From Pseudodesulfovibrio alkaliphilus (GTDB lineage Bacteria; Desulfobacterota; Desulfovibrionia; Desulfovibrionales; Desulfovibrionaceae): DNA of 64,000 nt. A program made the translations under genes and the position numbers. Shown piece after piece: positions 1-64,000 of this stretch. The stretch lies in NCBI RefSeq assembly GCF_009729555.1, contig NZ_WODC01000002.1, positions 248,001 to 312,000 of the forward strand. Direction: 5' to 3'. A model generated the notes under the pieces. The model had not been told where the DNA came from and ran no database searches. It worked only from the letters and a program-made list of their open reading frames with translations. Position 1 is the stretch's first letter. Each line of letters opens with the position of its first letter.

Positions 1-1044
1 CTTATCCTGCTGCTGCTTTTCGCCCTGTACCTGGGCTTTTCCATTGTCGAGCCCTTCCTGCACACATTGATCTTTTCCACTGTGCTGGCCGTGCTTTTTT
101 CCCCGGTGTTCACCTGGGTTCTCAAGGTGGTGCATGGCCGCCGCGCCCTTGCCTCGCTGCTTACGGTGTGCATCATCGTCTTTTGCCTGCTTTTGCCCAT
201 GACCTTTCTGGTGATGGCGCTCATCAGCCAGGGCGTGGAATCCCTGGTGTCCCTCAACGCCTGGGTGGCGCACGGCGGACTTGACGCCTTGACCAGCGGC
301 GAACGTCTGGAAGGCTACTTGGAGTGGCTCAGGCGCGAGTTGCCGTATTTGCGCATCGATCAACTGGATATTCAGGAAAGTGTCGTCAAGTATTCGCGGG
401 AATTCGCGCAGTTCATGCTCGGTCTTGGCACCATGCTGGTCCGGGACGCCGCCAAGGGAATATTGCATTTTCTGCTGATGGTCTTCATCCTTTTCTATTT
501 TCTGCGCGACGGGGCCAAGATGGTGGCGTATCTCAAGCTGCTCTCGCCCCTTCGGCCCCGCCAGGAGGATTTTATCATAGACAGTCTGCGGCGCGTGGCA
601 CGCGGGGTGCTCATGGGATGTCTGCTGGTGGCCGTGCTTCAGGGCATTGCCGGCGGCATCGGGCTTGCCTTTGTCGGGATACCGGCCTTTTTCTGGGGAG
701 CGATGATGGCCCTGGCCTCGCTCATCCCTGTGCTCGGTACGGGCTTGGTCTGGGTGCCCGCCGTGGGGTATCTGCTCCTTGCCGCGCAGTGGAAGGCGGC
801 TATCATGCTCGCCCTGTGGTGCGGCATCTTCGTGGTCGGCATTGACACCATCTTGCGGCCAATCTTCATGCGCGAGGCGTCGCGTGTGTCCACATTTTAT
901 ATTCTCCTGGCCATTCTCGGCGGGGTCTACACCTTCGGGATGCTCGGCATCTTTTACGGTCCACTTATCCTGAGTCTGGTCATGGTCATGCTGCAACTTT
1001 ATGTCGAAGAATATGCCGAAGATTTGAAGGATGGTTGCGAATGA
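1..1044 (+). CDS. AI-2E/PerM family permease, 5'-truncated by window edge
   Basis: The reading frame is open from the first base, so the true start lies to the left and 347 residues are visible. The protein is very hydrophobic, with helices at the start, a central soluble stretch and a C-terminal membrane bundle. It carries the family block GIPAFFWGAMMALASLIPVL followed by a Gly-Thr-Gly turn, typical of AI-2E/PerM (UPF0118) membrane proteins. Members export small molecules or Na+/H+; the substrate here cannot be read from sequence. Its TGA overlaps the ATG of the MltA-like lipoprotein (ATGA at 1041-1044), so the two genes are probably translationally coupled. The family call is firm and the transported compound unknown. 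Confidence 0.85.
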   Translation, partial: LILLLLFALYLGFSIVEPFLHTLIFSTVLAVLFSPVFTWVLKVVHGRRALASLLTVCIIVFCLLLPMTFLVMALISQGVESLVSLNAWVAHGGLDALTSGERLEGYLEWLRRELPYLRIDQLDIQESVVKYSREFAQFMLGLGTMLVRDAAKGILHFLLMVFILFYFLRDGAKMVAYLKLLSPLRPRQEDFIIDSLRRVARGVLMGCLLVAVLQGIAGGIGLAFVGIPAFFWGAMMALASLIPVLGTGLVWVPAVGYLLLAAQWKAAIMLALWCGIFVVGIDTILRPIFMREASRVSTFYILLAILGGVYTFGMLGIFYGPLILSLVMVMLQLYVEEYAEDLKDGCE

Positions 1045-2306
1045 ACCTGATTCGTCCGCTCTTTGTTCTCATTGTGCTGGCGTTCTGCCTCGGGGCATGC
1101 GCCAAGGATGCGCCCTTGCCCGAGCCTGTTCCGGCTCCCGCTCCGGAACCGCCGCCGACGCCGGAACCGGACCCGACACCGGCCTATGCGGCGGTGACTC
1201 GGGAAGAGGCAAAATCGCTGGCGTCGTCGCTTTCCAGGGACAGCCAGCACATAGAATCTTGGACCGCTCTGCGCCCCGTCCTTGAGGACAGCCTGCGCTA
1301 CATCCTGCGAAGGCCCCAGGGAGCTGTGGCCGTGAGCAGGCCTGGCCTGACGCTGACCTGGGCCCAGCTTGGCGACAGCGTGGCCGAGTTCATCGGCATG
1401 CTCTCTGCCCTTGACATCGACCCCACCCTGGCGGCCGACCGTTTCGTCTGGCTCAAGGTCATGCCCGGCACCCTGCTTACCGGCTACTACGAACCCTGGA
1501 TCGAGGCATCGCTGACGCGGCAGGGAGACTACCGTTATCCCATCTACGGCAAGCCGGACGATCTGAAAACAATAGATCTCGGTGCCTTCCATCCGCGCTG
1601 GCAGGGACAGTCGCTGGTCTATCGCCTGGACGGGGGCGGCATCAAACCCTACCATGACCGCAAGGCCATCGACGGCAAGGGGGTGCTGGCCGGCCGGGGT
1701 CACGAGATCGCCTGGGTCAAGGACCCGGTGGACATCTTCTTTTTGCAGATTCAGGGGTCGGGCCGACTGGTGCTGCCCGATGGCACTGTCAGGCATGTGC
1801 TCTACGGCGGTCGCAACGGGCATGAGTACGTTGCGCTGGGCAGGGTGCTCATCAACCGGGGATATGTGCCCAGAGAGGAGATGAGCATGCAGCGCATCCG
1901 GGAGTTTCTTGCGACCAACCCGGACAAGGCCCAGGCATTGATGTTCGAGAATCCTAGCTACGTCTTCTTTCACCTCTCGGACGAGGGACCATACGGAGCC
2001 ATGAACTCCATTCTCATGCCCCGGGTCAGTGTGGCCGTGGACAGAAGCATGACCCCGCTTGGCTCCGTGCTGGCGCTCAAGACCACCCTGATGGACCACG
2101 AGCGGGGTGTGGCCGAGCCGTTCATGGGCATCGTCCTTGCCCAGGATACGGGCGGAGCCATCCAGGGAACGCGCATGGACCTTTTCTGCGGCTCAAGCGA
2201 TCAGGCCGAGTTGCTGGCCGGGCATCTTCAGGAGCGTTCCGAGGTCTATATGCTCGTCAGCCGCCGGGTCCTCGGTGCGGTGGCTCAGGCCCCGGAGGTC
2301 CGGTAA
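1041..2306 (+). CDS. mltA: MltA-type membrane-bound lytic murein transglycosylase (lipoprotein)
   Basis: A 421-residue protein starting at ATG 1041, chosen over an upstream TTG because it gives a clean lipoprotein signal (hydrophobic helix, then the lipobox LGAC about 20 residues in). A Pro/Glu-rich linker follows. The MltA domain includes LLTGYYEPWIEASL and IFFLQIQGSGRLVLPDG, and the C-terminal 3D domain carries QDTGGAIQGTRMDLF, which holds the catalytic Asp of the family. MltA enzymes cleave the glycan strand of peptidoglycan to give 1,6-anhydro ends, acting at the inner face of the outer membrane. The ATGA overlap with the permease upstream indicates an operon. Length fits the family. Confidence 0.93.
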   Translation: MNLIRPLFVLIVLAFCLGACAKDAPLPEPVPAPAPEPPPTPEPDPTPAYAAVTREEAKSLASSLSRDSQHIESWTALRPVLEDSLRYILRRPQGAVAVSRPGLTLTWAQLGDSVAEFIGMLSALDIDPTLAADRFVWLKVMPGTLLTGYYEPWIEASLTRQGDYRYPIYGKPDDLKTIDLGAFHPRWQGQSLVYRLDGGGIKPYHDRKAIDGKGVLAGRGHEIAWVKDPVDIFFLQIQGSGRLVLPDGTVRHVLYGGRNGHEYVALGRVLINRGYVPREEMSMQRIREFLATNPDKAQALMFENPSYVFFHLSDEGPYGAMNSILMPRVSVAVDRSMTPLGSVLALKTTLMDHERGVAEPFMGIVLAQDTGGAIQGTRMDLFCGSSDQAELLAGHLQERSEVYMLVSRRVLGAVAQAPEVR

Positions 2307-2464
2307 GGGGCGGCGTTACGGCTCGGCGCGGCCCGGCGGCGTTCGGCCGCAGGAAGGCATGGTTCGATTCGGGGGCGGGCGGCGAAGGCCCGCAGGTCGC
2401 AGCAGCGCTCCCAGCTTTTGGTGTGCCCCTGGCAATTGTCGTCCTTGCAATAGTACAGATACAT
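2285..2464 (-). CDS. small Cys-containing protein of unknown function
   Basis: A 59-codon frame starts at ATG 2464 behind a strong ribosome site (AGGGAGG, 5 nt upstream on the minus strand). The N-terminal half (YLYYCKDDNCQGHTKSWERC) is rich in Cys, His and Tyr and looks selected. The C-terminal half is Arg/Ala/Pro-rich and may be tail sequence running into the convergent MltA gene, with 22 bp of overlap. Cys at positions 6, 11, 20 and 21 could bind a metal. I do not recognise a family. It lies downstream of the Rrf2 regulator on the same strand, with a 184 bp gap. Confidence 0.45.
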   Translation of the reverse strand: MYLYYCKDDNCQGHTKSWERCCDLRAFAARPRIEPCLPAAERRRAAPSRNAAPYRTSGA

Positions 2465-2648
2465 GGCGACCTCCCTTTGTTGGACGGGTCTGCTGTCTTG
2501 TCGGTCCATGTCCTCTGATACGATAGGGGCGGCGTACGAAGAAAACGGCATTTGGCGGACGGCAGGAGCGGGGCGGCGAGCGGCGGGGTAAAGAGCAGCC
2601 CATTCATGTCGTCGGTGAGCGGTGGGTTTTCGTCGGGGAGCGCGGAAG

Positions 2649-3071
2649 CTAGTCCGTGCCGCAGGGCAGATCGCCAGAGAGCAGGTCGGCCAGGGTGATG
2701 GCGTCCAGTTCTCGCTCCATGGCCCGTGAGGCTCGCTCCCAGACGGTGCGGGTCAAACAGTCTTCCGAGCGATTACAGACCGTCTCGCAGTCGAGGCAGG
2801 TGGCGATGTTGGCCGAACCTTCCATGGTGCGAACAATCTCGCCCAGGGTAATGTCCGCCGGGTTGCCATCCAGCATGTGGCCGCCGGAAGCGCCGCGCAT
2901 CGAGGCTATCATGCCCGCCTGTTTCAGCGGACGGATGATCTGTTCGATGAAGGGTGCGGAAATGCCGGTGCTCTTGGCCAGATCAGCCGTGCATATGGGC
3001 GTTTCGCCCTCGCGGGCGGCGAGTTCGAGCAGGAGTCTTGCGGCGTAGCGCGATCGGGCTGAGAGTTTCAT
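2649..3071 (-). CDS. Rrf2 family transcriptional regulator
   Basis: A 140-residue protein with an N-terminal winged helix (KLSARSRYAARLLLELA, then STGISAPFIEQIIRPLKQAG) and the typical Rrf2 segment ASGGHMLDGNPADITLGEIV. A cysteine cluster CLDCETVCNRSEDC near residue 93 resembles the cluster-binding loop of IscR/NsrR-type members, so Fe-S-based sensing of redox state, NO or cluster supply is likely but unproven. No Fe-S assembly genes adjoin it. The target may be the small protein downstream or genes elsewhere. The Shine-Dalgarno is weak, but the start matches the usual family N-terminus. Confidence 0.9.
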   Translation of the reverse strand: MKLSARSRYAARLLLELAAREGETPICTADLAKSTGISAPFIEQIIRPLKQAGMIASMRGASGGHMLDGNPADITLGEIVRTMEGSANIATCLDCETVCNRSEDCLTRTVWERASRAMERELDAITLADLLSGDLPCGTD

Positions 3072-3234
3072 GGCGTGTGTTCAGGGCGTTTGGGCACCGC
3101 CTCCGTTTTGAGAGGAACGAAATCATCGACCAGAGTAATTATGAGTAAATCAATCGGGTATGCCCGTCAAGGCGCATCGTCGCCGGGGCAGCGTACACCA
3201 GCCCGGGCCACGGCCCGGCAAGAGCGGAGAATCC

Positions 3235-3636
3235 ATGCAGTACGTAGCGCTTCTTGAGCAGGAAAAACGCGGCTATTCCGTGACCTTTCCTGACTTTCCC
3301 GAGTGTACGACATTTGGTGCGGACATGGACGAAGCCATTGATCAGGCGCACGAGGCCCTGGCCCTGTATGTGGAGTATTTTCTGGAGCAGGGCGGCGCTT
3401 TGCCCGAGCCCATGACCAAAAAGGTCGTGCTCGCGCTCCCCGGAGCAGAGGGGAAAAGGGCCATCAACATCAACGTGCTGGCCGAGGGCGGCGATTTTGT
3501 GGAATTGGAGGTGGGTATGCACGTCCATCTGCTGGGCCGTCTTGAGCGGTATTGCCGCGATCACGGCATCTCCCCGGCCGATTTCCTGGCCGTGGCCGCT
3601 CGCCATGCCTTGCGGGCCGATATCCTGAACGACTAG
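3235..3636 (+). CDS. orphan HicB-like antitoxin-family protein
   Basis: A 133-residue protein. The N-terminal part (YVALLEQEKRGYSVTFPDFP, then the typical CTTFGADMDEAIDQAHEAL) is the HicB RNase-H-like fold. The C-terminal part (LGRLERYCRDHGISPADFLA) resembles a ribbon-helix-helix or HTH DNA-binding tail. In complete modules HicB neutralises the small RNase HicA, but no HicA-like frame is visible upstream (3072-3234) or downstream, where the DUF922 gene converges. I start at ATG 3235, where homology begins; the ribosome site is only a weak GAGCGGAG. It may be a solitary regulator or a remnant of a toxin-antitoxin pair. Confidence 0.8.
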   Translation: MQYVALLEQEKRGYSVTFPDFPECTTFGADMDEAIDQAHEALALYVEYFLEQGGALPEPMTKKVVLALPGAEGKRAININVLAEGGDFVELEVGMHVHLLGRLERYCRDHGISPADFLAVAARHALRADILND

Positions 3637-4232
3637 TCCGGCCTATGGCTGGTGTAGGCTTGCTGGTTCCGACCGTGGTCGGTCAGGGCGTCGTAGGCGC
3701 GTTGGCGCTCCTTCAAGGTCTGCAGGGCGGCGTCGCCCAGCGCTTTGACAACGTCGCGGACTGTGGCGCAGTGAAGATCTGTCAGGGAGTTGAATGCCTC
3801 ATCCAGTTCCTGGGCGGCCCTCAGGGCTATTTCGCCGTGGACCAGCTCGTGCTCGGTGAGCCGGTCCAGATGCTCCTGCCACCAGCGCAGCGTCTTGGCG
3901 TCCTGGGTTTGCGCCAGCCGGGGATACTTGTAGACGATGTGCAGATAGACCGTGGCCTTGTCCATGGTGCAGCTGTCGTTGCGCCGGGTCCAGGTGAATT
4001 CGTAGCGGATGTCGGAGCGGGTATGGGCCTGAAAGGTACGTCCGTCCTGCTCGATGGGCGATTGGAGTGTGAGGTTTTCGGCAATCTCCATGGGAGTCAG
4101 TCCGTCCACCGGATAGTGTTCGGTGGCCGTGGTAATCACCACTTCGGCATGGGTCGGGACTGCAAAGAGCGTCAGGAGGGCCAGCAGCAGGGAGCATGCG
4201 CCCGGTGTTGCCATGTTCATATGCGTCTTCAT
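3633..4232 (-). CDS. DUF922-type secreted protein with HExxH motif
   Basis: A 199-residue protein with an N-terminal signal peptide (hydrophobic stretch ending near THA) and then a DUF922-like domain. The diagnostic features are an FTWTRRNDSC segment, a Cys-Met-Asp region and HELVHGEIA near residue 130, a zincin-type HExxH. The family is annotated as predicted secreted Zn-dependent protease; activity is not established. The stop codon shares the bases CTAG with the convergent HicB-like gene (4 bp overlap). It lies downstream of the ORP-like operon on the same strand but is separated from it by a hairpin-bearing gap of 196 bp. Confidence 0.8.
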   Translation of the reverse strand: MKTHMNMATPGACSLLLALLTLFAVPTHAEVVITTATEHYPVDGLTPMEIAENLTLQSPIEQDGRTFQAHTRSDIRYEFTWTRRNDSCTMDKATVYLHIVYKYPRLAQTQDAKTLRWWQEHLDRLTEHELVHGEIALRAAQELDEAFNSLTDLHCATVRDVVKALGDAALQTLKERQRAYDALTDHGRNQQAYTSHRPD

Positions 4233-4334
4233 GGAGCCTCTATGTAGTCGACTTGAACATCCATTTGACCATATCGGGCCGGTCTCGGCAAGACAGATCG
4301 GCGTAGACGGGACGCAGTAGAGCTGATGCCAACC

Positions 4335-4389
4335 GGCTGTTCACGGAGTCGGCTGCGCAGGGCTGCGTTGCCGGGACTCGTGAACAGCC
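4335..4389. repeat. long inverted repeat, possible terminator or processed hairpin
   Basis: GGCTGTTCAC (4335-4344) pairs with GTGAACAGCC (4380-4389), and with one bulge the stem extends through GAGTC/GACTC. It lies between the last gene of the 4.4-8.8 kb operon and the DUF922 gene. There is no T-run on either strand, so a standard intrinsic terminator is doubtful. Confidence 0.5.
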
Positions 4390-4428
4390 GTCGGGAATGG
4401 GCTGTCTTGTTTGCCGGAGTCTGATTGG

Positions 4429-4794
4429 TCAGGCGAAGACGGTGGGCGGCATATACGGATGTGCGCCTTCAATGACTTCAATGCCTGCCTTGGCGTGGAT
4501 CTTGGTCACGAGGTCGTCGTAGTATGGACAGTGATCCACCAGACACGGTCCGACGTGAATTTTCGTGGGCTGTTCCTTAAGGGGCATATTCCACAGTTTC
4601 ACCTGGACCAGCCGCTGGACGATGCTCGTGCCCGGGCAGCCGCCGCAATTGAGGATGCCGATGATCTCGGCGTCCATGTCCTTGTAGCGGTTGAAGTATC
4701 CTTCGCGGCGATTGAAGGCGACCATGCAGCGGGAGCAGCCGATGCAGACATCGTCCATGGTGTTGCGGCAGCCGATGATCAGAATCTTCTCCAT
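4429..4794 (-). CDS. CGGC-domain protein, last gene of ORP-like operon
   Basis: A 121-residue protein rich in cysteine: ILIIGCRNTMDDVCIGCSRC at the N-terminus, NCGGCPG in the middle and VGPCLVDHCPYY near the C-terminus. This is the CGGC domain layout, thought to bind metal, and it occurs in anaerobes. I start at the second of two adjacent ATGs (4794), six bases from the strong AAGGAGG; the first ATG is too close to it. It is the distal gene of the eight-gene operon, 57 bp after the receiver-like gene, so it probably contributes to metal or cluster chemistry along with the NifX/MinD proteins. Specific role unknown. Confidence 0.82.
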   Translation of the reverse strand: MEKILIIGCRNTMDDVCIGCSRCMVAFNRREGYFNRYKDMDAEIIGILNCGGCPGTSIVQRLVQVKLWNMPLKEQPTKIHVGPCLVDHCPYYDDLVTKIHAKAGIEVIEGAHPYMPPTVFA

Positions 4795-4851
4795 CATTTC
4801 CTCCTTGCGCGATTCGACAGGAGGGCTTTGGCCCCTCCCGTGTGGCACTGG

Positions 4852-5214
4852 TTATACAAAGCGCGAAAAGATTTCAGCTATCCGCTTTCCGTCTTCTTCG
4901 TCAGGGGTTGGCGGGATGGCGGCCAGGATGCCGAGCCCTTCGCTCGCCTCGTGGAATTCCTCGTCGGTAAGCGGGCTGACCACGGCCGTATTGACCATGG
5001 CGTTGACCATCATGATGTCTGTCACCAGTTTCAATGGGTCGGCGTCTGGCAATCCCTCGTCGATGATGGCGAAGGCGGGGGCTCCGGTACGCACTATTTC
5101 CAAGGTGGCCGAGGCTGTGGGGGCGAAGACGAGTTCGCATCCCTTGAGGCGTTTGAGTTGGGCCAGGAATGTTCCCAGTTGCTGGCTGCGCGGGGATGCT
5201 ATGACGATGAGCAT
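4852..5214 (-). CDS. receiver-like (CheY-fold) stand-alone protein
   Basis: A 120-residue protein with alternating beta strands and helices like a receiver domain: LIVIASPRSQQ at the start and FAIIDEGLPDADPL in the middle, with Asp at the usual phospho-acceptor place. The switch Thr and Lys are not clearly conserved (AVVSPLTDEEFHEA follows), so it may be a degenerate receiver. The start at ATG 5214 has GGAGAAG upstream. It sits inside the ORP-like operon between the FmdB-like and CGGC genes, and no kinase gene lies in the window. A signalling role is inference. Confidence 0.6.
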   Translation of the reverse strand: MLIVIASPRSQQLGTFLAQLKRLKGCELVFAPTASATLEIVRTGAPAFAIIDEGLPDADPLKLVTDIMMVNAMVNTAVVSPLTDEEFHEASEGLGILAAIPPTPDEEDGKRIAEIFSRFV

Positions 5215-5269
5215 GTGTGCTTCTCCGATGTGTGGCGGATGGGTGATGAAGGAGATGGCGGCACGGTGG

Positions 5270-5524
5270 TTATCCCGAGTTCCTGCCGCAGCATGAGCCG
5301 GGTCCGGCACAACCCGGGTGGCCGGGCGTGGAGCCGCAGCAACCCGTGTCGCCTGGGCCGGGGAGAGACTGTGCGCTTTTTCCGGTCAGGGAACTGGTGG
5401 CGGACATTGCCCGTCGGGTGCTCTTGCTGCCGCACTGGGGGCACAGCACCGGGGCGTCGCTGTGCAGGACGATGACCTCGCCGTCATAACCGCACTCCGT
5501 GCAGAGAACGTCGTAGATAGGCAT
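5270..5524 (-). CDS. FmdB-type small zinc ribbon protein
   Basis: An 84-residue protein with the FmdB/CxxC_CXXC_SSSS layout: MPIYDVLCTECGYDGE, then a second pair in LCPQCGSKSTRRAMSA. The four cysteines should bind one zinc. The C-terminal tail is unusual, with several extra Cys among Gly and Pro (GCCGSTPGHPGCAGPGSCCG). A strong GGAGG precedes ATG 5524. It overlaps no neighbour and is in the same operon as the NifX and MinD proteins. FmdB-like proteins are often regulators or assembly helpers near metalloenzymes, but the function here is not known. Confidence 0.85.
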   Translation of the reverse strand: MPIYDVLCTECGYDGEVIVLHSDAPVLCPQCGSKSTRRAMSATSSLTGKSAQSLPGPGDTGCCGSTPGHPGCAGPGSCCGRNSG

Positions 5525-5591
5525 GGCTTTCCTCCGTGTGGTTATGGCGCGGGGACGGTCCTTTGGTGGCCCGTCCCCGGCGATAAAACCT

Positions 5592-5966
5592 CTATTGGCC
5601 GCCGCCGCAGGTGAATTCCTGGGTGAAGCGGGGCAGGGAGCCTTCGATAAAGGCCCGAATGGCTGCGGCGACAGTGGCCGTTCCGTTGCCGTGATAAACG
5701 TCGATGCCTACCTGGTTGAACCCCATGAGCGGGCGCATGCCCATGCCGCCGGAGATGAGTACCTTGATGTCGTTTTGGGCCAGATGGTTGACCGGGGCCA
5801 TGCAGCCGCCCTGCTGGTGCGGTACATTGGGCAGGGTGCGTACATCCTTGATCTTGCCGTCCTCGATTTCCACCACGGTGTAAATATCGCAGTGGCCGAA
5901 GTGGGCGTCGATAGAGGCGTCCATGCCGCCGGGGGCGACGGTGGGAAGGGCTACGAGAGTATTCAT
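5592..5966 (-). CDS. NifX/NifB-type (orange-protein-like) cofactor-binding protein 2
   Basis: A 124-residue protein of the dinitrogenase Fe-Mo cofactor family (NifX/NafY/ORP fold). Visible family marks are MDASIDAHFGHCDIYTVVEI at the N-terminus, QQGGCMAPVNHLAQNDIKVL and the loop ISGGMGMRP. It ends in the Cys/Gly tail TCGGGQ. Such proteins bind metal clusters, for example the Mo-Cu cluster of the Desulfovibrio orange protein. It has a strong AAGGAG and lies directly after the two ferredoxin-MinD ATPases, the association seen in the D. vulgaris orp locus. Which metal it binds cannot be told. There is no nitrogenase in the window, so nitrogen fixation is not implied. Confidence 0.88.
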   Translation of the reverse strand: MNTLVALPTVAPGGMDASIDAHFGHCDIYTVVEIEDGKIKDVRTLPNVPHQQGGCMAPVNHLAQNDIKVLISGGMGMRPLMGFNQVGIDVYHGNGTATVAAAIRAFIEGSLPRFTQEFTCGGGQ

Positions 5967-6053
5967 GAGCTTGTCTCCTTGTCGGATATTTGGTGTTTAC
6001 GGTTTGTTTCCGGCATTGGACCGGGAGCGGAAAACTGATTTGGCGGGGTGGGG

Positions 6054-6944
6054 TTATCCCGCTTCGAGACGGGCCAGAATGGCTGTCCAGGCTGTCTTGA
6101 GCGTGTCCGAGAGCTGGCCGCGGTCATATTCGGTCACCACCTGTCGGTTGACCATTGCGTCTGTTACTGCGCGGTCATGGGGCAGACGGCAGACAACCGG
6201 ATACCCCTTGCCCGAGCAATAGGCCTCAATGGCGTCCGCTTGGGTTGGATTGATGTCCCATTTATTGATGATCACCGCAACGCGAGTGCGGAATCCTTCG
6301 CACAGTTCGGCTACGCGCATGAGATCGTGCATGCCCGAAGGGGTTGGCTCGGTGATGAGCACGGCCAGGTCCGTGCCGGCCAGCGAACTGATCACCGGGC
6401 ACCCGATGCCGGGAGCTCCGTCCGAGAGGACCAGCCCGAGTCCGCGCTCCTCGGCGATGGCCCGGGCCTCGCGCTTGAGCAGGGTAACGAGTCGGCCGGA
6501 GTTCTCCTCGCCGGGAAAGAGCTGGGCGTGGACCATGGTGCCGAAACGGGTGTCCGAGACATACCATTCTCCACAGTGCCGCTCGGGAAAGGCGATGGCC
6601 TGTGCCGGGCACAGGGCAACGCAAACCTTGCACCCCTCGCAGCGAAACGGCAGGACGCTGTAAGCCGAATCCGGGTTTGCGTCATCCGGCCCGGCGATGG
6701 CGTCGAACCGGCAAAGCTCTGCGCATTGGCCGCAACCGATGCACATTTCAGGATCAATGACGGCCTCGTTGCCGGACCGGAATTCATGTTCAACCCTATG
6801 GCGCGGATCAAGGAGGAGGTGCAGATCCGGGGCGTCCACATCCAGGTCGCAGAGGACCGTGTCCTCGGCCAGATGGGCGAAGGCCCCGGCAATGGAGGTC
6901 TTGCCTGCGCCGCCCTTACCGCTGATGACCACTATCTCGCGCAT
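6054..6944 (-). CDS. MinD-superfamily P-loop ATPase with inserted ferredoxin domain (second copy)
   Basis: A 296-residue protein. The deviant Walker A SGKGGAGKTS lies at the N-terminus and DLDVDAPDLHLLL follows. An inserted 2x[4Fe-4S] domain has CIGCGQCAELC and CEGCKVCVALCP between about residues 68 and 115. The MinD fold then resumes (SDGAPGIGCPV, TEPTPSGMHDL, NKWDIN). These proteins accompany NifX/ORP proteins and are thought to use ATP in assembling or inserting clusters. It overlaps the preceding paralogue by 13 bp, so the two are probably co-translated and may form a heterodimer, as the related pair in the D. vulgaris orp operons is thought to do. Confidence 0.92.
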   Translation of the reverse strand: MREIVVISGKGGAGKTSIAGAFAHLAEDTVLCDLDVDAPDLHLLLDPRHRVEHEFRSGNEAVIDPEMCIGCGQCAELCRFDAIAGPDDANPDSAYSVLPFRCEGCKVCVALCPAQAIAFPERHCGEWYVSDTRFGTMVHAQLFPGEENSGRLVTLLKREARAIAEERGLGLVLSDGAPGIGCPVISSLAGTDLAVLITEPTPSGMHDLMRVAELCEGFRTRVAVIINKWDINPTQADAIEAYCSGKGYPVVCRLPHDRAVTDAMVNRQVVTEYDRGQLSDTLKTAWTAILARLEAG

Positions 6945-7810
6945 GCTGCCACCTTTTCCCGAACCGCTTCGCGCATGTTGTTGCGCAGTTGGCGGAAGGT
7001 TCCCCTGAGGGGAGCCACAGCCTCGGCCACCACCTCGCCACGCGAGTATGCCTCGGCCACGGCCCGGTCAAAGGGAATTTCCGCCCATACCGGGATGCCT
7101 TTGTCAGCGCAGAACCGCTTTACGGAATCGTCGCCGATGCCGGCCCGGTTGATGACTGCGCCCATGGGCTTGCCAAAGGGCGAAAACGCCTCCCAGGCGA
7201 GCTTGAAGTCGTGCAGTCCAAAGGGGGTAGGCTCGGTAACAAGAACCACGCAGTCCGCGTCGATAACCGCACTTACGGCCGGGCAGCTGACTCCGGGGGG
7301 GGCATCCACAATGATGTCGGAGCCGTTGTCGGCGGCGGCAATATCCGCAAAGAGGGCCTTGACCTGTCGCATCAATGGCGGACTCATGGCCTCGCCCACA
7401 CGTAGGCGGCCCATGACAAACCGGGTGCCGCCAGCACGGCCGTGGCAGATCTCGCCGAGCTGCCGCCGGCCCGGAGAGAGCGCCCCCTCGGGGCAGATCG
7501 CGAGGCAGCCGCCGCAGCCGTGGCACATCTCCGGGAAGATGAGCAATGTGTCTCCCATGACAGTGATGGCCTTGAACTGGCACAGGGTGGAGCATTCTCG
7601 GCACAGGGTGCACTTGGATTCGTCAGCTTCCGGTATTTCGATGTAGGCAGGGTCGATTCTGCTGATCTCCGGCTTGAGAAAGAGATGCAGATTAGGTTCC
7701 TCCACATCAAGGTCCACGGCCGTCACCGGGTCGCCCCAAAGGGAGACCAGCGACGAGGCCACCGTGGTTTTGCCGGTGCCTCCCTTGCCGCTGGCTATGG
7801 CGTAGATCAC
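6932..7810 (-). CDS. MinD-superfamily P-loop ATPase with inserted ferredoxin domain (first copy)
   Basis: A 292-residue paralogue of the next gene. Walker A is SGKGGTGKTT, the ferredoxin insert has CTLCRECSTLC and CHGCGGCLAICP, and the MinD core continues with DAPPGVSCPAVSA and TEPTPFGLHDF. It starts with GTG at 7810, overlapping the stop of the upstream NifX-like gene as GTGA, which argues for coupled translation. The role inferred from family and context is ATP-driven assembly or transfer of a metal cluster involving the two NifX-like proteins of this operon. Both Cys sets look complete, so two [4Fe-4S] clusters are expected. Confidence 0.92.
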   Translation of the reverse strand: MIYAIASGKGGTGKTTVASSLVSLWGDPVTAVDLDVEEPNLHLFLKPEISRIDPAYIEIPEADESKCTLCRECSTLCQFKAITVMGDTLLIFPEMCHGCGGCLAICPEGALSPGRRQLGEICHGRAGGTRFVMGRLRVGEAMSPPLMRQVKALFADIAAADNGSDIIVDAPPGVSCPAVSAVIDADCVVLVTEPTPFGLHDFKLAWEAFSPFGKPMGAVINRAGIGDDSVKRFCADKGIPVWAEIPFDRAVAEAYSRGEVVAEAVAPLRGTFRQLRNNMREAVREKVAACAR

Positions 7811-8376
7811 TTGTTGACCCCGGACTGGCTGTTGGGCGTATCGGCGAAGGCGACCGCCCCGGAGGTGTAGAGTTCGACCGCCTGACCAACGCTTACGTTC
7901 TCCACGTCCTGGCCGATGCGGATGCCTGCTGCCGAGAGGGCGGCAAACGCCTTGGGGCCGACATAGCCGGTGAGAACAGCCTGGACGCCTGCATTGGCCA
8001 GGGTTTCAGCAGCCTGGATACCCGCCCCCTGGGCCAGAACCTGGGATGCGCCGTTGTCAACGTAGGTGGTTTCCATGGTTTCAAGGTCCACCACAACGAA
8101 TCCGGCGGCACGGCCGAAACGGGGGTCCACCCGGTCGTTCATGGATGGTCCTTCGCTGGTGATGGCCAGCCTGCGGATGCCGGTTTGGGTCGCGCTGCGT
8201 TGCTGCTGAACACCCCTGGTCGAGCTTGCCACTGCGTCGGGCTGGCCGCCCATTCCGCGACCGCCGCCACCCATTCCGCGACCGCCGCCGCCCATTCCAC
8301 GACCGCCGCCGCCCATTCCGCGGCCACGTCCGCCAGCGCATCTCGGGGTGCCCGTTTGTCCTTTACCCTGTGGCAT
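7807..8376 (-). CDS. NifX/ORP-like protein 1 with Gly-Arg-Met repeat N-terminus
   Basis: A 189-residue protein. The N-terminal 60 residues hold a near-perfect tandem repeat of GGGGRGM (about four units from residue 15 on), followed by a Ser/Gln-rich linker. The rest is a NifX-type domain: LAITSEGPSMNDRVDPRFGR, then GAGIQAAETLANAGVQAVLT and GYVGPKAF. I choose ATG 8376 because GGGAG lies 7 nt upstream; an ATG two codons earlier overlaps the DUF134 stop. It likely binds a metal cluster handled by the MinD ATPases. The repeat could be flexible or bind metal through Met; this part is not explained by the family. Confidence 0.85.
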   Translation of the reverse strand: MPQGKGQTGTPRCAGGRGRGMGGGGRGMGGGGRGMGGGGRGMGGQPDAVASSTRGVQQQRSATQTGIRRLAITSEGPSMNDRVDPRFGRAAGFVVVDLETMETTYVDNGASQVLAQGAGIQAAETLANAGVQAVLTGYVGPKAFAALSAAGIRIGQDVENVSVGQAVELYTSGAVAFADTPNSQSGVNK

Positions 8377-8378
8377 GA

Positions 8379-8822
8379 TCATTCTCCCGTGTTGTCGTCT
8401 TCAACAGGTGAAGGCGTGGTTACTTTATCCGCCGCTTGTCCGGTGGCGGTTGGCATTTGGCAGCGGCGTCTGTGCTTTCGTTTGCAGCATGTCTCGGAAG
8501 CGAGCAGGTATTCTCCGCCGTCCACCCGGATGGCCTTGCCGCCCGACAGGGCCAGGGCCACAGTGGTCCGGGCCTCGGTCAGGATACGGCTCAAGGTCGG
8601 GCGCGATACGCCCATCCGCTCGGCCGCTTCGATCTGCTGCATCCTTTCGCCGTCCACCAACCTAAGCGCCTCGAGGCCTTCCACCGTGAGCATCAGGCTT
8701 TCCAGCTCGCGCATGGGAATGCCCTGGGGTTTGTAAAATACCGCGCAGGGCTCCGCCTCGACCATCCGCTTTTTTTTCCGCCTTCCCAAACCTTCCCCCC
8801 CCCTTGGTGAGCGCATGTTCAT
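8379..8822 (-). CDS. DUF134 family HTH regulator, first gene of ORP-like operon
   Basis: A 147-residue protein of the DUF134 family: AVFYKPQGIPMRELESLMLT, then VEGLEALRLVDGERMQQIEA and AERMGVSRPTLSRILTEART, an HTH of sigma-70 region 4 type. The Cys/Arg patch CCKRKHRRRC follows near the C-terminus. Members sit next to NifX-type genes in anaerobes and archaea and are assumed to regulate them. No ribosome site precedes the first ATG (8822) or the second (8816). The first codons contain a run of nine G and a run of eight A in the coding strand, places where slippage could change frame. Palindromic sites upstream suggest autoregulation. Confidence 0.85.
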   Translation of the reverse strand: MNMRSPRGGEGLGRRKKKRMVEAEPCAVFYKPQGIPMRELESLMLTVEGLEALRLVDGERMQQIEAAERMGVSRPTLSRILTEARTTVALALSGGKAIRVDGGEYLLASETCCKRKHRRRCQMPTATGQAADKVTTPSPVEDDNTGE

Positions 8823-8862
8823 ATGATGATACGACCATGCTTTTGATTGTCAAGAAGAAAAA

Positions 8863-8876
8863 TGAACATATGTTCA
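8863..8876. promoter_or_regulatory. perfect 14-bp palindrome, candidate operator of the DUF134/NifX operon
   Basis: TGAACATATGTTCA is a perfect palindrome about 41 bp upstream of the first ATG of the DUF134 gene. A related sequence (TGTTCATATGA at 8816-8826, containing the palindrome TCATATGA) overlaps that start codon. Two related sites at this spacing suit binding by a dimeric regulator, possibly the DUF134 protein itself. Confidence 0.55.
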
Positions 8877-8884
8877 AAATAAAA

Positions 8885-8903
8885 CAACCCCGCGTCGGGG
8901 TTG
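8885..8903. terminator. short GC hairpin between tRNA-Leu and the DUF134 gene
   Basis: CAACCCCG (8885-8892) and CGGGGTTG (8896-8903) form an 8-bp stem with a 3-nt loop. On the minus strand TTTTATTTT follows, so it can terminate minus-strand transcription before the operon promoter. On the plus strand AATTTGTTTT follows, so it may work both ways. Confidence 0.55.
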
Positions 8904-8991
8904 AATTTGTTTTGCCGACTCTGCTGACGCGGCTTGGATTTAAGGGAAATGAAGTGATAAGATGAGGTGTTGACAGGTACGCCAAAGGGGC

Positions 8992-9028
8992 AAAAAACTC
9001 CTCCGGCCTGTCGCTGCGGCCGGAGGAG
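8992..9028 (-). terminator. intrinsic terminator of tRNA-Leu
   Basis: CTCCTCCGGCC (8998-9008) pairs perfectly with GGCCGGAGGAG (9018-9028). On the minus strand the stem is followed by six T (8992-8997). It lies 8 bp past the CCA end of tRNA-Leu. Confidence 0.9.
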
Positions 9029-9036
9029 TGATGCCC

Positions 9037-9123
9037 TGGTACCTGGGGCGGGAATCGAACCCGCACAATCCGAAGATTACGAGATTTTAAGTCTCGGGTG
9101 TCTACCAGTTCCACCACCCAGGC
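9037..9123 (-). tRNA. tRNA-Leu (anticodon TAA)
   Basis: An 87-nt cloverleaf with CCA encoded. The acceptor stem is GCCTGGG/CCCAGGT, the anticodon arm CGAGA-CTTAAAA-TCTCG with TAA in the loop, and the T arm GCGGGTTCGAATCCCGC. The long variable arm (TAATCTTCGGATTG) is the class II mark expected of tRNA-Leu. A strong terminator follows. Confidence 0.95.
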
Positions 9124-9264
9124 AGGTCGTTCGGTGGGTAGCCTTGCGGCACCCTGTCGGCGAGGGTTTCCCATTATCCCGCATGGCGGCGCGGCGTCAA
9201 TGGTTTTGCCAGGCCGGGCAAATGTTGCTCGATGAGCGTGGTTCCGGGTGACGGGGGAAAAGGA

Positions 9265-9515
9265 GAGGGCATCCCCGGGGAGGTGGGAATGCCCTCGGAA
9301 CAATGAGCACAGGGGATGGAAACCTCCTTAAGGAGAATGGTGGTCCGAGGAGGTCGCAGTGCTCATTGAACTATGATTGCGATAGTCGTTGCGTATTTGC
9401 TTTGTTGTATGCACCCATCAGTGCCGCCATGAAAAGAATATACGCCACGTTTCCTGCGGCGACTATCAACATACCGCAATGCTAGTCCGATTCAGCAAAA
9501 ATGCGGGAATCGGAC
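9265..9515. other. hairpin-rich intergenic stretch (candidate structured RNA)
   Basis: The gap between tRNA-Leu and the YcaO gene (9124-9517) holds no convincing gene but four successive perfect inverted repeats. They are GAGGGCAT/ATGCCCTC (9265-9272 with 9289-9296), CAATGAGCAC/GTGCTCATTG (9301-9310 with 9359-9368), GATAGTCG/CGACTATC (9381-9388 with 9460-9467) and GTCCGATTC/GAATCGGAC (9485-9493 with 9507-9515). The last may serve as the transcription end of the YcaO gene. The series looks like a structured transcript of about 250 nt; strand and identity are unknown. A 60-codon plus-strand frame from 9303 has no ribosome site. Confidence 0.4.
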
Positions 9516-9517
9516 AA

Positions 9518-11203
9518 TCAATCAAACAGGGCAAGGTAGTTGGCGAAAAGGCGGGGGCTGACCCGCGAGTACTGGTCAAAGTCCGAGATGAGTTCCAGGC
9601 CGGGGATCAAGGCTCTGACAACAGGAATGCCGAAGTCCTTGCGGGTCAGGTCCACATAGGCGGGCCTGTGGCCATTGGCTGCAAGGATGGCCTCAAGGAC
9701 CATCAGGTCGCCTTTGGCGCTGCCCGTGGAAAGGTCTGGCAGATCCTCAAGCCGTCGTACGGGCAATCCCTCGGGAGCCGGTCCGCTCGGCGGGCCTGGG
9801 TGCGGGTACGGTGTCTCGGTCATGGCCGAGACAAGGGCGGCGCGACCGTTCAAGGAGCAGCCCGAGCCTTTGTTGACATCGCCTCTGGCCCCCAGGACCA
9901 CGGACTTGTAACAGGGGACGCCGAGTTCGGTGGTCACATCCATGAACCAGAGGTGAACGCCGTCGCTTTCATAGGCGGCCAACAGCCGTGCAATTTCAGG
10001 GTTATCGCTGGTGATGCGGAAGCAATTGGACGGGGCAAAGGGCGTGGTGGCGTCGCTGTCGCGTTCGATGGCCTCGGTCAGGGCGGACACCTTGGCCTCG
10101 GCCAGGGTGTTGCCCGATGCCAGGCCGGTGGAACCCAGGGCCGAGAAAAGAGACTGTTCGTCGAGATTGCAGAAGAGGAATACCAATTGAGCGGGGACCA
10201 GCAGGGGCAGTGTGCCGCCGTGGTCGTCCGGGGTGTGGCCCGCGAGCCAGTAGAGCTTCTGACCCGCATAAGGCACTTCAAGCCGCATGGATCGCAGGTC
10301 CAGTGCAGGGGCGTCAAGCTCGTCAAGGGTGGCGTGGATCAGGGGATAGTCAGTGACGTAGCCAAGGACTCCCTTGGGTCCGAAGCTGGCGTAGGAGGAG
10401 AAACGCTCGACCATTTCCATGGCATAGGAGGCTTCGGCGCATTCAGAGGTCAATCCTCGCCCATAGCAGGTCTGGATGCCCTCAAGGCTGTTGTTCATGC
10501 GGCCACTTATGCAGCGAGTTTTCGGCATCCAGTGGCGCAGGCGGGCCGAGGGAGAAAGGCACGCCTTGTGCCGCATGGCCGGACCAAGGAAAGCGTCGGC
10601 CTTTTCCAGGGCGGTCAGAGCGAGTGCAATGGTCTCGGCCAAAGGGCGGCGAGGATTGGGTGGCGGCAGTCTATCCTCAAGGGAGCGACGGATCTCGGCG
10701 GCCTGGACCGGAGGGGTGCGCTGGAGGTCGGTGCCTGAAAATAACGGTGCCAGCCCGGATGCCTCGGGGGTTGGCAGTGGGGACAGCCCGAAGATGTTGT
10801 CGCTGAAGAGCGCGATCCATTGCCGGTGCAGCGGCTGGTCGTCAAGCAGGGCGGAGCGGATGTGGATGGCCGGGGTGTACTCCAGCAGCCAGGCGGGGTC
10901 CAGTCCCTCAAACAGGGGTTGCAGGTGAGTCAGTCGATCGTGGCACAGGCATGCTTCGTACATGATGGCCGTCATGATCGGGTCTGATGCACCCTTGTCG
11001 CGCATGGTTTCCCTGATCAGTTTTTCAAGTTTTTTGGGTCGGAATTCCTTGAAACCCTGAAGGACGAACTCGTGCATGAAATCGTCGTAGGGATATTTCC
11101 GCAGATGGGCGATCATCTCGTTGAAGCTGAGGTTCGACTCGGGCAGGGCGGCGAAGGTACCGACCCCGTAGTCGGTATTCATCATTTGCAGCTTATAGCG
11201 CAT
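9518..11203 (-). CDS. YcaO-domain protein (ATP-dependent cyclodehydratase-like)
   Basis: A 561-residue protein. The YcaO core lies in about residues 230-560. SGRMNNSLEGIQTCYGRGLT is followed by the first Glu-rich helix ECAEASYAMEMVERFSSY, and later by TLAEAKVSALTEAIERD, the second ATP/Mg-binding helix; GSGCSLNGRAALVSAMTE also matches the family. The N-terminal 220 residues are an extra helical region without a family I can name. YcaO enzymes activate amide backbones with ATP to make azolines, thioamides or amidines, or assist RimO methylthiolation. No TfuA, dehydrogenase, E1-like partner or obvious precursor peptide flanks it, so the substrate is open. The C-terminus lacks a Pro-rich end. Confidence 0.85.
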   Translation of the reverse strand: MRYKLQMMNTDYGVGTFAALPESNLSFNEMIAHLRKYPYDDFMHEFVLQGFKEFRPKKLEKLIRETMRDKGASDPIMTAIMYEACLCHDRLTHLQPLFEGLDPAWLLEYTPAIHIRSALLDDQPLHRQWIALFSDNIFGLSPLPTPEASGLAPLFSGTDLQRTPPVQAAEIRRSLEDRLPPPNPRRPLAETIALALTALEKADAFLGPAMRHKACLSPSARLRHWMPKTRCISGRMNNSLEGIQTCYGRGLTSECAEASYAMEMVERFSSYASFGPKGVLGYVTDYPLIHATLDELDAPALDLRSMRLEVPYAGQKLYWLAGHTPDDHGGTLPLLVPAQLVFLFCNLDEQSLFSALGSTGLASGNTLAEAKVSALTEAIERDSDATTPFAPSNCFRITSDNPEIARLLAAYESDGVHLWFMDVTTELGVPCYKSVVLGARGDVNKGSGCSLNGRAALVSAMTETPYPHPGPPSGPAPEGLPVRRLEDLPDLSTGSAKGDLMVLEAILAANGHRPAYVDLTRKDFGIPVVRALIPGLELISDFDQYSRVSPRLFANYLALFD

Positions 11204-11462
11204 GGCGGTCCTTTGGTTGATTCCCCTTCGGTTTGCGGCGATTCGCCGGACATGGGAGGGGTACGGCGGCCGGACAGGGAAATCCCGAGTGACAGGCTAT
11301 GATATTGACGCACCGAGTTCAAGGTGCAAAAGCCCAAAATTGAGGTGTCGCGTGACGGATGGGGGCACGGTGTGCGCAATATGGGCGAGTTGGGGGGCGG
11401 ATCGCCCGCGCCCGGCTGACGCATGGCATTCCTGAGCGGACGCCCAATGCCTGGCGGCGGGA
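11204..11462. other. 259-bp intergenic region, no gene seen
   Basis: This separates the YcaO gene from the SGNH hydrolase gene upstream, both on the minus strand. It should carry the YcaO promoter. I see no convincing frame, tRNA or strong terminator, and only a modest AT-rich centre near 11290-11345. Confidence 0.4.
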
Positions 11463-12026
11463 TCAGCTCGCCGCAGTTCGGGCAAGCCGTTCCACTTGGG
11501 GCAGCAAGGCTCGGGCCATGGCTTCCACTCCGCTGGCCGAGGGGTGCAGCCCGTCGAGCAGCGTCAACTCGGGATCGCCGAAATAGGGGGCCAGGATGTC
11601 AGGGAACAGATCGAGTCCGAACTGGTGGGCCAAGGAGGCGAAGATGGCATCAAAGTCGTTTCGGTAGGCGTCGTCCGGGGCCAAGGTGGCGCTGATGCCT
11701 ACCAACAGGACCGTGACGGAGTGCCGGAGAAAAGTCTCGATGATCCGGGCCAGGGTAGAGCGCACCGTTTCAACCGGCTCGCCCATGAAGCAGTCATTGG
11801 CACCGAAGGCCAGCACGGCCACGTCGGGTTTCGCGTCGAGCACTTGACGGATGCGGGCCAGCCCGTCGCTGGCCGTGTCGCCGGACACGCCGAAATTGAG
11901 GCAGCGGACGGACGCTCCCCGTTCACAGAGCAGACGCTCCAGCACGGCCGGGAGCGCCTGCTCTGGATGCAGGCCATAGCCTTCGGTCAGGCTGTCGCCG
12001 AAGCAGGCAATGCGGACCAGGGGCAT
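11463..12026 (-). CDS. SGNH/GDSL hydrolase, TesA-like arylesterase
   Basis: A 187-residue protein with all SGNH blocks: FGDSLTEGYG (block I Ser), FGVSGDTASDG (block II Gly), FGANDCFMGE (block III Asn) and LLDGLHPSASG (block V Asp and His). The layout matches TesA-type arylesterase or lysophospholipase. Unlike E. coli TesA there is no signal peptide: the first strand begins at residue 4, so it is probably cytoplasmic. It is followed upstream, within 9 bp, by the 173-residue partner of the RdgC-like gene, so the three genes probably share one transcript. The substrate (lysophospholipid, acyl ester or acetylated sugar) cannot be decided. Confidence 0.9.
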   Translation of the reverse strand: MPLVRIACFGDSLTEGYGLHPEQALPAVLERLLCERGASVRCLNFGVSGDTASDGLARIRQVLDAKPDVAVLAFGANDCFMGEPVETVRSTLARIIETFLRHSVTVLLVGISATLAPDDAYRNDFDAIFASLAHQFGLDLFPDILAPYFGDPELTLLDGLHPSASGVEAMARALLPQVERLARTAAS

Positions 12027-12035
12027 GGCGGGGAA

Positions 12036-12557
12036 TCAGCCGTTGATCCAGCGGCCGACCCGGTTCGTCTCCTCAGCCCAGTCGCGGCTCATGCGCAGGG
12101 CGAGGAACTGGGAAAAGACCACGTCGAACATCTCCAGGCACCGCTCAAGCAGGAACATCTTTTCCAAGAACTTTGCGTCCGGGTCGTCGCCCTCGTCGTC
12201 CCTGGCGGAGATTTTAGGCGTCTTGAGACCCGAGAGGCCGAAGTCGGCCGCGCTGACCTGAACCAGCCACTGGTCCTGGTCCATGGTGAAAAGCAACTGC
12301 GCCTTGTTCACCTTCTTGCCAGTCCGCAGCCCGGTCTTGGCTTCGGTCAATTCGCCCCGCGGGCTGGATACGGTGGCCGTTTCGACTCCTTCGCCTTCGC
12401 CGCCCTGGACTGAGACGCGTTGCTCCATATGCACGGTGAAGGTGCGCTTGTCGGCCAGGGAGAAGAGAACCGTGTCGTTGTCGGTCTTGAACCACAGCCA
12501 GGTCAGGAAATCCTGTCCCAGCAGGACGTTTTCGCGTTCGACGAGGGAGAGATCCAT
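12036..12557 (-). CDS. conserved hypothetical protein paired with RdgC-like gene
   Basis: A 173-residue soluble protein with no motif I recognise for certain. It has a beta-rich first half (FLTWLWFKTDNDTVLFSLAD, HMEQRVSVQGGEGEG), an acidic linker SARDDEGDDPDAKF and a helical C-terminus ending RDWAEETNRVGRWING. It lies 12 bp downstream of the RdgC-like gene and 9 bp upstream of the SGNH gene, all on one strand. RdgC of E. coli is about 300 residues, while the RdgC-like protein here has 204. This gene may therefore encode the missing part as a separate chain, which is an inference from size and adjacency only. Confidence 0.65.
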   Translation of the reverse strand: MDLSLVERENVLLGQDFLTWLWFKTDNDTVLFSLADKRTFTVHMEQRVSVQGGEGEGVETATVSSPRGELTEAKTGLRTGKKVNKAQLLFTMDQDQWLVQVSAADFGLSGLKTPKISARDDEGDDPDAKFLEKMFLLERCLEMFDVVFSQFLALRMSRDWAEETNRVGRWING

Positions 12558-12569
12558 GGCGCTTGATCC

Positions 12570-13184
12570 TTATGCGAAGATGGTGGGTTCGAGGTGTTCG
12601 AGCTTTGGGGCCGCGTCCTCGCCGAGGATGTCCATGGCCATGAAAAACGGGGTCAATGGCTCAAGGTGCAGATCGAATGTCAGGGCGAAATAGTCCTCGA
12701 ATAGGGCGCGGACCTTGGCGTTGGTGGTGGCCAGCAGGAGGCGGTTGGCGGTCAGGTTCCAGATAATATCGAAAACTGCCGGAATGGGGAAAGTCCGTGC
12801 GCGAAGCCGCAGGGTGACCTGCTCCTTGATCTCGCGCTTGCGGTCACGCGAGACGAAGTTCTTGCCCTGCTCCTTGTTGTGTTCCAGCTCTTTGTTGAGG
12901 GCAATGGTGGTGTGTTTCTTGAGCACGGCCGGTGGGATGCGGCGGGTGTCGAGCCGCAGGGCAAAGGCGAAGTAGTCCGCCTTTTCAGGCGGTGATTGCG
13001 TCCAGTTGACATCCAGCATGTCGTCGATGCTGGTCCAGCCGAAGGAGCGCTCTTCCGCCGTGGCGTCGATGTCCACGAAGCAGAACTGGCGCAGTTTCTC
13101 CGGCACCTGGCGGAGCAGTTCCGAAGGCACGTCCTCCATGACCCGGTAGCGTGTCAGCCCGAGGCTGGCGGATAAGATGCTCAA
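12570..13184 (-). CDS. RdgC-like recombination-associated protein, short form
   Basis: A 204-residue protein starting at TTG 13184, chosen because GGGAGG lies 8 nt upstream; a longer frame to 13286 lacks a ribosome site and family likeness. RdgC-like segments are LRQFCFVDIDATAEERSFGW, FALRLDTRRIPPAVLKKH and ALNKELEHNKEQGKNFVSRD, followed by a basic helix (RKREIKEQVTLRLRART). RdgC binds double-stranded DNA as a ring and limits RecA. The protein is about 100 residues shorter than enterobacterial RdgC, and the adjacent gene downstream may supply the rest. Confidence is good for the family and lower for function. Confidence 0.75.
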   Translation of the reverse strand: MSILSASLGLTRYRVMEDVPSELLRQVPEKLRQFCFVDIDATAEERSFGWTSIDDMLDVNWTQSPPEKADYFAFALRLDTRRIPPAVLKKHTTIALNKELEHNKEQGKNFVSRDRKREIKEQVTLRLRARTFPIPAVFDIIWNLTANRLLLATTNAKVRALFEDYFALTFDLHLEPLTPFFMAMDILGEDAAPKLEHLEPTIFA

Positions 13185-13342
13185 TGGGTTTTCCTCCCTG
13201 TGTGGCCGTTCTTTCAGAGCCACTGAGGTATGATCAATCGGGGTCGATGTAAAGGGAATTTCAGGTTTGTGCCAGACCGTGGGCATTCCCGCCTTGTCAT
13301 CTCATGGTCTGGTCGCTACACTGGAGTCAAACAGGAGACATT

Positions 13343-13720
13343 ATGCAAAAACAAGATGTTGAGAGGTTTATAACATTCCTTGAAGAACGGGCCGCCCAGG
13401 TGCGGGAGCTGGAGCGCCAAGGCGAGGCCGTCCTGGCCGCCCAAGGGCAGCTGGCCTTTCAGGCCAAGGCCGAAGAAAAAGCCGAGCTGCTCGCCAGTCT
13501 CAGCGCCGACGCCGCCAAGTATACCCGGCAGTTGGATGGCGAGGAGGGTGTTCAGGTGGCCCGTCGGCTCGAACAATTCTCCACCAGCGCCAGCACGGCG
13601 TTGCGTATCGGCAGCGTCTTTTTCATGACTGCGTTGTTGTATCCTGAAGACCACAAACCGGGGGAGCCCAACGATCTTGAAGCGTTCATCGCGGAGTTGA
13701 AGCGGAAGATGGAGGGGTGA
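13343..13720 (+). CDS. hypothetical helical protein
   Basis: A 125-residue protein starting at ATG 13343 with AGGAG upstream. It is almost entirely helical with heptad-like Leu/Ala/Glu spacing (FLEERAAQVRELERQGEAVL) and a second helix pair around LEQFSTSASTALRIGSVFFM. No catalytic motif is visible. It is transcribed divergently from the RdgC-like gene and convergently with the PilZ gene, so context does not reveal a role. Confidence 0.7.
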   Translation: MQKQDVERFITFLEERAAQVRELERQGEAVLAAQGQLAFQAKAEEKAELLASLSADAAKYTRQLDGEEGVQVARRLEQFSTSASTALRIGSVFFMTALLYPEDHKPGEPNDLEAFIAELKRKMEG

Positions 13721-13729
13721 AGGCGGTTA

Positions 13730-14359
13730 TCACGCAGGGGGCTTGAAATCGCGGTCCCTCTGGGCGGCTTTTCTTGCCGCCTGTTCCTTCTGGCCGCGCA
13801 GGACGATGGCGTGGACCGCGTCGTCCTGTGCGCGGTCGAGGTCCACAAAGGCGCAGCCCACCGAGCCCCGGTCATGGCGCCTGACCTTGCATTGAACGTC
13901 CTTGGCCATCACCTTGCCGTCAAGGATGATGGCCACGACCAGATCTACTCCGGCCTTGATGCGCGGCTTTTCGAAGGCAAAGCCGAGGCCGGTGGCGCTG
14001 ATGTCGGTGACAGGGTATCGCTTGTTGAGTCGGGAGACGTGAACATAGAGGTTGTCCACCCGGATGCGCAGGGCTTCGCGTTTTTTGGATTGTGCATCTT
14101 CGGTTTTCAGGGAGATGCTGAAACCCAGAGCCTTTTCATCAATGGGAGCGGCCGAGACTTTTGCCGCCTTTTTGCGCTTCTTCTCTTTGGTCTTGGTTAC
14201 TTGCAGATCAATAGACTCATCGCTTGCACTCTGTGACCTTGTGGTCCTGGGAGCAGGCCGGGCCGTGGCTTTCGCCTTGCTCGCATTTTTTTTCCCGCCC
14301 TTGGCCTTGGGCTTGGCCCGGCGGGAGAAGAGGGACGTGAAAAAATCGAGAAAGCCCAT
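13730..14359 (-). CDS. PilZ-domain protein with basic N-terminus
   Basis: A 209-residue protein. The N-terminal 70 residues are Lys/Ala/Ser-rich and very basic (SRRAKPKAKGGKKNASKAKA) and likely disordered. The PilZ domain starts around KKREALRIRVDNLYVHV, giving the RxxxR part of the c-di-GMP site, and continues with TDISATGLGFAF, matching (D/N)xSxxG. Both halves of the c-di-GMP motif are present, so ligand binding is likely. The basic tail could bind nucleic acid or membrane. The gene is divergent from the small membrane protein at 14558. Confidence 0.85.
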   Translation of the reverse strand: MGFLDFFTSLFSRRAKPKAKGGKKNASKAKATARPAPRTTRSQSASDESIDLQVTKTKEKKRKKAAKVSAAPIDEKALGFSISLKTEDAQSKKREALRIRVDNLYVHVSRLNKRYPVTDISATGLGFAFEKPRIKAGVDLVVAIILDGKVMAKDVQCKVRRHDRGSVGCAFVDLDRAQDDAVHAIVLRGQKEQAARKAAQRDRDFKPPA

Positions 14360-14557
14360 GATTCACCATTGTGTTGACGTAAAGCGCAATCGCCGTCAGA
14401 CAGTATGCAAAAGAGGGGGAGTTGGCAAGGCCCGTGCCGGATTCAGGTGATGGGTCAGGGCGTGTTTTTCCCCGGAAGGGGTTGACATTTCTCGCATGAA
14501 GAGACAAAGAAAAGAGAGCTTTTCAAGCCACAGACGGGTTGACCGAGGAGGAAGAAC

Positions 14558-14701
14558 ATGATTGGCGAGCTGCTTTCCGGGATGGCGCACAGCACGGGTG
14601 CCGGTTTTGTCGGTGTGTCCCTGATTTTCATTTATCTCGCATGGATCCTGACTATCGGCATTATCCGCGTCAAGGAAGCCATGGACGAGGATCATCACTA
14701 G
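14558..14701 (+). CDS. 47-residue single-span membrane protein
   Basis: A short gene with an excellent ribosome site (GAGGAGGAAG before ATG 14558). It encodes a short amphipathic start (MIGELLSGMAHSTGAG), one transmembrane helix (FVGVSLIFIYLAWILTIGII) and a charged tail RVKEAMDEDHH. The hydrophobic segment and the charge switch look real rather than random. I know no family for it. It stands alone, between the divergent PilZ gene and the convergent rmlA gene. It could be a modulator of a membrane complex; that is speculation. Confidence 0.65.
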   Translation: MIGELLSGMAHSTGAGFVGVSLIFIYLAWILTIGIIRVKEAMDEDHH

Positions 14702-14741
14702 GCATGTCAGGCGGCATTGCGCCGTGTGAGGGATTTTTCGC

Positions 14742-14774
14742 CAGGGGCCGCGTCCGGATGGGACGCGGCCCCTG
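14742..14774. terminator. 14-bp hairpin between convergent small gene and rmlA
   Basis: CAGGGGCCGCGTCC (14742-14755) pairs perfectly with GGACGCGGCCCCTG (14761-14774). It sits between genes running toward each other, so it probably ends both transcripts, although neither strand has a clear T-run after it. Confidence 0.6.
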
Positions 14775-14819
14775 CGTTTGGACTGTCTGCGTCATCTGTT
14801 TTTTCAAAGGACGGAGTGA

Positions 14820-15719
14820 TCAGGTTCCCTGCGTGTCGCAGGAGGCGTTCCGGCCCTCGAGAACCACATCGAGCAGATACTGGCCGTAGCTGTTCTTGCT
14901 CATGGCGCAAGCCAGCCGATGCAGCTGGTCCGCGTCTATGAACCCCATGCGGTAGGCGATCTCCTCCGGGCTCGAGATGACGTAGCCCTGCCGCTCCTGC
15001 ACAGCGCGCACGAAGCTGGCCGCGCCGTGGAGCGATTCATGGGTGCCCATGTCGAGCCATGCGTAGCCCCGGCCCAGGGTCTGGACCTCCAGGTCGCCTC
15101 GTACGAGGTATGCCTTGTTGATGTCCGTGATCTCCAGTTCGCCCCGCGCCGAAGGGCTGAGGTTTTTGGCAATGGATATGACATCGTTGTCGTAGAAATA
15201 AAGGCCCGTGACCGCATACTTGGACTTTGGCCTGGCCGGCTTCTCCTCAATGGACAGGGCGCGGTAGGCGGCGTCGAATTCCACCACGCCGTAGCGCTCG
15301 GGGTCCTTGACCAGATACGCGAAAACGATGCCCCCCCGGTTCAGGGAGCCCGCCTGCTTGAGAATCGAGCCCAGGCCATGGCCGTAGAAAATGTTGTCTC
15401 CAAGTACCAGACAGACGCTGTCGTCGCCGATGAAGTCCTCGCCGATGAGAAACGCCTGAGCCAGTCCGTCCGGGCTTGGCTGTTCGCGGTACGTCAGGGC
15501 GAGGCCGAGCTGGGAGCCGTCGCCCAGCAGTTCGCTGAAGCGGGGCAGGTCGTGGGGCGTCGAAATGATGAGGATGTCCCTGATTCCGGCCAGCATCAAG
15601 GTGGAAAGTGGGTAATAGATCATGGGCTTGTCATAGACCGGGAGCAGTTGCTTGCTGACCACGCGGGTCAGCGGGTGCAGCCGGGTGCCGGAGCCTCCGG
15701 CCAGGATGATGCCTTTCAT
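14820..15719 (-). CDS. rfbA: glucose-1-phosphate thymidylyltransferase
   Basis: A 299-residue protein starting at ATG 15719 with GAGAGG upstream. The nucleotidyltransferase signature [20 protein letters not shown] includes the catalytic Arg and Lys, and [31 protein letters not shown] and [13 protein letters not shown] complete the RmlA pattern. It makes dTDP-glucose from dTTP and glucose-1-phosphate, the first step toward dTDP-L-rhamnose. Later steps (RmlB, RmlD) are encoded together at 48.9-50.8 kb; RmlC is not in the window. The split of rmlA from rmlBD is notable. It is transcribed singly here. Confidence 0.96.
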
Positions 15720-15849
15720 GAATGCCTCTCTGGTCCTTTGATTTACTTCGCACGGGAGTTGGGGTAAGCCCCTTTGCACGGACGCATGCACTATAGGTCC
15801 GGGAGAGTTCAAAAATCAACCCGGGACAGGCCCGTCCGAATCGATCGTC

Positions 15850-16581
15850 ATGAATACACCATATTTTCAGTTTTCCGGCGGCATCCTGGGAGCCCTGCTT
15901 TTCCTGGCCGCACTGTTCTTCCTCCTGGTCTTCCTGCCCGCGAGCATAGTGGCCGAGGCGTTTTCCCGCCTGGGGCTGACCACCTTTCAGGGGGTGCTCA
16001 TGTTCATGGCCATTGTGGTGGGCCGGACCGTTAACATTCCGGTCTTCACCAGCCAGCGGCTTGTCATGGTGCGTCGCCCCAGGGTCGTGACCTGTGCCCT
16101 GGACAGAACCGGCCGGGCCTCCTGCCTGGACGAGGAGCCCGCCAACGAGTTGAAGAAGCAGGTTTTCGCCGTCAATGTGGGCGGTTGCCTCCTTCCGCTG
16201 CTTCTCAGTATGACCTTTTTGCTGGGCACTGCCCAGGGCGCTGCCGTTGAGGGTTGGGCGTGGATCGGATTCGCCCTGGTTGTGGTGGCTGGCGGCTGCT
16301 ACGCCATCGCACGGCCCCATCCCCTGACCGGGCTGCGCATCCCCCTGTTCATGCCAGCGCTGATGACCTTTCTTTCAGTGTATTTCTTCGTGCCTGAGCC
16401 CATCCGGCCCTTGGCCGCCTATGTGGCCGGGACCATGGGCACCATCCTGGGCGGCAATGTGGCGCCGCTCCTGACCCCGCGCATCCGCAACCGTGTCGCC
16501 ACGCCATTGGTTTCCGTCGGCGGGGCAGGGACTTTTGGCGGGGTTTTGGTGGCAGGGGTGCTCGCCGTTCTGCTCGCCTGA
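15850..16581 (+). CDS. DUF1614 integral membrane protein
   Basis: A 243-residue protein with about six to seven hydrophobic helices (GALLFLAALFFLLVFLPASI at the start). The DUF1614 pattern is visible in VVGRTVNIPVF, FAVNVGGCLLPLLLS, AYVAGTMGTILGGNVAPLL and a Gly-rich final helix. Function of the family is unknown; members sit in the inner membrane of anaerobic bacteria and archaea. No ribosome site is obvious before ATG 15850, though GGGACAGG lies farther upstream. It is 18 bp from the MogA-type gene and probably co-transcribed with it. Confidence 0.85.
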   Translation: MNTPYFQFSGGILGALLFLAALFFLLVFLPASIVAEAFSRLGLTTFQGVLMFMAIVVGRTVNIPVFTSQRLVMVRRPRVVTCALDRTGRASCLDEEPANELKKQVFAVNVGGCLLPLLLSMTFLLGTAQGAAVEGWAWIGFALVVVAGGCYAIARPHPLTGLRIPLFMPALMTFLSVYFFVPEPIRPLAAYVAGTMGTILGGNVAPLLTPRIRNRVATPLVSVGGAGTFGGVLVAGVLAVLLA

Positions 16582-16599
16582 TTGCCACAAGGAGCCACC

Positions 16600-17388
16600 A
16601 TGTCCGAACGATCCGTCACCCTGCGTATTGCCGCCCCTCTGGCTTCGGGCCAATATATTCACCTTTGCCTGGCCGGGGATGGCGCACCGGACGGCTGGGC
16701 CACCAGCTCATCTCCGTTGGTCGGCCTGCGCACCGGGGACCGGCTCCGGGGCGATGGCGCGACCCTGCGGGTGATCTCGGTCGGCTGGTTGCCCGCCGGG
16801 GCCGAGTTGGCCTCCAGTCCGCTGTATTTGTTGCGGGCAGAGGGCGATGCTCCAGCGGGCACGATGGCCCTGACCGTCGAAAGGGCAGGATATGCCCTGG
16901 CCTGGATTACCCTGAGCGACAAGGGGGCAGCGGGCAAACGCGTTGACGAGTCCGGGCCGTTGCTGGGAACCCTGGTGGCCGACCAGCTTGATTTGGCTCT
17001 GACCCAGGGGTTCGTCATCCCTGACGATGCCGGGTTGCTCAAGGGACTCATGGTCGATCTGGCCCTTGTCCAGGGGTTTGACCTGATCCTGACCACCGGG
17101 GGAACTGGTGTCGGCCCCCGCGATGTGACGCCCGAGGCCACTTTGGCCGTGATTGAGAAAAGATTGCCCGGATTCGAGCGGGTCATGACCTCGGCAAGCC
17201 TGACCAAGACGCCCCACGGGGCAATCTCTCGAGCGGTGGCCGGAATGTTGGGCCAAGCCCTCATCATCAACATGCCCGGCAGTCCCAAGGCCGTTTCCGA
17301 GTGCCTGGAGCCGCTTCTGCCGACCCTGCGTCACACCCTGGAAAAGCTCCAGGGCGATCCCTCGGATTGCGCGGCTTTGCACAAGTAA
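16600..17388 (+). CDS. MogA/MoaB-type molybdopterin biosynthesis protein with N-terminal extension
   Basis: A 262-residue protein beginning at ATG 16600 (AAGGAG 5 nt before). The C-terminal 165 residues are the MoCF domain: LAWITLSDKGAAGKRVDESG, then LTTGGTGVGPRDVTPEAT and INMPGSPKAVSECL. This is the MogA/MoaB fold that adenylates molybdopterin ahead of metal insertion. The N-terminal 90 residues are beta-rich (GLRTGDRLRGDGATLRVISV) and may be a MOSC-like or unrelated domain, which simple MogA lacks. It would serve Mo and W enzymes such as the AOR at 56 kb. Confidence 0.88.
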   Translation: MSERSVTLRIAAPLASGQYIHLCLAGDGAPDGWATSSSPLVGLRTGDRLRGDGATLRVISVGWLPAGAELASSPLYLLRAEGDAPAGTMALTVERAGYALAWITLSDKGAAGKRVDESGPLLGTLVADQLDLALTQGFVIPDDAGLLKGLMVDLALVQGFDLILTTGGTGVGPRDVTPEATLAVIEKRLPGFERVMTSASLTKTPHGAISRAVAGMLGQALIINMPGSPKAVSECLEPLLPTLRHTLEKLQGDPSDCAALHK

Positions 17389-17493
17389 ATCCATCGTTTT
17401 TGTGGTTGCAGGGCTCAGGAAGACTTGATAACTATATCGGAATGGATTGTTGCTGATTCAACAGAAACACCAAATCACAGCAGGAATGTCACT

Positions 17494-18855
17494 ATGCAAC
17501 TTGTCCGGTCATTGATTATGGCCTTGGTTCTGACGGCTCTGTGCTCTCCGGCGATGGCTGTGGATGCCGACCCTGCACCAGGGGCGGACTCCCAGGCTGC
17601 TGCGGAGAATTTTTCCGGGGCTTTTGACCTTGAACGCGCCGTCAAACGCGCCCTGGCTCTCAACCCGAGCATGACCGCCATCAGGGCGCAGCTCAAGGGT
17701 TCGCAATTCGGAACCCGTTCATCCTTTGGCAAGTTCCTGCCCTCGGTTGGAGCCGGATACGGCTACACCTACTACGGCCGCGAGCAGACAGCCTCGGGCA
17801 AGCACAACGACTGGGTCGCCAGTGTCAACGTCAACCAGCCCATCTTCAAAGGGTTCAATCTGCTCGCCACCTGGCAGAAGTCCAAGCTGACAGAAGAATC
17901 CAACGCGGCGTCCCTGGATAATGTGGAGCTCTCCCTCATCTCCAATGTGCAGTCCAATTTCCTTTCGCTGCTCAAAGCGCGGATGGATGTCAAGAGCGGT
18001 GAGGATTCCGTGGCCCGGCTCGAATCCCAGCTCACGGTCATCAACGCCTTTTACGAAGTGGGGCTCAAGCCCCGGTCCGAGGTTCTCGACGCCGAGGTCG
18101 ATCTGGCCACTGCCAGGCAGGAGCTACTGATCGCCCGCAACAATGTTTCCACCCAGCAGGCACAGCTCAACACGCTCCTGAACATTCCCCTTGAGGTGGA
18201 TGTGGACTATGTGGGCGAGCTTGAGCACATCCCTTTCAACCTGACCCTGCAGGAATGCCTGAACCGCGCCTACGCGTCTCGGCCCGATCTGCTCATCGGC
18301 CAGAAAAGCGTGGAGATCGCCGAAAAGGACTCCACCATTGCGGCCAGCAGTTTCTATCCCCAGGTGGATGCCGACTGGAAATATTACAACAAGGGAGTTG
18401 ACGCGGGCCTGAGCCGGAGCAATTCCTACTCCTATTCCTCCAAGGAGTACTGGTCCGTGGGCGTTGGGGCCACTATGTCCCTGTTCGAGTGGGGTGCAGA
18501 CTATTACGACTACAAACAGTCCGAGGAGACCGTGAAGCAGGTGCAGGCCCAGCTTGAGGACACCCGGCTCAACGCGGGCTTCGAGGTCAAGCAATCCCTC
18601 CTCAACATCAACGAGGCCGCCGATCGCATTTCCGTGGCCCAGAAGTCGGTGGAAGCTGCCGAGGAGGCATATCGGATGGCAGTGGCCCGGTATCAGGCGC
18701 AGGTCGGTACCAATACCGACGTACTCAACGCCCAGGCCCGGCTGACCACCAGCGAGGCCCAGCTCTCCCAGGCCCTGGCCGACTACGGGACCGCCATCTC
18801 CACTCTGTATGTCGCCATGGGTGAGAAAAATCCCGGCCTGAACATGGAGCAGTAG
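17494..18855 (+). CDS. TolC family outer membrane channel protein
   Basis: A 453-residue protein starting at ATG 17494 (AGGAA upstream). It has a signal peptide ending SPAMA, then two OEP repeats with long helices and beta strands: DLERAVKRALALNPSMTAIR at the start, YEVGLKPRSEVLDAEVDLAT in the first repeat and YQAQVGTNTDVLNAQARLTT in the second. TolC trimers span the outer membrane and periplasm and join an inner-membrane pump. No adaptor (HlyD/RND) or transporter gene is adjacent, so the partner must lie elsewhere. It is followed by a zinc-ribbon gene 5 bp on. Confidence 0.93.
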   Translation: MQLVRSLIMALVLTALCSPAMAVDADPAPGADSQAAAENFSGAFDLERAVKRALALNPSMTAIRAQLKGSQFGTRSSFGKFLPSVGAGYGYTYYGREQTASGKHNDWVASVNVNQPIFKGFNLLATWQKSKLTEESNAASLDNVELSLISNVQSNFLSLLKARMDVKSGEDSVARLESQLTVINAFYEVGLKPRSEVLDAEVDLATARQELLIARNNVSTQQAQLNTLLNIPLEVDVDYVGELEHIPFNLTLQECLNRAYASRPDLLIGQKSVEIAEKDSTIAASSFYPQVDADWKYYNKGVDAGLSRSNSYSYSSKEYWSVGVGATMSLFEWGADYYDYKQSEETVKQVQAQLEDTRLNAGFEVKQSLLNINEAADRISVAQKSVEAAEEAYRMAVARYQAQVGTNTDVLNAQARLTTSEAQLSQALADYGTAISTLYVAMGEKNPGLNMEQ

Positions 18856-18860
18856 CCGTG

Positions 18861-19067
18861 ATGTTCGGCCGCTCCAACAGGATGTGGCAGGCTCGGGGCA
18901 TGGTTTGCGAGAAGTGCGGACTGGAGCTTCAGGCCCACAGGGGTTGCCTTGAGGTGATCCTTCGCTGTCCCTTCTGCGGCGCGGCGTATACCCTTCAACG
19001 ATACGCGCCCGAGATGGATGACGACTTTGAGGAGGAGATGGGGTTTGTTCCCATGGACAGGATCTGA
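18861..19067 (+). CDS. small zinc-ribbon-like protein
   Basis: A 68-residue protein with two CxxC pairs (VCEKCGLELQ and LRCPFCGAAY, 19 residues between) typical of one bound zinc, and an acidic C-terminus (PEMDDDFEEEMGF). I use ATG 18861; a GTG just before it is also possible. It lies 5 bp after the TolC gene and 19 bp before the MltB-like gene, all in one direction. Function unknown. Confidence 0.75.
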   Translation: MFGRSNRMWQARGMVCEKCGLELQAHRGCLEVILRCPFCGAAYTLQRYAPEMDDDFEEEMGFVPMDRI

Positions 19068-19086
19068 GTTCGGCCTGAAAAGGCGC

Positions 19087-20001
19087 ATGAAACTGGCGGC
19101 CAATGGTATTTCGTTGGCCGCCGTTTTCTTTTTCGCGTTTTGGGTTGGGCCGTTATTGGCCGCCGATCCTTCCTGGGAGCCGCTCAAAGAGCGTCTGGTG
19201 TCAGACGGGCTGGACCGCGCCAGGGTCGAAGCGCTTTTTGCGGGCGACGATCTGGCTTTTTCACCGGAGATAATGGCCAGGAAAATGCGTGCCCTGCTTG
19301 AAGCGCGTCTTGCAGTGCGCAAACCCGGGCCAGCCCCCGGGCCCAAAGTCATGGACCGATATCTCAACCCCATCCTGCTGGCCGGAGCCTATGCCTTTCA
19401 GCGTGAGCACGACGAGTTGTTTCGAAAGATTGAAGAGCGCTACGGTGTTCCGGGAGAGGTGCTGACCGCGCTGATGCTTGTGGAAACCCGGCTGGGAACG
19501 CAGACGGGCAAGTACAAGGCCGTGACCATCCTGGCCAATATGGCTCTGGCACGTGACTTTGCCCTGATCCGTTCCCATCTCGGCCGCACGGACCTTTCGC
19601 CCGAGAACGAAGCGTGGTTGGCCGGACGAACGGAGCAGAAGGGCAACTGGGCGTATGTTGAGCTGAAGTCGCTCATCGCCTATGCCGATACAAACGGGCT
19701 GGACCCGCTGACCATGCCAAGCTCCATGTACGGGGCCATCGGCTTGTGCCAGTTCATTCCCTCCAGCGCCGTGGCTTACGGCCGCGACGGCAATGGCGAC
19801 GGCAGGGTTGATCTTTTTGATATGACCGACGCCCTTTACAGCATGGCCTATTTCATCAAGCGGCACGGGTGGCGTGATGGCCTCGACCGAGAGGCGCAGC
19901 TTAAGGTCATCTACCGATACAACCACTCCGAGAGTTACGCCCTGACCATCATGGCCGTGGCCGACAAGCTTCGGAAGACGGCAGAATTTTTCGGAAATTA
20001 G
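19087..20001 (+). CDS. mltB: MltB-type lytic murein transglycosylase
   Basis: A 304-residue protein starting at ATG 19087. The signal peptide (LAANGISLAAVFFFAFWVG) ends near LLAA. An SLT_2-type domain follows: FRKIEERYGVPGEVLTALML with ETRLGTQTGKYKAV, where the Glu is the catalytic acid of MltB, and then PSSMYGAIGLCQFIPSSAVA and NGDGRVDLFDMTDALYSMAY. It cleaves peptidoglycan glycan strands in the periplasm. There is no lipobox, so it resembles the soluble or inner-membrane-tethered forms. Its last 4 bp overlap the convergent glycosyltransferase gene. Confidence 0.92.
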   Translation: MKLAANGISLAAVFFFAFWVGPLLAADPSWEPLKERLVSDGLDRARVEALFAGDDLAFSPEIMARKMRALLEARLAVRKPGPAPGPKVMDRYLNPILLAGAYAFQREHDELFRKIEERYGVPGEVLTALMLVETRLGTQTGKYKAVTILANMALARDFALIRSHLGRTDLSPENEAWLAGRTEQKGNWAYVELKSLIAYADTNGLDPLTMPSSMYGAIGLCQFIPSSAVAYGRDGNGDGRVDLFDMTDALYSMAYFIKRHGWRDGLDREAQLKVIYRYNHSESYALTIMAVADKLRKTAEFFGN

Positions 20002-21107
20002 TGGTTGTCGATGAGGCTGCTGTAGAGGTTGAGGCTGCGTTTGAGAAATTCGTCCAATGTCAGCTGTGACATGGTCCGTTTTTGCGCCTCAAGCACCTCG
20101 GTGCGCAGGGAGGCGTTCCTGATCAGGCTGGACAGGGTGTCGGCCAGCCCCGTCGGATCGCCGGGCTCCACGAGCATGGGCGGGGCGGTCAGGTCCGGCA
20201 TGACGCCGACGTTGGTGGAGACCAAGGGCCGCTCAACGGCCATTATTTCCAGTCCGGCTCGAGCGATGGCCTCGGACCAGAGCGAGGCGACCACACCGAT
20301 GTCCAGGGCCGATATGCAGGCGGCAATGTCCTGGCGCTTGCCGCTGATGCGGGCGATGTCGCCAAGGCCGTGAGCATCTATGGTGGCTTGAATCTGGCCG
20401 CTGGTCATGGCTGTGTCGAATCCGATGAGGAACAGGCGGACATCGGCGTGTCCTGCATCGCGCAGCCTGGAGACGGCCTCGATGGTCTCCTTGTGGCCCT
20501 TGACCCGGTCGAAACGGCCCACCAGTCCGACCACCGTATGGTGGGGTTCAAACCCGAATTCGGTGCGGACCCGGTCGCGTCCGGTCGGGTCGAAGGCGAA
20601 GCGGGCAGTGTCCACCCCGCCGTGGATGAGCCAGAGCCCTTGGGCTGGGGTGCGCATTGTCTGCAGGAAGAAATCTGCCATGCGTCGATTGGTGACCACT
20701 ACGGCGTCGGCGACGCTGGCATGAATGAACCGATTGAGGAAATCGCTGCGGGGTGGCCGCTGGTCGCCCCGGGTTCGCACCAGTTTGAATTGGAAACCCA
20801 GCAGCTTGAGCGCTCCCCAGAGGAAGAATCCTTCGCCTCGGTGACAGTTGACGATGTCCGGGCGGTACTCCTTGAGCAGGCGGGTGATGTGTCTTGTGGC
20901 GTCGGCGAAGCGCAGGGGGTTGTTGGTGTTGAGATCAACGGGTACGGTGGTCAGTCCCATGTCTCTGGCCACTTCGTCAGGCTTGGTGCCGCCTTGGGTC
21001 AACACTGTTACCTGGTGTCCGGCATCGGCCAACAGACGGCTTAAGGTTAGGGCGTACCATGCCGTGGCGTTGAACCAGCGCACGTTGACGATTTGAAATA
21101 TTTTCAT
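19998..21107 (-). CDS. GT4 family glycosyltransferase
   Basis: A 369-residue protein starting at ATG 21107 (GGTGGAA upstream). It is GT-B fold: WYALTLSRLLADAGHQVTVL in the acceptor half, then VVGLVGRFDRVKGHKETIEA and EAIARAGLEIMAVERPLVST, the EX7E-type donor site of GT4 enzymes. It should move a sugar from a nucleotide donor onto an envelope glycan such as LPS core or O-antigen. It is divergent from a GT2 gene at 21180, and both probably belong to one polysaccharide pathway. A much longer open frame upstream is antisense to the GT2 gene and is not coding. Confidence 0.9.
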   Translation of the reverse strand: MKIFQIVNVRWFNATAWYALTLSRLLADAGHQVTVLTQGGTKPDEVARDMGLTTVPVDLNTNNPLRFADATRHITRLLKEYRPDIVNCHRGEGFFLWGALKLLGFQFKLVRTRGDQRPPRSDFLNRFIHASVADAVVVTNRRMADFFLQTMRTPAQGLWLIHGGVDTARFAFDPTGRDRVRTEFGFEPHHTVVGLVGRFDRVKGHKETIEAVSRLRDAGHADVRLFLIGFDTAMTSGQIQATIDAHGLGDIARISGKRQDIAACISALDIGVVASLWSEAIARAGLEIMAVERPLVSTNVGVMPDLTAPPMLVEPGDPTGLADTLSSLIRNASLRTEVLEAQKRTMSQLTLDEFLKRSLNLYSSLIDNH

Positions 21108-21179
21108 TGATTCCACCGATCGAGAGTTGTCGATTGCCACCATGTCAGTTCGCGACCACGAAAGCAAGGGCCAATACCC

Positions 21180-22034
21180 ATGAAGGATGCGCTCGTTTCC
21201 ATCATTCTCCCCACTTACAACAGGGCCGACTTCATCGGCGCGGCCCTGGACTCGGTGTTTGCCCAGAGTTGGCGGCATTGGGAACTGATCGTCATTGACG
21301 ATGGCTCCACTGACCGGACCGGGAGGGTGCTGGACCGTTACGATGATCCGCGCCTGATCCGGCTGCGCCAGGAAAACCGGGGCGTTTCGGCCGCTCGCAA
21401 TGCGGGCATAGCGGCCAGCTCCGGCCCCGTGGTGGCGCTGCTCGATTCCGATGATCAATGGTTGCCTCGCAAGCTTGAGCGGCAATTGGCCTACATGGAA
21501 AGGCACGGCTACGAAATCTGCCAGACAGATGAAATATGGGTGCGCAACGGGCGGCGTGTGAATCAGAAGGCCAAGTACGCCAAGCCGGAGGGATGGTTTT
21601 TCGAAAAGTCGCTGTACATGTGTCTGATCAGTCCGTCGTGCACCATGTTCACTCGGGAGGTTTGGCAGGGTATCGGCCCCTTTGACGAGACCATGCCTTC
21701 CTGCGAGGATTACGACATGTGGCTGCGCGCTTGCCTGAGTTATCCTGTGGGACTGGTGGCCGAGCCACTGACCATCAAACATGGCGGCAGGCCGGACCAG
21801 CTTTCCAACAGCGTGACTTGTGCCGATTGGTATCGCATCCGGGCGCTGCTCAAGATTCTGCAAAGCGGGAAACTTGACGCCCGACAGCGGGAAGCTGCCC
21901 TGGCCGAGTTGGGGAGAAAAGTTGCCATCTACGCGCAAGGGTGTGAAAAAAGAGGAAAAGAAGAGGATGCAAAGCAGGCTTGGACTCTGTTTTGCATGGC
22001 CCGCGACGGGCAAGAAGTTCCCTTGAACCCGTGA
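21180..22034 (+). CDS. GT2 family glycosyltransferase
   Basis: A 284-residue protein with the GT-A core: LVSIILPTYNRADFIGAAL, VIDDGSTDRTGRVL, ENRGVSAARNAGIAA and the metal-binding LLDSDDQW. PSCEDYDMWLRACLSYPVGL is the acceptor-side ED motif. It should transfer a sugar in surface polysaccharide assembly. It is transcribed divergently from the GT4 gene (72 bp apart) and followed 52 bp later by the TPR/zinc-knuckle gene. The acceptor and sugar are not readable. Confidence 0.92.
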   Translation: MKDALVSIILPTYNRADFIGAALDSVFAQSWRHWELIVIDDGSTDRTGRVLDRYDDPRLIRLRQENRGVSAARNAGIAASSGPVVALLDSDDQWLPRKLERQLAYMERHGYEICQTDEIWVRNGRRVNQKAKYAKPEGWFFEKSLYMCLISPSCTMFTREVWQGIGPFDETMPSCEDYDMWLRACLSYPVGLVAEPLTIKHGGRPDQLSNSVTCADWYRIRALLKILQSGKLDARQREAALAELGRKVAIYAQGCEKRGKEEDAKQAWTLFCMARDGQEVPLNP

Positions 22035-22086
22035 TCGACCGTTCGCGTCGGTCACGTCCGACGCAGTGCGAACAAAGAGGAAGACA

Positions 22087-24738
22087 GTGCCGTCCATCGC
22101 AAAACTCATAGATGACCTGCCGGAGATCAGTCAGTCGCGTCTGGTGGCCTCGGGTGTGGGCGTATGGGTAGCCTGGAAGGGCACCCTGCACAATGCGGTG
22201 GAGAACACCTTGCGCGAGTATGGTGCGCTTGTCGTGGCCCGGGAGAGCGATCAGGCTCTGTGGTTCTGCAATACCAATGAGATTTTCCGCGCCCTGGCCC
22301 GGCTCCAGATCTGGGCCAAGGTCAATCCGGTTCCTGTCTTCTTGCAGATAGTGCCGCTGACGCTGCTGATGGGCTACGACATGGAATTTTCCGTGTCGCT
22401 GTCCGTGGAGCTGGATAGGCAGGAATGCCGTGTGCCCGATGATTTTGAGGTGCTCATTCATCCCAAGCTCAAGGAGCGTGTGAACTCTCTACCGGGTCTT
22501 TCCACTCCATTGGCCGGTCTTGCCGAGGGGCTGGCTCCGGTGGAGTGGCTAGGTCTGCATGCCGACCAGGGGCTCGACTATGAGACAGTGCGCAAATGGT
22601 TCTTTGTCATCAAGCCACTTGGGCGGATGTCGGACAAGGACAGCATCCTCGGCTGGCGTGATTTCTCCGCCGAAATCGTCGAGCTGCTCAAGCGGCTCGG
22701 GCTGCGTTACATCATGGATGTCAAGGATGGGTTCATCTTCTTCCCCCTTGACAACTTCCGCCTGCTGCGATCGTTTTGCGGCGAGATTCTGACCCTGATC
22801 AAGTCCGTCAAGGATGACCCGGACAAGCAGTATTGGCCCGTGGTCATGGCAGCCGTGGCCCAGGGCAACCTGCAGTTTTCCGGCGATCTGCCCAAGCGGG
22901 TGGGGCTTGACTGGAATCGTCTGGCTCCAGATTTTCCCCATGTTCGCTTCATGGATGGCCTCCTGCTCTCAGAGTGGTTTCGCTTGAACGAGGCCCGATA
23001 CGGTACCGATGCCGTCTCTCTTGACTCCTGGTGCACCATCACTCTGCGCGAAGGCGGAGAAAAGTTCGGACACGGTACCATGCAGGTGGTCTTACCTGTC
23101 GCCTTTACCGCGGCGGACGGGGAGGAATGCTTCTACTGCGGCCAGAAGAACCATTCTGCGGCGCAGTGTCCGACCAAGCATCTGGCCACGCCCCAGCCAC
23201 AGGTCTGGCATCTGCTCGCCAAGACCGATGTAAAAGAGTTTACAAAGGGATTTGCAGGCATCGACTCCATGGTCCAGGGCAAGGAGTTTGCTCGGACCAT
23301 GCAAGATGTGGTTCATGCCAAAAACACCCTTGAGAGTCTGATGGCCAGGGCCGTGTACGAGATCAACTGCCCGGCACAGATCAGAACCCTCAAGCTGGTC
23401 TGGCGTACCCGCGGCAAGGACTGGGGGGAGGGGCTCAAGCAGTTGGCCCCGCAAGAAGGCGAGTTTGTCTGGGATGCCCTGCAAGGACTGGTGGACAATG
23501 AACGGGAGCGCACCGAGGAATTGATCAAGCAGGCGCAGCTCAAATTTCCGCGCAGTTATCAGCCTCATTCGTTGTTGGGGTTCTGGAGTATGGAGGGAGG
23601 CGATCTTGATCAGGCATTCTTCCACTGGCAGGAAGCGGAGCGGATGAGCTACACCCCGCTGCAGCAGGGGTATTTCGCCTATCTCCAGGCCCGGTTGCTG
23701 GAGGTGCAGGGGAACCTCAAGGATGCCATCAACGCCTACCGGCACGCCAGCAGCTTTTCTCCCACCTGGATTGATCCAGTCTACCGGCAGGCCGTTTGCA
23801 TGGTCAAGATGGGGTTCACCGGCCAGGCCATGGATATGTTTTCGGATCTTATCGGCCGTGATCCATTTGTCTTCAACCGCATTCTTGTGGACCCTGAACT
23901 GGATCGCGGACGTGTCCAGCTCATGAGTTCTCTGTGGGAATGGTGGAGCGAGGCGGAGAAGCAGGCTGCGGAGACCCGCGATGTCGTCACCCGGCTGACC
24001 GAGGACATCGGCAAGCGGTTCGACGAGAGTCATCCCTTTTTCGAGACGGCCAGCGAGGAGTTGGACAGGTTGCGCAAGCTCGGTGCCACCACCAACTTCG
24101 TGGCTTACCGGCTTTTGATCCGGGGGGCGGAAAAATTTACTGCCGGGCTGGACGATGAGGTCAAACGGGAGGTCAAGAGGATCACAGCCAACATCGAATA
24201 CCAGGCTGACCGGGTCAGGACCATTCAGAAGGAGGCGGCCTGGTTCCCCTTTCCCAAGCTGTTGCTGGAGTTCAACAGGGATTTCAACTTCTGCGTGGAC
24301 AAGATCAACTGGATCAAGACCCAGCCCCTCAAGGACGCCGACAATTTTCGCAAGTCCCTCCGGTTCCTCGACGAGATTGAGGAACGCATCGACGCCTTGC
24401 AGGGGCGGTTGGTGACGCTGCGCATCATTCGCGACGGCACCCTTTTTGTGCTCATGCTCGGCCGCAACTTCATCTGGTTCGAGCTTGTTGGGCTCGGGCT
24501 TGCGCTGGTATCCATTCCCGGACTGCTCTATTTTGCGCGTGATGTGCAGGGAAACTGGATTCTCGATGTCATCCGCAGCCAGCGTTGGGAGTTCACCAAG
24601 GGGCTGATCATCATCTTAAGCATCCTATGCCTGGCTTTGGCAGCCATCAAGAGCGCCTTCACTTTCGAGAAGCGCAAGCGGGAGCTATTCGAACAGCTTG
24701 ACGAGGAGATGCGCCAGAGCGCTCCGCGTCGCTACTGA
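22087..24738 (+). CDS. large membrane protein with CCHC zinc knuckle and TPR-like region
   Basis: An 883-residue protein. I take GTG 22087, which has AGAGGAAG upstream. Residues 1-330 form an unrecognised domain. At 348-361 stands CFYCGQKNHSAAQC, an exact C-x2-C-x4-H-x4-C zinc knuckle. Residues about 480-640 look TPR-like (HSLLGFWSMEGGDLDQAFFH; YFAYLQARLLEVQGNLKDAI). A coiled region follows, and then two transmembrane helices at about 783-811 and 838-859 with a charged tail. The soluble part should face the cytoplasm. CCHC knuckles bind RNA or DNA in retroviral and eukaryotic proteins and are rare in bacteria. The overall function is unknown. Confidence 0.85.
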   Translation: MPSIAKLIDDLPEISQSRLVASGVGVWVAWKGTLHNAVENTLREYGALVVARESDQALWFCNTNEIFRALARLQIWAKVNPVPVFLQIVPLTLLMGYDMEFSVSLSVELDRQECRVPDDFEVLIHPKLKERVNSLPGLSTPLAGLAEGLAPVEWLGLHADQGLDYETVRKWFFVIKPLGRMSDKDSILGWRDFSAEIVELLKRLGLRYIMDVKDGFIFFPLDNFRLLRSFCGEILTLIKSVKDDPDKQYWPVVMAAVAQGNLQFSGDLPKRVGLDWNRLAPDFPHVRFMDGLLLSEWFRLNEARYGTDAVSLDSWCTITLREGGEKFGHGTMQVVLPVAFTAADGEECFYCGQKNHSAAQCPTKHLATPQPQVWHLLAKTDVKEFTKGFAGIDSMVQGKEFARTMQDVVHAKNTLESLMARAVYEINCPAQIRTLKLVWRTRGKDWGEGLKQLAPQEGEFVWDALQGLVDNERERTEELIKQAQLKFPRSYQPHSLLGFWSMEGGDLDQAFFHWQEAERMSYTPLQQGYFAYLQARLLEVQGNLKDAINAYRHASSFSPTWIDPVYRQAVCMVKMGFTGQAMDMFSDLIGRDPFVFNRILVDPELDRGRVQLMSSLWEWWSEAEKQAAETRDVVTRLTEDIGKRFDESHPFFETASEELDRLRKLGATTNFVAYRLLIRGAEKFTAGLDDEVKREVKRITANIEYQADRVRTIQKEAAWFPFPKLLLEFNRDFNFCVDKINWIKTQPLKDADNFRKSLRFLDEIEERIDALQGRLVTLRIIRDGTLFVLMLGRNFIWFELVGLGLALVSIPGLLYFARDVQGNWILDVIRSQRWEFTKGLIIILSILCLALAAIKSAFTFEKRKRELFEQLDEEMRQSAPRRY

Positions 24739-24821
24739 TTCTTCGTCCACCCTCCTTCCATTCGCCGCGATTTGCGGGTAACAATGAAAGCATGCCATGA
24801 TGTTCAGCAAACGGAGGTGGT

Positions 24822-25568
24822 ATGCACAAACTCGTTTTGGTTCGGCACGGGCAAAGCGAATGGAATCTGGAAAACCGATTCACCGGCTGGACCGATGTGG
24901 ACCTGACGGCCCAGGGCGTACGAGAGGCTGTTGAGGGCGCCCGTCTGCTGCGTGAGGGTGGTTTTGATTTTGATGTTGCGCATACCTCGTTGTTGCGTCG
25001 GGCCATCCGTACCCTGTGGCTGCTTCAGGAGGAGCTTGACCTGATGTGGTTGCCGGTGTTCAAGACTTGGCGGTTGAACGAGCGGCATTACGGGGCGCTT
25101 CAGGGGCTGAACAAGGCAGAGACCGCCGCACGGTATGGGGATGAACAGGTCTTTGTCTGGCGACGCAGTTATGACATGCCCCCGCCCCCCCTTGATCTGG
25201 ACGACGAACGCCATCCTGGCCGGGATCGGCGCTACGCATCGATTTCTTCGGCCCAAGTGCCGCGCTGTGAGAGTCTTGAACAGACCATCGCCCGGACCAT
25301 GCCCTACTGGTTTGACATCGTGGCTCCGCAGATTCGCGCCGGGCAGCGGGTGATCATCGTGGCCCACGGCAATTCCCTGCGCGGCCTGGTCAAATATCTC
25401 GATGCCATGGACGATGAGGCCATCACCAAGCTGAACATCCCCACAGGCCTGCCCCTGGTCTACGAACTGGATGACGGCCTCAAGGCCATCAATCGGTACT
25501 ACCTTGGTGACCAGGAGGCTGCGGCCAGGGCTGCGGAGGCAGTTGCCAATCAGGCCCGGGGCGGGTAG
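24822..25568 (+). CDS. gpmA: 2,3-bisphosphoglycerate-dependent phosphoglycerate mutase
   Basis: A 248-residue protein with the phosphohistidine motif [20 protein letters not shown], the substrate loop [20 protein letters not shown] and the second catalytic His in [14 protein letters not shown]. It matches dPGM-type GpmA (about 250 residues) and interconverts 3- and 2-phosphoglycerate in glycolysis and gluconeogenesis. The ribosome site is GGAGG. It is 12 bp before mutY and may be co-transcribed with it. Confidence 0.96.
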
Positions 25569-25580
25569 ACCTTGCCCGTC

Positions 25581-26690
25581 ATGGACGGGAAACTTTTCAC
25601 CACGCATCTGCTCGACTGGTACCGTGTCAACGGTCGCGATCTGCCCTGGCGGCGCGACCCTTCGCCCTATGCCATCTGGATTTCCGAGATCATGGCCCAG
25701 CAGACCCAGATGGACCGTGTTGTGAGTTACTTCACGCGCTGGATGGATCGTTTTCCCGATCTCATCACCCTGGCCCGTGCCAAAGAGGAGGATGTGCTGA
25801 AATCCTGGGAGGGGCTCGGCTACTACTCCCGAGCCCGCAATATCCAGCGTAGCGCGGCCATCCTGGTTCGCGAGCACGGGGGTGTCTTTCCTTCCGATCC
25901 CGCAGTCATCAGGGCGTTGCCAGGGGTTGGTCCCTACACCGCCGGAGCGGTTGCCAGCATCGCCTTTGGTCTGCCCGAACCGGCGGTGGACGCCAATGTG
26001 CTGCGCGTCTTCGCCCGTCTGCTCGACCTGGACTCGCCAGTGAGCGAGGCCCCGGTCAGACGGACCGTGGAGCAGGCCGTGCGCTCCCTCATCCCTGCCG
26101 GGAATCCTGGCGATTTCAATCAGGCTCTCATGGAACTTGGCGCCTTGGTTTGTTCCCGGCGTCCGGGATGTACACAGTGTCCTGTGGCCTCTCACTGCCT
26201 GGCTCGGGCCGCCGGAGTGGCCGAATCGCGGCCTGTGATCAGACCCCGCAGGGATGTCCTGCGCATCGAGATGGCCTCCGGGGTTCTTCTCCACCAGGGC
26301 AGGGTGCTTATTCAGAAACGGCGGCCTGATGATGTCTGGCCGGGGTTGTGGGAATTTCCCGGCGGGTGCGTGGAGCAGGGGGAAACCCCGAGGCAGGCTC
26401 TTGTGCGCGAGTTCCGCGAGGAGGTGGAGCTTGCAGTGGAACCGCTCGAAAAACTTACTGTGATAACCTACGCCTATACACGATACCGGGTGACCATGCA
26501 TTGCTACCTGTGCCGGTATGTCGGGCCCCGTGAGCCGCAGCCGGTCTTCAACGAGGCGGTGGCGGGCGGATTTGTATCTCCGGAGCGGCTACATGATTAT
26601 GCCTTTCCGGCCGGACATAGGCGGCTCATCGAGTTCCTTGAGCAGGACAGCCGCCTGATCAAACCGTTTTCCGCCGATTCTCTCTCCTGA
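25581..26690 (+). CDS. mutY: A/G-specific adenine DNA glycosylase
   Basis: A 369-residue protein. The catalytic domain includes PWRRDPSPYAIWISEIMAQQ with the active Glu, the helix-hairpin-helix LPGVGPYTAGAVASIAFG and VDANVLRVFARL with the conserved Asp. The iron-sulfur loop is C-x6-C-x2-C-x5-C (CSRRPGCTQCPVASHC). The C-terminal 130 residues are a NUDIX-like 8-oxoG recognition domain with FPGG and REFREEVEL. It removes A opposite 8-oxoG. I use ATG 25581; a TTG three codons earlier is an alternative. Confidence 0.95.
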   Translation: MDGKLFTTHLLDWYRVNGRDLPWRRDPSPYAIWISEIMAQQTQMDRVVSYFTRWMDRFPDLITLARAKEEDVLKSWEGLGYYSRARNIQRSAAILVREHGGVFPSDPAVIRALPGVGPYTAGAVASIAFGLPEPAVDANVLRVFARLLDLDSPVSEAPVRRTVEQAVRSLIPAGNPGDFNQALMELGALVCSRRPGCTQCPVASHCLARAAGVAESRPVIRPRRDVLRIEMASGVLLHQGRVLIQKRRPDDVWPGLWEFPGGCVEQGETPRQALVREFREEVELAVEPLEKLTVITYAYTRYRVTMHCYLCRYVGPREPQPVFNEAVAGGFVSPERLHDYAFPAGHRRLIEFLEQDSRLIKPFSADSLS

Positions 26691-26795
26691 TCCTTGTCCT
26701 TGCATTCCAGTATCTTGTCCAACAAGGCACACTCCTTGCTTTGGTGGTGGCGGAGACATGGATACTTGCCAAAAATTTGACTTCTGGAGATTGTC

Positions 26796-27818
26796 ATGAC
26801 CATGAGCCCCACAGCGGAGTATGACACCCTCGCTCGTCTGTTGACCAATGGGCAGACCGACAGGCAGCCGGTAGGCGAAGGCGCGGGACCGAGCGGTCGG
26901 CGCGAGGGAGCCATGCAGGCCGCCTTTGAAACGCAGATGCGTATGGCGCGGACCCTTTTTGGGGAGCAGGGAGGCTACGGACAGGACTCCGGCGGCATTG
27001 GGATGGATGCTTCCATAGTTAATGACGCCCTGATGTTCGATGCGTTGTCCACCATCAACCGACTCATGCGCGACGAGGCCGGATTTTCTCCACGGAACGG
27101 CGCGGTGCTGCGCGAGCCGGCGCAGGAGGGCGGTGCCAGGGTGGATCCAGAAGGTCCGGCTCGTCAGGCATCGGCCACTGCCCAGGTGGGAACCCTCTCG
27201 GCCCGTTTCGAGTCCGGTGGGGCCGGAGTGGAGGCCATCGGCTACGACCGGGTGGGAGGCACTTCGTATGGAACCTATCAGATAGCCTCCAAGCCGGGGA
27301 CCATGGACAGTTTTTTGACCTATCTTGCCGAGCGCGATCCGTCCTGGGCCGGGCGGCTGCGTGAGGCGGGCGAGGCGGATACCGGCTCCACCAAGGGGGC
27401 CATGCCCGAGGTCTGGAAGGCCATTGCGGCAGAGGACCCGGAGCGGTTTGGCCGGTTGCAGCACGACTTTATCACCGAGCAAACGTACACGCCCGCCCGG
27501 GCCATGATCCTCGACCAGACCGGGCTTGACTTCGATAACGCCCCTTCGGCCTTGCGCGAGGTACTGTGGAGCACGGCCGTGCAGCACGGCCCCACGGGGG
27601 CTGCCCGGATATTCGGCAAGGTTATCGATCGGTTCGTGGCTTCTGCGTCGGAGGAAGGGTTCAATGAAAGACTCATTGAAGGCGTCTATGATACCCGCAA
27701 GGGGCAGTTCGGCTCGTCCACGGACAGGGTACGCCGAAGCGTGGTCAGCCGTCTCAACGAGGAGAAACAGCTGGCTCTGGGTATGCTCGGCCACACACCG
27801 CTTAGCCGCATGGTATAG
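26796..27818 (+). CDS. putative peptidoglycan hydrolase of lysozyme-like fold
   Basis: A 340-residue protein with no signal peptide. The first 125 residues are low-complexity and Gly/Arg/Ala-rich. Around residue 133 stands ARFESGGAGVEAIGYDRVGG followed by TSYGTYQIASKPG. The Glu in FESGG and the GTSYGTYQ turn resemble phage or VgrG-associated lysozyme-like domains that cut glycan strands. The remaining helical part (EVLWSTAVQHGPTGAARIFG) fits such a fold. It might be exported without a Sec signal or act at lysis; this is open. Start ATG 26796 has GGAG. A hairpin terminator follows at 27863. Confidence 0.6.
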   Translation: MTMSPTAEYDTLARLLTNGQTDRQPVGEGAGPSGRREGAMQAAFETQMRMARTLFGEQGGYGQDSGGIGMDASIVNDALMFDALSTINRLMRDEAGFSPRNGAVLREPAQEGGARVDPEGPARQASATAQVGTLSARFESGGAGVEAIGYDRVGGTSYGTYQIASKPGTMDSFLTYLAERDPSWAGRLREAGEADTGSTKGAMPEVWKAIAAEDPERFGRLQHDFITEQTYTPARAMILDQTGLDFDNAPSALREVLWSTAVQHGPTGAARIFGKVIDRFVASASEEGFNERLIEGVYDTRKGQFGSSTDRVRRSVVSRLNEEKQLALGMLGHTPLSRMV

Positions 27819-27862
27819 CCGGGTGGCTCAGCAGGAGGCCCGACAGGCCGAGGGTGATTTCA

Positions 27863-27885
27863 GGCGCGGGAAACCGCGCCTTATT
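27863..27885 (+). terminator. GAAA-loop hairpin after the lysozyme-like gene
   Basis: GGCGCGG (27863-27869), GAAA tetraloop, CCGCGCC (27874-27880), then TTATTC. It ends the plus-strand transcript just before the convergent NFACT gene. Confidence 0.8.
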
Positions 27886-29399
27886 CATTGTGAAAGGGTT
27901 GCATCAATGTCCGGGTCGAGCTCCACGCGCAGGGTGCCCAGCCGTTTATCCACCAGAACCTGGCCGTGAGCCAGGCCTTTGACCTTGCGCACGTCTTTTA
28001 CCAGGGCGTACATGACCTCGGCCTTGCCGTTACTGCGGCTGTGGCTCTTGATGGCGCAGAGTCGGGCAGCCTCTGTCAGGGTCTGCTCGGGCACTTCCTG
28101 CGCTGGATGGTCGCGCTTGAGGATGACATGGGAGCTTGGGCCGTCCGCCAGATGAAACCAATAGTCAAAAGGACTGGCGGCTCGGCCGAGCATCTCGTGG
28201 TTGGCGCGTTTGTTCTTGCCGCGCACCAGGGTGAAGCCGTCGCTGGAACGGAAGACTGAGACAGCCAGCCCCCGGTAGCGCTTGGGTGGCGGAGCAGAGG
28301 AGGTCGGCAGGGGAATGGCGGATTCGTCGGGCCGGGGGGCTGTGGGCAACTCCCCGCGGTCCAGGCGGTCGAGTTGATCCATCAGTTCGGCGCGGCGTCT
28401 GAGGATATGGGGAAATCCCCGCTCGGCCTTGGCTGCGCGCTTGAAATAGAGAACCATGTTGTCCGTTGGCGAGAGATGCGGATTGAGGGGCACCGTGACC
28501 GGACCAAGCTCCGGGTGGTTGACGATGACCTCCTCCGTCGTCGGGGCATCCTTGAGGCGGTAAAGTTCGGCCTGGAGCGCTTCAGCCATGGTTTTTTCGT
28601 TGGCCAGGGCTCGAAGCCGCGTTTCCTCCTGGCCCAGCCTTCCCAGGTTGCGCATGATCTTCTTGCGCTCCCTTCGCAATTGCAGCTGCTCGGGACGCTC
28701 GGCTTCCAACTCAAGTTGGGGGAAGAGAGTTCGTTGACCAAAAGCGTTGGCTGCCTCCAGAGCCGAGGCGAAGCATTGGTCGTTTTTGCCGGAGGCCCAG
28801 ACAAGGGGTATTCCGCCGGATCCGGGCGGAAGGTGGAAGCTGGGCTCCTCGCCGGATGCCACGGCGAGGTATAGCCGGTGGGCCTCTGCCGGAGGAATGG
28901 CCGCCAGCGCCTTGCGCAGGGCAGGCGAAATCTGCGGCGAACGGCGCCAGATGTCGGGATCGTCAAGGGCATCCTCAATGGCGGGCCATTCCGGGAGGGT
29001 ACCAAAGCCGTTGTCCAGGCGATCGGTCAGGGTCATGCCTTCGCGCAGATCAAACACTAGGTAGTTGCCGCCGGGAGGTTCGTGGCGCGGTGTCAGCGCG
29101 AGGGCCAGCCGCAGTGCGGGCCAGTCAGCCGTCCAGCCGATGACCTTGCGGTTGCGCAGCCGTTTGCGGAACCACATGGCCTGAGCGGGGGCATCCTGGG
29201 GGTTTTGCGGTTTGATCGGCGAGAGAAAAAGCAGACCGGCCGTTTTGGCCGGTCTGAAAATCAGATGCAGCGGCTCGCCCGCGTTTTGAAATTTCAGCGT
29301 CCAGACGTCAGGAGCCGGGGCAAAGACCTTGTCGATGCGCCGTCCTTGGAGCAACTGGCCCAAGTCGGCGGCAAGGAAGCGGAAGAAATTGGCTTCCAT
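27885..29399 (-). CDS. NFACT family protein, RqcH-like ribosome quality-control factor
   Basis: A 504-residue protein of the NFACT/FbpA family. The NFACT-N domain begins MEANFFRFLAADLGQLLQGR and holds VWTLKFQNAGEPLHLIF. A helical middle (ELEAERPEQLQLRRERKKIM) is followed by the NFACT-R domain with FRSSDGFTLVRGKNKRANHE and ASPFDYWFHLADGPSSHVIL. RqcH binds 50S subunits with stalled nascent chains and adds alanine tails. The NFACT-R His/Asp residues appear present. It is smaller than Bacillus RqcH (about 570), as is common outside Firmicutes. It lies 60 bp downstream of dksA on the same strand. Confidence 0.88.
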   Translation of the reverse strand: MEANFFRFLAADLGQLLQGRRIDKVFAPAPDVWTLKFQNAGEPLHLIFRPAKTAGLLFLSPIKPQNPQDAPAQAMWFRKRLRNRKVIGWTADWPALRLALALTPRHEPPGGNYLVFDLREGMTLTDRLDNGFGTLPEWPAIEDALDDPDIWRRSPQISPALRKALAAIPPAEAHRLYLAVASGEEPSFHLPPGSGGIPLVWASGKNDQCFASALEAANAFGQRTLFPQLELEAERPEQLQLRRERKKIMRNLGRLGQEETRLRALANEKTMAEALQAELYRLKDAPTTEEVIVNHPELGPVTVPLNPHLSPTDNMVLYFKRAAKAERGFPHILRRRAELMDQLDRLDRGELPTAPRPDESAIPLPTSSAPPPKRYRGLAVSVFRSSDGFTLVRGKNKRANHEMLGRAASPFDYWFHLADGPSSHVILKRDHPAQEVPEQTLTEAARLCAIKSHSRSNGKAEVMYALVKDVRKVKGLAHGQVLVDKRLGTLRVELDPDIDATLSQ

Positions 29400-29459
29400 C
29401 GAATTACCGGAGGACTCACCGGGCGCAGGCGAAATCTCGCGAGCGCCGCCAAGGGTCGG

Positions 29460-29822
29460 CTAGTCGCCCCGGACGGCTTCGTCCTCTTCCTGTTTGCTTT
29501 TGCAATTGATGCAAAGCGTGGTCATGGGCCGGGCTTTGAGGCGCGGGATGGAAATATCCTCCCCGCACTCGACGCAGACGCCGAAGTCGCCATCGTCAAT
29601 GCGGTTGATGGCTTTCTGTATCTTCTTGATCAGCTTGCGCTCGCGGTCGCGCAGACGCAGGGTGAAGGCCCTGTCCGACTCCGCGGTGGCGCGGTCGGCC
29701 GGATCGGCGTAGACTTCGCCCGATTCGGTCATGTCCTCGATGGTTTCCTCGCTCTTGCGCAGGATGTCATCAAGCATACCGCTAAGAACATCTTTGAAGT
29801 ACTGGAGATCTTTCGCGTCCAT
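29460..29822 (-). CDS. dksA: DksA/TraR family zinc-finger transcription factor
   Basis: A 120-residue protein starting at ATG 29822 (GGGGAGA upstream). A coiled-coil pair (YFKDVLSGMLDDILRKSEET and RDRERKLIKKIQKAINRI) with DPADRATAESDRAF at its tip is followed by the four-Cys zinc finger CVECGEDI...CINCKSK. DksA acts with ppGpp in the secondary channel of RNA polymerase to repress rRNA and tRNA promoters. It lies next to a tRNA gene cluster transcribed the other way. A longer frame reaching through the tRNAs is not coding. Confidence 0.93.
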   Translation of the reverse strand: MDAKDLQYFKDVLSGMLDDILRKSEETIEDMTESGEVYADPADRATAESDRAFTLRLRDRERKLIKKIQKAINRIDDGDFGVCVECGEDISIPRLKARPMTTLCINCKSKQEEDEAVRGD

Positions 29823-29995
29823 ACGTCTCCCCTGACTGGGCAACGAGTCGGTTGTGGGGTTCCATTGATCCGAAATCAACGAATTAAAGCGCGTAGGTAT
29901 ACCAAAATCGTCCCAAAAGTAAAGCCCCTCCATTAGTCGAAAAAAATCGGGGTGTTCATGTACTCCATATTTGCGGGAGAAATGGAAAAATGGGC

Positions 29996-30024
29996 TTGAC
30001 ACCTCAGGGGGTCGTGGGTAAACA
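29996..30024 (+). promoter_or_regulatory. sigma-70-type promoter of the tRNA cluster
   Basis: A perfect -35 TTGACA (29996-30001), a 17-bp spacer and a -10-like TAAACA (30019-30024). The first tRNA begins 17 bp further on. An AT-rich stretch precedes it. Confidence 0.7.
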
Positions 30025-30041
30025 GGGTTTCGCTTTTGCGA

Positions 30042-30116
<75 letters not shown>

Positions 30117-30121
30117 GAAGA

Positions 30122-30196
<75 letters not shown>

Positions 30197-30200
30197 CATC

Positions 30201-30275
<75 letters not shown>

Positions 30276-30283
30276 GATCATAT

Positions 30284-30310
30284 GGGGCCGACCTTTGGGT
30301 CGGCCCCTTT
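30284..30310 (+). terminator. hairpin between tRNA-Gly copies 2 and 3
   Basis: GGGGCCGACC and GGTCGGCCCC pair perfectly around a short TTTG loop, and TTT follows. Weak T-run, so termination may be partial and let the third tRNA-Gly be read. Confidence 0.75.
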
Positions 30311-30325
30311 CCCGAGACACAATGC

Positions 30326-30400
<75 letters not shown>

Positions 30401-30411
30401 GCGCAATCCGG

Positions 30412-30436
30412 CCGGCCCCCCATGGGCCGGTTTTTT
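30412..30436 (+). terminator. intrinsic terminator of the tRNA cluster
   Basis: CCGGCCC (30412-30418) and GGGCCGG (30424-30430) form a stem with a 5-nt loop, directly followed by six T. Confidence 0.88.
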
Positions 30437-30574
30437 CTTGCCCTCCTGGCGGGCAGGCCTGTCTGTGTCGCGTTTTTATCTTATTCGATTGACAGGATTT
30501 TTTTTAAAAAATCGGGCGAGTATGTTTTTTGTGCCCGGTTTTCTCCTGAAGCGGTATGCTCTCTGCAAAGTGGC

Positions 30575-30616
30575 GTGCGACGGCAAACATTTCCCCAACC
30601 GAAACCACCGTCGCAC
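30575..30616 (+). promoter_or_regulatory. leader hairpin 7 bp before the 30623 start codon
   Basis: GTGCGACGG (30575-30583) and CCGTCGCAC (30608-30616) are perfectly complementary around a 24-nt loop. The hairpin lies exactly where a ribosome site would be, and no Shine-Dalgarno is present. It may control translation of the methyltransferase-like gene. Confidence 0.5.
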
Positions 30617-30622
30617 ATCATT

Positions 30623-31657
30623 ATGAACACGACACATCACAAACACAGGCCGATAGCGGCGGCGGGCGATAACCCTGCATATCGCCTTCACGCTTCTCCT
30701 CTGGCCACTGCAGGCATGCAGGCCAGGAATTTCACCTCCGCAGCGGAGCTGGCCGGTCACGGCATTGCGCCGGATTTTTATGGGGCCGAGAGTCTGGCTC
30801 GGGATATTGAGCGGCTGTGCGATCCGGGTCAGCCGGTGACGGACGAAGGGCTGCTCAACGTGGCGGTGAAGTATTTCTTCGCCTATGTCTACGACGGCGC
30901 CCAGGATGAGCGGGTTGAATACGGCGAAGTGGCCGACTTGTATGCGCGGTTTTCCAGGCATCACAGTCTCAACGAGCCCGGCGACGACATCGAGGTCATG
31001 AATCGGCTTCGGCAGTGGTCGCCAGTGCTGCGTGTGCTGGCAGACGTGGCCAGGGCGGCCCATGTCATGCGTGCGGTCATCGGCCAGCGGGATGCGCCCA
31101 GGGTCGGTGTCGGGCATCAGGGCCCTTATGTGGGGGCGGACATTGGAGCGGGGACCGGCATCATGATCCTGGCACAGCAGATTCAGGCCCGGCGCAACGG
31201 TTTTGACGAGGTGCAGAGCCTCGGCTTTCAGGCCGACCCTGTATCCGGCGAGCGCACCCACGATCTGGTCCGCGCCTTGGGCGCAGGCAGCGTCATGCTG
31301 GCCGATCCAACACGGGAGGGGGCATACAATCTCCTGCGCGGCCGTCCCTTAAGCTACGTGGCCAACGAGATGGTGGCGGGCATGCAGCAAACCCTGTGCG
31401 CGGTAAATTTTTTCGACAAATACAAGGCGTTTTTCGGCGCAGTGGGAAGGAGCGCGGACCAGGCGGCTTTTTTCCCCGAGGGGCTCATCGCCCACAGCGG
31501 GCAGGCGGGCATCTCGCTGATTTTCGCCAAGGAGAACGGATTCCAGGCTCCGCCCGAATACATGGAGTGTGAATTTATCGCCCAAGGGCTGATTATTGAG
31601 GGCCGTGTGCTGCCGATGCACAAACTTGGGGCCGGGTTCGCCCGATATCTTACCTGA
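30623..31657 (+). CDS. methyltransferase-like protein of unknown function
   Basis: A 344-residue protein with a Rossmann-type glycine loop (GPYVGADIGAGTGIMILAQQ) as in SAM-dependent methyltransferases. Then come GFQADPVSGERTHDLVRALG and MLADPTREGAYNLL, where an acidic residue for the SAM ribose would be expected. The first 130 residues are helical and unassigned. Start ATG 30623 is preceded not by a ribosome site but by a stable hairpin. It stands alone after the tRNA cluster, convergent with the YdjM-type gene (9 bp apart). Substrate unknown; methyltransferase fold moderately likely. Confidence 0.65.
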   Translation: MNTTHHKHRPIAAAGDNPAYRLHASPLATAGMQARNFTSAAELAGHGIAPDFYGAESLARDIERLCDPGQPVTDEGLLNVAVKYFFAYVYDGAQDERVEYGEVADLYARFSRHHSLNEPGDDIEVMNRLRQWSPVLRVLADVARAAHVMRAVIGQRDAPRVGVGHQGPYVGADIGAGTGIMILAQQIQARRNGFDEVQSLGFQADPVSGERTHDLVRALGAGSVMLADPTREGAYNLLRGRPLSYVANEMVAGMQQTLCAVNFFDKYKAFFGAVGRSADQAAFFPEGLIAHSGQAGISLIFAKENGFQAPPEYMECEFIAQGLIIEGRVLPMHKLGAGFARYLT

Positions 31658-31666
31658 AGCCGGGAG

Positions 31667-32674
31667 TCATCGTTCAAGGGATTCGTCAAAGGAGCTGGCC
31701 CCCATGGTGAAGCTCCAGGCGGTCAATTCCCCGGAGCCGTCAAGGAAAGCCTTGAGGACGAAGGGTTCGCGCCGGGAGCCGAAATGGCGGGCCAGCACGG
31801 GGTTGGTGCTGACGAACCGCAGGTCGCCGAAGGTCACTGCCACGCCCTCCACAGGGTTTCCCTCCAGGGTATCGCGCACCACATACGGCCATTTGGCGAA
31901 CCACGCATAGGTGGCGAACATGGATTCCCTGCGGCCAAGGGACGTAAGTTCACCAGTGTCCGCCCGGCGGAAGCGGCGCATCGGTTCCACCTCGCCGCCG
32001 AGCAGGTCCATGGTGTCGAGCAGGTAATCATCCCCCTGGGTGGTGACAACCTTCCAGTAGCGTGGCGAGAGGGCATCGGGCGTTACGTGAATTGTGTCAT
32101 GGGCGATGCCGCGCCGGGTGAGGCGCTCGGCGTAGATGGTTTCCAGGTATGCGCCAAGGGCCATGTTGGCCAGCGGGTAGGCGAAAAACCAGGTCATTCC
32201 GGCCATGGCGATGACGTGTCTCGAATTTTTCCAGACAATGGCAAGACCGATGAGAGCAAGGGCCGTGAGGGTGAAGAGCGGGTCGATAATGAAGGCGCCG
32301 TCCAGGGCGAAGCGGTGGTTGGAAAACGGGGCCAGAATCTGGGTGCCGTAGGTGGTGATCAGGTCCAGCCAGATGTGGGTGAGGATCATGAGGTAGGCGA
32401 AGATGGCAGCCGAGGTGAACGGCGTACCTCGCGATATGCGGCGGTAGAGGGCGGCCAGGGCCAGGGCCATGATCAGCCCGCCGAAGAACGAGGTGGAAAC
32501 GCCACGGTGGTGCAGCAGATTGAACTCCGGGTCGCCCCGGCCAAAAAAAATGTCCCCGTCGGGAATCCAGGAGCAAAGCATGCCGAAGGGCACAAGATAT
32601 CTCGCGTTGGGCAGCCATTTTCTGGCCGCCAGTGCGCCCATGACACCCGATGCTATGTGTGTGACCGGATCCAT
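31667..32674 (-). CDS. YdjM-type membrane-bound metal-dependent hydrolase-like protein (DUF457)
   Basis: A 335-residue protein. MDPVTHIASGVMGALAARKW at the N-terminus and CSWIPDGDIFFGRGDPEF with LLHHRGVSTSFFGGL follow the DUF457/YdjM pattern, where His and Asp lie at membrane-helix ends. It has about five membrane helices (one in ILTHIWLDLITTYGTQIL), then a soluble C-terminal domain of about 140 residues. YdjM-like proteins are called LexA-regulated hydrolases, but activity is poorly known. It is divergent from psd with 99 bp between. Confidence 0.82.
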   Translation of the reverse strand: MDPVTHIASGVMGALAARKWLPNARYLVPFGMLCSWIPDGDIFFGRGDPEFNLLHHRGVSTSFFGGLIMALALAALYRRISRGTPFTSAAIFAYLMILTHIWLDLITTYGTQILAPFSNHRFALDGAFIIDPLFTLTALALIGLAIVWKNSRHVIAMAGMTWFFAYPLANMALGAYLETIYAERLTRRGIAHDTIHVTPDALSPRYWKVVTTQGDDYLLDTMDLLGGEVEPMRRFRRADTGELTSLGRRESMFATYAWFAKWPYVVRDTLEGNPVEGVAVTFGDLRFVSTNPVLARHFGSRREPFVLKAFLDGSGELTAWSFTMGASSFDESLER

Positions 32675-32773
32675 TGAAAGACCCTATGCCAAGGGGCGCG
32701 GATTGTAAAACGAACTTGCGGTTTGCCTCTTCGGGGGGTAGATACCCCGGAAAGAGACAAGGAGCGAGACGCA

Positions 32774-33421
32774 ATGCTTAAACCGTCCGTCGGACTGGCC
32801 CTTGAGGGCATCCCTTATATAGTCATCGCCGCGTTTGCCACGCTGGTTTTCGCGGTTATGGGCTGGTGGCCATTGACTCTGCTTGGGCTGGCCGCCACCT
32901 GTTTCATCGGCCATTTCTTCCGCGATCCCGAGCGGGTCGGACCCGAGGATGCCGAGGCCGTGGCCTCGCCCGCCGACGGTAGGGTGATCAAGGTTGGCCA
33001 GGCCGCCGATCCGGTGACCGGCGAGATGCGCCAGGTGGTGTGCATCTTCATGAACGTCCTCAATGTGCATGTGAACCGTATGCCCGTGTCCGGCAAGATC
33101 GAACTGATCCGCTATATTCCCGGCAAATTCTTCAACGCCTCCTTTGATAAGGCGAGCAAGGACAACGAGCGCAACGTGGTGGTCATCACCGGCAAGGGCA
33201 ACCAGCGTTTCACCATGGTCCAGATTGCCGGGCTCATCGCCCGGCGTATCGTCTGCTGGGCAGAGCCGGGCGACAAGCTCAAGCGCGGTGAGCGGTTCGG
33301 TCTGATCAAGTTTGGTTCGAGAGTTGACCTTTACATGCCTGATGGCTATGTATCCCTTGTGAACGTCGGCGACGCCGTTGTCGCGGGCGAGACTCCCCTG
33401 GCCGAGAGGCGCAAGGCGTAG
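32774..33421 (+). CDS. psd: phosphatidylserine decarboxylase, short form
   Basis: A 215-residue proenzyme starting at ATG 32774 (AAGGAG upstream). Two N-terminal membrane helices (YIVIAAFATLVFAVMGWWPL) are followed by the Psd core: FFRDPERVGPEDAEAVASPA, FMNVLNVHVNRMPVSGKIE and near the C-terminus IKFGSRVDLYMP. The Gly-Ser in that last motif is where self-cleavage makes the pyruvoyl group. It turns phosphatidylserine into phosphatidylethanolamine and is paired with pssA 34 bp downstream. Length fits the archaeal-type or short bacterial Psd. Confidence 0.95.
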   Translation: MLKPSVGLALEGIPYIVIAAFATLVFAVMGWWPLTLLGLAATCFIGHFFRDPERVGPEDAEAVASPADGRVIKVGQAADPVTGEMRQVVCIFMNVLNVHVNRMPVSGKIELIRYIPGKFFNASFDKASKDNERNVVVITGKGNQRFTMVQIAGLIARRIVCWAEPGDKLKRGERFGLIKFGSRVDLYMPDGYVSLVNVGDAVVAGETPLAERRKA

Positions 33422-33455
33422 GGCGCACCGAACAGGGCGAAATGACGCGGATACA

Positions 33456-34226
33456 ATGAACGGAGACAAGGATTTGGCGCGGCACAAGAGCGTTTACCTC
33501 CTGCCGAACCTGCTGACCACGGCCAGCCTGTTCATCGGCTTTTTGGGACTCACCTGGGCCATCCAGGGCGATTTCGTCGCCTGTGCCCTGTGCATCCTGG
33601 CCAGCTGCGTCTTTGACGGGCTTGACGGCAAGGTGGCGCGGCTGACCAATACCACCAGCGAGTTCGGAGTTCAGCTCGATTCCCTGGCCGATCTGGTGGC
33701 CTTTGGCGTCGTGCCCGCAATCATGGTCTATCTTTGGGCGCTTGAGGATTTCGGCAGGATGGGGCTGATGGCCGCCTTCCTGTTCATGGCCTGCGGCGCA
33801 CTCAGGCTGGCCCGGTTCAACATCCAGGCCGCCACCAGCTCCAAGAAGCATTTCGTGGGTCTGCCCATTCCGGCTGCGGCCTGCACCCTGGCGACCCTGG
33901 TGCTTTTCACCGTGTACCTGCCCGAGTCGGCCATGGAGAGGCTGCTGCCTATCGGCACCTTGGTGCTGGTGTATGTTCTCTCCTTTTTCATGGTCAGCAC
34001 GGTCCGTTTCTATTCCTTCAAGGAACTGAGCGCCTTCACCGCCCATCCCTTCAGCTGGATGGTCTCGGCAATCCTGGTCTTTTCCCTGGTTGCCTCGCGT
34101 CCGAGGCTGCTGGGTTTCATCATTTTCCTGGGCTATATCATCTCCGGCCCGGTCTACACACTTTTCCTACTATCCCGTCGAGGCAAGCGACTACTGCGGG
34201 ACAGCTCCAAGGAAGAGCTAGGCTAG
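33456..34226 (+). CDS. pssA: CDP-diacylglycerol-serine O-phosphatidyltransferase
   Basis: A 256-residue integral membrane protein of the CDP-alcohol phosphatidyltransferase family. The active motif reads DGLDGKVARLTNTTSEFGVQ then LDSLADLVAFGV, the complete DGxxARx(8)GxxxDxxxD set. Several membrane helices follow. It condenses CDP-diacylglycerol with serine, the step before Psd. Operon psd-pssA. A terminator lies 35 bp after the stop. Confidence 0.95.
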   Translation: MNGDKDLARHKSVYLLPNLLTTASLFIGFLGLTWAIQGDFVACALCILASCVFDGLDGKVARLTNTTSEFGVQLDSLADLVAFGVVPAIMVYLWALEDFGRMGLMAAFLFMACGALRLARFNIQAATSSKKHFVGLPIPAAACTLATLVLFTVYLPESAMERLLPIGTLVLVYVLSFFMVSTVRFYSFKELSAFTAHPFSWMVSAILVFSLVASRPRLLGFIIFLGYIISGPVYTLFLLSRRGKRLLRDSSKEELG

Positions 34227-34260
34227 TTCTCTCCGTCCCATATCGGTACGTCGTACTGCC

Positions 34261-34301
34261 CCCGAAACGCCGCGCTTCAGTGCGCGTCGGCGGGTTTTTT
34301 T
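34261..34301 (+). terminator. terminator between pssA and leuA
   Basis: An imperfect GC-rich hairpin (outer pairs CCCG/CGGG, inner CCG/CGG and CGC/GCG) ends in seven T (34295-34301). It ends the psd-pssA unit. It could also act as an attenuator in a leu leader, but I see no short Leu-rich peptide before it. Confidence 0.7.
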
Positions 34302-34354
34302 ATATTCACGAAACATGTCAAAGTCCTTAGCAAGAGGACACCACGGAGGAAAAA

Positions 34355-35890
34355 ATGGCCGAAAGAGTATATGTCTTTGACACCACTCTGCGTGATGGCG
34401 AGCAGTCGCCCGGCGCAACCATGAACCTGGACGAGAAGATACGCATGGCCCGTCAGCTTGAGACCCTGGGCGTGGACATCATCGAGGCCGGATTTCCCAT
34501 AGCCAGCCAGGGGGATTTCGAGGCCGTGCAGGCCATCGCCCAAGCCGTTTCTGAAGTCCAGGTGGCCGGTCTGTGCCGCGCCGTGACCGGCGATATCGAC
34601 CGCTGCTGGGAGGCCGTCAGCAAGGCCCGCAATCCCCGCATTCACACCTTTCTCGCCACCAGCGATATCCATATGAAATACAAGCTGGGCAAGACGGCCG
34701 ACGAGGTGCTGGCCATGGCTGAAAAGGCCGTGCGCCATGCGGCGTCGTACACTGACAATGTCGAGTTCTCTGCTGAAGATGCCTCCCGTTCGGACTGGGA
34801 TTTTCTGGTCAAGGTCGCCGAGACGGTCATCGACGCCGGGGCCAGGGTTGTCAATATCCCGGACACTGTGGGATACACCCAGCCCTTTGAATACTATGAA
34901 CTGATCAAGTACCTGATGGACAACGTGCGCGGGGTGGACAGGGCGATCATCAGCGTTCATTGCCATAACGACCTGGGCTCGGCCGTGGCCAATAGTCTGG
35001 CAGCCATCCGGGCCGGGGCGCGTCAGGTGGAGTGCACGGTGCTCGGCATTGGTGAGCGGGCTGGCAACGCCGCGTTGGAGGATGTGGTTATGGCGCTGAA
35101 CACCCGCAAGGAGCTTTATGATGTCGAGACAGGCATAGTGACCGAGCAGATATTCCCCTCCTGCCGCCGCCTTTCCCAGATTATTGGCATGCCCATACCT
35201 CCAAACAAGGCCATTGTCGGGGCCAATGCCTTTGCTCATGAATCCGGTGTTCATCAGGACGGAGTGTTCAAGAACAGGCTGACCTACGAGATCATGACCC
35301 CGGCCTCCATCGGCCGCACCAGCAACGACATCGTCATAGGCAAGCATTCCGGCTCCCACGCGGTGCGCAGGAAGGCCGAGGAGCTGGGGTACGCCCTGGA
35401 GACAGAGCAGGTGCATGTGCTTTTCAAGGCGGTCAAGGAACTGGCCGACAAGAAGGAGCAGGTCTACGACGAAGACGTGGAGGCGCTGATACTGGAAAAG
35501 GTCTACCGCCGTCGGGACCGCTTCCGTCTGGCGGACATGAGCGTGTTTTCGGGCACGGGCAATGTGCCGCCTCACGCGGCCATGGTCATGGAGTTCGGTC
35601 GCGAGGGCGAGGATGCGGAACTCCGGCGCACCAGCGAATTCGGCGAGGGTTCTGTTGACGCGGTGTTCAAGTCCATCTACTCCCTTGTGGGGATTGCTCC
35701 GAAGCTCGAATACTATTCGGTCAACGCCGTGACCGAGGGCTCCGATGCTCTGGCCGGGGTGGCGGTGCGCATAGAGCACGACGGCGTCAAGGCCGTGGGG
35801 CGTGCCAATGACGGCGATGTCATCAGGGCGAGCGCCTTGGCCATGATCAATGCACTGAACAGGCTTGAGAAAGCCAAAGAGGAGAAATAG
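34355..35890 (+). CDS. leuA: 2-isopropylmalate synthase
   Basis: A 511-residue protein, first gene of the leucine operon, with GGAGG before the ATG. The HMGL-like domain begins VFDTTLRDGEQSPGATMNLD, where the Arg and Asp are catalytic, and later has SVHCHNDLGSAVANSLAAI, whose two His bind metal. The linker and the LeuA dimer regulatory domain (leucine feedback site) fill residues 390-511. It condenses acetyl-CoA with 2-oxoisovalerate. leuC begins 3 bp after its stop. Confidence 0.98.
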   Translation: MAERVYVFDTTLRDGEQSPGATMNLDEKIRMARQLETLGVDIIEAGFPIASQGDFEAVQAIAQAVSEVQVAGLCRAVTGDIDRCWEAVSKARNPRIHTFLATSDIHMKYKLGKTADEVLAMAEKAVRHAASYTDNVEFSAEDASRSDWDFLVKVAETVIDAGARVVNIPDTVGYTQPFEYYELIKYLMDNVRGVDRAIISVHCHNDLGSAVANSLAAIRAGARQVECTVLGIGERAGNAALEDVVMALNTRKELYDVETGIVTEQIFPSCRRLSQIIGMPIPPNKAIVGANAFAHESGVHQDGVFKNRLTYEIMTPASIGRTSNDIVIGKHSGSHAVRRKAEELGYALETEQVHVLFKAVKELADKKEQVYDEDVEALILEKVYRRRDRFRLADMSVFSGTGNVPPHAAMVMEFGREGEDAELRRTSEFGEGSVDAVFKSIYSLVGIAPKLEYYSVNAVTEGSDALAGVAVRIEHDGVKAVGRANDGDVIRASALAMINALNRLEKAKEEK

Positions 35891-35893
35891 ACG

Positions 35894-37153
35894 ATGGGCC
35901 ATACCTTAGCCGAAAAAATCCTGCAGGGGCATACGGATCAGGAGATCACCGGAGCCGGGGAGATCGTCCAGTGCCGTGTGTCCATTGTGCTGGCCAACGA
36001 CATTACCGCGCCGCTGGCCATCAAGTCCTTCAAGGCCATGGGCGCGAAACAGGTCTTTGACAGGGACAAGGTGGCCCTGGTCTGCGATCATTTCACCCCC
36101 AACAAGGACATTGATTCCGCCGAACAGGTCAAGGTGGTGCGCGAATTCGCCGAGGCCATGGGCATCACCCATTACTACGAGTGCGGCGAAGTGGGCGTCG
36201 AGCATGCCCTGCTGCCTGAAAAGGGCATTGTCGGCCCTGGCGATGTGGTGGTGGGCGCGGACTCGCACACCTGTACCTACGGCGGGCTGGGAGCTTTTGC
36301 CACGGGCATGGGGTCCACGGACATCGGCGCGGCCATGGCCCTGGGCGAGACCTGGTTCAAGGTGCCGCCCACCATCCGGGTGAACATCAGCGGCAAGCCT
36401 GGCAGGTTTGTCGGCGGCAAGGATTATATCCTCAACCTTATCGGCCGTATCGGGGTGGCCGGGGCGCTGTACAAGGCCCTGGAGTTTTCCGGCGAGGCCG
36501 TGGACGACCTGACCGTTGAGGGGCGTATGACCATGGCCAACATGGCCATCGAGGCGGGCGGCAAGGCCGGACTTTTCCCGGTGGACGCCAAGACCCTGGC
36601 CTATGCGGCGGCAGCGGGCCGTACCGGCGATGTGGCCATGACCCCTGACGCGGACGCGGTTTATGAGCGGGTCATTGAGATCGATGTGACCGGCATGGCC
36701 CCGCAGGTGGCCTGTCCGCATCTGCCCGACAATGTCAAGCCTGTTGACGAGACATCGGGTCTGCGCATTCACCAGTCAGTCATCGGTTCCTGCACCAACG
36801 GCCGCATCGAGGACATGCGCGAGGCCGCGGCCATTCTCAAGGGCCGCAAGGTTGATTCCAAGGTGCGCTGTATCGTCCTGCCCGCCACGCCGACCATCTG
36901 GAAGCAGTGCATGAAGGAAGGGCTGATGGAGATATTCATGGACGCGGGCTGCATTGTGGGGCCGCCCACCTGCGGGCCGTGCCTGGGCGGACACATGGGT
37001 ATTCTGGCCGGGGGAGAGCGCACCGTGGCCACAACCAACCGCAATTTCAAGGGCCGCATGGGTTCCCTCGACAGCGAGGTGTTCTTGTCCAATCCCTGGG
37101 TGGCCGCGGCCAGCGCAGTGGCAGGCGAGATCATCAACCCGGCCGAACTTTAG
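35894..37153 (+). CDS. leuC: 3-isopropylmalate dehydratase large subunit
   Basis: A 419-residue aconitase-fold protein. The three cluster cysteines lie in [14 protein letters not shown] and [32 protein letters not shown] carries the substrate-binding Ser/His. The length of about 420 marks the shorter LeuC2/HacA-type branch common in deltaproteobacteria and archaea. With LeuD it isomerises 2- to 3-isopropylmalate through a [4Fe-4S] cluster. It is followed by leuD after 10 bp. Confidence 0.97.
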
Positions 37154-37163
37154 GAGAGAGAAC

Positions 37164-37655
37164 ATGAAAGTGACCGGAACCGCCCACGTTGTGGGCGACC
37201 ACATTGACACAGACGCCATCATACCGGCCCGTTTCCTGGTGACCACCGATTCCGCCGAACTGGGCGCCAACTGCATGGAGGGCCTGGAAGCGGGCTGGAT
37301 CAAACGCGTCAAGCCCAACGATATTCTCGTGGCCGGGGACAACTTCGGTTGCGGCTCCTCGCGAGAGCATGCGCCCATATCCATTTTGGGGGCGGGAATC
37401 CCGGTGGTTGTGGCCAGGAGCTTTGCCCGCATCTTCTATCGCAACGGCTTCAATATGGGGCTGGTCCTGCTCGAAGTGGGCGAGGACATTGAGAAGATCA
37501 GGAACTCGGACCAGATAGAGGTGGACACCGCCAACGGCATGATCCGCAATCTGACCACCGGGGACGAGATTGTCAGCTCTCCGGTGCCGCCCTTTATGCA
37601 GGAGATTCTGGACGCGGGCGGCCTTGTTGACTACGTCAAACACCGGCTGGCATGA
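37164..37655 (+). CDS. leuD: 3-isopropylmalate dehydratase small subunit
   Basis: A 163-residue swivel-domain subunit with [18 protein letters not shown] near the N-terminus and the substrate loop [17 protein letters not shown]. It starts at ATG 37164 with TAGGAG upstream. The short length matches the partner LeuC2 type. It associates with the LeuC subunit encoded just upstream. Confidence 0.97.
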
Positions 37656-37697
37656 CCGCCTGCCAGGAAATATCGACAATAATTATTGGAGAAGACA

Positions 37698-38768
37698 ATG
37701 AAAATCTGCGTTTTGCCCGGTGACGGCATCGGCCGCGAGATCGTGGCACAGGCCCTGCGTGTGCTGGACAAGGTGGCGGCGAAACACGGCCGTTCCTTCG
37801 AGACCGCCGAGGCACTCATCGGGGGCTGCGCCATCGATGCCGTTGGTGTGCCTCTTCCCGCCGATACCGTCGCCTTGTGCAAGGATTCCGATGCCGTGCT
37901 CCTGGGCGCGGTGGGCGGCCCAAAATGGGACACCATTGATCCGGCCGTCCGGCCCGAAAAGGGACTGCTCGGCATCCGCAAGGAACTGAAGCTTTTCGCC
38001 AACCTGCGTCCGGCCACGCTTTTCAAGCAACTGGCCGATGCCTGTTATCTGCGGCCTGATATTGTGGCCCGCGGGCTTGATGTCATGGTGGTGCGCGAGC
38101 TGACCGGAGGCATCTACTTCGGTGAGCCGCGCTTTGAGGGCATGAAGGATGGCGAGCGGTTCGGCTCCAACACCATGTGCTACCATGAACACGAGATCCG
38201 GCGCATCGCCAGGGTCGCCTTCGAGGCCGCCCGCAAGCGTTCAGGCCGGGTCTGCTCCGTGGACAAGGCCAATGTTCTCGATGTTTCCAGAGTCTGGCGC
38301 GAGGTGGTCATTGACGAACATGCCAAAAACTACAAGGACATCGAGCTGACGCATATGTATGTGGACAATGCGGCCATGCAACTGGTGCGCGATCCGTCCC
38401 AGTTTGATGTCATGGTCACTGGCAACCTGTTCGGCGACATCCTTTCGGATGAGGCCGCTGCCATCACCGGCTCCATCGGCATGCTGCCGTCCGCGTCCTT
38501 GGGCGAGGCCAATCCCGGCCTCTACGAACCCATTCACGGTTCAGCGCCCGACATTGCAGGCAAGGACAAGGCCAACCCCCTGGCCACCATCCTTTCGGTG
38601 TCCATGATGCTGCGCCACTCCTTTGACATGGCTGTGGAAGCGGATTGTATCGAGAGCGCCGTGCAACAGGCCCTGGAGCAGGGCTACCGCACTGGCGACA
38701 TCATGCAGCCGGGGTGTCGGCTCGTGGGGTGTGTGGAGATGGCCGAGGCCGTGCTGGCGAGCATTTAG
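37698..38768 (+). CDS. leuB: 3-isopropylmalate dehydrogenase
   Basis: A 356-residue protein starting at ATG 37698 (TTGGAGAAG upstream). [37 protein letters not shown] and [20 protein letters not shown] are the substrate, catalytic and Asp-metal motifs of LeuB. It oxidises and decarboxylates 3-isopropylmalate with NAD. Last gene of the operon, 42 bp after leuD, followed by an intrinsic terminator. Confidence 0.97.
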
Positions 38769-38793
38769 ACGGTTTCCGGCTCCGCTTGCGACG

Positions 38794-38824
38794 GGCCGCA
38801 TCGCGTAGGCGGTGCGGCCTTTTT
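38794..38824 (+). terminator. intrinsic terminator of the leu operon
   Basis: GGCCGCA (38794-38800) and TGCGGCC (38813-38819) form a stem with a 12-nt loop, followed by five T. It lies 26 bp after the leuB stop. Confidence 0.88.
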
Positions 38825-39016
38825 GCAAGGGCATATGTCGAAGCTCCAGGCCGGTTCTGCGGGTGGTTCTTTCGTCCTGGCGGCCCCTTGGCCGTGGTTT
38901 GGCCAATGAACCCAAGGGTGAGGCATGTGGTCAGCGGGTGCATCTGCAGGGCGTTCATCTTGTTGTATGCCTTCCCCGTTGTTGTGCCGGGAGGCCCTGC
39001 TCCTTCGCTGCCATGT

Positions 39017-39169
39017 TCATTTTCGAGAGGGTGTCGACCTGTCGCTCAAAGACGGTAGGCTTCTCGCCGCGCTGACGGTCACCGAATCCGAGCGGTGGTG
39101 GTGATGGACCATCAGCAGTGTCGCGAGGATAAACCCGGTCATGGCCAGCAGGGTGCTGGCGTCCAGCAT
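39017..39169 (-). CDS. possible 50-residue membrane protein
   Basis: The minus-strand frame from ATG 39169 encodes a short hydrophobic segment MLDASTLLAMTGFILATLLM, then a His-rich stretch (VHHHHRSDS) and a Ser/Arg tail. No ribosome site is seen, though it lies only 18 bp after the GIY-YIG gene. An overlapping frame here also looks partly protein-like (VFERQVDTLSKMNMAAKE), so a shifted reading is possible. Little else in 38825-39187 looks like a gene. Confidence 0.25.
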   Translation of the reverse strand: MLDASTLLAMTGFILATLLMVHHHHRSDSVTVSAARSLPSLSDRSTPSRK

Positions 39170-39187
39170 GGCTGGTGGTGGCGGGCG

Positions 39188-39457
39188 TCATGCCTCGGGC
39201 GGTCGGGGAGCGCTTGCCTTGAGAAAATCGAGCTTGCGGGCCCGGGGTTGCTTCTTGACCGCCATTTCGAGCCTGAGGGCGTCGCCCTTGGACAGGGTGG
39301 GCACGGCCGCGAGCAGGGCCACCGGGGTTCTGGCCCGTGTGTAGCGCGATGCCGTGCCCGCGTTGTGTCGGGCCACGCGGCGGTCCACATCGTTGGTCGC
39401 TCCGCAGTAGAGGGTGCCGTCGGCGCAGCGCAAAAGATAGACGAACCACGGTTCCAT
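39188..39457 (-). CDS. GIY-YIG domain protein
   Basis: An 89-residue protein starting at ATG 39457: PWFVYLLRCADGTLYCGATN carries the GIY-YIG equivalent (VYL/LYCG), followed by DVDRRVARHNAGTASRYTRA and a basic C-terminus. The single-domain UPF0213/YhbQ type is a presumed nuclease without known target. Its stop (TGA) overlaps an ATG for a downstream frame. It is divergent from the ABC-F gene. Confidence 0.9.
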   Translation of the reverse strand: MEPWFVYLLRCADGTLYCGATNDVDRRVARHNAGTASRYTRARTPVALLAAVPTLSKGDALRLEMAVKKQPRARKLDFLKASAPRPPEA

Positions 39458-39560
39458 GGCGCACACTGTAGCCGCCTTCTGAGCCGGGGTCAAAAGCCTG
39501 CTTGCATGTTTGGCACGCACATTATATTTGCATTTTCCCAGATACAAAGGAACCCGCTTC

Positions 39561-41540
39561 ATGTCACGAATCACCGTCCAGAGTCTCAGCAAAGCCTACG
39601 GGGGCGAAACCGTTTTCGCGGATGTCGCCTTTGAGGTCACTGCGGGTATGCGCCTGGCCCTGACCGGCCCCAACGGCTGCGGCAAGAGTACGCTGCTCAA
39701 GGTGCTGGCCGGGGAGATCGAGCCGGACCAGGGCCAGATCAGCGTTCCGCGTGGGGCGCGGGTGGGCTATGTGGCCCAGGAAATGGCCGGGGACGTGCTG
39801 GACCAGCACCTGCTGACCTGGGTGCTTTCGGCCCTGCCTTCCTGGAACGAGTTCTGGGGGCAGTGGGAACGGGCCGTGGCCGAGGGCGATTCCCAGCGGA
39901 TAGAGACCTTGGCCCATCGGCAGGCCGAGTTTGAGGAGCTTTATGGGTACAATCCGGATCACAAGGCGCGGGCCATTCTGACCGGGCTGGGTTTTTCCGA
40001 AGCGGATCTGGACAAGCGGCTGGCGGAGCTTTCCGGCGGCTGGCGCGAGCGGGCCAAGCTCGTCCGCGTGCTGCTTCAGGGAGCTGACGTGCTTCTCCTC
40101 GACGAGCCTACCAACCATCTCGACATTGAGGCTGTGCAGTGGCTTGAGGAATACCTGCTCAACTATCGCGGGGCGTTGGCCTTCGTGGTTCATGATCGGG
40201 TGTTTCTCAACCGTGTCGGAACCCACGTTCTTTTCTTGGGGGGTGGCCGTCCGGTGCTGCGCAAGGGCTCCTTTGACGAGTTTCTGGAGTGGGACCGGGA
40301 GAACGCCGATCAACGCCGCAAGGAAGCGGCCAAGCTCTCGGCAAAGATTGACAATGAATATAAGTATATCAATAAGTTTCGCGTCAAGGCCAGAAAGGCA
40401 GCCCAGGCACAGAGCAAGCTGAAGAAGGTTGAGCGGCTTGAAGAGGAATTGAGCCAGATCAGGCAGTCTCAGGCCGAGTCCCATCGCGGCCGCAGCCTGA
40501 GCTTCCGACTGCCCGAGCCCCGGCGTGGCGACAAGGTTCCTGTGGCCGCCGTTGATCTGGAGTTTCACTATGATTCGGGCCAATCCGTCTGGCCCAGGTT
40601 GAATTTCCAGCTCTTCCGAGGCAGGAAAGTGGCCCTGGCCGCTCCAAACGGCGCGGGCAAGTCCACGCTGCTCAAGCTGATCATGGGTGATCTCGTTCCT
40701 TCGGCAGGGCACGTCAAGGTCGGTCCCAATACCCAGGTCGGTTACTTCAGCCAGCACCAGCATGAGATACTGAACCTCGACAACACGGTCATTGGCGAGA
40801 TTCGCCGCCTTTCGGACCCCAAGCTGACCGAGGAGCAGGTCATGGGTGTGCTCGGCCTGTTCCTGCTGGGCGAGCCTTTCTTTGACCGCAAGGTCAAAGG
40901 TCTCTCCGGGGGCGAGAAGAGCCGGTTGCTGCTGGCCAGTCTGTTTCTTGCGCGGGCCAATTTTCTGATTCTCGACGAGCCGACCAACCACCTGGACATT
41001 GAGACTCGCGAAGGGCTTATTCAGGCGTTGAAGGATTACGAGGGTACGCTGTTTTTCGTGGCACACGACAGACATCTGCTGGGCGAGGTGGCCGAGGAAA
41101 TCTGGGCGCTGGACCAGGACGGCGGTATTGTCCAGTACCTGGGCGGTTACCAAGGGTATCTGGAGAAGCGGCGGCAGGAGGCGTGTCAGGCCGACCCTGA
41201 GGTCTGCGAGCCCGACCCCATGCGCGAGAAGACGAGGATGTCCAAAGAGGAAAAACGGCGGCGGGCCGAGGAGCGCAATACCCTGTACCGGGCCCTCAAG
41301 CCCCTCAGGAAGGAATATGACAAGCTGGAGGCGGACCTGGAAAAGGCTCTTGATGAACAGGCCGCGCTGGAAGATCGGATGAACGATCCTGTTACATATG
41401 AAAAGCCCGAGGAGGCGCTCAAGGTCAATGCCGCCTACAAGGAGTCCGTAGAATGGACTGAGAACCTCATGGCCCGCATGGCCGGGCTGGAGGAGCGCAT
41501 GGAGGCCATTGGGGGCGAGGCCGGGGTGGAGGACAGGTGA
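39561..41540 (+). CDS. ABC-F family ATPase
   Basis: A 659-residue protein with two nucleotide-binding domains and no membrane segment. Walker A motifs are GPNGCGKSTLL and APNGAGKSTLL, signatures LSGGWRERAKL and LSGGEKSRLLL, and Walker B stretches VLLLDEPTNHLDIE and FLILDEPTNHLDIE. A P-site tRNA interaction linker (KEAAKLSAKIDNEYKYINKF) lies between the domains, and a charged C-terminal coiled coil follows. It is an Uup/YheS-type member that binds the ribosome and resolves stalls or confers antibiotic resistance. It overlaps the NUDIX gene start by 4 bp. Confidence 0.95.
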   Translation: MSRITVQSLSKAYGGETVFADVAFEVTAGMRLALTGPNGCGKSTLLKVLAGEIEPDQGQISVPRGARVGYVAQEMAGDVLDQHLLTWVLSALPSWNEFWGQWERAVAEGDSQRIETLAHRQAEFEELYGYNPDHKARAILTGLGFSEADLDKRLAELSGGWRERAKLVRVLLQGADVLLLDEPTNHLDIEAVQWLEEYLLNYRGALAFVVHDRVFLNRVGTHVLFLGGGRPVLRKGSFDEFLEWDRENADQRRKEAAKLSAKIDNEYKYINKFRVKARKAAQAQSKLKKVERLEEELSQIRQSQAESHRGRSLSFRLPEPRRGDKVPVAAVDLEFHYDSGQSVWPRLNFQLFRGRKVALAAPNGAGKSTLLKLIMGDLVPSAGHVKVGPNTQVGYFSQHQHEILNLDNTVIGEIRRLSDPKLTEEQVMGVLGLFLLGEPFFDRKVKGLSGGEKSRLLLASLFLARANFLILDEPTNHLDIETREGLIQALKDYEGTLFFVAHDRHLLGEVAEEIWALDQDGGIVQYLGGYQGYLEKRRQEACQADPEVCEPDPMREKTRMSKEEKRRRAEERNTLYRALKPLRKEYDKLEADLEKALDEQAALEDRMNDPVTYEKPEEALKVNAAYKESVEWTENLMARMAGLEERMEAIGGEAGVEDR

Positions 41541-41986
41541 GCCGTTCTGTGCTTGAGGTGGTGGCCGGCATCATCTGGCGAAACGGCAGGTATCTGGCCG
41601 TGGAGCGGCCCGAGGGGAGCCGGATGGCCGGATGGTGGGAGTTTCCCGGCGGCAAAATTGAGCCCGGCGAAAGCGGCGAGCAGGCTCTCAGGCGCGAGCT
41701 GCGGGAGGAGCTTGGCATCACCCTGCTTCAGATCGAGTTCTGGCGCGATCTTGTCCATCACTACGATGATTTTTCCGTTCATCTGCACTTTTATCACATC
41801 CATGACTATCGAGGCGAGACGGTGCCTCTCGAGAACCAGCGTATGGCCTGGGTTGATCCGGCCAGACCGCACGGGCTCGGTTTTCTTCCCGCAGACGAGC
41901 CTGTGGTGGCGGCGCTGCACGACGGGGAAGCCCCTGCCAGGACGCAGGCGGGATTCCTTGTTGATGATTTTTCGAAGAAGGCGTAG
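41537..41986 (+). CDS. NUDIX hydrolase, MutT-like
   Basis: A 149-residue protein starting at GTG 41537, overlapping the ABC-F stop as GTGA. The NUDIX box begins at GGKIEPGESG and ends ALRRELREELGI, so all Glu ligands for magnesium are present. WWEFPGG and EFWRDLVHHYDDFSVHLHF fit MutT-type 8-oxo-dGTPases. It would clean oxidised nucleotides, along with the MutY gene at 25.6 kb, but substrates vary in this family. Confidence 0.92.
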   Translation: MSRSVLEVVAGIIWRNGRYLAVERPEGSRMAGWWEFPGGKIEPGESGEQALRRELREELGITLLQIEFWRDLVHHYDDFSVHLHFYHIHDYRGETVPLENQRMAWVDPARPHGLGFLPADEPVVAALHDGEAPARTQAGFLVDDFSKKA

Positions 41987-42051
41987 CTTATTTGCTTTCC
42001 CGCCGGAAAGGCAGGCGGGAGTATGCACCCTCACCTCGGAAGGAGTAGCCT

Positions 42052-42924
42052 TTGCACGTCTGTGACCTGATCGAGAAACACTCGCCCTTTCTCTCCCTTG
42101 AGTTTTTTCCGCCCAAGGAGAAGGACGCTTGGCCCGGCTTTTTCGAAGTGGTCGAGAAGCTCAAGGAACTCGGCCCTCTGTTCGCTTCCGTCACCTACGG
42201 TGCGGGCGGCGGCACCCAGGACAATACCCTGGAGATCGCCACCCGCATGAAGCGCGACCACGGCATCGAGCCCATCGTTCATCTGACCAGCGTGGGCGCG
42301 TCGGCTGAAAAGCTGGATGCGTTCCTGGCCAGCCTGACCGCTGCGGGCATCGAAAATGTCCTGGCCCTTCGCGGCGATCCGCCTCGTGGGCAGGAAGACT
42401 TTGATTTTGAGTCCCAGGAGTTTCGTCATGCCACTGATGTCATTGAGTTCATCCGCCAACGCTATCCCAATATTTGTGTGGGCGGGGCTGCGTATCCTGA
42501 GCCTCATCCCGAATCACCGTCCATTCAGTCCGACCTGGACATGGTCCAACTGAAGGTGGCCAAGGGCGCCAAGTTTCTCGTAACCCAACTTTTTTTCGAC
42601 AACCGCCTTTATTTCGACTATGTGGCCCGGCTGCGGGCCATGGGCGCGAATGTGCCCGTGGTTCCGGGGGTACTGCCCATAATGAGTCTGCGTTCGGCCA
42701 AGTTCATTCTCGGGCTTTGCGGCGCGGCCATTCCGGGCAAGTTCCTGAGTGCTTTGGAAAAGGCCAATGAGGAAGGCGGCGACGAGGCTGTCTACGCCCT
42801 GGGCATCGACTACGCCGTCAGGCAGGCGCAGCAGCTCATCGACGGCGGGGCGCCCGGCGTCCATCTCTATACGCTCAACCGTGCCGAGGCATGCCTAGAA
42901 ATCGGCAAGAATCTGAAGATATGA
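42052..42924 (+). CDS. metF: 5,10-methylenetetrahydrofolate reductase
   Basis: A 290-residue protein starting at TTG 42052 with AAGGAG 5 nt before. The MTHFR fold begins SPFLSLEFFPPKEKDAWPGF, continues with ASVTYGAGGGTQDNTLEIA and IENVLALRGDPPRG, and holds TQLFFDNRLYFDYV. It uses FAD to reduce methylene-THF to methyl-THF, needed for methionine and, in sulfate reducers, sometimes for the Wood-Ljungdahl branch. No acetyl-CoA synthase genes are in the window. The asd gene follows after 16 bp. Confidence 0.95.
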   Translation: MHVCDLIEKHSPFLSLEFFPPKEKDAWPGFFEVVEKLKELGPLFASVTYGAGGGTQDNTLEIATRMKRDHGIEPIVHLTSVGASAEKLDAFLASLTAAGIENVLALRGDPPRGQEDFDFESQEFRHATDVIEFIRQRYPNICVGGAAYPEPHPESPSIQSDLDMVQLKVAKGAKFLVTQLFFDNRLYFDYVARLRAMGANVPVVPGVLPIMSLRSAKFILGLCGAAIPGKFLSALEKANEEGGDEAVYALGIDYAVRQAQQLIDGGAPGVHLYTLNRAEACLEIGKNLKI

Positions 42925-42940
42925 CGGGGGAATTTTTGTC

Positions 42941-43969
42941 ATGAGCAGGAATCCAGTGGTGGCTGTCTGCGGCGCAACCGGCGCGGTCGGCCAGGAGATG
43001 TTGAAGATTCTGGAGCAGCGCGATTTTCCGCACAGCGAGATCATTCCCATGGCGTCGGCCCGCAGTGTGGGCAAGAAAGTTGCCTTCAAGGGCCGCGAGT
43101 TGAAGGTGGTCGAACTGACCGAAGACGCTTTTGCCGGGGTGGATCTGGCCCTGTTTTCGGCCGGCGGTTCCACCTCGGAGAAGTTCTCGCCCCTCGCTGC
43201 CAAGGCGGGCTGTGTGGTTGTGGACAATTCCTCGGCATGGCGCATGGACGATAATTGTCCGCTGGTGGTGCCCGAGGTCAACCCCCACGACCTGGATTGG
43301 CACAAGGGCATCATTGCCAATCCCAACTGTTCGACCATTCAGCTGATGCTGGCGCTCAAGCCCATCCATGACGAGGCCCGCATCCGGCGCGTGGTGGTCT
43401 CCACCTATCAGGCTGTTTCCGGTACAGGGCACAAGGCCGTGGAGGAACTGGAGAATCAGGTCCGTCGTCTGATGAGCGGCCAGCCTGTGGTGGCTGACGT
43501 GTATCCGCATCAGATCGCCTTCAACTGCCTGCCGCAGATCGATGTGTTCATGGACAACGGTTACACCAAGGAAGAGATGAAGATGGTCAACGAGACCATC
43601 AAGATAATGGGTGATCCGTCCATCAGGGTCACGGCTACCTGTGTGCGCGTGCCGGTTTTCTATGGCCACAGCGAGTCTGTGAACATCGAGACCGAGGAAA
43701 AACTCACTGCCGACGACGTACGCGCCTTGCTGGCCAAGGCCCCGGGCGTTACGGTTGTCGATTTCCCCGAGAAAAAGGCATATCCCATGCCCATCCATGC
43801 CGCTGGCGAGGACGACACCTATGTCGGTCGCATCCGCGAGGACGAGACCATTCCCAACGGCATCAACATGTGGGTGGTTTCGGACAACGTCCGCAAGGGT
43901 GCGGCCCTGAACACCATTCAGATCGCCGAGACCCTGATTGAGCGCGACCTACTGCGCGTTCCCGCCTAA
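42941..43969 (+). CDS. asd: aspartate-semialdehyde dehydrogenase
   Basis: A 342-residue protein with the NADP loop VAVCGATGAVGQEMLKILEQ, the active-site Cys in IANPNCSTIQLMLALKPIHD, and GTGHKAVEELENQV after it. It makes aspartate semialdehyde for lysine, threonine, methionine and diaminopimelate. Together with metF and the aminotransferase downstream (11 bp) it forms an amino-acid biosynthesis operon. Confidence 0.97.
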   Translation: MSRNPVVAVCGATGAVGQEMLKILEQRDFPHSEIIPMASARSVGKKVAFKGRELKVVELTEDAFAGVDLALFSAGGSTSEKFSPLAAKAGCVVVDNSSAWRMDDNCPLVVPEVNPHDLDWHKGIIANPNCSTIQLMLALKPIHDEARIRRVVVSTYQAVSGTGHKAVEELENQVRRLMSGQPVVADVYPHQIAFNCLPQIDVFMDNGYTKEEMKMVNETIKIMGDPSIRVTATCVRVPVFYGHSESVNIETEEKLTADDVRALLAKAPGVTVVDFPEKKAYPMPIHAAGEDDTYVGRIREDETIPNGINMWVVSDNVRKGAALNTIQIAETLIERDLLRVPA

Positions 43970-43980
43970 GGGGCATTGTC

Positions 43981-44922
43981 ATGGCGCAAGTTGTGGACAG
44001 GGCAACCTATCTTGAGGCGATGCTGGCGGCTCCCAGGCCGGGGATGGAGGAGGTACATGCCTTCTACGAGCACCGGGTAGGGCATATCTGCACCGACTCC
44101 GCGCTGATGCTCATGCCCTGGGACGACCACCTCGTCCATCGTGGCGACGGCATCTTCGAGACCATGAAGTTCGTGGACCGTCGACTCTATCAGCTTGAGC
44201 CCCATATGGAGCGCATGCAGCGTTCCTGCGAGGCCATTTTTATGACCCCGCCTTGTGCCTGGGACGAGATCCGAACCCTGGTCCTCGAGGTCGCCCGGGC
44301 GGGCGGCCGCGACACGGGCATGGTGCGGGTGCTCATCGGACGCGGGCCTGGAGGTTTCGGCATTTATCCTTCCGAGTGCCCCGAAGCGAGCCTGTATGTT
44401 GTCTCCTACGATTTGCACCCCAAGGCCGAGAGCGTCTACGAGAAGGGAGTCACCGCCTTCCGGTCGTCCATTCCGGCCAAGCAGTCGTATTTGGCGGCCA
44501 TCAAGTCCATCGACTACCTGCCCAACGTGCTCATGAAGCACGAGGCCGAGGAAAAGGGCTACGACTTTCCGTTCTGCTTCGACGGCAACGGCCTGTTGGC
44601 CGAGGGAGCCACTGAGAACGTGTGCATCGTGTCCCAGGAGGGCAAGCTGGTTATCCCCGAGTTCACCAATGCCTTGGCCGGGACTACCCTGATGCGGGCC
44701 GTGGATCTGATCAAGGGCGAGATGCCCATTGTTTTCAAGGGGGTGAGTGAGGACGAGCTTCTCGAAGCGCGGGAAGTGATCATCGTGGGCACTACCGGCG
44801 ATGCCATCCCTGTGGTTCGCTTCAATGGCAAGCCCATCCACGATGTCAAGCCCGGCCCCGTGGCCCGGCGTCTTCGCGAAATGCTCAGGAAGGATTTACG
44901 AGAGAACGGTATTCCGCTGTGA
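43981..44922 (+). CDS. class IV PLP aminotransferase
   Basis: A 313-residue protein of the fold-IV aminotransferase family. HRGDGIFETMKFVDRRLYQL is the N-terminal signature, the PLP lysine stands in AAIKSIDYLPNVLM, and GLLAEGATENVCIV holds the conserved Glu. These motifs fit 4-amino-4-deoxychorismate lyase (PabC), D-alanine transaminase or branched-chain transaminase (IlvE). Residues that tell them apart are not clear to me. The leu operon nearby favours IlvE-like use, while the folate gene metF in the same operon would suit PabC. It ends at a strong terminator. Confidence 0.88.
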   Translation: MAQVVDRATYLEAMLAAPRPGMEEVHAFYEHRVGHICTDSALMLMPWDDHLVHRGDGIFETMKFVDRRLYQLEPHMERMQRSCEAIFMTPPCAWDEIRTLVLEVARAGGRDTGMVRVLIGRGPGGFGIYPSECPEASLYVVSYDLHPKAESVYEKGVTAFRSSIPAKQSYLAAIKSIDYLPNVLMKHEAEEKGYDFPFCFDGNGLLAEGATENVCIVSQEGKLVIPEFTNALAGTTLMRAVDLIKGEMPIVFKGVSEDELLEAREVIIVGTTGDAIPVVRFNGKPIHDVKPGPVARRLREMLRKDLRENGIPL

Positions 44923-44948
44923 TTTCATTGGGAACAGGAATCGAACGG

Positions 44949-44972
44949 GCCGCTCTTCGGAGCGGCTTTTTT
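44949..44972 (+). terminator. UUCG-loop intrinsic terminator of the metF-asd operon
   Basis: GCCGCTC (44949-44955), the stable loop TTCG, GAGCGGC (44960-44966) and then six T. It ends the transcript before the convergent glycosyltransferase gene. Confidence 0.93.
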
Positions 44973-44987
44973 GTTGCATCTATTCGT

Positions 44988-45884
44988 TCAAGCCTGCCGG
45001 GTGGCTCTGTCGAATTGGCGGATGGCCTTGCGCAGCAGCGTGTCGGTGCCCATGCTGCGCATGACATGCTCGTGCATCATCCGCGTCACCTCGATGGAGT
45101 CTGGAATGGTCATGAAACCGAATGCCTGTGCCCAGGCGTCTCCCCGAAGATAGGCTATGGCCCAACGCAAGGTGTGCATGTGGAAGTATGCCTGATTGTT
45201 GATGACCAGCATCGCCTTGCGCCGACCGTCTTCGGCGCGCTCCCGAAACGGGATATTGGACACCTCGCACGATGCCAGCGGGTAGTTGACGTGGAAAAAG
45301 GAACACCCGGCGGTGGCGGCCTGGACCCAAAGATCCCAGAAACGGTAGGTGGTGTTGTCTCGGAAGCCGTGGATGCGTTCCCATGTCCTTCGGCGCAGCA
45401 TCACGGCCGGGCCGAGAAAATTGGTGGTCTGGAGCAGCGTGTCGTCGAAATCAGGCAGCTGGACCAGGCCTGAGCGCATTCCCTGGCCCTTGTCGCGTGC
45501 TATCCGTATGTAGTCGGCGTACATCACGTCAGCCTTGGGGAATTCCGAGAACACTGACAGGGCCGTGGTCAGGAACTTGGCATCCATCCGGTAATCGGGT
45601 CGCATGAAGAGCAGCAGCCGGCCCGATGAACACTCCACGGCGCGGTTCAGCGCCTCACCCGCCGGAGTGTCCGGTAAGGACTCCACGAGCCTGACCGCCC
45701 CGGTGTCGGCTATGGCCGCCCATGCTTGCGGGGCGTCAGAGGCATGGGAGCCGGTGCCTATCACAAGTATTTCGACCGCATCAAGTCCTGTGGACTGACG
45801 GGCCACGGATTGCAGCATGCGTGGCAGGCTGGTATGGGCTTCCTGGTCGGAAACGATGATCGAAATGTGGGTTCGGACGCCCAT
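44988..45884 (-). CDS. GT2-like glycosyltransferase
   Basis: A 298-residue protein starting at ATG 45884 (AAGGAAGGGG upstream). The GT-A start HISIIVSDQEAHTSLPRMLQ, the region CSSGRLLLFMRPDYRMDAKF where the DxD-like motif is Pro-Asp-Tyr, and GPAVMLRRRTWERIHGFRDN then YRFWDLWVQAATAG fit family 2. Since the usual DxD is altered, activity might be atypical. It is a single gene, convergent with the metF-asd unit. Confidence 0.75.
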   Translation of the reverse strand: MGVRTHISIIVSDQEAHTSLPRMLQSVARQSTGLDAVEILVIGTGSHASDAPQAWAAIADTGAVRLVESLPDTPAGEALNRAVECSSGRLLLFMRPDYRMDAKFLTTALSVFSEFPKADVMYADYIRIARDKGQGMRSGLVQLPDFDDTLLQTTNFLGPAVMLRRRTWERIHGFRDNTTYRFWDLWVQAATAGCSFFHVNYPLASCEVSNIPFRERAEDGRRKAMLVINNQAYFHMHTLRWAIAYLRGDAWAQAFGFMTIPDSIEVTRMMHEHVMRSMGTDTLLRKAIRQFDRATRQA

Positions 45885-46025
45885 GGACGACCCCTTCCTT
45901 GGGATAAACATGATCCATGCGAGGAGCCAAGAATTTTTCATGTACACAGTTTGGCTTTCTCGTATGCTCTCTATCGGCTGTTAAGCGGATTTCTTTAGAG
46001 CGCGGTGCGTTTTTTTGATACTTAC

Positions 46026-46051
46026 GGGATGGCATGATTTCATGCCATCCC
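46026..46051. repeat. perfect inverted repeat before the SulP-like gene
   Basis: GGGATGGCATGA (46026-46037) and TCATGCCATCCC (46040-46051) are perfectly complementary. It lies in the 273-bp divergent gap between the glycosyltransferase and the SulP fusion gene. It may be an operator or a hairpin; no T-run follows on either strand. A T7 run lies 12 bp to the left, and I see nothing else there. Confidence 0.5.
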
Positions 46052-46157
46052 TTGCTTCGTTGGCGGCGATCACGTATGTGTTGCAAAAGTCACGGAGAAT
46101 TCGGCCCGGTCGCACGGGCGGACCGTTGGCGTTCATCCTCGATCCTGGTGGTGTGGC

Positions 46158-48851
46158 GTGGCGATTTTTAGATGCGGATTCTGCGATTACAGGCGCGATG
46201 TCCCGGATTCTCTGCTTGGGAAGAAAGCGAAATGCCCTGAATGCGGCCATGGCGGCCGTGTCGCTGACGATGTTTCAGTGGCGGATGATCCGGTCGCCTC
46301 CCAAGTGCCTGAGCGAAGCGGAGCCAGTGCCGGGAGCCTTGATCTTGATGCCATCGCCGTGGACGATATGGTTGACGGCATGGTTGATGACGGTCCTGAG
46401 GACATTGTTTGCGCTGCCTGCGGCCAGGTGGCCAGTGGAGAGGACAGGTGCCCGGGGTGCGGGATGCCCCTGAAGCGGCCGGAGTCGTTGCCTGACCCTG
46501 ATGAGATGGGCATTGATGTCAGCGATCTGGCTGAAGAGGGTTCTGCCCAGATATGGGATGAAAACTATTCCGATCCTTCCGCCCAGGGAAAAGGCGCCTT
46601 TGTGGACGCCAGGCCGTCATCCCTGGGAGGGCGACTGTTTGAAGGCAATTTCGCGCTTAATGTCTTTGCCGGTCTGATCTCGGGGCTTCTCGCCTTTTAT
46701 TTCGCTTTGGCCCTAGCCATTCTGACTAGCTCCCAGCCGGGCATGCAGCCTTTTCTTCCCTCGTTCATCTCCATGGCGCTGGTGGCCTCTGTGGCTGGCT
46801 GCATCCTCTTCTCTGTCTTGTCGCGCATACCGTTTTCCCTGGCCGGGCCCGAGACCGTTCCAGCCGCCGTGCTGTTCCTTTTCGTCGGTTCGCTCTACAA
46901 GGACATGGCCGGGCTGTATCCCACGGATTCCATGATCCCAACCATCCTTGCGGGGGTCGTTCTGGCTGCATTGAGCACAGGATTTGCCCTGTGGCTGCTG
47001 GGCAGGCTCAAGGTTGCCGAATACGTGCGTTACATCCCGATCCAGATCATCGGCGGCGTGGTGGGCGGAGTGGGTGTCTATGTCCTGCTGGGCGCCTTCG
47101 ACTGGATGGGAGGGCTCTCTCTTGATTGGTCCAATTTTTTCGTGGCCATGGGGGATTGTGTTGAACTCATCCGTCCCGATCAGTGCCTCGCGGCCATACT
47201 TCCCAGCGTTGTCTTCGGACTGATACTGCTTGTCGGGCTTTCCCGGCTCAAGAATTCGCTGTTCATGCTGGCCATGATCCTTGCGGCCACTGCAGCGGGA
47301 TACGCAGCAGGCGTCTGGGGTGCTGATTCTTCAATAAGCTCCCTGGCGGCGACCATTCCCCTGCCTGACGCGCCGATTGCGCCCCTGGCTGCGCAATCAT
47401 TAGGTGAGGGGTTTGAGGCCATTCAGTGGGGTGTGATCAAGGCCAATGGCCTCTATATCGGCGGGCTGGTCATTCTGGTGGTGCTCACCTCCATGAGTCG
47501 TGTGACCAATCTCGAGCTGCTCCACGGGCGCGAATCGGATCTCAATCAGGAGTTCCATGCGTTGGGGTTGACCAATATGGCAGGCGGACTGATGGGCGGG
47601 ATGCCCGCATCCATCTCCTACGGACGCAGCGCGGGCAATCGGGCTACCGGAGCACGGGGACCGATGGCGGGTGTGATGGCCGGGGTGCTTTGCGCGGCAG
47701 GTCTGTATTACGCGGACGTTGTCATTCCCATGATTCCCCGCTTCGTGCCTGAGGGCATCCTCATCTATGCCGGGCTCGACCTCATTCGCGACTGGCTCTT
47801 CAGAACCAGGACCGCCTTCACCCGGCGCGACGATATGGTCATGCTTTGGACCACCTTTGCCTTCACCCTGTTCCTTGGTCTTCTGGCTGGCATAGGCATC
47901 GGTGTCGGCCTGGCCCTGATGGCAACTGTCAGCCGCTACAGCAAGGGCGGGGCGATCCGTAACGTCCTTTCGGGCGTCAATCATCGCAGCAATGTGGACC
48001 GCGCCCCGGCCCAGCAGCGGGCACTCAAGGAGTACGGCGATCACATCCACATCCTGCGGCTTCAGGGGTTCATCTTCCTGGGTTCCATGGAGAGCCTGCT
48101 CAAGTCCATTCGCGAGCGTCTCGAAGCCCGGGACATGCTGCCTGTGGAGTATCTGGTTCTTGATTTCCGCATGGTCACCGGGCTTGCTTCTGCAGCGGGC
48201 ATAGGATTCCGCAAACTGCGCAATGTGGTGGAGGAGTACGATCTGGAACTGATCATCACCAGTGCGCCCCTTGAACTTGAGGAACATCTCTCCAGCATGG
48301 GGTATGTGGGCGAGGATGACTCGCCTTTCAAGGTCTTCTTCAATCTCGATTTCGCCCTGGAATGGTGTGAGAACCGTGTGCTTGATGCGGAGAACATGCT
48401 GACCATCAAGAATCTGACCCTGCCGGAGTTGCTGACTCCGGTTTTTCCCGAGCCCCGGTATATCCCGGCACTGATGAAGGTGCTCAAGCGGGTGGTGGTG
48501 GACAAGGGACAGGCCGTGTTCCGTCAGGGCGACAGGTCGGAGTCCATGTATTTTGTCGAGTCCGGGCGGCTTGATGTGGAGCTGGAGCTTGAGGGCGGCA
48601 AGCTGCTCAGGCTCAAGAAGGTTGGCCCGGGCGCGGTCTTTGGCGAGATGGGCATCTATACACTGGCCCCGCGATCGGCCACTGTCCGGGCTGCCGAAAA
48701 ATGCGTACTCTACATGATGACCATGGACAAGCTGAACGCGGTGGAGAAGCGGGCTCCGGTTCTGGTCACGGCCATCAATCGCTTTTTGATCAACATGCTT
48801 TCGGAACGGCTGGCAGATGCCAACAAGAAGGTGCGCGACCTGATGGTATGA
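46158..48851 (+). CDS. SulP-type transporter fused to STAS and cNMP-binding domains, with N-terminal zinc ribbons
   Basis: An 897-residue protein starting at GTG 46158. Zinc-ribbon pairs are C6/C9 with C26/C29, and CAACGQ with CPGCGM near residues 84-102; an acidic linker follows. Residues about 160-590 have 10-14 hydrophobic helices with SulP-like segments (AYVAGVWGADS region; GLYIGGLVILVVLTSMSRVT). A STAS-like domain holds LRLQGFIFLGSMESLLKSIR and LVLDFRMVTGLASAAGIGFR. A cyclic-nucleotide-binding domain (VFRQGDRSESMYFVESGRLD, VFGEMGIYTLAPRSATVRA) lies at the C-terminus. Likely an anion transporter or sensor-transporter; the substrate (sulfate, bicarbonate, other) is unknown. Confidence 0.88.
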   Translation: MAIFRCGFCDYRRDVPDSLLGKKAKCPECGHGGRVADDVSVADDPVASQVPERSGASAGSLDLDAIAVDDMVDGMVDDGPEDIVCAACGQVASGEDRCPGCGMPLKRPESLPDPDEMGIDVSDLAEEGSAQIWDENYSDPSAQGKGAFVDARPSSLGGRLFEGNFALNVFAGLISGLLAFYFALALAILTSSQPGMQPFLPSFISMALVASVAGCILFSVLSRIPFSLAGPETVPAAVLFLFVGSLYKDMAGLYPTDSMIPTILAGVVLAALSTGFALWLLGRLKVAEYVRYIPIQIIGGVVGGVGVYVLLGAFDWMGGLSLDWSNFFVAMGDCVELIRPDQCLAAILPSVVFGLILLVGLSRLKNSLFMLAMILAATAAGYAAGVWGADSSISSLAATIPLPDAPIAPLAAQSLGEGFEAIQWGVIKANGLYIGGLVILVVLTSMSRVTNLELLHGRESDLNQEFHALGLTNMAGGLMGGMPASISYGRSAGNRATGARGPMAGVMAGVLCAAGLYYADVVIPMIPRFVPEGILIYAGLDLIRDWLFRTRTAFTRRDDMVMLWTTFAFTLFLGLLAGIGIGVGLALMATVSRYSKGGAIRNVLSGVNHRSNVDRAPAQQRALKEYGDHIHILRLQGFIFLGSMESLLKSIRERLEARDMLPVEYLVLDFRMVTGLASAAGIGFRKLRNVVEEYDLELIITSAPLELEEHLSSMGYVGEDDSPFKVFFNLDFALEWCENRVLDAENMLTIKNLTLPELLTPVFPEPRYIPALMKVLKRVVVDKGQAVFRQGDRSESMYFVESGRLDVELELEGGKLLRLKKVGPGAVFGEMGIYTLAPRSATVRAAEKCVLYMMTMDKLNAVEKRAPVLVTAINRFLINMLSERLADANKKVRDLMV

Positions 48852-48868
48852 TGACAGGCGTGATAGGA

Positions 48869-48903
48869 CAGGGGCCGAGGCGCTTGACGCGCCTCGGCCC
48901 CTG
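48869..48903. terminator. bidirectional terminator between SulP-like gene and rfbD
   Basis: CAGGGGCCGAGGCGC (48869-48883) and GCGCCTCGGCCCCTG (48889-48903) form a 15-bp perfect stem with a 5-nt loop, between convergent genes. Only short T-runs flank it. Confidence 0.8.
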
Positions 48904-48935
48904 TGCTTTGCAGCAGGTGTTTTGGGTGCTCCGGG

Positions 48936-49817
48936 TCAGATGACCGAGCCGCGTTTGAGGTCGCCGAGCACGTAGTCGGCCAGGGCCTGTTGCCAGTGTC
49001 TGGGGGTCACGCCTGTGGCCTGGATAAAGCGAGAGAGGTCAAGAACGGAATAGGCCGGGCGCACGGCCTTTGTGGGGTAAGCGCTGGTGGGGACGGGCTC
49101 GACGTGGCAGTCGAGCCCGGCCAGGGTCACGGCCTGGGTTGCCAACGCATGCCAGGTGGCCTCGCCCGAGTTGGCAAGATGGTGGATGCCCGTTTCGTCG
49201 CGGGCCAGAAGGGCAAGGGTGTAAGCGGCCACATCGGGAGTATAGGCGGGTGAGCCCATCTGGTCGTTGACCACGGTGAGGGTGTTGCGCGTTTCGCACA
49301 GGGTCAGGATATTTTCCACGAAATTCATTTTTCCGGGACCAAAGAGCCAGGAAGTCCGAATGATCAGTGTGCGCTCGTAGCCGAAGCGCAACAGCCCCCG
49401 TTCGCCATCTGCCTTACTGATGCCGTAGACCGAGAAGGGGTCTGGTTCGTCATAGGGTTGGTAGGGGGTTCGTTTTGTCCCCCGGAAAACAAAATCCGTA
49501 CTGAAATGAACAAAGGGCACCAGACGCTTGGCCGCCAGCGAAGCGAGCAGCGGCGGGGCCGTTGCATTGAGGGCAAAGGCCATCTCTTCCTGCTCTTCGG
49601 CCAGATCGACTTGGGTGTAGGCCGCGGCGTTGACGATCAGGTCCGGGTCACGCCTGTCCAGCAGCAGTTCCACGCTCCGTGGGTCGAGGATGTCGCAGTC
49701 CTGGCTGGACAGCGGCACGGGTCTGGCTCCGGCCAGGCGGAAGGCCCGGGTCAGCGCCTGGCCCAGCAGACCAGTCCTCCCTCCGAAGATGACGACGCCT
49801 TTGCCTTTGAGCTGCAT
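48936..49817 (-). CDS. rfbD: dTDP-4-dehydrorhamnose reductase
   Basis: A 293-residue SDR-fold protein. VIFGGRTGLLGQALTRAF is the NADPH loop, HFSTDFVFRGTKRTPY the substrate part, YGISKADGE the YxxxK catalytic pair, and SWLFGPGKMNFVENIL follows. Starting at ATG 49817, its first base is the last base of the rfbB stop (TGATG), so the two are co-translated. It makes dTDP-L-rhamnose. Last gene of the long minus-strand run. Confidence 0.94.
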   Translation of the reverse strand: MQLKGKGVVIFGGRTGLLGQALTRAFRLAGARPVPLSSQDCDILDPRSVELLLDRRDPDLIVNAAAYTQVDLAEEQEEMAFALNATAPPLLASLAAKRLVPFVHFSTDFVFRGTKRTPYQPYDEPDPFSVYGISKADGERGLLRFGYERTLIIRTSWLFGPGKMNFVENILTLCETRNTLTVVNDQMGSPAYTPDVAAYTLALLARDETGIHHLANSGEATWHALATQAVTLAGLDCHVEPVPTSAYPTKAVRPAYSVLDLSRFIQATGVTPRHWQQALADYVLGDLKRGSVI

Positions 49818-50833
49818 CAGCTTCGCGCCCCGTACCAGGAGTCCATGAACCGCCGATATTCCCCGCTTTGCACCTGTTCGAGCCAACGGGAATTGGTTTC
49901 GTACCAGTCGATGGTCCGGCGCAGGCCGGTGGCGAAATCAAGGCTCGGGGCAAAACCCAGTTCCAGTGCGGCCAGAGAATAGTCCATGGCGTAGCGCCTG
50001 TCGTGGCCCGGGCGGTCACCGACAAAGGTGATCAGCGATTCCGGCTTGCCAAGAAGGGAAAGCATGGTCTTGACCACTGCGAGGTTGGTCTCTTCGGCAT
50101 CGCCGCCGAAGTTGTACACCTGTCCCTCGCGGCCCTTGAGCAGAGCGAGTTCCACGCCATGGCAGTGGTCGTCAACGTATATCCAGTCGCGTACGTTGAG
50201 GCCGTCGCCGTAGACCGGGAGAGGTCTGTTGTCTTTGGCCGCAAGATACATGAGGGGAATGAGCTTTTCGGGAAACTGGTATGGCCCGTAATTGTTGGAG
50301 CAGCGTGTGGTGACTACCGGGAAAGCGTATGTCTCGAAGTAGGCGCGAGCCAGGAGGTCGGCCCCGGCCTTGCTGGCCGAATAGGGGCTGTTGGGGGCCA
50401 GCGGCGTGGTTTCCGAGAACTTCCCGCTGGCTCCCAGCGTGCCGTACACTTCGTCGGTGGAGATGTGGACGAACCGGCTTACCCGGCGCTGGCGGGCACA
50501 TTCAAGGAGGTTTTGCGTCCCGAGAACATTGGTGGTCAGGAAGGGCGAGGGATCATCAATGGAACGGTCCACATGGGATTCGGCGGCAAAATTGACGATG
50601 GCGTCCACAGTGGCGTCAGTCAGCATATCCATGACCAGCGCCCGGTCTCCGATGTCGCCCTGGACGAAGCTGTAGCGGGGTTCGCCGCGTTCCAGGTCGG
50701 CCAGGTTGAGACGGTTGCCCGCATAGGTCAGTTTGTCGAGATTGACGATGGACCAGTCGGGGTGTTTGTCGAGCATGAGTCGGATGAAGTTGGTGCCGAT
50801 GAAGCCGCATCCGCCGGTAACAAGGAGTTTCAT
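49817..50833 (-). CDS. rfbB: dTDP-glucose 4,6-dehydratase
   Basis: A 338-residue SDR protein: LLVTGGCGFIGTNFIRLMLD binds NAD, HISTDEVYGTLGASGKFSE holds Thr-Asp-Glu of the RmlB active site and YSASKAGADLLARAY the YxxxK. RCSNNYGPYQFPEKLIPLMY completes the family pattern. It converts dTDP-glucose to the 4-keto-6-deoxy sugar. It lies 95 bp downstream of trmL, co-directional with the tup genes, and is coupled to rfbD. Confidence 0.96.
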   Translation of the reverse strand: MKLLVTGGCGFIGTNFIRLMLDKHPDWSIVNLDKLTYAGNRLNLADLERGEPRYSFVQGDIGDRALVMDMLTDATVDAIVNFAAESHVDRSIDDPSPFLTTNVLGTQNLLECARQRRVSRFVHISTDEVYGTLGASGKFSETTPLAPNSPYSASKAGADLLARAYFETYAFPVVTTRCSNNYGPYQFPEKLIPLMYLAAKDNRPLPVYGDGLNVRDWIYVDDHCHGVELALLKGREGQVYNFGGDAEETNLAVVKTMLSLLGKPESLITFVGDRPGHDRRYAMDYSLAALELGFAPSLDFATGLRRTIDWYETNSRWLEQVQSGEYRRFMDSWYGARS

Positions 50834-50928
50834 TGCTGTGGTGCTCGCAGGGCTTGAGTTCCGATCAAAATATCGTTTCGCCAATCAATACAGGGCGAGG
50901 GAGGAAAAGACAAGGCGCAGGGCGCGGA

Positions 50929-51381
50929 TCAGTCGGGCATGAGTCCGGTCTGGCGCAGTGCCTCGAAAAGCAGGATGCCCGTGGCTGTGGAAAGATTGAG
51001 GCTGCGCACCTCCCCGCAGATGGGGATGCGCACCGCGTCCGGGTGGCGCATGAGCAGTTCGGCGGGCAGGCCCCGTGTTTCCGGTCCCATAAGGATGGCA
51101 TCGTCGGGTCGGAAGGCGAACCGATGGTGTGCTGTGGCCGCTCGGGTGCTGGCCGGGACCAGCCGGGGCGGAGTCACCTTGACCAGGAAGTCCTCAAGAT
51201 TCGGGTGGACGGTCACGTCCACATGGGGCCAGTAATCCAGCCCGGCGCGACGCAGATGCTTGTCGTCAATGGTGAATCCCAGCGGCTCAATGAGGTGCAG
51301 CGGGGTCCGTGTTGCCGCGCAGAGGCGGGCGATGTTGCCGGTGTTGGGGGGTATCTCGGGCTGGTAGAGGACGATGTGCAT
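50929..51381 (-). CDS. trmL: tRNA (cytidine(34)-2'-O)-methyltransferase, SPOUT family
   Basis: A 150-residue SPOUT methyltransferase: LYQPEIPPNTGNIARLCAAT at the N-terminus, LMGPETRGLPAELL and RSLNLSTATGILLFEALRQT, the knot-forming motifs. It methylates the wobble 2'-OH of tRNA-Leu species, including the TAA type encoded at 9.0 kb. It lies 24 bp after the MobB-like gene in the same direction. Confidence 0.95.
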   Translation of the reverse strand: MHIVLYQPEIPPNTGNIARLCAATRTPLHLIEPLGFTIDDKHLRRAGLDYWPHVDVTVHPNLEDFLVKVTPPRLVPASTRAATAHHRFAFRPDDAILMGPETRGLPAELLMRHPDAVRIPICGEVRSLNLSTATGILLFEALRQTGLMPD

Positions 51382-51405
51382 GGCCGGGAGGTACCCCTTT
51401 CGCGG

Positions 51406-52113
51406 CTACACGTCCAGCTTGATGGTGGCCTTGCCCGGCGAATAACCCTTGAGTGTGCGCAGCATTTCCCGAATAGAGGCCGAGATGATTTCTTCCACAA
51501 AGGGTTTCATGCCAAGGGGGGCGCCGTTGATGTCCACTTCGATGGAGTTGTGCATGGCCAGGCAGGCGCGGGGAGTGGCTGCTCCGCGAACGATGTCCGC
51601 CGCCAGCGTGCGACAGTCCGGCCGGCCGCAGGTGGCGCAATCCATGCCGGGCAGAAAGAAACCTCGTTCAAGCACCGCGTCGGCCAAAGCGTCGATATCG
51701 GCGAAGGACGGGAGCCCTTTGATGCGGCCGTTGCCCCAGGAGCCGATGGCCAGCTCCGGTCCCAACCAGTCGGTTCCGTCGGAGAGATCGCCGTCGAGAC
51801 AGAGCACCCGGGGCAGATAGCCCATGGACTTGCCGCCTTCCACAAGGAGCACGTCCGTAGTCAGCAGTGGCAGAAGGTCGGGTAAAAATCGGCTGCGGGT
51901 CCAGTGGACAAAGGCCTCCTCCGGTCCGAGTCCGGCCACAGTGTCGCAGATCTTGGCGTATCTGGCGGTGTCCGTGTCGCGCCAGTGAAGGCCGTGGTGG
52001 CTGAATTTGGTTGCGGCCACGGTCAGTCCACGCGCCTTGAGACATCGTGCCAGAGTCAGTCCAAGGGTGGTTTTGCCGGATTTCTTCGGGCCGATGATGG
52101 AGATAGCCTTCAC
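51406..52113 (-). CDS. MobB-like P-loop protein with C-terminal Cys cluster
   Basis: A 235-residue protein starting at GTG 52113 with GAGGA upstream. The N-terminus is AISIIGPKKSGKTTLGLTLA, a MobB-type Walker A, with KFSHHGLHWRDTDTARY and VLLVEGGKSMGYLP. The last 80 residues carry CATCGRPDCRTLAADI and a fourth Cys about 15 residues on, which may bind a cluster or zinc and is not part of standard MobB. MobB aids molybdopterin-guanine dinucleotide formation. It follows tupC by 1 bp, so it is tied to tungstate import and probably serves the W/Mo cofactor. Confidence 0.85.
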   Translation of the reverse strand: MKAISIIGPKKSGKTTLGLTLARCLKARGLTVAATKFSHHGLHWRDTDTARYAKICDTVAGLGPEEAFVHWTRSRFLPDLLPLLTTDVLLVEGGKSMGYLPRVLCLDGDLSDGTDWLGPELAIGSWGNGRIKGLPSFADIDALADAVLERGFFLPGMDCATCGRPDCRTLAADIVRGAATPRACLAMHNSIEVDINGAPLGMKPFVEEIISASIREMLRTLKGYSPGKATIKLDV

Positions 52114-52114
52114 G

Positions 52115-52792
52115 TCATTCCTCGTTTGGCTTGAGTGTTTCGGTGTCGATGATGCGGCCGTTTTCGATGCGAAGAACATGGTCGCTGACCGCGTGCAGCC
52201 AGGCCATGTCGTGGCTGGCGATGACCAGGGCCGTGCCGAATGTGTCGCGGGCGGCCAGGGCTGCTTTGCGGACCAGGGCCGCGCTGCTTGCGTCCAGGCT
52301 GGCAGTGGGTTCGTCCATAAGCAGCGCCCGGGGACGCAGGACCAGCCGGGCAGCCAGGGCCACCCGTTGGGCCTCACCGCCGGAGAGCTCGAACCACTGG
52401 CGCCGGGCGAAGCGCTCCGGGTTCAGGCCAACTGATTCCAAAGCGCTGAAAACCCGCTTTGTGGGGTCTTCCCGGCCGCGCACCTTGAGGCCGTAGGCCA
52501 CGTTGCCGAAGACGCTGCGGCGAAGGAGATAGGGCTCCTGGACGAGCAGGGTGACTTGCCGGTGGACCGGACCGGGCGAGGCGGCCGCAGGGGAACCCTC
52601 AAAGGTCATGGTGCCCGAGGCCGGGGACTCGAGAAAAGCCAGCAGTCGAAGCAGGGTGGATTTGCCTGAGCCGTTTGGCCCGGCCAGTCCGACGATGCTC
52701 CCGGGCCTTATATCGAGGCGGTCCACGCTGAGGACGGTTCGGTCTGCATAGCGCTGGCGCACGTTGAAGAGACTGATGAGGGGCTTGGTCAT
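52115..52792 (-). CDS. tupC: tungstate ABC transporter ATP-binding protein
   Basis: A 225-residue ABC ATPase: Walker A GLAGPNGSGKSTLLRLL, signature ELSGGEAQRVALAARLVL, Walker B RALLMDEPTASLDASS and the switch His in VIASHDMAWLHAVSD. It powers the TupAB importer. It overlaps tupB by 4 bp and is followed 1 bp later by the MobB-like gene. Assignment to Tup rather than Mod or Wtp rests on the binding protein upstream. Confidence 0.93.
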   Translation of the reverse strand: MTKPLISLFNVRQRYADRTVLSVDRLDIRPGSIVGLAGPNGSGKSTLLRLLAFLESPASGTMTFEGSPAAASPGPVHRQVTLLVQEPYLLRRSVFGNVAYGLKVRGREDPTKRVFSALESVGLNPERFARRQWFELSGGEAQRVALAARLVLRPRALLMDEPTASLDASSAALVRKAALAARDTFGTALVIASHDMAWLHAVSDHVLRIENGRIIDTETLKPNEE

Positions 52793-53484
52793 CGTACGGC
52801 CTTACGCTTGAGGCCCGAGGCCAGGATGTTGACGGTCAGGGCCACAGTCAGCAGGACCATTCCCAAGGCGATGCCCATGGCAAATTCGCCTTTGCCGGTC
52901 TCAAGGGAGATGGCCGTGGTGATGGTTCGCGTGTGCCACTTGATATTACCGCCCACCATCATGGAGATGCCTACTTCCGAGACGATGCGGCCATAGGCGG
53001 AAACTGCGGCCAGCATGATGGAAAAGCGCGCCTCGACCACCGTGGCCCAGAGGATCTGGCGGGAGTTGGCCCCGAGGGTGGTCAGAGTCATGGGCAGCCG
53101 TTTGTCTAGCGCCTCCACGGCCGTGGCCGTCATGGCGATGATCACCGGCAGGCCGAGGATTGTCTGTCCGATGGCTATGGCTGGCAGGGTGAAGAGCAGC
53201 CCGGCCCCGCCAAAGGGCCCGCGATGGGTCAAAAAGGCATAGACCAGCAGGCCGATGACCACCGTGGGAAACGAGAGCAGGGTGTCCACCAGGGTGCGCA
53301 CGATCTTTTTGCCGGGGAATGTCTTGTGTCCGAGCAAGAATCCGAGGGGGATGCCGACGGACAGGCTGGCGGCCATGGCCATGGTGGAGGCTGCCACCGT
53401 GGCCCATATGGCGGAATAGGTTTCAGGGTCGCCCGAAAGCAGAAGGAGAAAGCCCTGGAGAAAGCCCTGAAGCAGAAAATCCAT
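52789..53484 (-). CDS. tupB: tungstate ABC transporter permease
   Basis: A 231-residue permease with six helices and the BPD-type inner-membrane loop VEALDKRLPMTLTTLGANSR (EAA loop). It has HTRTITTAISLETGKGEFA near the C-terminus, characteristic of TupB. It starts at ATG 53484. A very stable hairpin separates it from tupA upstream. Confidence 0.93.
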   Translation of the reverse strand: MDFLLQGFLQGFLLLLSGDPETYSAIWATVAASTMAMAASLSVGIPLGFLLGHKTFPGKKIVRTLVDTLLSFPTVVIGLLVYAFLTHRGPFGGAGLLFTLPAIAIGQTILGLPVIIAMTATAVEALDKRLPMTLTTLGANSRQILWATVVEARFSIMLAAVSAYGRIVSEVGISMMVGGNIKWHTRTITTAISLETGKGEFAMGIALGMVLLTVALTVNILASGLKRKAVR

Positions 53485-53500
53485 GTGATGTCCGTTATGG

Positions 53501-53527
53501 CCGGGGGAGCGGTGGCCGCTCCCCCGG
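53501..53527 (-). terminator. stable intercistronic hairpin between tupA and tupB
   Basis: CCGGGGGAGCGG (53501-53512) and CCGCTCCCCCGG (53516-53527) form a 12-bp stem with a 3-nt loop. No T-run follows on the minus strand. It probably halts exonucleases or causes partial termination, so that the binding protein is made in excess. Confidence 0.75.
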
Positions 53528-53544
53528 TTGATGTCGTGACGCGT

Positions 53545-54369
53545 TTATTTGGCGTTGGGAGTGAAGAGGGGCTTACCCAGGAGTGTGAAGTTGCCGATGG
53601 CCTGCTGCACGGCCGGGGAGGCCATCCAGTCGATGAACTGCTTGGCCATGTCGTATTTGGCGTTGGGGCATTTGGCCGGGTTCACGGCCAGGGCACTATA
53701 TTGGTTGAAGAGAACCGTGTCGCCTTCCACCAGGACCACCATGGGAGGGGTGCCGCCCTTGGTGTCGGCGTATTTGATGTAGGTACCACGGTCGGTGAGG
53801 GTGTAGCCGTTCTTTTCGGCTGCCACGTTGATCGTGGCGATCATACCCTGGCCGGTCTGGACGTACCAGGTTTCCTTCTCGGGAATGGCCAGTCCGGCAG
53901 CGGTCCACAGTGACTGCTCCATCTTGTGGGTGCCCGAGTTGTCGCCCCGGCTGGCAAAGACGGCCTTGGCGCCTTCGATTGCCTTGAGGGCGTCGGTGAC
54001 GTTCTTGTCCTTGACATTTGCCGGGTCTGAGGCGGGGCCAATGATGATGAAGTCGTTGTACATCAGTTCCCGGCGGTCCAGAAGCGCACCGGAATTGACA
54101 TATTCCATCTCGGCATCAGGAGCATGGACGAGGACCACGTCAACGTCGCAACCCTCGGCCATCTTGAGAGCCTTGCCCGTACCTACAGCCACGAACTTGA
54201 TCTCCACGCCCGTATCCTTCAGATACATGGGCACAATGAGTTCGTCGAGCAGGCCGGTGTTGGCCGTGCTTGTGGTGGTGGACATCATCAGGGTTTTGTC
54301 CGCCAGGGCGGGCAGAGCCAGGGTCAGGACAAAAATCAGACAAAGCGCGATCAAAGTAATTCGTTTCAC
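53545..54369 (-). CDS. tupA: tungstate-binding periplasmic protein
   Basis: A 274-residue protein starting at GTG 54369, with GGAGG 7 nt upstream. The signal peptide is ITLIALCLIFVLTLALPALA, and the mature start LMMSTTTSTANTGLLDELIV carries the TTTS motif that marks TupA. Family segments VDVVLVHAPDAEMEYVNSGA, SRGDNSGTHKMEQSLW and GQGMIATINVAAEKNGYTLT complete the anion site. High affinity for tungstate over molybdate is known for TupA. It is 37 bp after the ModE-type regulator gene. Confidence 0.94.
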   Translation of the reverse strand: MKRITLIALCLIFVLTLALPALADKTLMMSTTTSTANTGLLDELIVPMYLKDTGVEIKFVAVGTGKALKMAEGCDVDVVLVHAPDAEMEYVNSGALLDRRELMYNDFIIIGPASDPANVKDKNVTDALKAIEGAKAVFASRGDNSGTHKMEQSLWTAAGLAIPEKETWYVQTGQGMIATINVAAEKNGYTLTDRGTYIKYADTKGGTPPMVVLVEGDTVLFNQYSALAVNPAKCPNAKYDMAKQFIDWMASPAVQQAIGNFTLLGKPLFTPNAK

Positions 54370-54406
54370 AGGTATTCCTCCGGGTTGCGGGTTCGGGAGA
54401 GGGGCG

Positions 54407-54793
54407 TCATTCGGTGTCTTCCCGATAGAACTCGCCTGCCTTATCCACCTGCATTTCCAGCACTTCCGACGCCCGCTGGGCGGCGTATGCCTCGACATCG
54501 AGATAGAAGCGGAGGAATTTGTTCATCAGCTCCCTGCCATGAGGGGAGAGGGTGAACCGCTGTCCCTGGCCGCGGACCTTTTCCACCAGGGGATGCCCGA
54601 TGCGCTCTTCGGCTTTCTTAAGTTTGCCCCAGGCGCGACGGTAGGACATGTTCAGTTCCTCGGCCGCCTTGCGTAGCGAGCCCAGGCGTTCAATGTGCTG
54701 TAAAAGCAGCGTACTTCCTATCCCGAGGTAGGTTTCGCGGTCCTGCTCGATCCAGACTCGCAGGCGAATTGTGGCGTTGTCCTTGCTTGGCAT
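54407..54793 (-). CDS. ModE N-terminal-type regulator (TunR-like)
   Basis: A 128-residue LysR-type winged HTH like the DNA-binding half of ModE: LLLQHIERLGSLRKAAEELN then MSYRRAWGKLKKAEERIGHP and GQGQRFTLSPHGRELMNKFL. It lacks the two molybdate-binding TOBE domains, so it either senses metal another way or responds to a separate molbindin. In Desulfovibrio a similar single-domain TunR represses tup and related genes. It sits directly upstream of tupA, and a palindrome lies 36 bp before its start. Confidence 0.88.
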   Translation of the reverse strand: MPSKDNATIRLRVWIEQDRETYLGIGSTLLLQHIERLGSLRKAAEELNMSYRRAWGKLKKAEERIGHPLVEKVRGQGQRFTLSPHGRELMNKFLRFYLDVEAYAAQRASEVLEMQVDKAGEFYREDTE

Positions 54794-54828
54794 GGCATCA
54801 GGGTTGCGGTTTGATGGACAGGGGACGG

Positions 54829-54844
54829 TCCTGATTGATCAGGA
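54829..54844. promoter_or_regulatory. palindrome upstream of the ModE-type regulator, candidate operator
   Basis: TCCTGA-TTGA-TCAGGA, a perfect inverted repeat with 4-nt spacer, at 36-51 bp from the regulator start codon. It lies in the 131-bp gap before the ThiF gene end and would suit binding by the dimeric ModE-type protein to control the tup operon. Confidence 0.5.
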
Positions 54845-54924
54845 ACGATCACCTTGGTCCGTCATGGCAGATGTTGGAATATTAAGTCAAGTTCGGCATA
54901 ATTACGTAGGGTTTTGCACTCATG

Positions 54925-55764
54925 TCACAGGGAAACCGTTTCGAAAGAGAGTTGCTTGAGATCAATGAGGAGCATCTTGCCCGTAAGGGGCGAGGGTTCG
55001 CCCGAGAGCAGGCGTACGACCTCCGTGGCCATGAGGGTGGCCACGAGGTTGACCGTGGGGATCGGGCAGCCGAGTTTTTCCTCGGCCCCGTTGTCGAGTC
55101 CCATGAATTGCGCCGGGCCGGGCTGACCGGGCATGACTACTGCCACGTAGCCCGTCCAGCCCGCAAGTGCGCCAGTGACCAGCGGAATGTCTGCCTCAGC
55201 AGCGCATTGTTGGAGGGTCAGCCGGTGGGTCATCCCCCCCAGGGCGTCGATGGCCAGATCAGCCCCTGTCAGGAAGCCGGGCAGGGAGTCTTGGGAAAGG
55301 AATTCGTGCCGAGCGTCCATCGTGACCGAAGGATTGATGCGGGCAGCCGCGATCCGGGCAGCCTCGGCCTTGGAACGCCAGACATTGGAGGTGTCGCTCA
55401 GTGCTTGACGGTTGAGATTGCTTTCCTCGAAGTCGTCGCCGTCAGCCACGCGCAGGGTGCCCACACCCAGGCGCAGCATCTGTTCAAGGAGGGTGCCGCC
55501 CAGCCCGCCCAGCCCCACCTGGGCAACCTTGGCGCGCAGCAGACGTATCTGGGCCTTAGGGGTGATGCTGTGCATGTTGCGCAGGTAGCGCGTAGGAATG
55601 ATGTCGAGTTCAAGGGCCCGGGCCTCGACGCCGCACCCGGAAAGCCCCTGATCGGGAGCGATCACTGCCACGGCTCCGGGGGGAAGCGTCAGTGCGTGAC
55701 CTCCCTGGGGCATGGGATTCGGAATCATCATGCTGTGGATGGCCACATCAAGGGAGGGGAACAT
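54925..55764 (-). CDS. ThiF/MoeB/HesA family adenylyltransferase
   Basis: A 279-residue E1-like protein: VAQVGLGGLGGTLLEQMLRL is the ATP loop, GDDFEESNLNRQALSDTSNV the conserved Asn/Arg/Gln set and AIDALGGMTHRLTLQQCAAE the following strand. It lacks the C-terminal CxxC zinc pair of MoeB. It begins 4 bp after the MoaD-like gene, so it probably adenylates that partner's C-terminal Gly-Gly for sulfur transfer to pterin in tungsten cofactor synthesis. The first 75 residues, before the E1 core, are extra. Confidence 0.9.
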   Translation of the reverse strand: MFPSLDVAIHSMMIPNPMPQGGHALTLPPGAVAVIAPDQGLSGCGVEARALELDIIPTRYLRNMHSITPKAQIRLLRAKVAQVGLGGLGGTLLEQMLRLGVGTLRVADGDDFEESNLNRQALSDTSNVWRSKAEAARIAAARINPSVTMDARHEFLSQDSLPGFLTGADLAIDALGGMTHRLTLQQCAAEADIPLVTGALAGWTGYVAVVMPGQPGPAQFMGLDNGAEEKLGCPIPTVNLVATLMATEVVRLLSGEPSPLTGKMLLIDLKQLSFETVSL

Positions 55765-55767
55765 GCT

Positions 55768-55995
55768 TTAGCCGCCCCCTACGGGCGGGAACAGTCCGAC
55801 TCGGTCTCCGTCCCTGATCTCGCTGTCAAGGTAGGCTCTGGCGGAGTTGATGAAAATGAGGGCTATATCGTCCTCTGGGATGCCCAGTTTGGCGACGAGC
55901 GAACGTACCGTCTCGCCTGGCGCGGCGGGGTAGTCGGCCGCATTGGCGGGCAGGCTGGGGGCCAGTGTGGCGAAGCACTTGATTTCGATACCCAT
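55768..55995 (-). CDS. MoaD/ThiS family sulfur carrier
   Basis: A 75-residue beta-grasp protein: PGETVRSLVAKLGIPEDDIA, LIFINSARAYLD, IRDGDRVGLFPPVGGG. It ends in Gly-Gly-Gly, as needed for adenylation and thiocarboxylate formation, perhaps with loss of the last Gly. It works with the ThiF-like enzyme encoded next and presumably with molybdopterin synthase elsewhere. AOR-linked MoaD proteins like this are known next to tungsten enzymes. No ribosome site is evident. Confidence 0.92.
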   Translation of the reverse strand: MGIEIKCFATLAPSLPANAADYPAAPGETVRSLVAKLGIPEDDIALIFINSARAYLDSEIRDGDRVGLFPPVGGG

Positions 55996-56029
55996 GGCTT
56001 GATTCTAGCGCGGGCCGATGGCGATGGTC

Positions 56030-56072
56030 AACAAAAGAGGCGGCAGCCAGGAAGAATTTCCCGACTGCCGCC
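56030..56072 (-). terminator. terminator after the AOR gene
   Basis: GGCGGCAG (56039-56046) and CTGCCGCC (56065-56072) pair; on the minus strand TCTTTTGTTG follows. It lies between AOR and the MoaD gene and may lower readthrough into MoaD-ThiF. Confidence 0.7.
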
Positions 56073-56092
56073 ATTTGTATCGGTAAAGCGGA

Positions 56093-57820
56093 CTAGACCT
56101 TGGCGCCCTGCAGTTCGTCAACATCCAGATCCCATACCACGCCATGAGGCGGCAGGGGATCGGTTTCGAAGAAACGGGGCAGCTTGTCGTCCATCTTGGT
56201 GAACCCTGCACGCTCGTTGAACGCCTGCTCGTCCTTGAGGCAGTTGATGCCAAGGTTGACCAAGTCGTCGGCGCTGAAGGGCTTGCCAGTGTAAGCCTGG
56301 ACCAGGTCGGCCATGGCCTGGACCCCGTTTGGCGCATCAAGGACCGCGAAAGCAACGAACAGGCAGAAGCCCATGGAGTCGATGGCTGCGGTGGCCACCT
56401 GGAGGTTCTTGGAGAGTTCTACGTTGCCTTCCTTCTTGTGGCCGTCGATGTCTCCGCCCACCTTGAGGATGTTCTGAGCCACGCCGTAACCGGCGGTGTG
56501 GTCCGCTCCCATGGCCGAGGTGGCGTAGGTGACTCCCACCCCCTTGACCGCACGGGGGTCGTAGGCGGGCATGGACTGGCCCTTGACCGTGGGCAGACGG
56601 TCCACGCCGAAGGCGCCTCCGGCGAAGTCCACGCCGTTGCCCATGATCATACCCATGGGATCTTTGGTGCCCACCTTGGAGAGCAGTTCGATGGATGCCT
56701 TGCCATCGCCCCAGGGGATGATGCCGCCGTCCATGGCGATTGCCAAAGTGTTGCCCACCTCGATGGTGTCCATGCCCTTTTCATCACAGATGCGGTCGAT
56801 GGCAGCGATGTCGTCAATGTCCTTGATCATGGCGTTGGCACCCAGGGCCCAGACCGTTTCGTACTCGAAACCGGAGGTCAGGTACTCGCCTTTGGCATCG
56901 TTGTACTGTTGGGAGCACTGGATGATGCAGCCCGCATGGCAGCCTTCGGTGGTTTTGCCGCCTCGGGCGTTGATGACTTCGGCAATCTTCTCGCCTGATA
57001 TGTCGGCGGCATGGTCAACTTGGCCCAGGCGGAAGTTCTTGCCCGGCAGGGCACCGGCCTCATTGACCACGTTGACCAGGATGGAGGTGCCGAAACCGGG
57101 CAGCCCCTGGCCGGTGACAGGGTGGCCCTGAAGGATTTCGACCCAGGTCTTGCGAGCGGTTTTGAATGCCTCAACGTCGACTGCGCCGACTTTGTTGCTG
57201 ACAGCAGGATCAAGGATGATCGCCTTGATTTTCTTGGAGCCCATGACTGCGCCGGTGCCACCCCTGCCAGCCGAGCGGGCGGGCCGCTTGTAGGGGTCGG
57301 TGAACTGGATGGTGGCGGTCAGGCGCAGGGTCTCGCCGGCCGGGCCGATCATGGCCGCCACCAGTTTGTCGCCGTATTCGGCCAGCAGCTTGTCGTGGGC
57401 CGGGTAGTTGTCCATGCCCACAATGGGTGTTGCATCCTTGAAAGTCACCTTGCCATCGCTGATGAACAAGGTGGAGAAGGGGGCTCCTTCTTCGGGTTTA
57501 TCTTCAAGGATGATGGCCAGCAGGTCCATCTTCGGCATTTTGTGAGCGAAGAGGCCGCCGGAATTGGACTCCTTGATCCCCTTGGTCAGGGGCGACTTGG
57601 TCCCGACCGAGACGCGGCCGGAGTTGGCTGCGGTGGAGCCGCCGAGTAGGCCGGTGGCGATGACGAGCTTGTTCTCGGCCGAGAGCGGATGGCAGTCGGC
57701 AGGAACCTCGGTATTGATGATGCGGGAGGTCAGTGCCCGGCCGCCAAGATTGGCGTAGTTGCCGGCGTCCTCAAAGGTGTACTCTTTTGTACGGGTGTTG
57801 ATTCTCAGGATCTTTGGCAT
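56093..57820 (-). CDS. aldehyde:ferredoxin oxidoreductase family protein (tungsten)
   Basis: A 575-residue AOR-family protein starting at ATG 57820 (GCGAGGA upstream). The N-terminal pterin-binding domain has NYANLGGRALTSRIINTEV and GGSTAANSGRVSVGTKSPLT. Then come PARSAGRGGTGAVMGSKKIK and the cluster cysteines in TTEGCHAGCIIQCSQQYND, spaced Cys-x3-Cys-x3-Cys, which resembles the YdhV-type subgroup more than classical Pyrococcus AOR (Cys-x2-Cys-x3-Cys). It should oxidise aldehydes, or a related substrate, using a tungstopterin and one [4Fe-4S]. It is upstream of MoaD-ThiF and the Tup importer. The substrate is not predictable. Confidence 0.93.
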   Translation of the reverse strand: MPKILRINTRTKEYTFEDAGNYANLGGRALTSRIINTEVPADCHPLSAENKLVIATGLLGGSTAANSGRVSVGTKSPLTKGIKESNSGGLFAHKMPKMDLLAIILEDKPEEGAPFSTLFISDGKVTFKDATPIVGMDNYPAHDKLLAEYGDKLVAAMIGPAGETLRLTATIQFTDPYKRPARSAGRGGTGAVMGSKKIKAIILDPAVSNKVGAVDVEAFKTARKTWVEILQGHPVTGQGLPGFGTSILVNVVNEAGALPGKNFRLGQVDHAADISGEKIAEVINARGGKTTEGCHAGCIIQCSQQYNDAKGEYLTSGFEYETVWALGANAMIKDIDDIAAIDRICDEKGMDTIEVGNTLAIAMDGGIIPWGDGKASIELLSKVGTKDPMGMIMGNGVDFAGGAFGVDRLPTVKGQSMPAYDPRAVKGVGVTYATSAMGADHTAGYGVAQNILKVGGDIDGHKKEGNVELSKNLQVATAAIDSMGFCLFVAFAVLDAPNGVQAMADLVQAYTGKPFSADDLVNLGINCLKDEQAFNERAGFTKMDDKLPRFFETDPLPPHGVVWDLDVDELQGAKV

Positions 57821-57930
57821 ATGCGTCCTCGCAATTTTTAAGATGATGGACGTGTGGGCAAACGCATGTTTGACTTGCGCTGACAATATGGATTATCTAT
57901 GCACCGTAGAAATAAAAAGTCAAAGAAAAC

Positions 57931-57962
57931 ATTATATTATGCTCGAGATGGCATAATGTAAT
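57931..57962. promoter_or_regulatory. long inverted repeat in the divergent AOR/57998 promoter region
   Basis: ATTATATTATGC (57931-57942) and GCATAATGTAAT (57951-57962) are complementary at 11 of 12 positions around an 8-bp spacer. It lies about 111 bp upstream of the AOR start and 36 bp upstream of the 57998 gene. AT-rich and well placed for a regulator of both genes, perhaps the ModE-type protein encoded nearby. Confidence 0.55.
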
Positions 57963-57997
57963 GCTGGGTTGAATACCCGGGTAAGGTGTGAAAAGGC

Positions 57998-58582
57998 ATG
58001 AAAAAGAACGAAAAACGCCTGCGTGTGCGCATGAGCCACCAAGGCAGACTGGCCTGGAATTTTTTGCTTCAAAAGGGATTTTATCTTGTCGGCCAGGCGG
58101 GTATGACGGTGCGTGAGTTCCTGGCCGCAGCCCTGGGCTATGACGACAGGACCATCGAGGAGCAGGTTCGGACCATCTTTCTCAACAGCAGTCCCATGGA
58201 TGACATTGATTCGGCGCATGTCCGGGACGGCGACAGGGTGGCCCTGGGCGGTGCCATGCCCGGCCTCATCGGCATCTGCATGGGCCGCGACAATCCCTAC
58301 AAGGGATTCCGCAGCGACATTTCGGTCCGGGCTGATGAAACAGTGGCGGACAACAGTGAACCCATCGGCGTGTTCGTCAAGATTTTCAGTACGCTGGCCG
58401 TGGATACCGGCGAGGCAGTTCTGGCTCGGGGCATCATTCTGGACGCCGCAGATCTGGCCGAATTTCTCTCCCGCCAGCAGGCGCACCTGCTTCCTCTTGA
58501 CGGTCAATCCGTTGAATACCAACTGGCCGAAGCCCGGACCATGACAGGCCGCGTGGTCGTGTCCGTGGAGTTTGTCGGCTAG
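57998..58582 (+). CDS. protein of unknown function with MoaD-like beta-grasp segment
   Basis: A 194-residue protein. Residues 37-90 (TVREFLAAALGYDD, RTIFLNSSPMDDID, VRDGDRVALGGAMPG) align by eye with the MoaD-like protein at 55.8 kb (TVRSLVAKLGI, LIFINSARAYLD, IRDGDRVGLFPPVGG). Unlike MoaD the fold does not end there: about 100 residues follow, with FVKIFSTLAVDTGEAVLARG and a beta-rich end, so no free Gly-Gly is present. It is divergent from the AOR gene and shares its regulatory gap. A chaperone or adaptor role for the tungsten enzyme is inference. Start ATG 57998 has AAAAGG upstream. Confidence 0.6.
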   Translation: MKKNEKRLRVRMSHQGRLAWNFLLQKGFYLVGQAGMTVREFLAAALGYDDRTIEEQVRTIFLNSSPMDDIDSAHVRDGDRVALGGAMPGLIGICMGRDNPYKGFRSDISVRADETVADNSEPIGVFVKIFSTLAVDTGEAVLARGIILDAADLAEFLSRQQAHLLPLDGQSVEYQLAEARTMTGRVVVSVEFVG

Positions 58583-58920
58583 TCCGGGCAGCCCAGGCCC
58601 GTGGCATAGACCTTCAGTTTATCCACCTGCTCGGCGTAGCGCCTTTGGTTGATCACATCTTCGGTTTCGTAGCGGGAGACGTTGTCGTTCAATGCCCATG
58701 CTATCTTGTGGCAGGCTTCTTCCCGTTCATTAGCGGGCATGGCATCAAAGGAGTCGCCGTACTTTTCTTTGGCACTCCGGTAGGCTTTTTCCGCGATTCG
58801 GAATTCCGAGTCCGCCATCTCACGCAATCTGTAGATGTCATCAATGTCTTGGGCGGGCGCTGTTGCCGCCATCAGCAAAACCGCCAGGGCCAGCGCGGCC
58901 GTCCCAGAGAATTTGAACAT
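58579..58920 (-). CDS. small periplasmic protein of unknown function
   Basis: A 113-residue protein with a signal peptide (ALALAVLLMAATAPAQ). The mature part is helical and charged (YRLREMADSEFRIAEKAYRS) with two Cys (EEACHKIAW and the end GLGCPD) that may form a disulfide. GGAGG precedes ATG 58920. Its stop shares CTAG with the convergent 57998 gene. I recognise no family; it resembles small lysozyme-inhibitor-like or YecT-like periplasmic proteins only in size and helix content. Confidence 0.72.
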   Translation of the reverse strand: MFKFSGTAALALAVLLMAATAPAQDIDDIYRLREMADSEFRIAEKAYRSAKEKYGDSFDAMPANEREEACHKIAWALNDNVSRYETEDVINQRRYAEQVDKLKVYATGLGCPD

Positions 58921-59002
58921 GGCAGGAACCTCCGTGATTGGTGATGCCTTCTGCCTATCACAGTACCTATTCGATAAAAAGGTTTACTCCATAGGTGAAA
59001 GC

Positions 59003-59110
59003 GTGAAAAAATTACGTTCTGACCAGGAAGCTGTTTTGAAAAAGATCAGCACAGCCTTGGCCAGCCAGCAGACCAGTTTGACCGGGCAGACGATGACCAG
59101 CAGAGATTAA
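59003..59110 (+). CDS. possible 35-residue peptide
   Basis: A short plus-strand frame from GTG 59003 (TAGGTGA upstream) encodes a basic helix KKLRSDQEAVLKKISTALAS and a polar tail. Composition looks protein-like, but length and start are uncertain. It sits in the gap between the periplasmic-protein gene and tRNA-Val; I see nothing else firm in 58921-59174. Confidence 0.2.
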   Translation: MKKLRSDQEAVLKKISTALASQQTSLTGQTMTSRD

Positions 59111-59174
59111 GTGTTTCAAATTAAAGTGGTTCGCGAAGCGTTGCAGGAGTGAAAGACAACGCGCTTCGACCATG

Positions 59175-59210
59175 CAAAAACAAAGGCGGCCCCGAGTTCA
59201 CGGAGCCGCC
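59175..59210 (-). terminator. intrinsic terminator of tRNA-Val
   Basis: GGCGGC...GCCGCC with inner CCCG/CGG pairs (59185-59210), and on the minus strand TTTGTTTTT follows. It lies 11 bp past the tRNA 3' end. Confidence 0.85.
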
Positions 59211-59221
59211 TGGATGGTCGG

Positions 59222-59298
59222 TGGTGGGCGATACGGGATTTGAACCTGTGACTTCCACCGTGTGAAGATGGCACTCTGACCAGCTGAGTTAATCGCCC
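59222..59298 (-). tRNA. tRNA-Val (anticodon CAC)
   Basis: A 77-nt cloverleaf with acceptor GGGCGAT/ATCGCCC, D arm AACTCAGCTGGTCAGAGT, anticodon arm CCATC-TTCACAC-GGTGG with CAC, T arm CACAGGTTCAAATCCCGT and encoded CCA. The T-stem shows one G-A mismatch. It lies 121 bp downstream of rnfB. Confidence 0.9.
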
Positions 59299-59419
59299 AC
59301 TTAGTTCGTCTGCGGGCTTGCCGCCCGAAGGAGAATTCATATAGCCGCATGGGTTTCGCTTGGCAAGCATTTTTTCCGGGTTGGGAAAAAAAGACCCGGA
59401 TTCATTGCGCAAGACGGAG

Positions 59420-61522
59420 TCATGAGCGGCTGACGCAGCCCTCCTCGCTGCACTCCCGTGCGGGCAGATCGCGGTTGTAGCAGGTCAGGCCGCAGCGCAG
59501 GCAGCGGCAGGCTTCGTGTTTGGCCTCCTCGCTGCTCAGGGCGCCCTCAATTTCCTTGAAGGTGCAGACGCGTTCGTCGCAGCCGATGAGGTGCGGCACG
59601 GTGGAGCGCTTGCGGTATCCCACGTCGGGCACATGGGTGAACATGGTGTAAGGGATGAGATCGCGCTGAACCTTGGCGGAGTAATGAGGTGCGCCGTCGG
59701 TCAGGTACTGGTGGATGGAGCGTGCGGCCTTGCGCCCCTCGCCCAGGGCGGTGATGACGATGCCCGGCCCGGTGTGCATGTCGCCGCCTGTGAAGACATG
59801 GGGCAGGGCGGTCTGGAGCGTGACAGGGTGCGCGTCCAGGGTGCGCCATCTGGTCTGTTTCAGCTGGCAGTTGCCCTCCTCGTCGTAGAGGCAGGAAAGC
59901 TCGGGCTTCTGGCCGATGGCCGTGTACACGGTGTCCGCCTCGATCAGGGCCGCGGATCCTTCAACGGGAACAGGGCTGCGGCGTCCTGATTCGTCCGGCT
60001 CGCCAAGCTCCATGCGGATGTACTCCACATGGGTGACATGGCCGGATTCGTCGCTGACGATGCGGGTGGGGGCGGCCAGAAAAAGGTATTTGACGCCTTC
60101 TTCCTCGGCCCCGATGATCTCCTCGATGTTGGCAGGCATCTCGCCCTTTGTTCGACGGTACATGAGAGTCACCTCCGCGCCAAGACGGACGCTGGTGCGG
60201 GCCGTGTCGATGGCTGTGTTGCCGCCGCCGATGACCACGACCTTGCGCCCCACGCCGGGGTCCATGTTCAAACCCACCTTGGTCAGAAACTCGGTGCCGG
60301 TTTCCACGCCCTTGGCGTCTTCGCCCTCGATGCGCAGGGTCATGTTCATCCACGCGCCAATGCCCAGAAACACGGCCTCGAACCCCTCTGCCTTGAGGCT
60401 TTCGAGATCGAAGTCAGTGCCAAACGTCTTTCCGTGGACAACGTCGATCCCCAGACCGAGGATGCCTTCTATCTCCCAGTCAAGGACAGCCTTGGGCAGC
60501 CGGTACTCGGGGATTCCGTAGCGCAACTGGCCGCCCAGCTTGGGCATGGACTCGAAAATGGTCGGGCTGTGGCCCAGGCGACGCAGGAAGAAGGCGCAGG
60601 AGAGCCCGGCCGGACCGCCTCCCACCACGGCCACCCTGCGGCCGGTTTCAGGCGCACAGGGGATGGGCAGATGCTGGCCCGAGTTCATTTCCCAGTCGGC
60701 AACATAACGCTTGACCATGTTGATGCCCACCGGAGCGTCCACATGGGTTCGGCGGCAGGCGCTCTCGCAGGGATAGGGGCAGACCCGGCCGATGGTCAGC
60801 GGCATGGGGATACGTTCGCGGATGGTCTCGAGCGCCCCGGCGAAGTCGCCCCGCGATGTCTGCTCGATGTAGCGGGGGATGTTGATTTGTCCGGGGCAGC
60901 GCTGGCGGCACGGGGCGAGGCAGTCGGTGATCTCGTTGAGGTGTGCCAGTCGGGCGGTCATGCCCCAGATGGTGATGACTCCCCGCGGGCAGACCTGGGC
61001 ACAGGCTCCGCAGGCGGTACACAGGGCCGGGTCCACCACGGGGTAGCCGTGAGGGCCCATTTCGATGGCTCCGAACTGGCAGGCCGTGACGCAGGTGCCG
61101 TGCCCCAGACACCCTTCCGGGCACATCTTGTTGCCGCCGTAGAGCAGGTCCTGGGCGCGGCAGTCGCTTACTCCCGCGTAGTCGTAGATTTCCTCGGCGC
61201 GGATGCCGCCGGTGCAATCCACAAAGGCGATCTGCTTTTCCATGGACGAGAAGCTCAGGCCCATGATGGCTGCAACATTTGCCGCCACCTCGTCGCCGCC
61301 GATGACGCAGACCGTGGCCCCCGCCCGGCCGCTCACAACGCCCTGGGCCGCGGCGGCGCAGCCAGGGAAGCCGCAGCCACCGCAGTTGGCTCCGGCCAGG
61401 ACGCTCTCCACCTCGGCGATGCGCGGGTCTTCGTAGACGTAGAGGAGCCTGGAGGCCATGGCCAGAATGGCTGCCGCCGAAAACCCTATGCCCAGCAGGA
61501 CAAGAACCGATGTCAGGATCAT
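59420..61522 (-). CDS. rnfB: RnfB fused to GltD-like FAD/NAD(P)H oxidoreductase
   Basis: A 700-residue protein with an N-terminal membrane helix (SVLVLLGIGFSAAAILAMAS). The RnfB cluster domain is ANCGGCGFPGCAAAAQG. Two further [4Fe-4S] sets are KMCPEGCLGHGTCVTACQFG and CTACGACAQVCPRG. From about residue 205 a GltD-type module follows: CPGQINIPRYI, VCPYPCESACRRTHVDAP, VAVVGGGPAGLSCAFFLRRL, VVVIGGGNTAIDTARTSVRL, and near the end the Cys set CRCLRCGLTCYN. RnfB normally ends after the ferredoxin part (about 190-280 residues). The fusion could link Rnf directly to NAD(P)H or a second electron path. It is the last gene of the operon; apbE is not adjacent. Confidence 0.9.
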   Translation of the reverse strand: MILTSVLVLLGIGFSAAAILAMASRLLYVYEDPRIAEVESVLAGANCGGCGFPGCAAAAQGVVSGRAGATVCVIGGDEVAANVAAIMGLSFSSMEKQIAFVDCTGGIRAEEIYDYAGVSDCRAQDLLYGGNKMCPEGCLGHGTCVTACQFGAIEMGPHGYPVVDPALCTACGACAQVCPRGVITIWGMTARLAHLNEITDCLAPCRQRCPGQINIPRYIEQTSRGDFAGALETIRERIPMPLTIGRVCPYPCESACRRTHVDAPVGINMVKRYVADWEMNSGQHLPIPCAPETGRRVAVVGGGPAGLSCAFFLRRLGHSPTIFESMPKLGGQLRYGIPEYRLPKAVLDWEIEGILGLGIDVVHGKTFGTDFDLESLKAEGFEAVFLGIGAWMNMTLRIEGEDAKGVETGTEFLTKVGLNMDPGVGRKVVVIGGGNTAIDTARTSVRLGAEVTLMYRRTKGEMPANIEEIIGAEEEGVKYLFLAAPTRIVSDESGHVTHVEYIRMELGEPDESGRRSPVPVEGSAALIEADTVYTAIGQKPELSCLYDEEGNCQLKQTRWRTLDAHPVTLQTALPHVFTGGDMHTGPGIVITALGEGRKAARSIHQYLTDGAPHYSAKVQRDLIPYTMFTHVPDVGYRKRSTVPHLIGCDERVCTFKEIEGALSSEEAKHEACRCLRCGLTCYNRDLPARECSEEGCVSRS

Positions 61523-61535
61523 GATCGAAAAACTC

Positions 61536-62111
61536 CTAGGAGGCCATGCCCTTGAAGGCGAAGAATGCCAGCGACATCAACCCGGCCATGATCAGGGCCA
61601 GGGGAGTGCCGCGCAGACAGGTGGGCACACGCGCCAGATCGAGCCGCTCGCGGATGCTCGCCAGCACCACCAAGGCGAGCAGGAATCCCGCACCCGAAGC
61701 GATGGAAAAAACGATTGTCTCAAGCAGGGTGTATTCTTCACGCTGGCAGATGATGGCGATGCCGAGAACGGCGCAGTTGGTGGTGATCAACGGCAGGAAG
61801 ATGCCAAGCGACTTGTAGAGCGGGGGCACGACCTTTTTCAGGAACATCTCCACGAATTGGACCAGGGAGGCGATGACCAGGATGAAGGTGATGGTCTGAA
61901 GGTAGGCGAGGTCGAGGGGCACAAGTAGGAAGCGCTGGACGCACCATGTGATGGCGGCGGCCATGGTGGCCACGAAAACCACGGCCAAGCCCATGCCGAT
62001 GGCCACTCCCGACTCCTTGGACGTGCCGATGAACGGGCAGTTGCCCAGGTATTGGGCAAGGACGATGTTGTTGACGAAGATGGCTGCGATGACGAGGGTG
62101 AAATAGTCCAT
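61536..62111 (-). CDS. rnfA: Rnf electron transport complex subunit A
   Basis: A 191-residue protein with six hydrophobic helices: YFTLVIAAIFVNNIVLAQYL at the start, GNCPFIGTSKESGVAIGMGL next and LITTNCAVLGIAIICQREEY. The two NC-containing half-helices place Cys ligands for the intramembrane [2Fe-2S] cluster shared with RnfE. GGAAGG precedes ATG 62111. It is 9 bp after rnfE and 13 bp before rnfB. Confidence 0.97.
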   Translation of the reverse strand: MDYFTLVIAAIFVNNIVLAQYLGNCPFIGTSKESGVAIGMGLAVVFVATMAAAITWCVQRFLLVPLDLAYLQTITFILVIASLVQFVEMFLKKVVPPLYKSLGIFLPLITTNCAVLGIAIICQREEYTLLETIVFSIASGAGFLLALVVLASIRERLDLARVPTCLRGTPLALIMAGLMSLAFFAFKGMAS

Positions 62112-62120
62112 ACGGCCTTC

Positions 62121-62798
62121 CTATATCCTTGGCTTGGTGGCGCACAGGCCGCAGGTCTTGCAGTCGTGAACCGGGCCTTCAATGGCTTCGAGTCCCCTGG
62201 TCTTGCGTTGCCAGTTGGTCAGGGCGTTCATTCCCGCCAGCACCAGCCCGAGGCAGACGAAGGCGCCCGGTGCCTCGATCATGAAGGCGAAGGGCTCAAA
62301 CCAGTCGCCGGTCAGTGTCATGTCAAACCATGTGCCATAGCCGAATATCTCCCGGATGCTGCCGAGGAAGGTCAAGGATAGGGTAAAGCCGATACCCATG
62401 CCCAGTCCGTCTGCCACGGCCAGATGGGTAGGGTTTTTGGAGGCAAAAGCCTCGGCCCGGCCCAGGATGATGCAGTTGACCACGATCAGGGGCACGAATA
62501 TGCCGAGCTGGAGATAGAGCGGATACGCGTATGCCTGCATGAGAAGCTCCACACAGACCACCAGCGAGGCGGCCACCACGATGAAGCAGGCGATGCGGAC
62601 CTTGGCCGGGATGATCTTGCGCAGCAGCGAGACGAGCAGATTGGAGAGGGTGAGAACAAAGATCACGGCCAGCCCCATTCCCAGGCCGTTATATGCGGTT
62701 TTGGTCACTGCCAGCACCGGGCACAGGCCGAGTACGATCTTGAAAGGAGGCAGGTCCTTCCACAATCCTTTGGAAAATTCCTTCGACAATCTGTTCAT
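62121..62798 (-). CDS. rnfE: Rnf electron transport complex subunit E
   Basis: A 225-residue membrane protein: FKIVLGLCPVLAVTKTAYNG is the first half-helix with Cys, IFVPLIVVNCIILGRAEAFA the second. The C-terminal 30 residues add KTCGLCATKPRI, an extra Cys pair beyond the usual end of RnfE. The ATGA overlap with rnfG (62795-62798) shows coupled translation. It pairs with RnfA in the membrane. Confidence 0.96.
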   Translation of the reverse strand: MNRLSKEFSKGLWKDLPPFKIVLGLCPVLAVTKTAYNGLGMGLAVIFVLTLSNLLVSLLRKIIPAKVRIACFIVVAASLVVCVELLMQAYAYPLYLQLGIFVPLIVVNCIILGRAEAFASKNPTHLAVADGLGMGIGFTLSLTFLGSIREIFGYGTWFDMTLTGDWFEPFAFMIEAPGAFVCLGLVLAGMNALTNWQRKTRGLEAIEGPVHDCKTCGLCATKPRI

Positions 62799-63385
62799 GG
62801 CGTGTCCTGGAGGCCCCAGTGCTCGGGGAGTCTGTCCTTGATTCTTGAGTATTTGCGGATAGCTTCGTTGATGGCGGCCACGGTGGCGGTGGACGAGAAG
62901 GTGGCCCCGGCAACAGCTGCAATGTCGCCGCCCTGGCTGTGCAGGGCCAGATCATGCCCCGGACGGCGAGCGAACTGCTCTCGAAACTCGGGTTCAACCA
63001 CTCGCGAGCCCAGACCGGGCGTTTCCTTGTGGGTGGTGATGCCGATGCCTGCCAGGGAATCGTCGGCAACGAGGAAGCCGACCATGACGCCGATGTCGCC
63101 GCCGTATCCCCGGCCAAAGGTCTCGAAGGCCACCCCTGTGAGTCTGCCGTCAACCATGGCCGGAAAGACCGTGACCGTTTCGCCCTCAAGGTCGACGGCC
63201 ACGCGGTCCTGAACCGGATGGTTGTCTGCTGCCGTGAATATCTGTTGCAGGGCCGGACCCTGCACGAAGGTCAGCACCTGTTCTTCGATTCGCGGACCAG
63301 TGGCCTGACGCACGGCGGCCAGTGTCAGCCCCGAGAGGCCGCAGATAAGCGAAAGGACGAGGATCATCCGCAATGCTTCGCGCAT
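62795..63385 (-). CDS. rnfG: Rnf electron transport complex subunit G (flavoprotein)
   Basis: A 196-residue protein starting at ATG 63385 (AAGGAGG upstream). One N-terminal membrane helix (ILVLSLICGLSGLTLAAVRQ) is followed by the FMN-binding domain: GVAFETFGRGYGGDIGVMVG, ITTHKETPGLGSRV and AVAGATFSSTATVAAINEAI. The Thr of AGATFSS would carry covalent FMN; the usual Ser/Thr before GAT is replaced by Ala. It overlaps rnfD by 22 bp upstream and rnfE by 4 bp downstream. Confidence 0.96.
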   Translation of the reverse strand: MREALRMILVLSLICGLSGLTLAAVRQATGPRIEEQVLTFVQGPALQQIFTAADNHPVQDRVAVDLEGETVTVFPAMVDGRLTGVAFETFGRGYGGDIGVMVGFLVADDSLAGIGITTHKETPGLGSRVVEPEFREQFARRPGHDLALHSQGGDIAAVAGATFSSTATVAAINEAIRKYSRIKDRLPEHWGLQDTP

Positions 63386-64000
63386 GTGGCGTTGTCCTCC
63401 TTTTCCTGGGCAAGTATGTAGGGGCCGCCAAAGGGCCTGGGCCGAATCCGGTCGAGCAGCGGAGTGAAGAGATTGGCCAGCAGGATGGCAAAGGGGACGC
63501 CGTCCGGGTAGATGCCGTAGACCCGGATGATGATGACCATGATCCCGGCCAAGAGGCCGTATATCAGGCTTGGAATGCGCCCGATGGGCGAGGACGCCGG
63601 GTCCGTGGCCAGGAAGAATGCGCCAAGGACCGTGCTTCCCGTCAGCAGGTGGAACAGAGGCGCGGCATGGGTCGCGGGGTCGAGGACCTGGTAAATCCAG
63701 GCCGTGGTCAGCAGGCCGATGATGAAGGCGGCGGGAATCTCCCAGAAGATGTGCCGCCGGATCAGCAGGAAGATGCCCCCTGCCAGCAGTGCCGCCACAT
63801 GGACAGCGCCGAGCCCGCCCAGCTGGTGCCCTGTGAACAGGGACATGGGGGTAAGTGAGGCCACGGCGTCTGCGCCGAAATATTTCAGGAGCTGCAGCGG
63901 ATCGGGCAGGGTAGTGCCGAGCATGGTGGCGTTGGTGTCCATGGCCTTTGGCCAGGAGAGAGTGCAGATGGACCAGCCCACCAGGGGCGGGCACAGGGGG
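63364..64000 (-). CDS. rnfD: Rnf electron transport complex subunit D, 5'-truncated by window edge
   Basis: The C-terminal 211 residues of RnfD are visible; the start lies beyond 64000. Segments SLFTGHQLGGLGAVHVAALL, GSTVLGAFFLATDPASSPI and IYPDGVPFAILLANLFTPLL are typical. MDTNATMLGTTLPDPL near the left end of the visible part should contain the FMN-carrying Thr. The subunit is membrane-embedded and works with RnfG; rnfC would be expected further right. It overlaps rnfG by 22 bp. Confidence 0.96.
   Translation of the reverse strand, partial: PLCPPLVGWSICTLSWPKAMDTNATMLGTTLPDPLQLLKYFGADAVASLTPMSLFTGHQLGGLGAVHVAALLAGGIFLLIRRHIFWEIPAAFIIGLLTTAWIYQVLDPATHAAPLFHLLTGSTVLGAFFLATDPASSPIGRIPSLIYGLLAGIMVIIIRVYGIYPDGVPFAILLANLFTPLLDRIRPRPFGGPYILAQEKEDNATCAKHCG

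Follow-up and report, generated by a model that had tools for sequence, protein, structure and literature searches.

The closest described relatives of the protein reported here are ubiquitin-like carriers of the MoaD/ThiS family (PF02597), among them WorX, a ThiS-like protein encoded near WOR (available portions of PMC13328260). In A. aromaticum, the AOR operon encodes the MoaD-like proteins AorD and AorE, which the accessible passages of PMC6365974 and PMC9295118 present as putative maturation factors. When the two were co-expressed, the activity of AOR rose from 4.5 to 16 U/mg, reaching 85 with added W; when no W was added, the W content fell from 1.06 to 0.39 despite the higher activity (PMC9295118, same passages). 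Neither protein was present in the purified enzyme (PMC6365974, in the part available). A transposon screen in D. vulgaris names aor and W-cofactor genes among 15 that are chlorate-detrimental; none of the 15 is described in the accessible sections of PMC10102598 as resembling the protein below.

The window analyzed here, a stretch of 64,000 nucleotides from Pseudodesulfovibrio alkaliphilus, contains a tungsten AOR gene and, divergent from it, an intact frame for a MoaD-like protein, designated FAM (Table 1). FAM has the beta-grasp fold, the sequence profile and the AOR neighbourhood in common with the MoaD/ThiS carriers, WorX included, but it carries a P-G loop in place of the Gly-Gly end and an extra C-terminal domain. 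FAM adjoins AOR and has a ThiS-like fold, as portrayed for WorX in the passages of PMC13328260 at hand, yet it is a two-domain protein, and the locus has a free GGG carrier that fits that description. The likeness to AorD and AorE is one of description, and the A. aromaticum AOR differs in being a three-subunit enzyme (PMC6365974, PMC9295118, both in part). FAM also has single-domain relatives without the Gly-Gly end, and both forms occur in AOR genomes. No paper was recognised as describing FAM in literature searches whose reach excluded most subscription papers, and term searches within papers returned nothing on it.

Table 1. Features of the AOR-FAM locus, in window coordinates
Feature	Position	Strand	Basis
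FAM (two-domain GG-less MoaD-like protein), 194 aa	57998..58582	+	frame, BLASTP, AlphaFold2 model, structure matches
N-terminal beta-grasp domain of FAM, residues about 6-87	58013..58258	+	AlphaFold2 strands/helices, ThiS/MoaD structure matches, profile match to MoaD
Conserved inter-domain loop M87-P88-G89-L90-x-G92...R97...R105, replacing the carrier Gly-Gly tail	58256..58312	+	155 aligned rows
C-terminal domain of FAM (residues 122-194), which may be another, degenerate beta-grasp	58361..58579	+	model and profile
Palindrome TTATGCTCGAGATGGCATAA, putative shared Mo/W-regulon operator	57937..57956	.	divergent AOR-FAM gap
Tungsten AOR (aldehyde:ferredoxin oxidoreductase)	56093..57820	-	PF01314 E 1.4e-75, PF02730 E 3.4e-58
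Free MoaD/ThiS-like carrier, ends GGG	55768..55995	-	PF02597 E 2.9e-8, translation
ThiF/MoeB-like (E1-like) adenylyltransferase	54925..55764	-	PF00899 E 2.3e-43
ModE-type DNA-binding regulator	54407..54793	-	TIGR00637 E 1.2e-12, under curated cut-off
Tungstate-transporter-like tupA, tupB, tupC (frame limits)	52115..54498	-	named by eye from ORFs

A MoaD-like domain without a carrier tail

The AOR start was set at the ATG of MPKILR. The free GGG carrier of the locus fits WorX as presented in the available text of PMC13328260, and tup-like genes adjoin AOR in many relatives. On the other side of FAM, a gene at 58579-58920 (-) encodes a small protein that by eye seems to have a signal peptide and that gives ChaB-like matches under the cut-offs; the gene is convergent with that of FAM, overlaps its last 4 bases, and was found next to FAM in 7 loci of the first locus set read. 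Beyond it lies an RnfB-like gene of 700 codons (59420-61522, -), whose later part resembles GltD-type FAD oxidoreductases by eye and whose product is matched across nearly its full length in several relatives of the same genus.

The initial annotation had proposed, from an alignment by eye, that FAM residues 37-90 form a MoaD-like beta-grasp segment within a larger protein, and BLASTP, shuffles, profiles and the structure model agree with this. Residues 35-83 share 45% identity with the MoaD of the locus (E 2e-5 in that single BLASTP comparison). The Smith-Waterman score of the pair, 62, was reached by none of 2000 shuffles (the largest gave 50), and FAM ranked first against this MoaD among 273 stop-to-stop window frames of at least 100 aa. 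A profile of the N-terminal half matched a profile of AOR-linked MoaD proteins (44 rows) at E 1.4e-8, a level that none of 200 column-shuffled controls attained, and the whole-FAM profile gave probabilities of only 0.2-0.3% with the ThiF, TupA, ModE, TupB and RnfB profiles. In Pfam, no family matched FAM at E up to 1, PF02597 included; among the distant members scanned, L044 reached the ThiS model at E 0.07, under the family cut-off. Weak PDB sequence matches of the FAM profile to diadenylate cyclases (E 1.3 and 1.8) were treated as false, and two genome matches, G231 and G303 (loci L152 and L153), which by eye we took to be diadenylate cyclase, were removed from the counts.

The AlphaFold2 model of FAM has a mean pLDDT of 91.7 and a pTM of 0.87. 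ThiS/MoaD-type carriers were the best structural matches of residues 27-90, in keeping with the fold suspected at the outset. All of the top nine rows are carriers: TT1568 in row 4, and eight whose titles name them as such (ThiS, MoaD, TtuB and CysO complexes). An extra strand and helix at residues 6-26 precede the matched part, so the domain spans about residues 6-90, wider than the 37-90 first proposed. The sequence confirms that about 100 residues follow the segment. FAM terminates in ...VVVSVEFVG, without a Gly-Gly end, and a Gly-Gly C-terminus was found in none of the 21 members of the FAM alignment (A1). As translated, FAM cannot serve as a MoaD-type carrier.

Conservation was read from 155 rows (21 of alignment A1, 99 of alignment A2 and 35 locus frames, with some proteins present twice), leaving out L132, L148 and L152-L154. 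Five of the strongest positions fall within M87-R105, the site of the Gly-Gly in a carrier: P88 is conserved at 99%, G89 and G92 at 100%, R97 at 93% and R105 at 99%. M87 in the same loop is conserved at 92%. The corresponding values are 97% for G27 and 99% for F61 and D68 in the N-terminal part, and 92% for K128, 95% for F130 and 100% for G145 in the C-terminal part.

In the full-length model, the C-terminal half repeats the strand and helix order of the N-terminal half at high pLDDT. Its profile match to MoaD has E about 2e-4, and no shuffle scored as high (0/200 and 0/100), with an alignment of 16 columns in one run and 52 in the other; when it was compared with the single-domain profile, one shuffle in 100 was equally high. 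Modelled alone from one sequence, the C-terminal domain gave an unusable pLDDT of 49. An internal duplication was rejected at the sequence level, as the two halves matched hardly above chance (5/200 and 3/100 shuffles as high); a comparison without column matching (77%, E 2e-5) was discounted. If the C-terminal half is a beta-grasp, FAM has the same layout as the N-terminal module of AOR, described as two tandem beta-grasps in the accessible part of PMC1949818. Tried as a parent of FAM, this module gave no profile signal (0.4% probability); no AOR chain was among the structural rows for FAM, a list that cannot exclude a likeness to the module.

Distribution and linkage to AOR

A protein search returned 103 proteins including the query, the named ones being hypothetical or of unknown function from Pseudodesulfovibrio or Desulfovibrio, and an alignment search that scored the 8000 candidates sharing most words returned at least 413. 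One match of 131 aa (E 1.2e-10) came from Thermodesulfovibrionales, which presumably lies outside the phylum of the window's organism. FAM was found in 49 of 60 genomes, the window's own included, and there were no matches in the plasmid collection. One sequence filed as a plasmid, NZ_CP154629.1 (L209), is 2.6 Mb long and may be a chromosome.

For the locus survey, the window was read together with 78 other true homologue loci (40 + 38), which were taken from search lists before their neighbours were seen, leaving out L052, which lies on the same contig as L001, and two false matches. AOR was present within the fetched stretch in 71 of these 79 loci; in L034 it is only a fragment at the contig edge, and in L151 it lies 4.3 kb away. 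In the other eight (L044, L130, L148, L149, L150, L155, L166 and L167), AOR is found elsewhere in the genome. Beyond the window's genus, a tandem AOR-FAM order is common, and FAM is divergent or unlinked in many genomes. A linkage survey had been proposed in the initial annotation, and linkage proved strong for AOR and frequent for MoaD and ThiF.

At the genome level, FAM occurs in 101 and AOR (E 1e-50) in 161 of 199 genomes of the class set, with both in 100; the lone FAM genome without an AOR call, G051, has an AOR fragment at a contig edge beside FAM. Fisher tests on this co-occurrence ignore kinship. In the phylum set (198 genomes), 27 FAM matches were found; two were false, and each of the 25 true carriers has AOR. 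The distances of FAM correlate with those of AOR (r 0.77, 65 rows with both L001 and L052, reached by 0 of 999 permutations). For the 35 rows with ThiF, the correlation is 0.85 with ThiF versus 0.84 with AOR, and it therefore shows co-inheritance of a cassette rather than contact. The window's own genome has a second, tandem AOR-FAM pair (L032:6249-8600), which shares 37% and 52% identity with the window's pair and 43% and 74% with a pair from another family (G048), and is nearer to pairs from other families than to the window's own.

A single-domain form occupies part of the remaining AOR genomes. Among 20 AOR loci of FAM-less genomes, 4 encode another MoaD-like protein, whose tail ALAPPGVPGPYRVLLGF is followed by a few more residues, and strong matches occur in 28 of the 199 class-set genomes (19 at E 2.1e-31 or better, the remaining nine at E 2.8e-14 to 5.5e-12). 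The cut (E below 1e-11 against a single query) was chosen once a gap in the list had been noticed, and diverged copies could escape it. All 28 genomes have AOR (28 of the 161 AOR genomes) and none has FAM; the two forms coincide in none of the 199. Of 22 single-domain loci read, 13 are near AOR and nine are not. The genera g13, g21 and g22 each have some genomes with FAM and others with the single-domain form. In Acetoanaerobium (Bacillota), AOR, the single-domain form and a GGG carrier stand in a row, the slot between AOR and carrier being that of FAM in L129 and L136. The N-terminal profile of FAM matches that of the single-domain form at E 1.7e-10, aligned through GDRVAL...PG. The tail of the latter reads P[PQ]G[VTIC]PGPYR..LG, and the form is weakly detected by ThiS, Ub-Mut7C or SAMP2 models. 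GG-less MoaD relatives with PPG[TI]PGPYR tails (L189-L197) lie away from AOR in AOR-bearing, FAM-less genomes.

Neither form was found, at the cuts used, in 33 of the 161 AOR genomes, 24 of them from one genus (g15), and many AORs therefore seem to manage without. Placed on a tree of 96 AOR rows (67 with FAM, 18 whose genome has the single-domain form, 11 with neither), the three states require 8 changes, where shuffling gives a mean of 27.3, so few independent events lie behind the distribution. Beyond the phylum, Azospirillum and Cetobacterium each have one GG-ending carrier in the AOR locus, and no MoaD/ThiS-family gene was seen in the incomplete gene table of the Thermus locus; the feature is therefore not general to AOR-family enzymes.

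A palindrome shared with other Mo/W genes

The gap between the AOR and FAM genes holds a palindrome of the form ATTATGC-N8-GCATAAT. In 25 divergent gaps, the pattern TTATGYN8RCATAA has 0, 1, 2 and 3 mismatches in 8, 13, 3 and 1 cases, and 24 of 25 gaps hold it with at most two, a count that is not independent because the pattern was derived from the same gaps. With a slightly longer pattern, the window has three matches at up to two mismatches versus 0.45 expected (none of 100 shuffles reached three); a one-mismatch copy at 54882-54901 lies upstream of the ModE-type gene. The window's own genome, an independent check, has four exact sites: the AOR-FAM gap, one site 414 bases before a molybdopterin-oxidoreductase gene resembling formate dehydrogenase, and two that precede an FmdE/MoCF_biosynth gene and an aldehyde dehydrogenase gene by about 20-25 bases. 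Six more sites have one mismatch, one at the ModE-type gene, two at another MoCF_biosynth gene and three elsewhere (C1:700078, C7:12412 and C15:18234); with one mismatch allowed, a control pattern gave 7 sites versus 10 for the palindrome, and single-mismatch sites are therefore weak by themselves. We infer that a regulator acts at the palindrome. Copies of it occur in a Mo/W gene cluster (L215:2-13802) that combines an aldehyde dehydrogenase with MoCF_biosynth genes, an XO-type aldehyde oxidase and a formate-dehydrogenase-like oxidoreductase.

Possible roles of FAM

The initial annotation had suggested a cofactor-insertion helper sharing a promoter gap with AOR. The conserved palindrome in that gap, as before other Mo/W genes, together with the ThiS/MoaD fold and the AOR linkage, makes a helper role plausible at the level of sequence. 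We put about even confidence in FAM being an AOR-dedicated accessory protein, derived from a MoaD-type beta-grasp domain that lost its carrier chemistry; because of the A. aromaticum precedents, maturation is the likeliest role, held at about the same level. FAM would bind apo-AOR, or the neighbouring carrier/E1 pair, non-covalently through its ubiquitin-like face and P-G loop, and would aid the loading or finishing of the tungsten-pterin cofactor. The single-domain GG-less form may do the same job in other lineages. Weighing against this role are the 33 AOR genomes with neither form, the D. vulgaris screen, in which no chlorate-detrimental gene is described as such a protein, the W content that fell in A. 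aromaticum when no W was added, and a FAM-ThiF correlation as close as that with AOR.

FAM could instead remain attached to mature AOR as a small subunit or a regulatory partner, gating ferredoxin or substrate access for example. Tight co-occurrence and co-divergence with AOR would fit this, as would the tandem order; however, the frequent divergent or unlinked placement is unusual for a stoichiometric subunit, no cysteine occurs among the FAM positions conserved at 80% or more (155 rows), and the available part of PMC13328260 describes class I WORs as the large subunit alone, so we regard this as unlikely, if worth keeping in view. FAM might also serve AOR differently, for instance as a sensor of aldehyde, tungstate or cofactor. 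The palindrome common to other Mo/W genes is consistent with sensing, but no DNA-binding or ligand-binding family was found for FAM in Pfam or NCBIfam, and we consider it improbable.

The adaptor for the ThiF-like E1, or decoy competing with the free carrier, that the initial annotation also offered gained no specific support. The MoaD-like fold without Gly-Gly, the frequent nearby ThiF and MoaD genes and the FAM-ThiF correlation would suit it, but the fetched loci yielded ThiF in 35 cases versus 67 for AOR (counts subject to length filters, with L001 and L052, one locus, both included), and MoaD and ThiF were likewise not found nearby in the eight loci without a nearby AOR, where absence nearby is not absence from the genome; we think it quite improbable. 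Scarcely more credit, if anything less, goes to a proprotein cut in the P-G-L-x-G loop, freeing a C-terminal glycine to yield a true carrier. The invariant G89 and G92 and a global alignment of the loop onto the carrier tail speak for such a cut, but the product would end in one Gly only, positions in the second domain are conserved, and the single-domain relatives retain about 8 to 23 residues past PGPYR.

Within the accessory reading, a more specific picture is tentative and rather doubtful as a whole: FAM would be a dedicated cofactor-loading AOR chaperone derived from a ubiquitin-like carrier no longer in service, its Gly-Gly tail turned into a P-G docking loop, with single- and double-domain versions interchanging across lineages. 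The double-domain form may mimic the two-beta-grasp pterin module of AOR so as to keep the tungsten-pterin bound or pass it on.

How tungsten-pterin is loaded into AOR-family enzymes is unexplained in the passages of the literature that were available. Occurring here only in AOR-bearing genomes, with no carrier tail and with a simpler relative elsewhere, FAM is a testable candidate for this step. If the accessory role is true, FAM would represent the evolution of a ubiquitin-like fold from carrier to accessory protein in bacteria.
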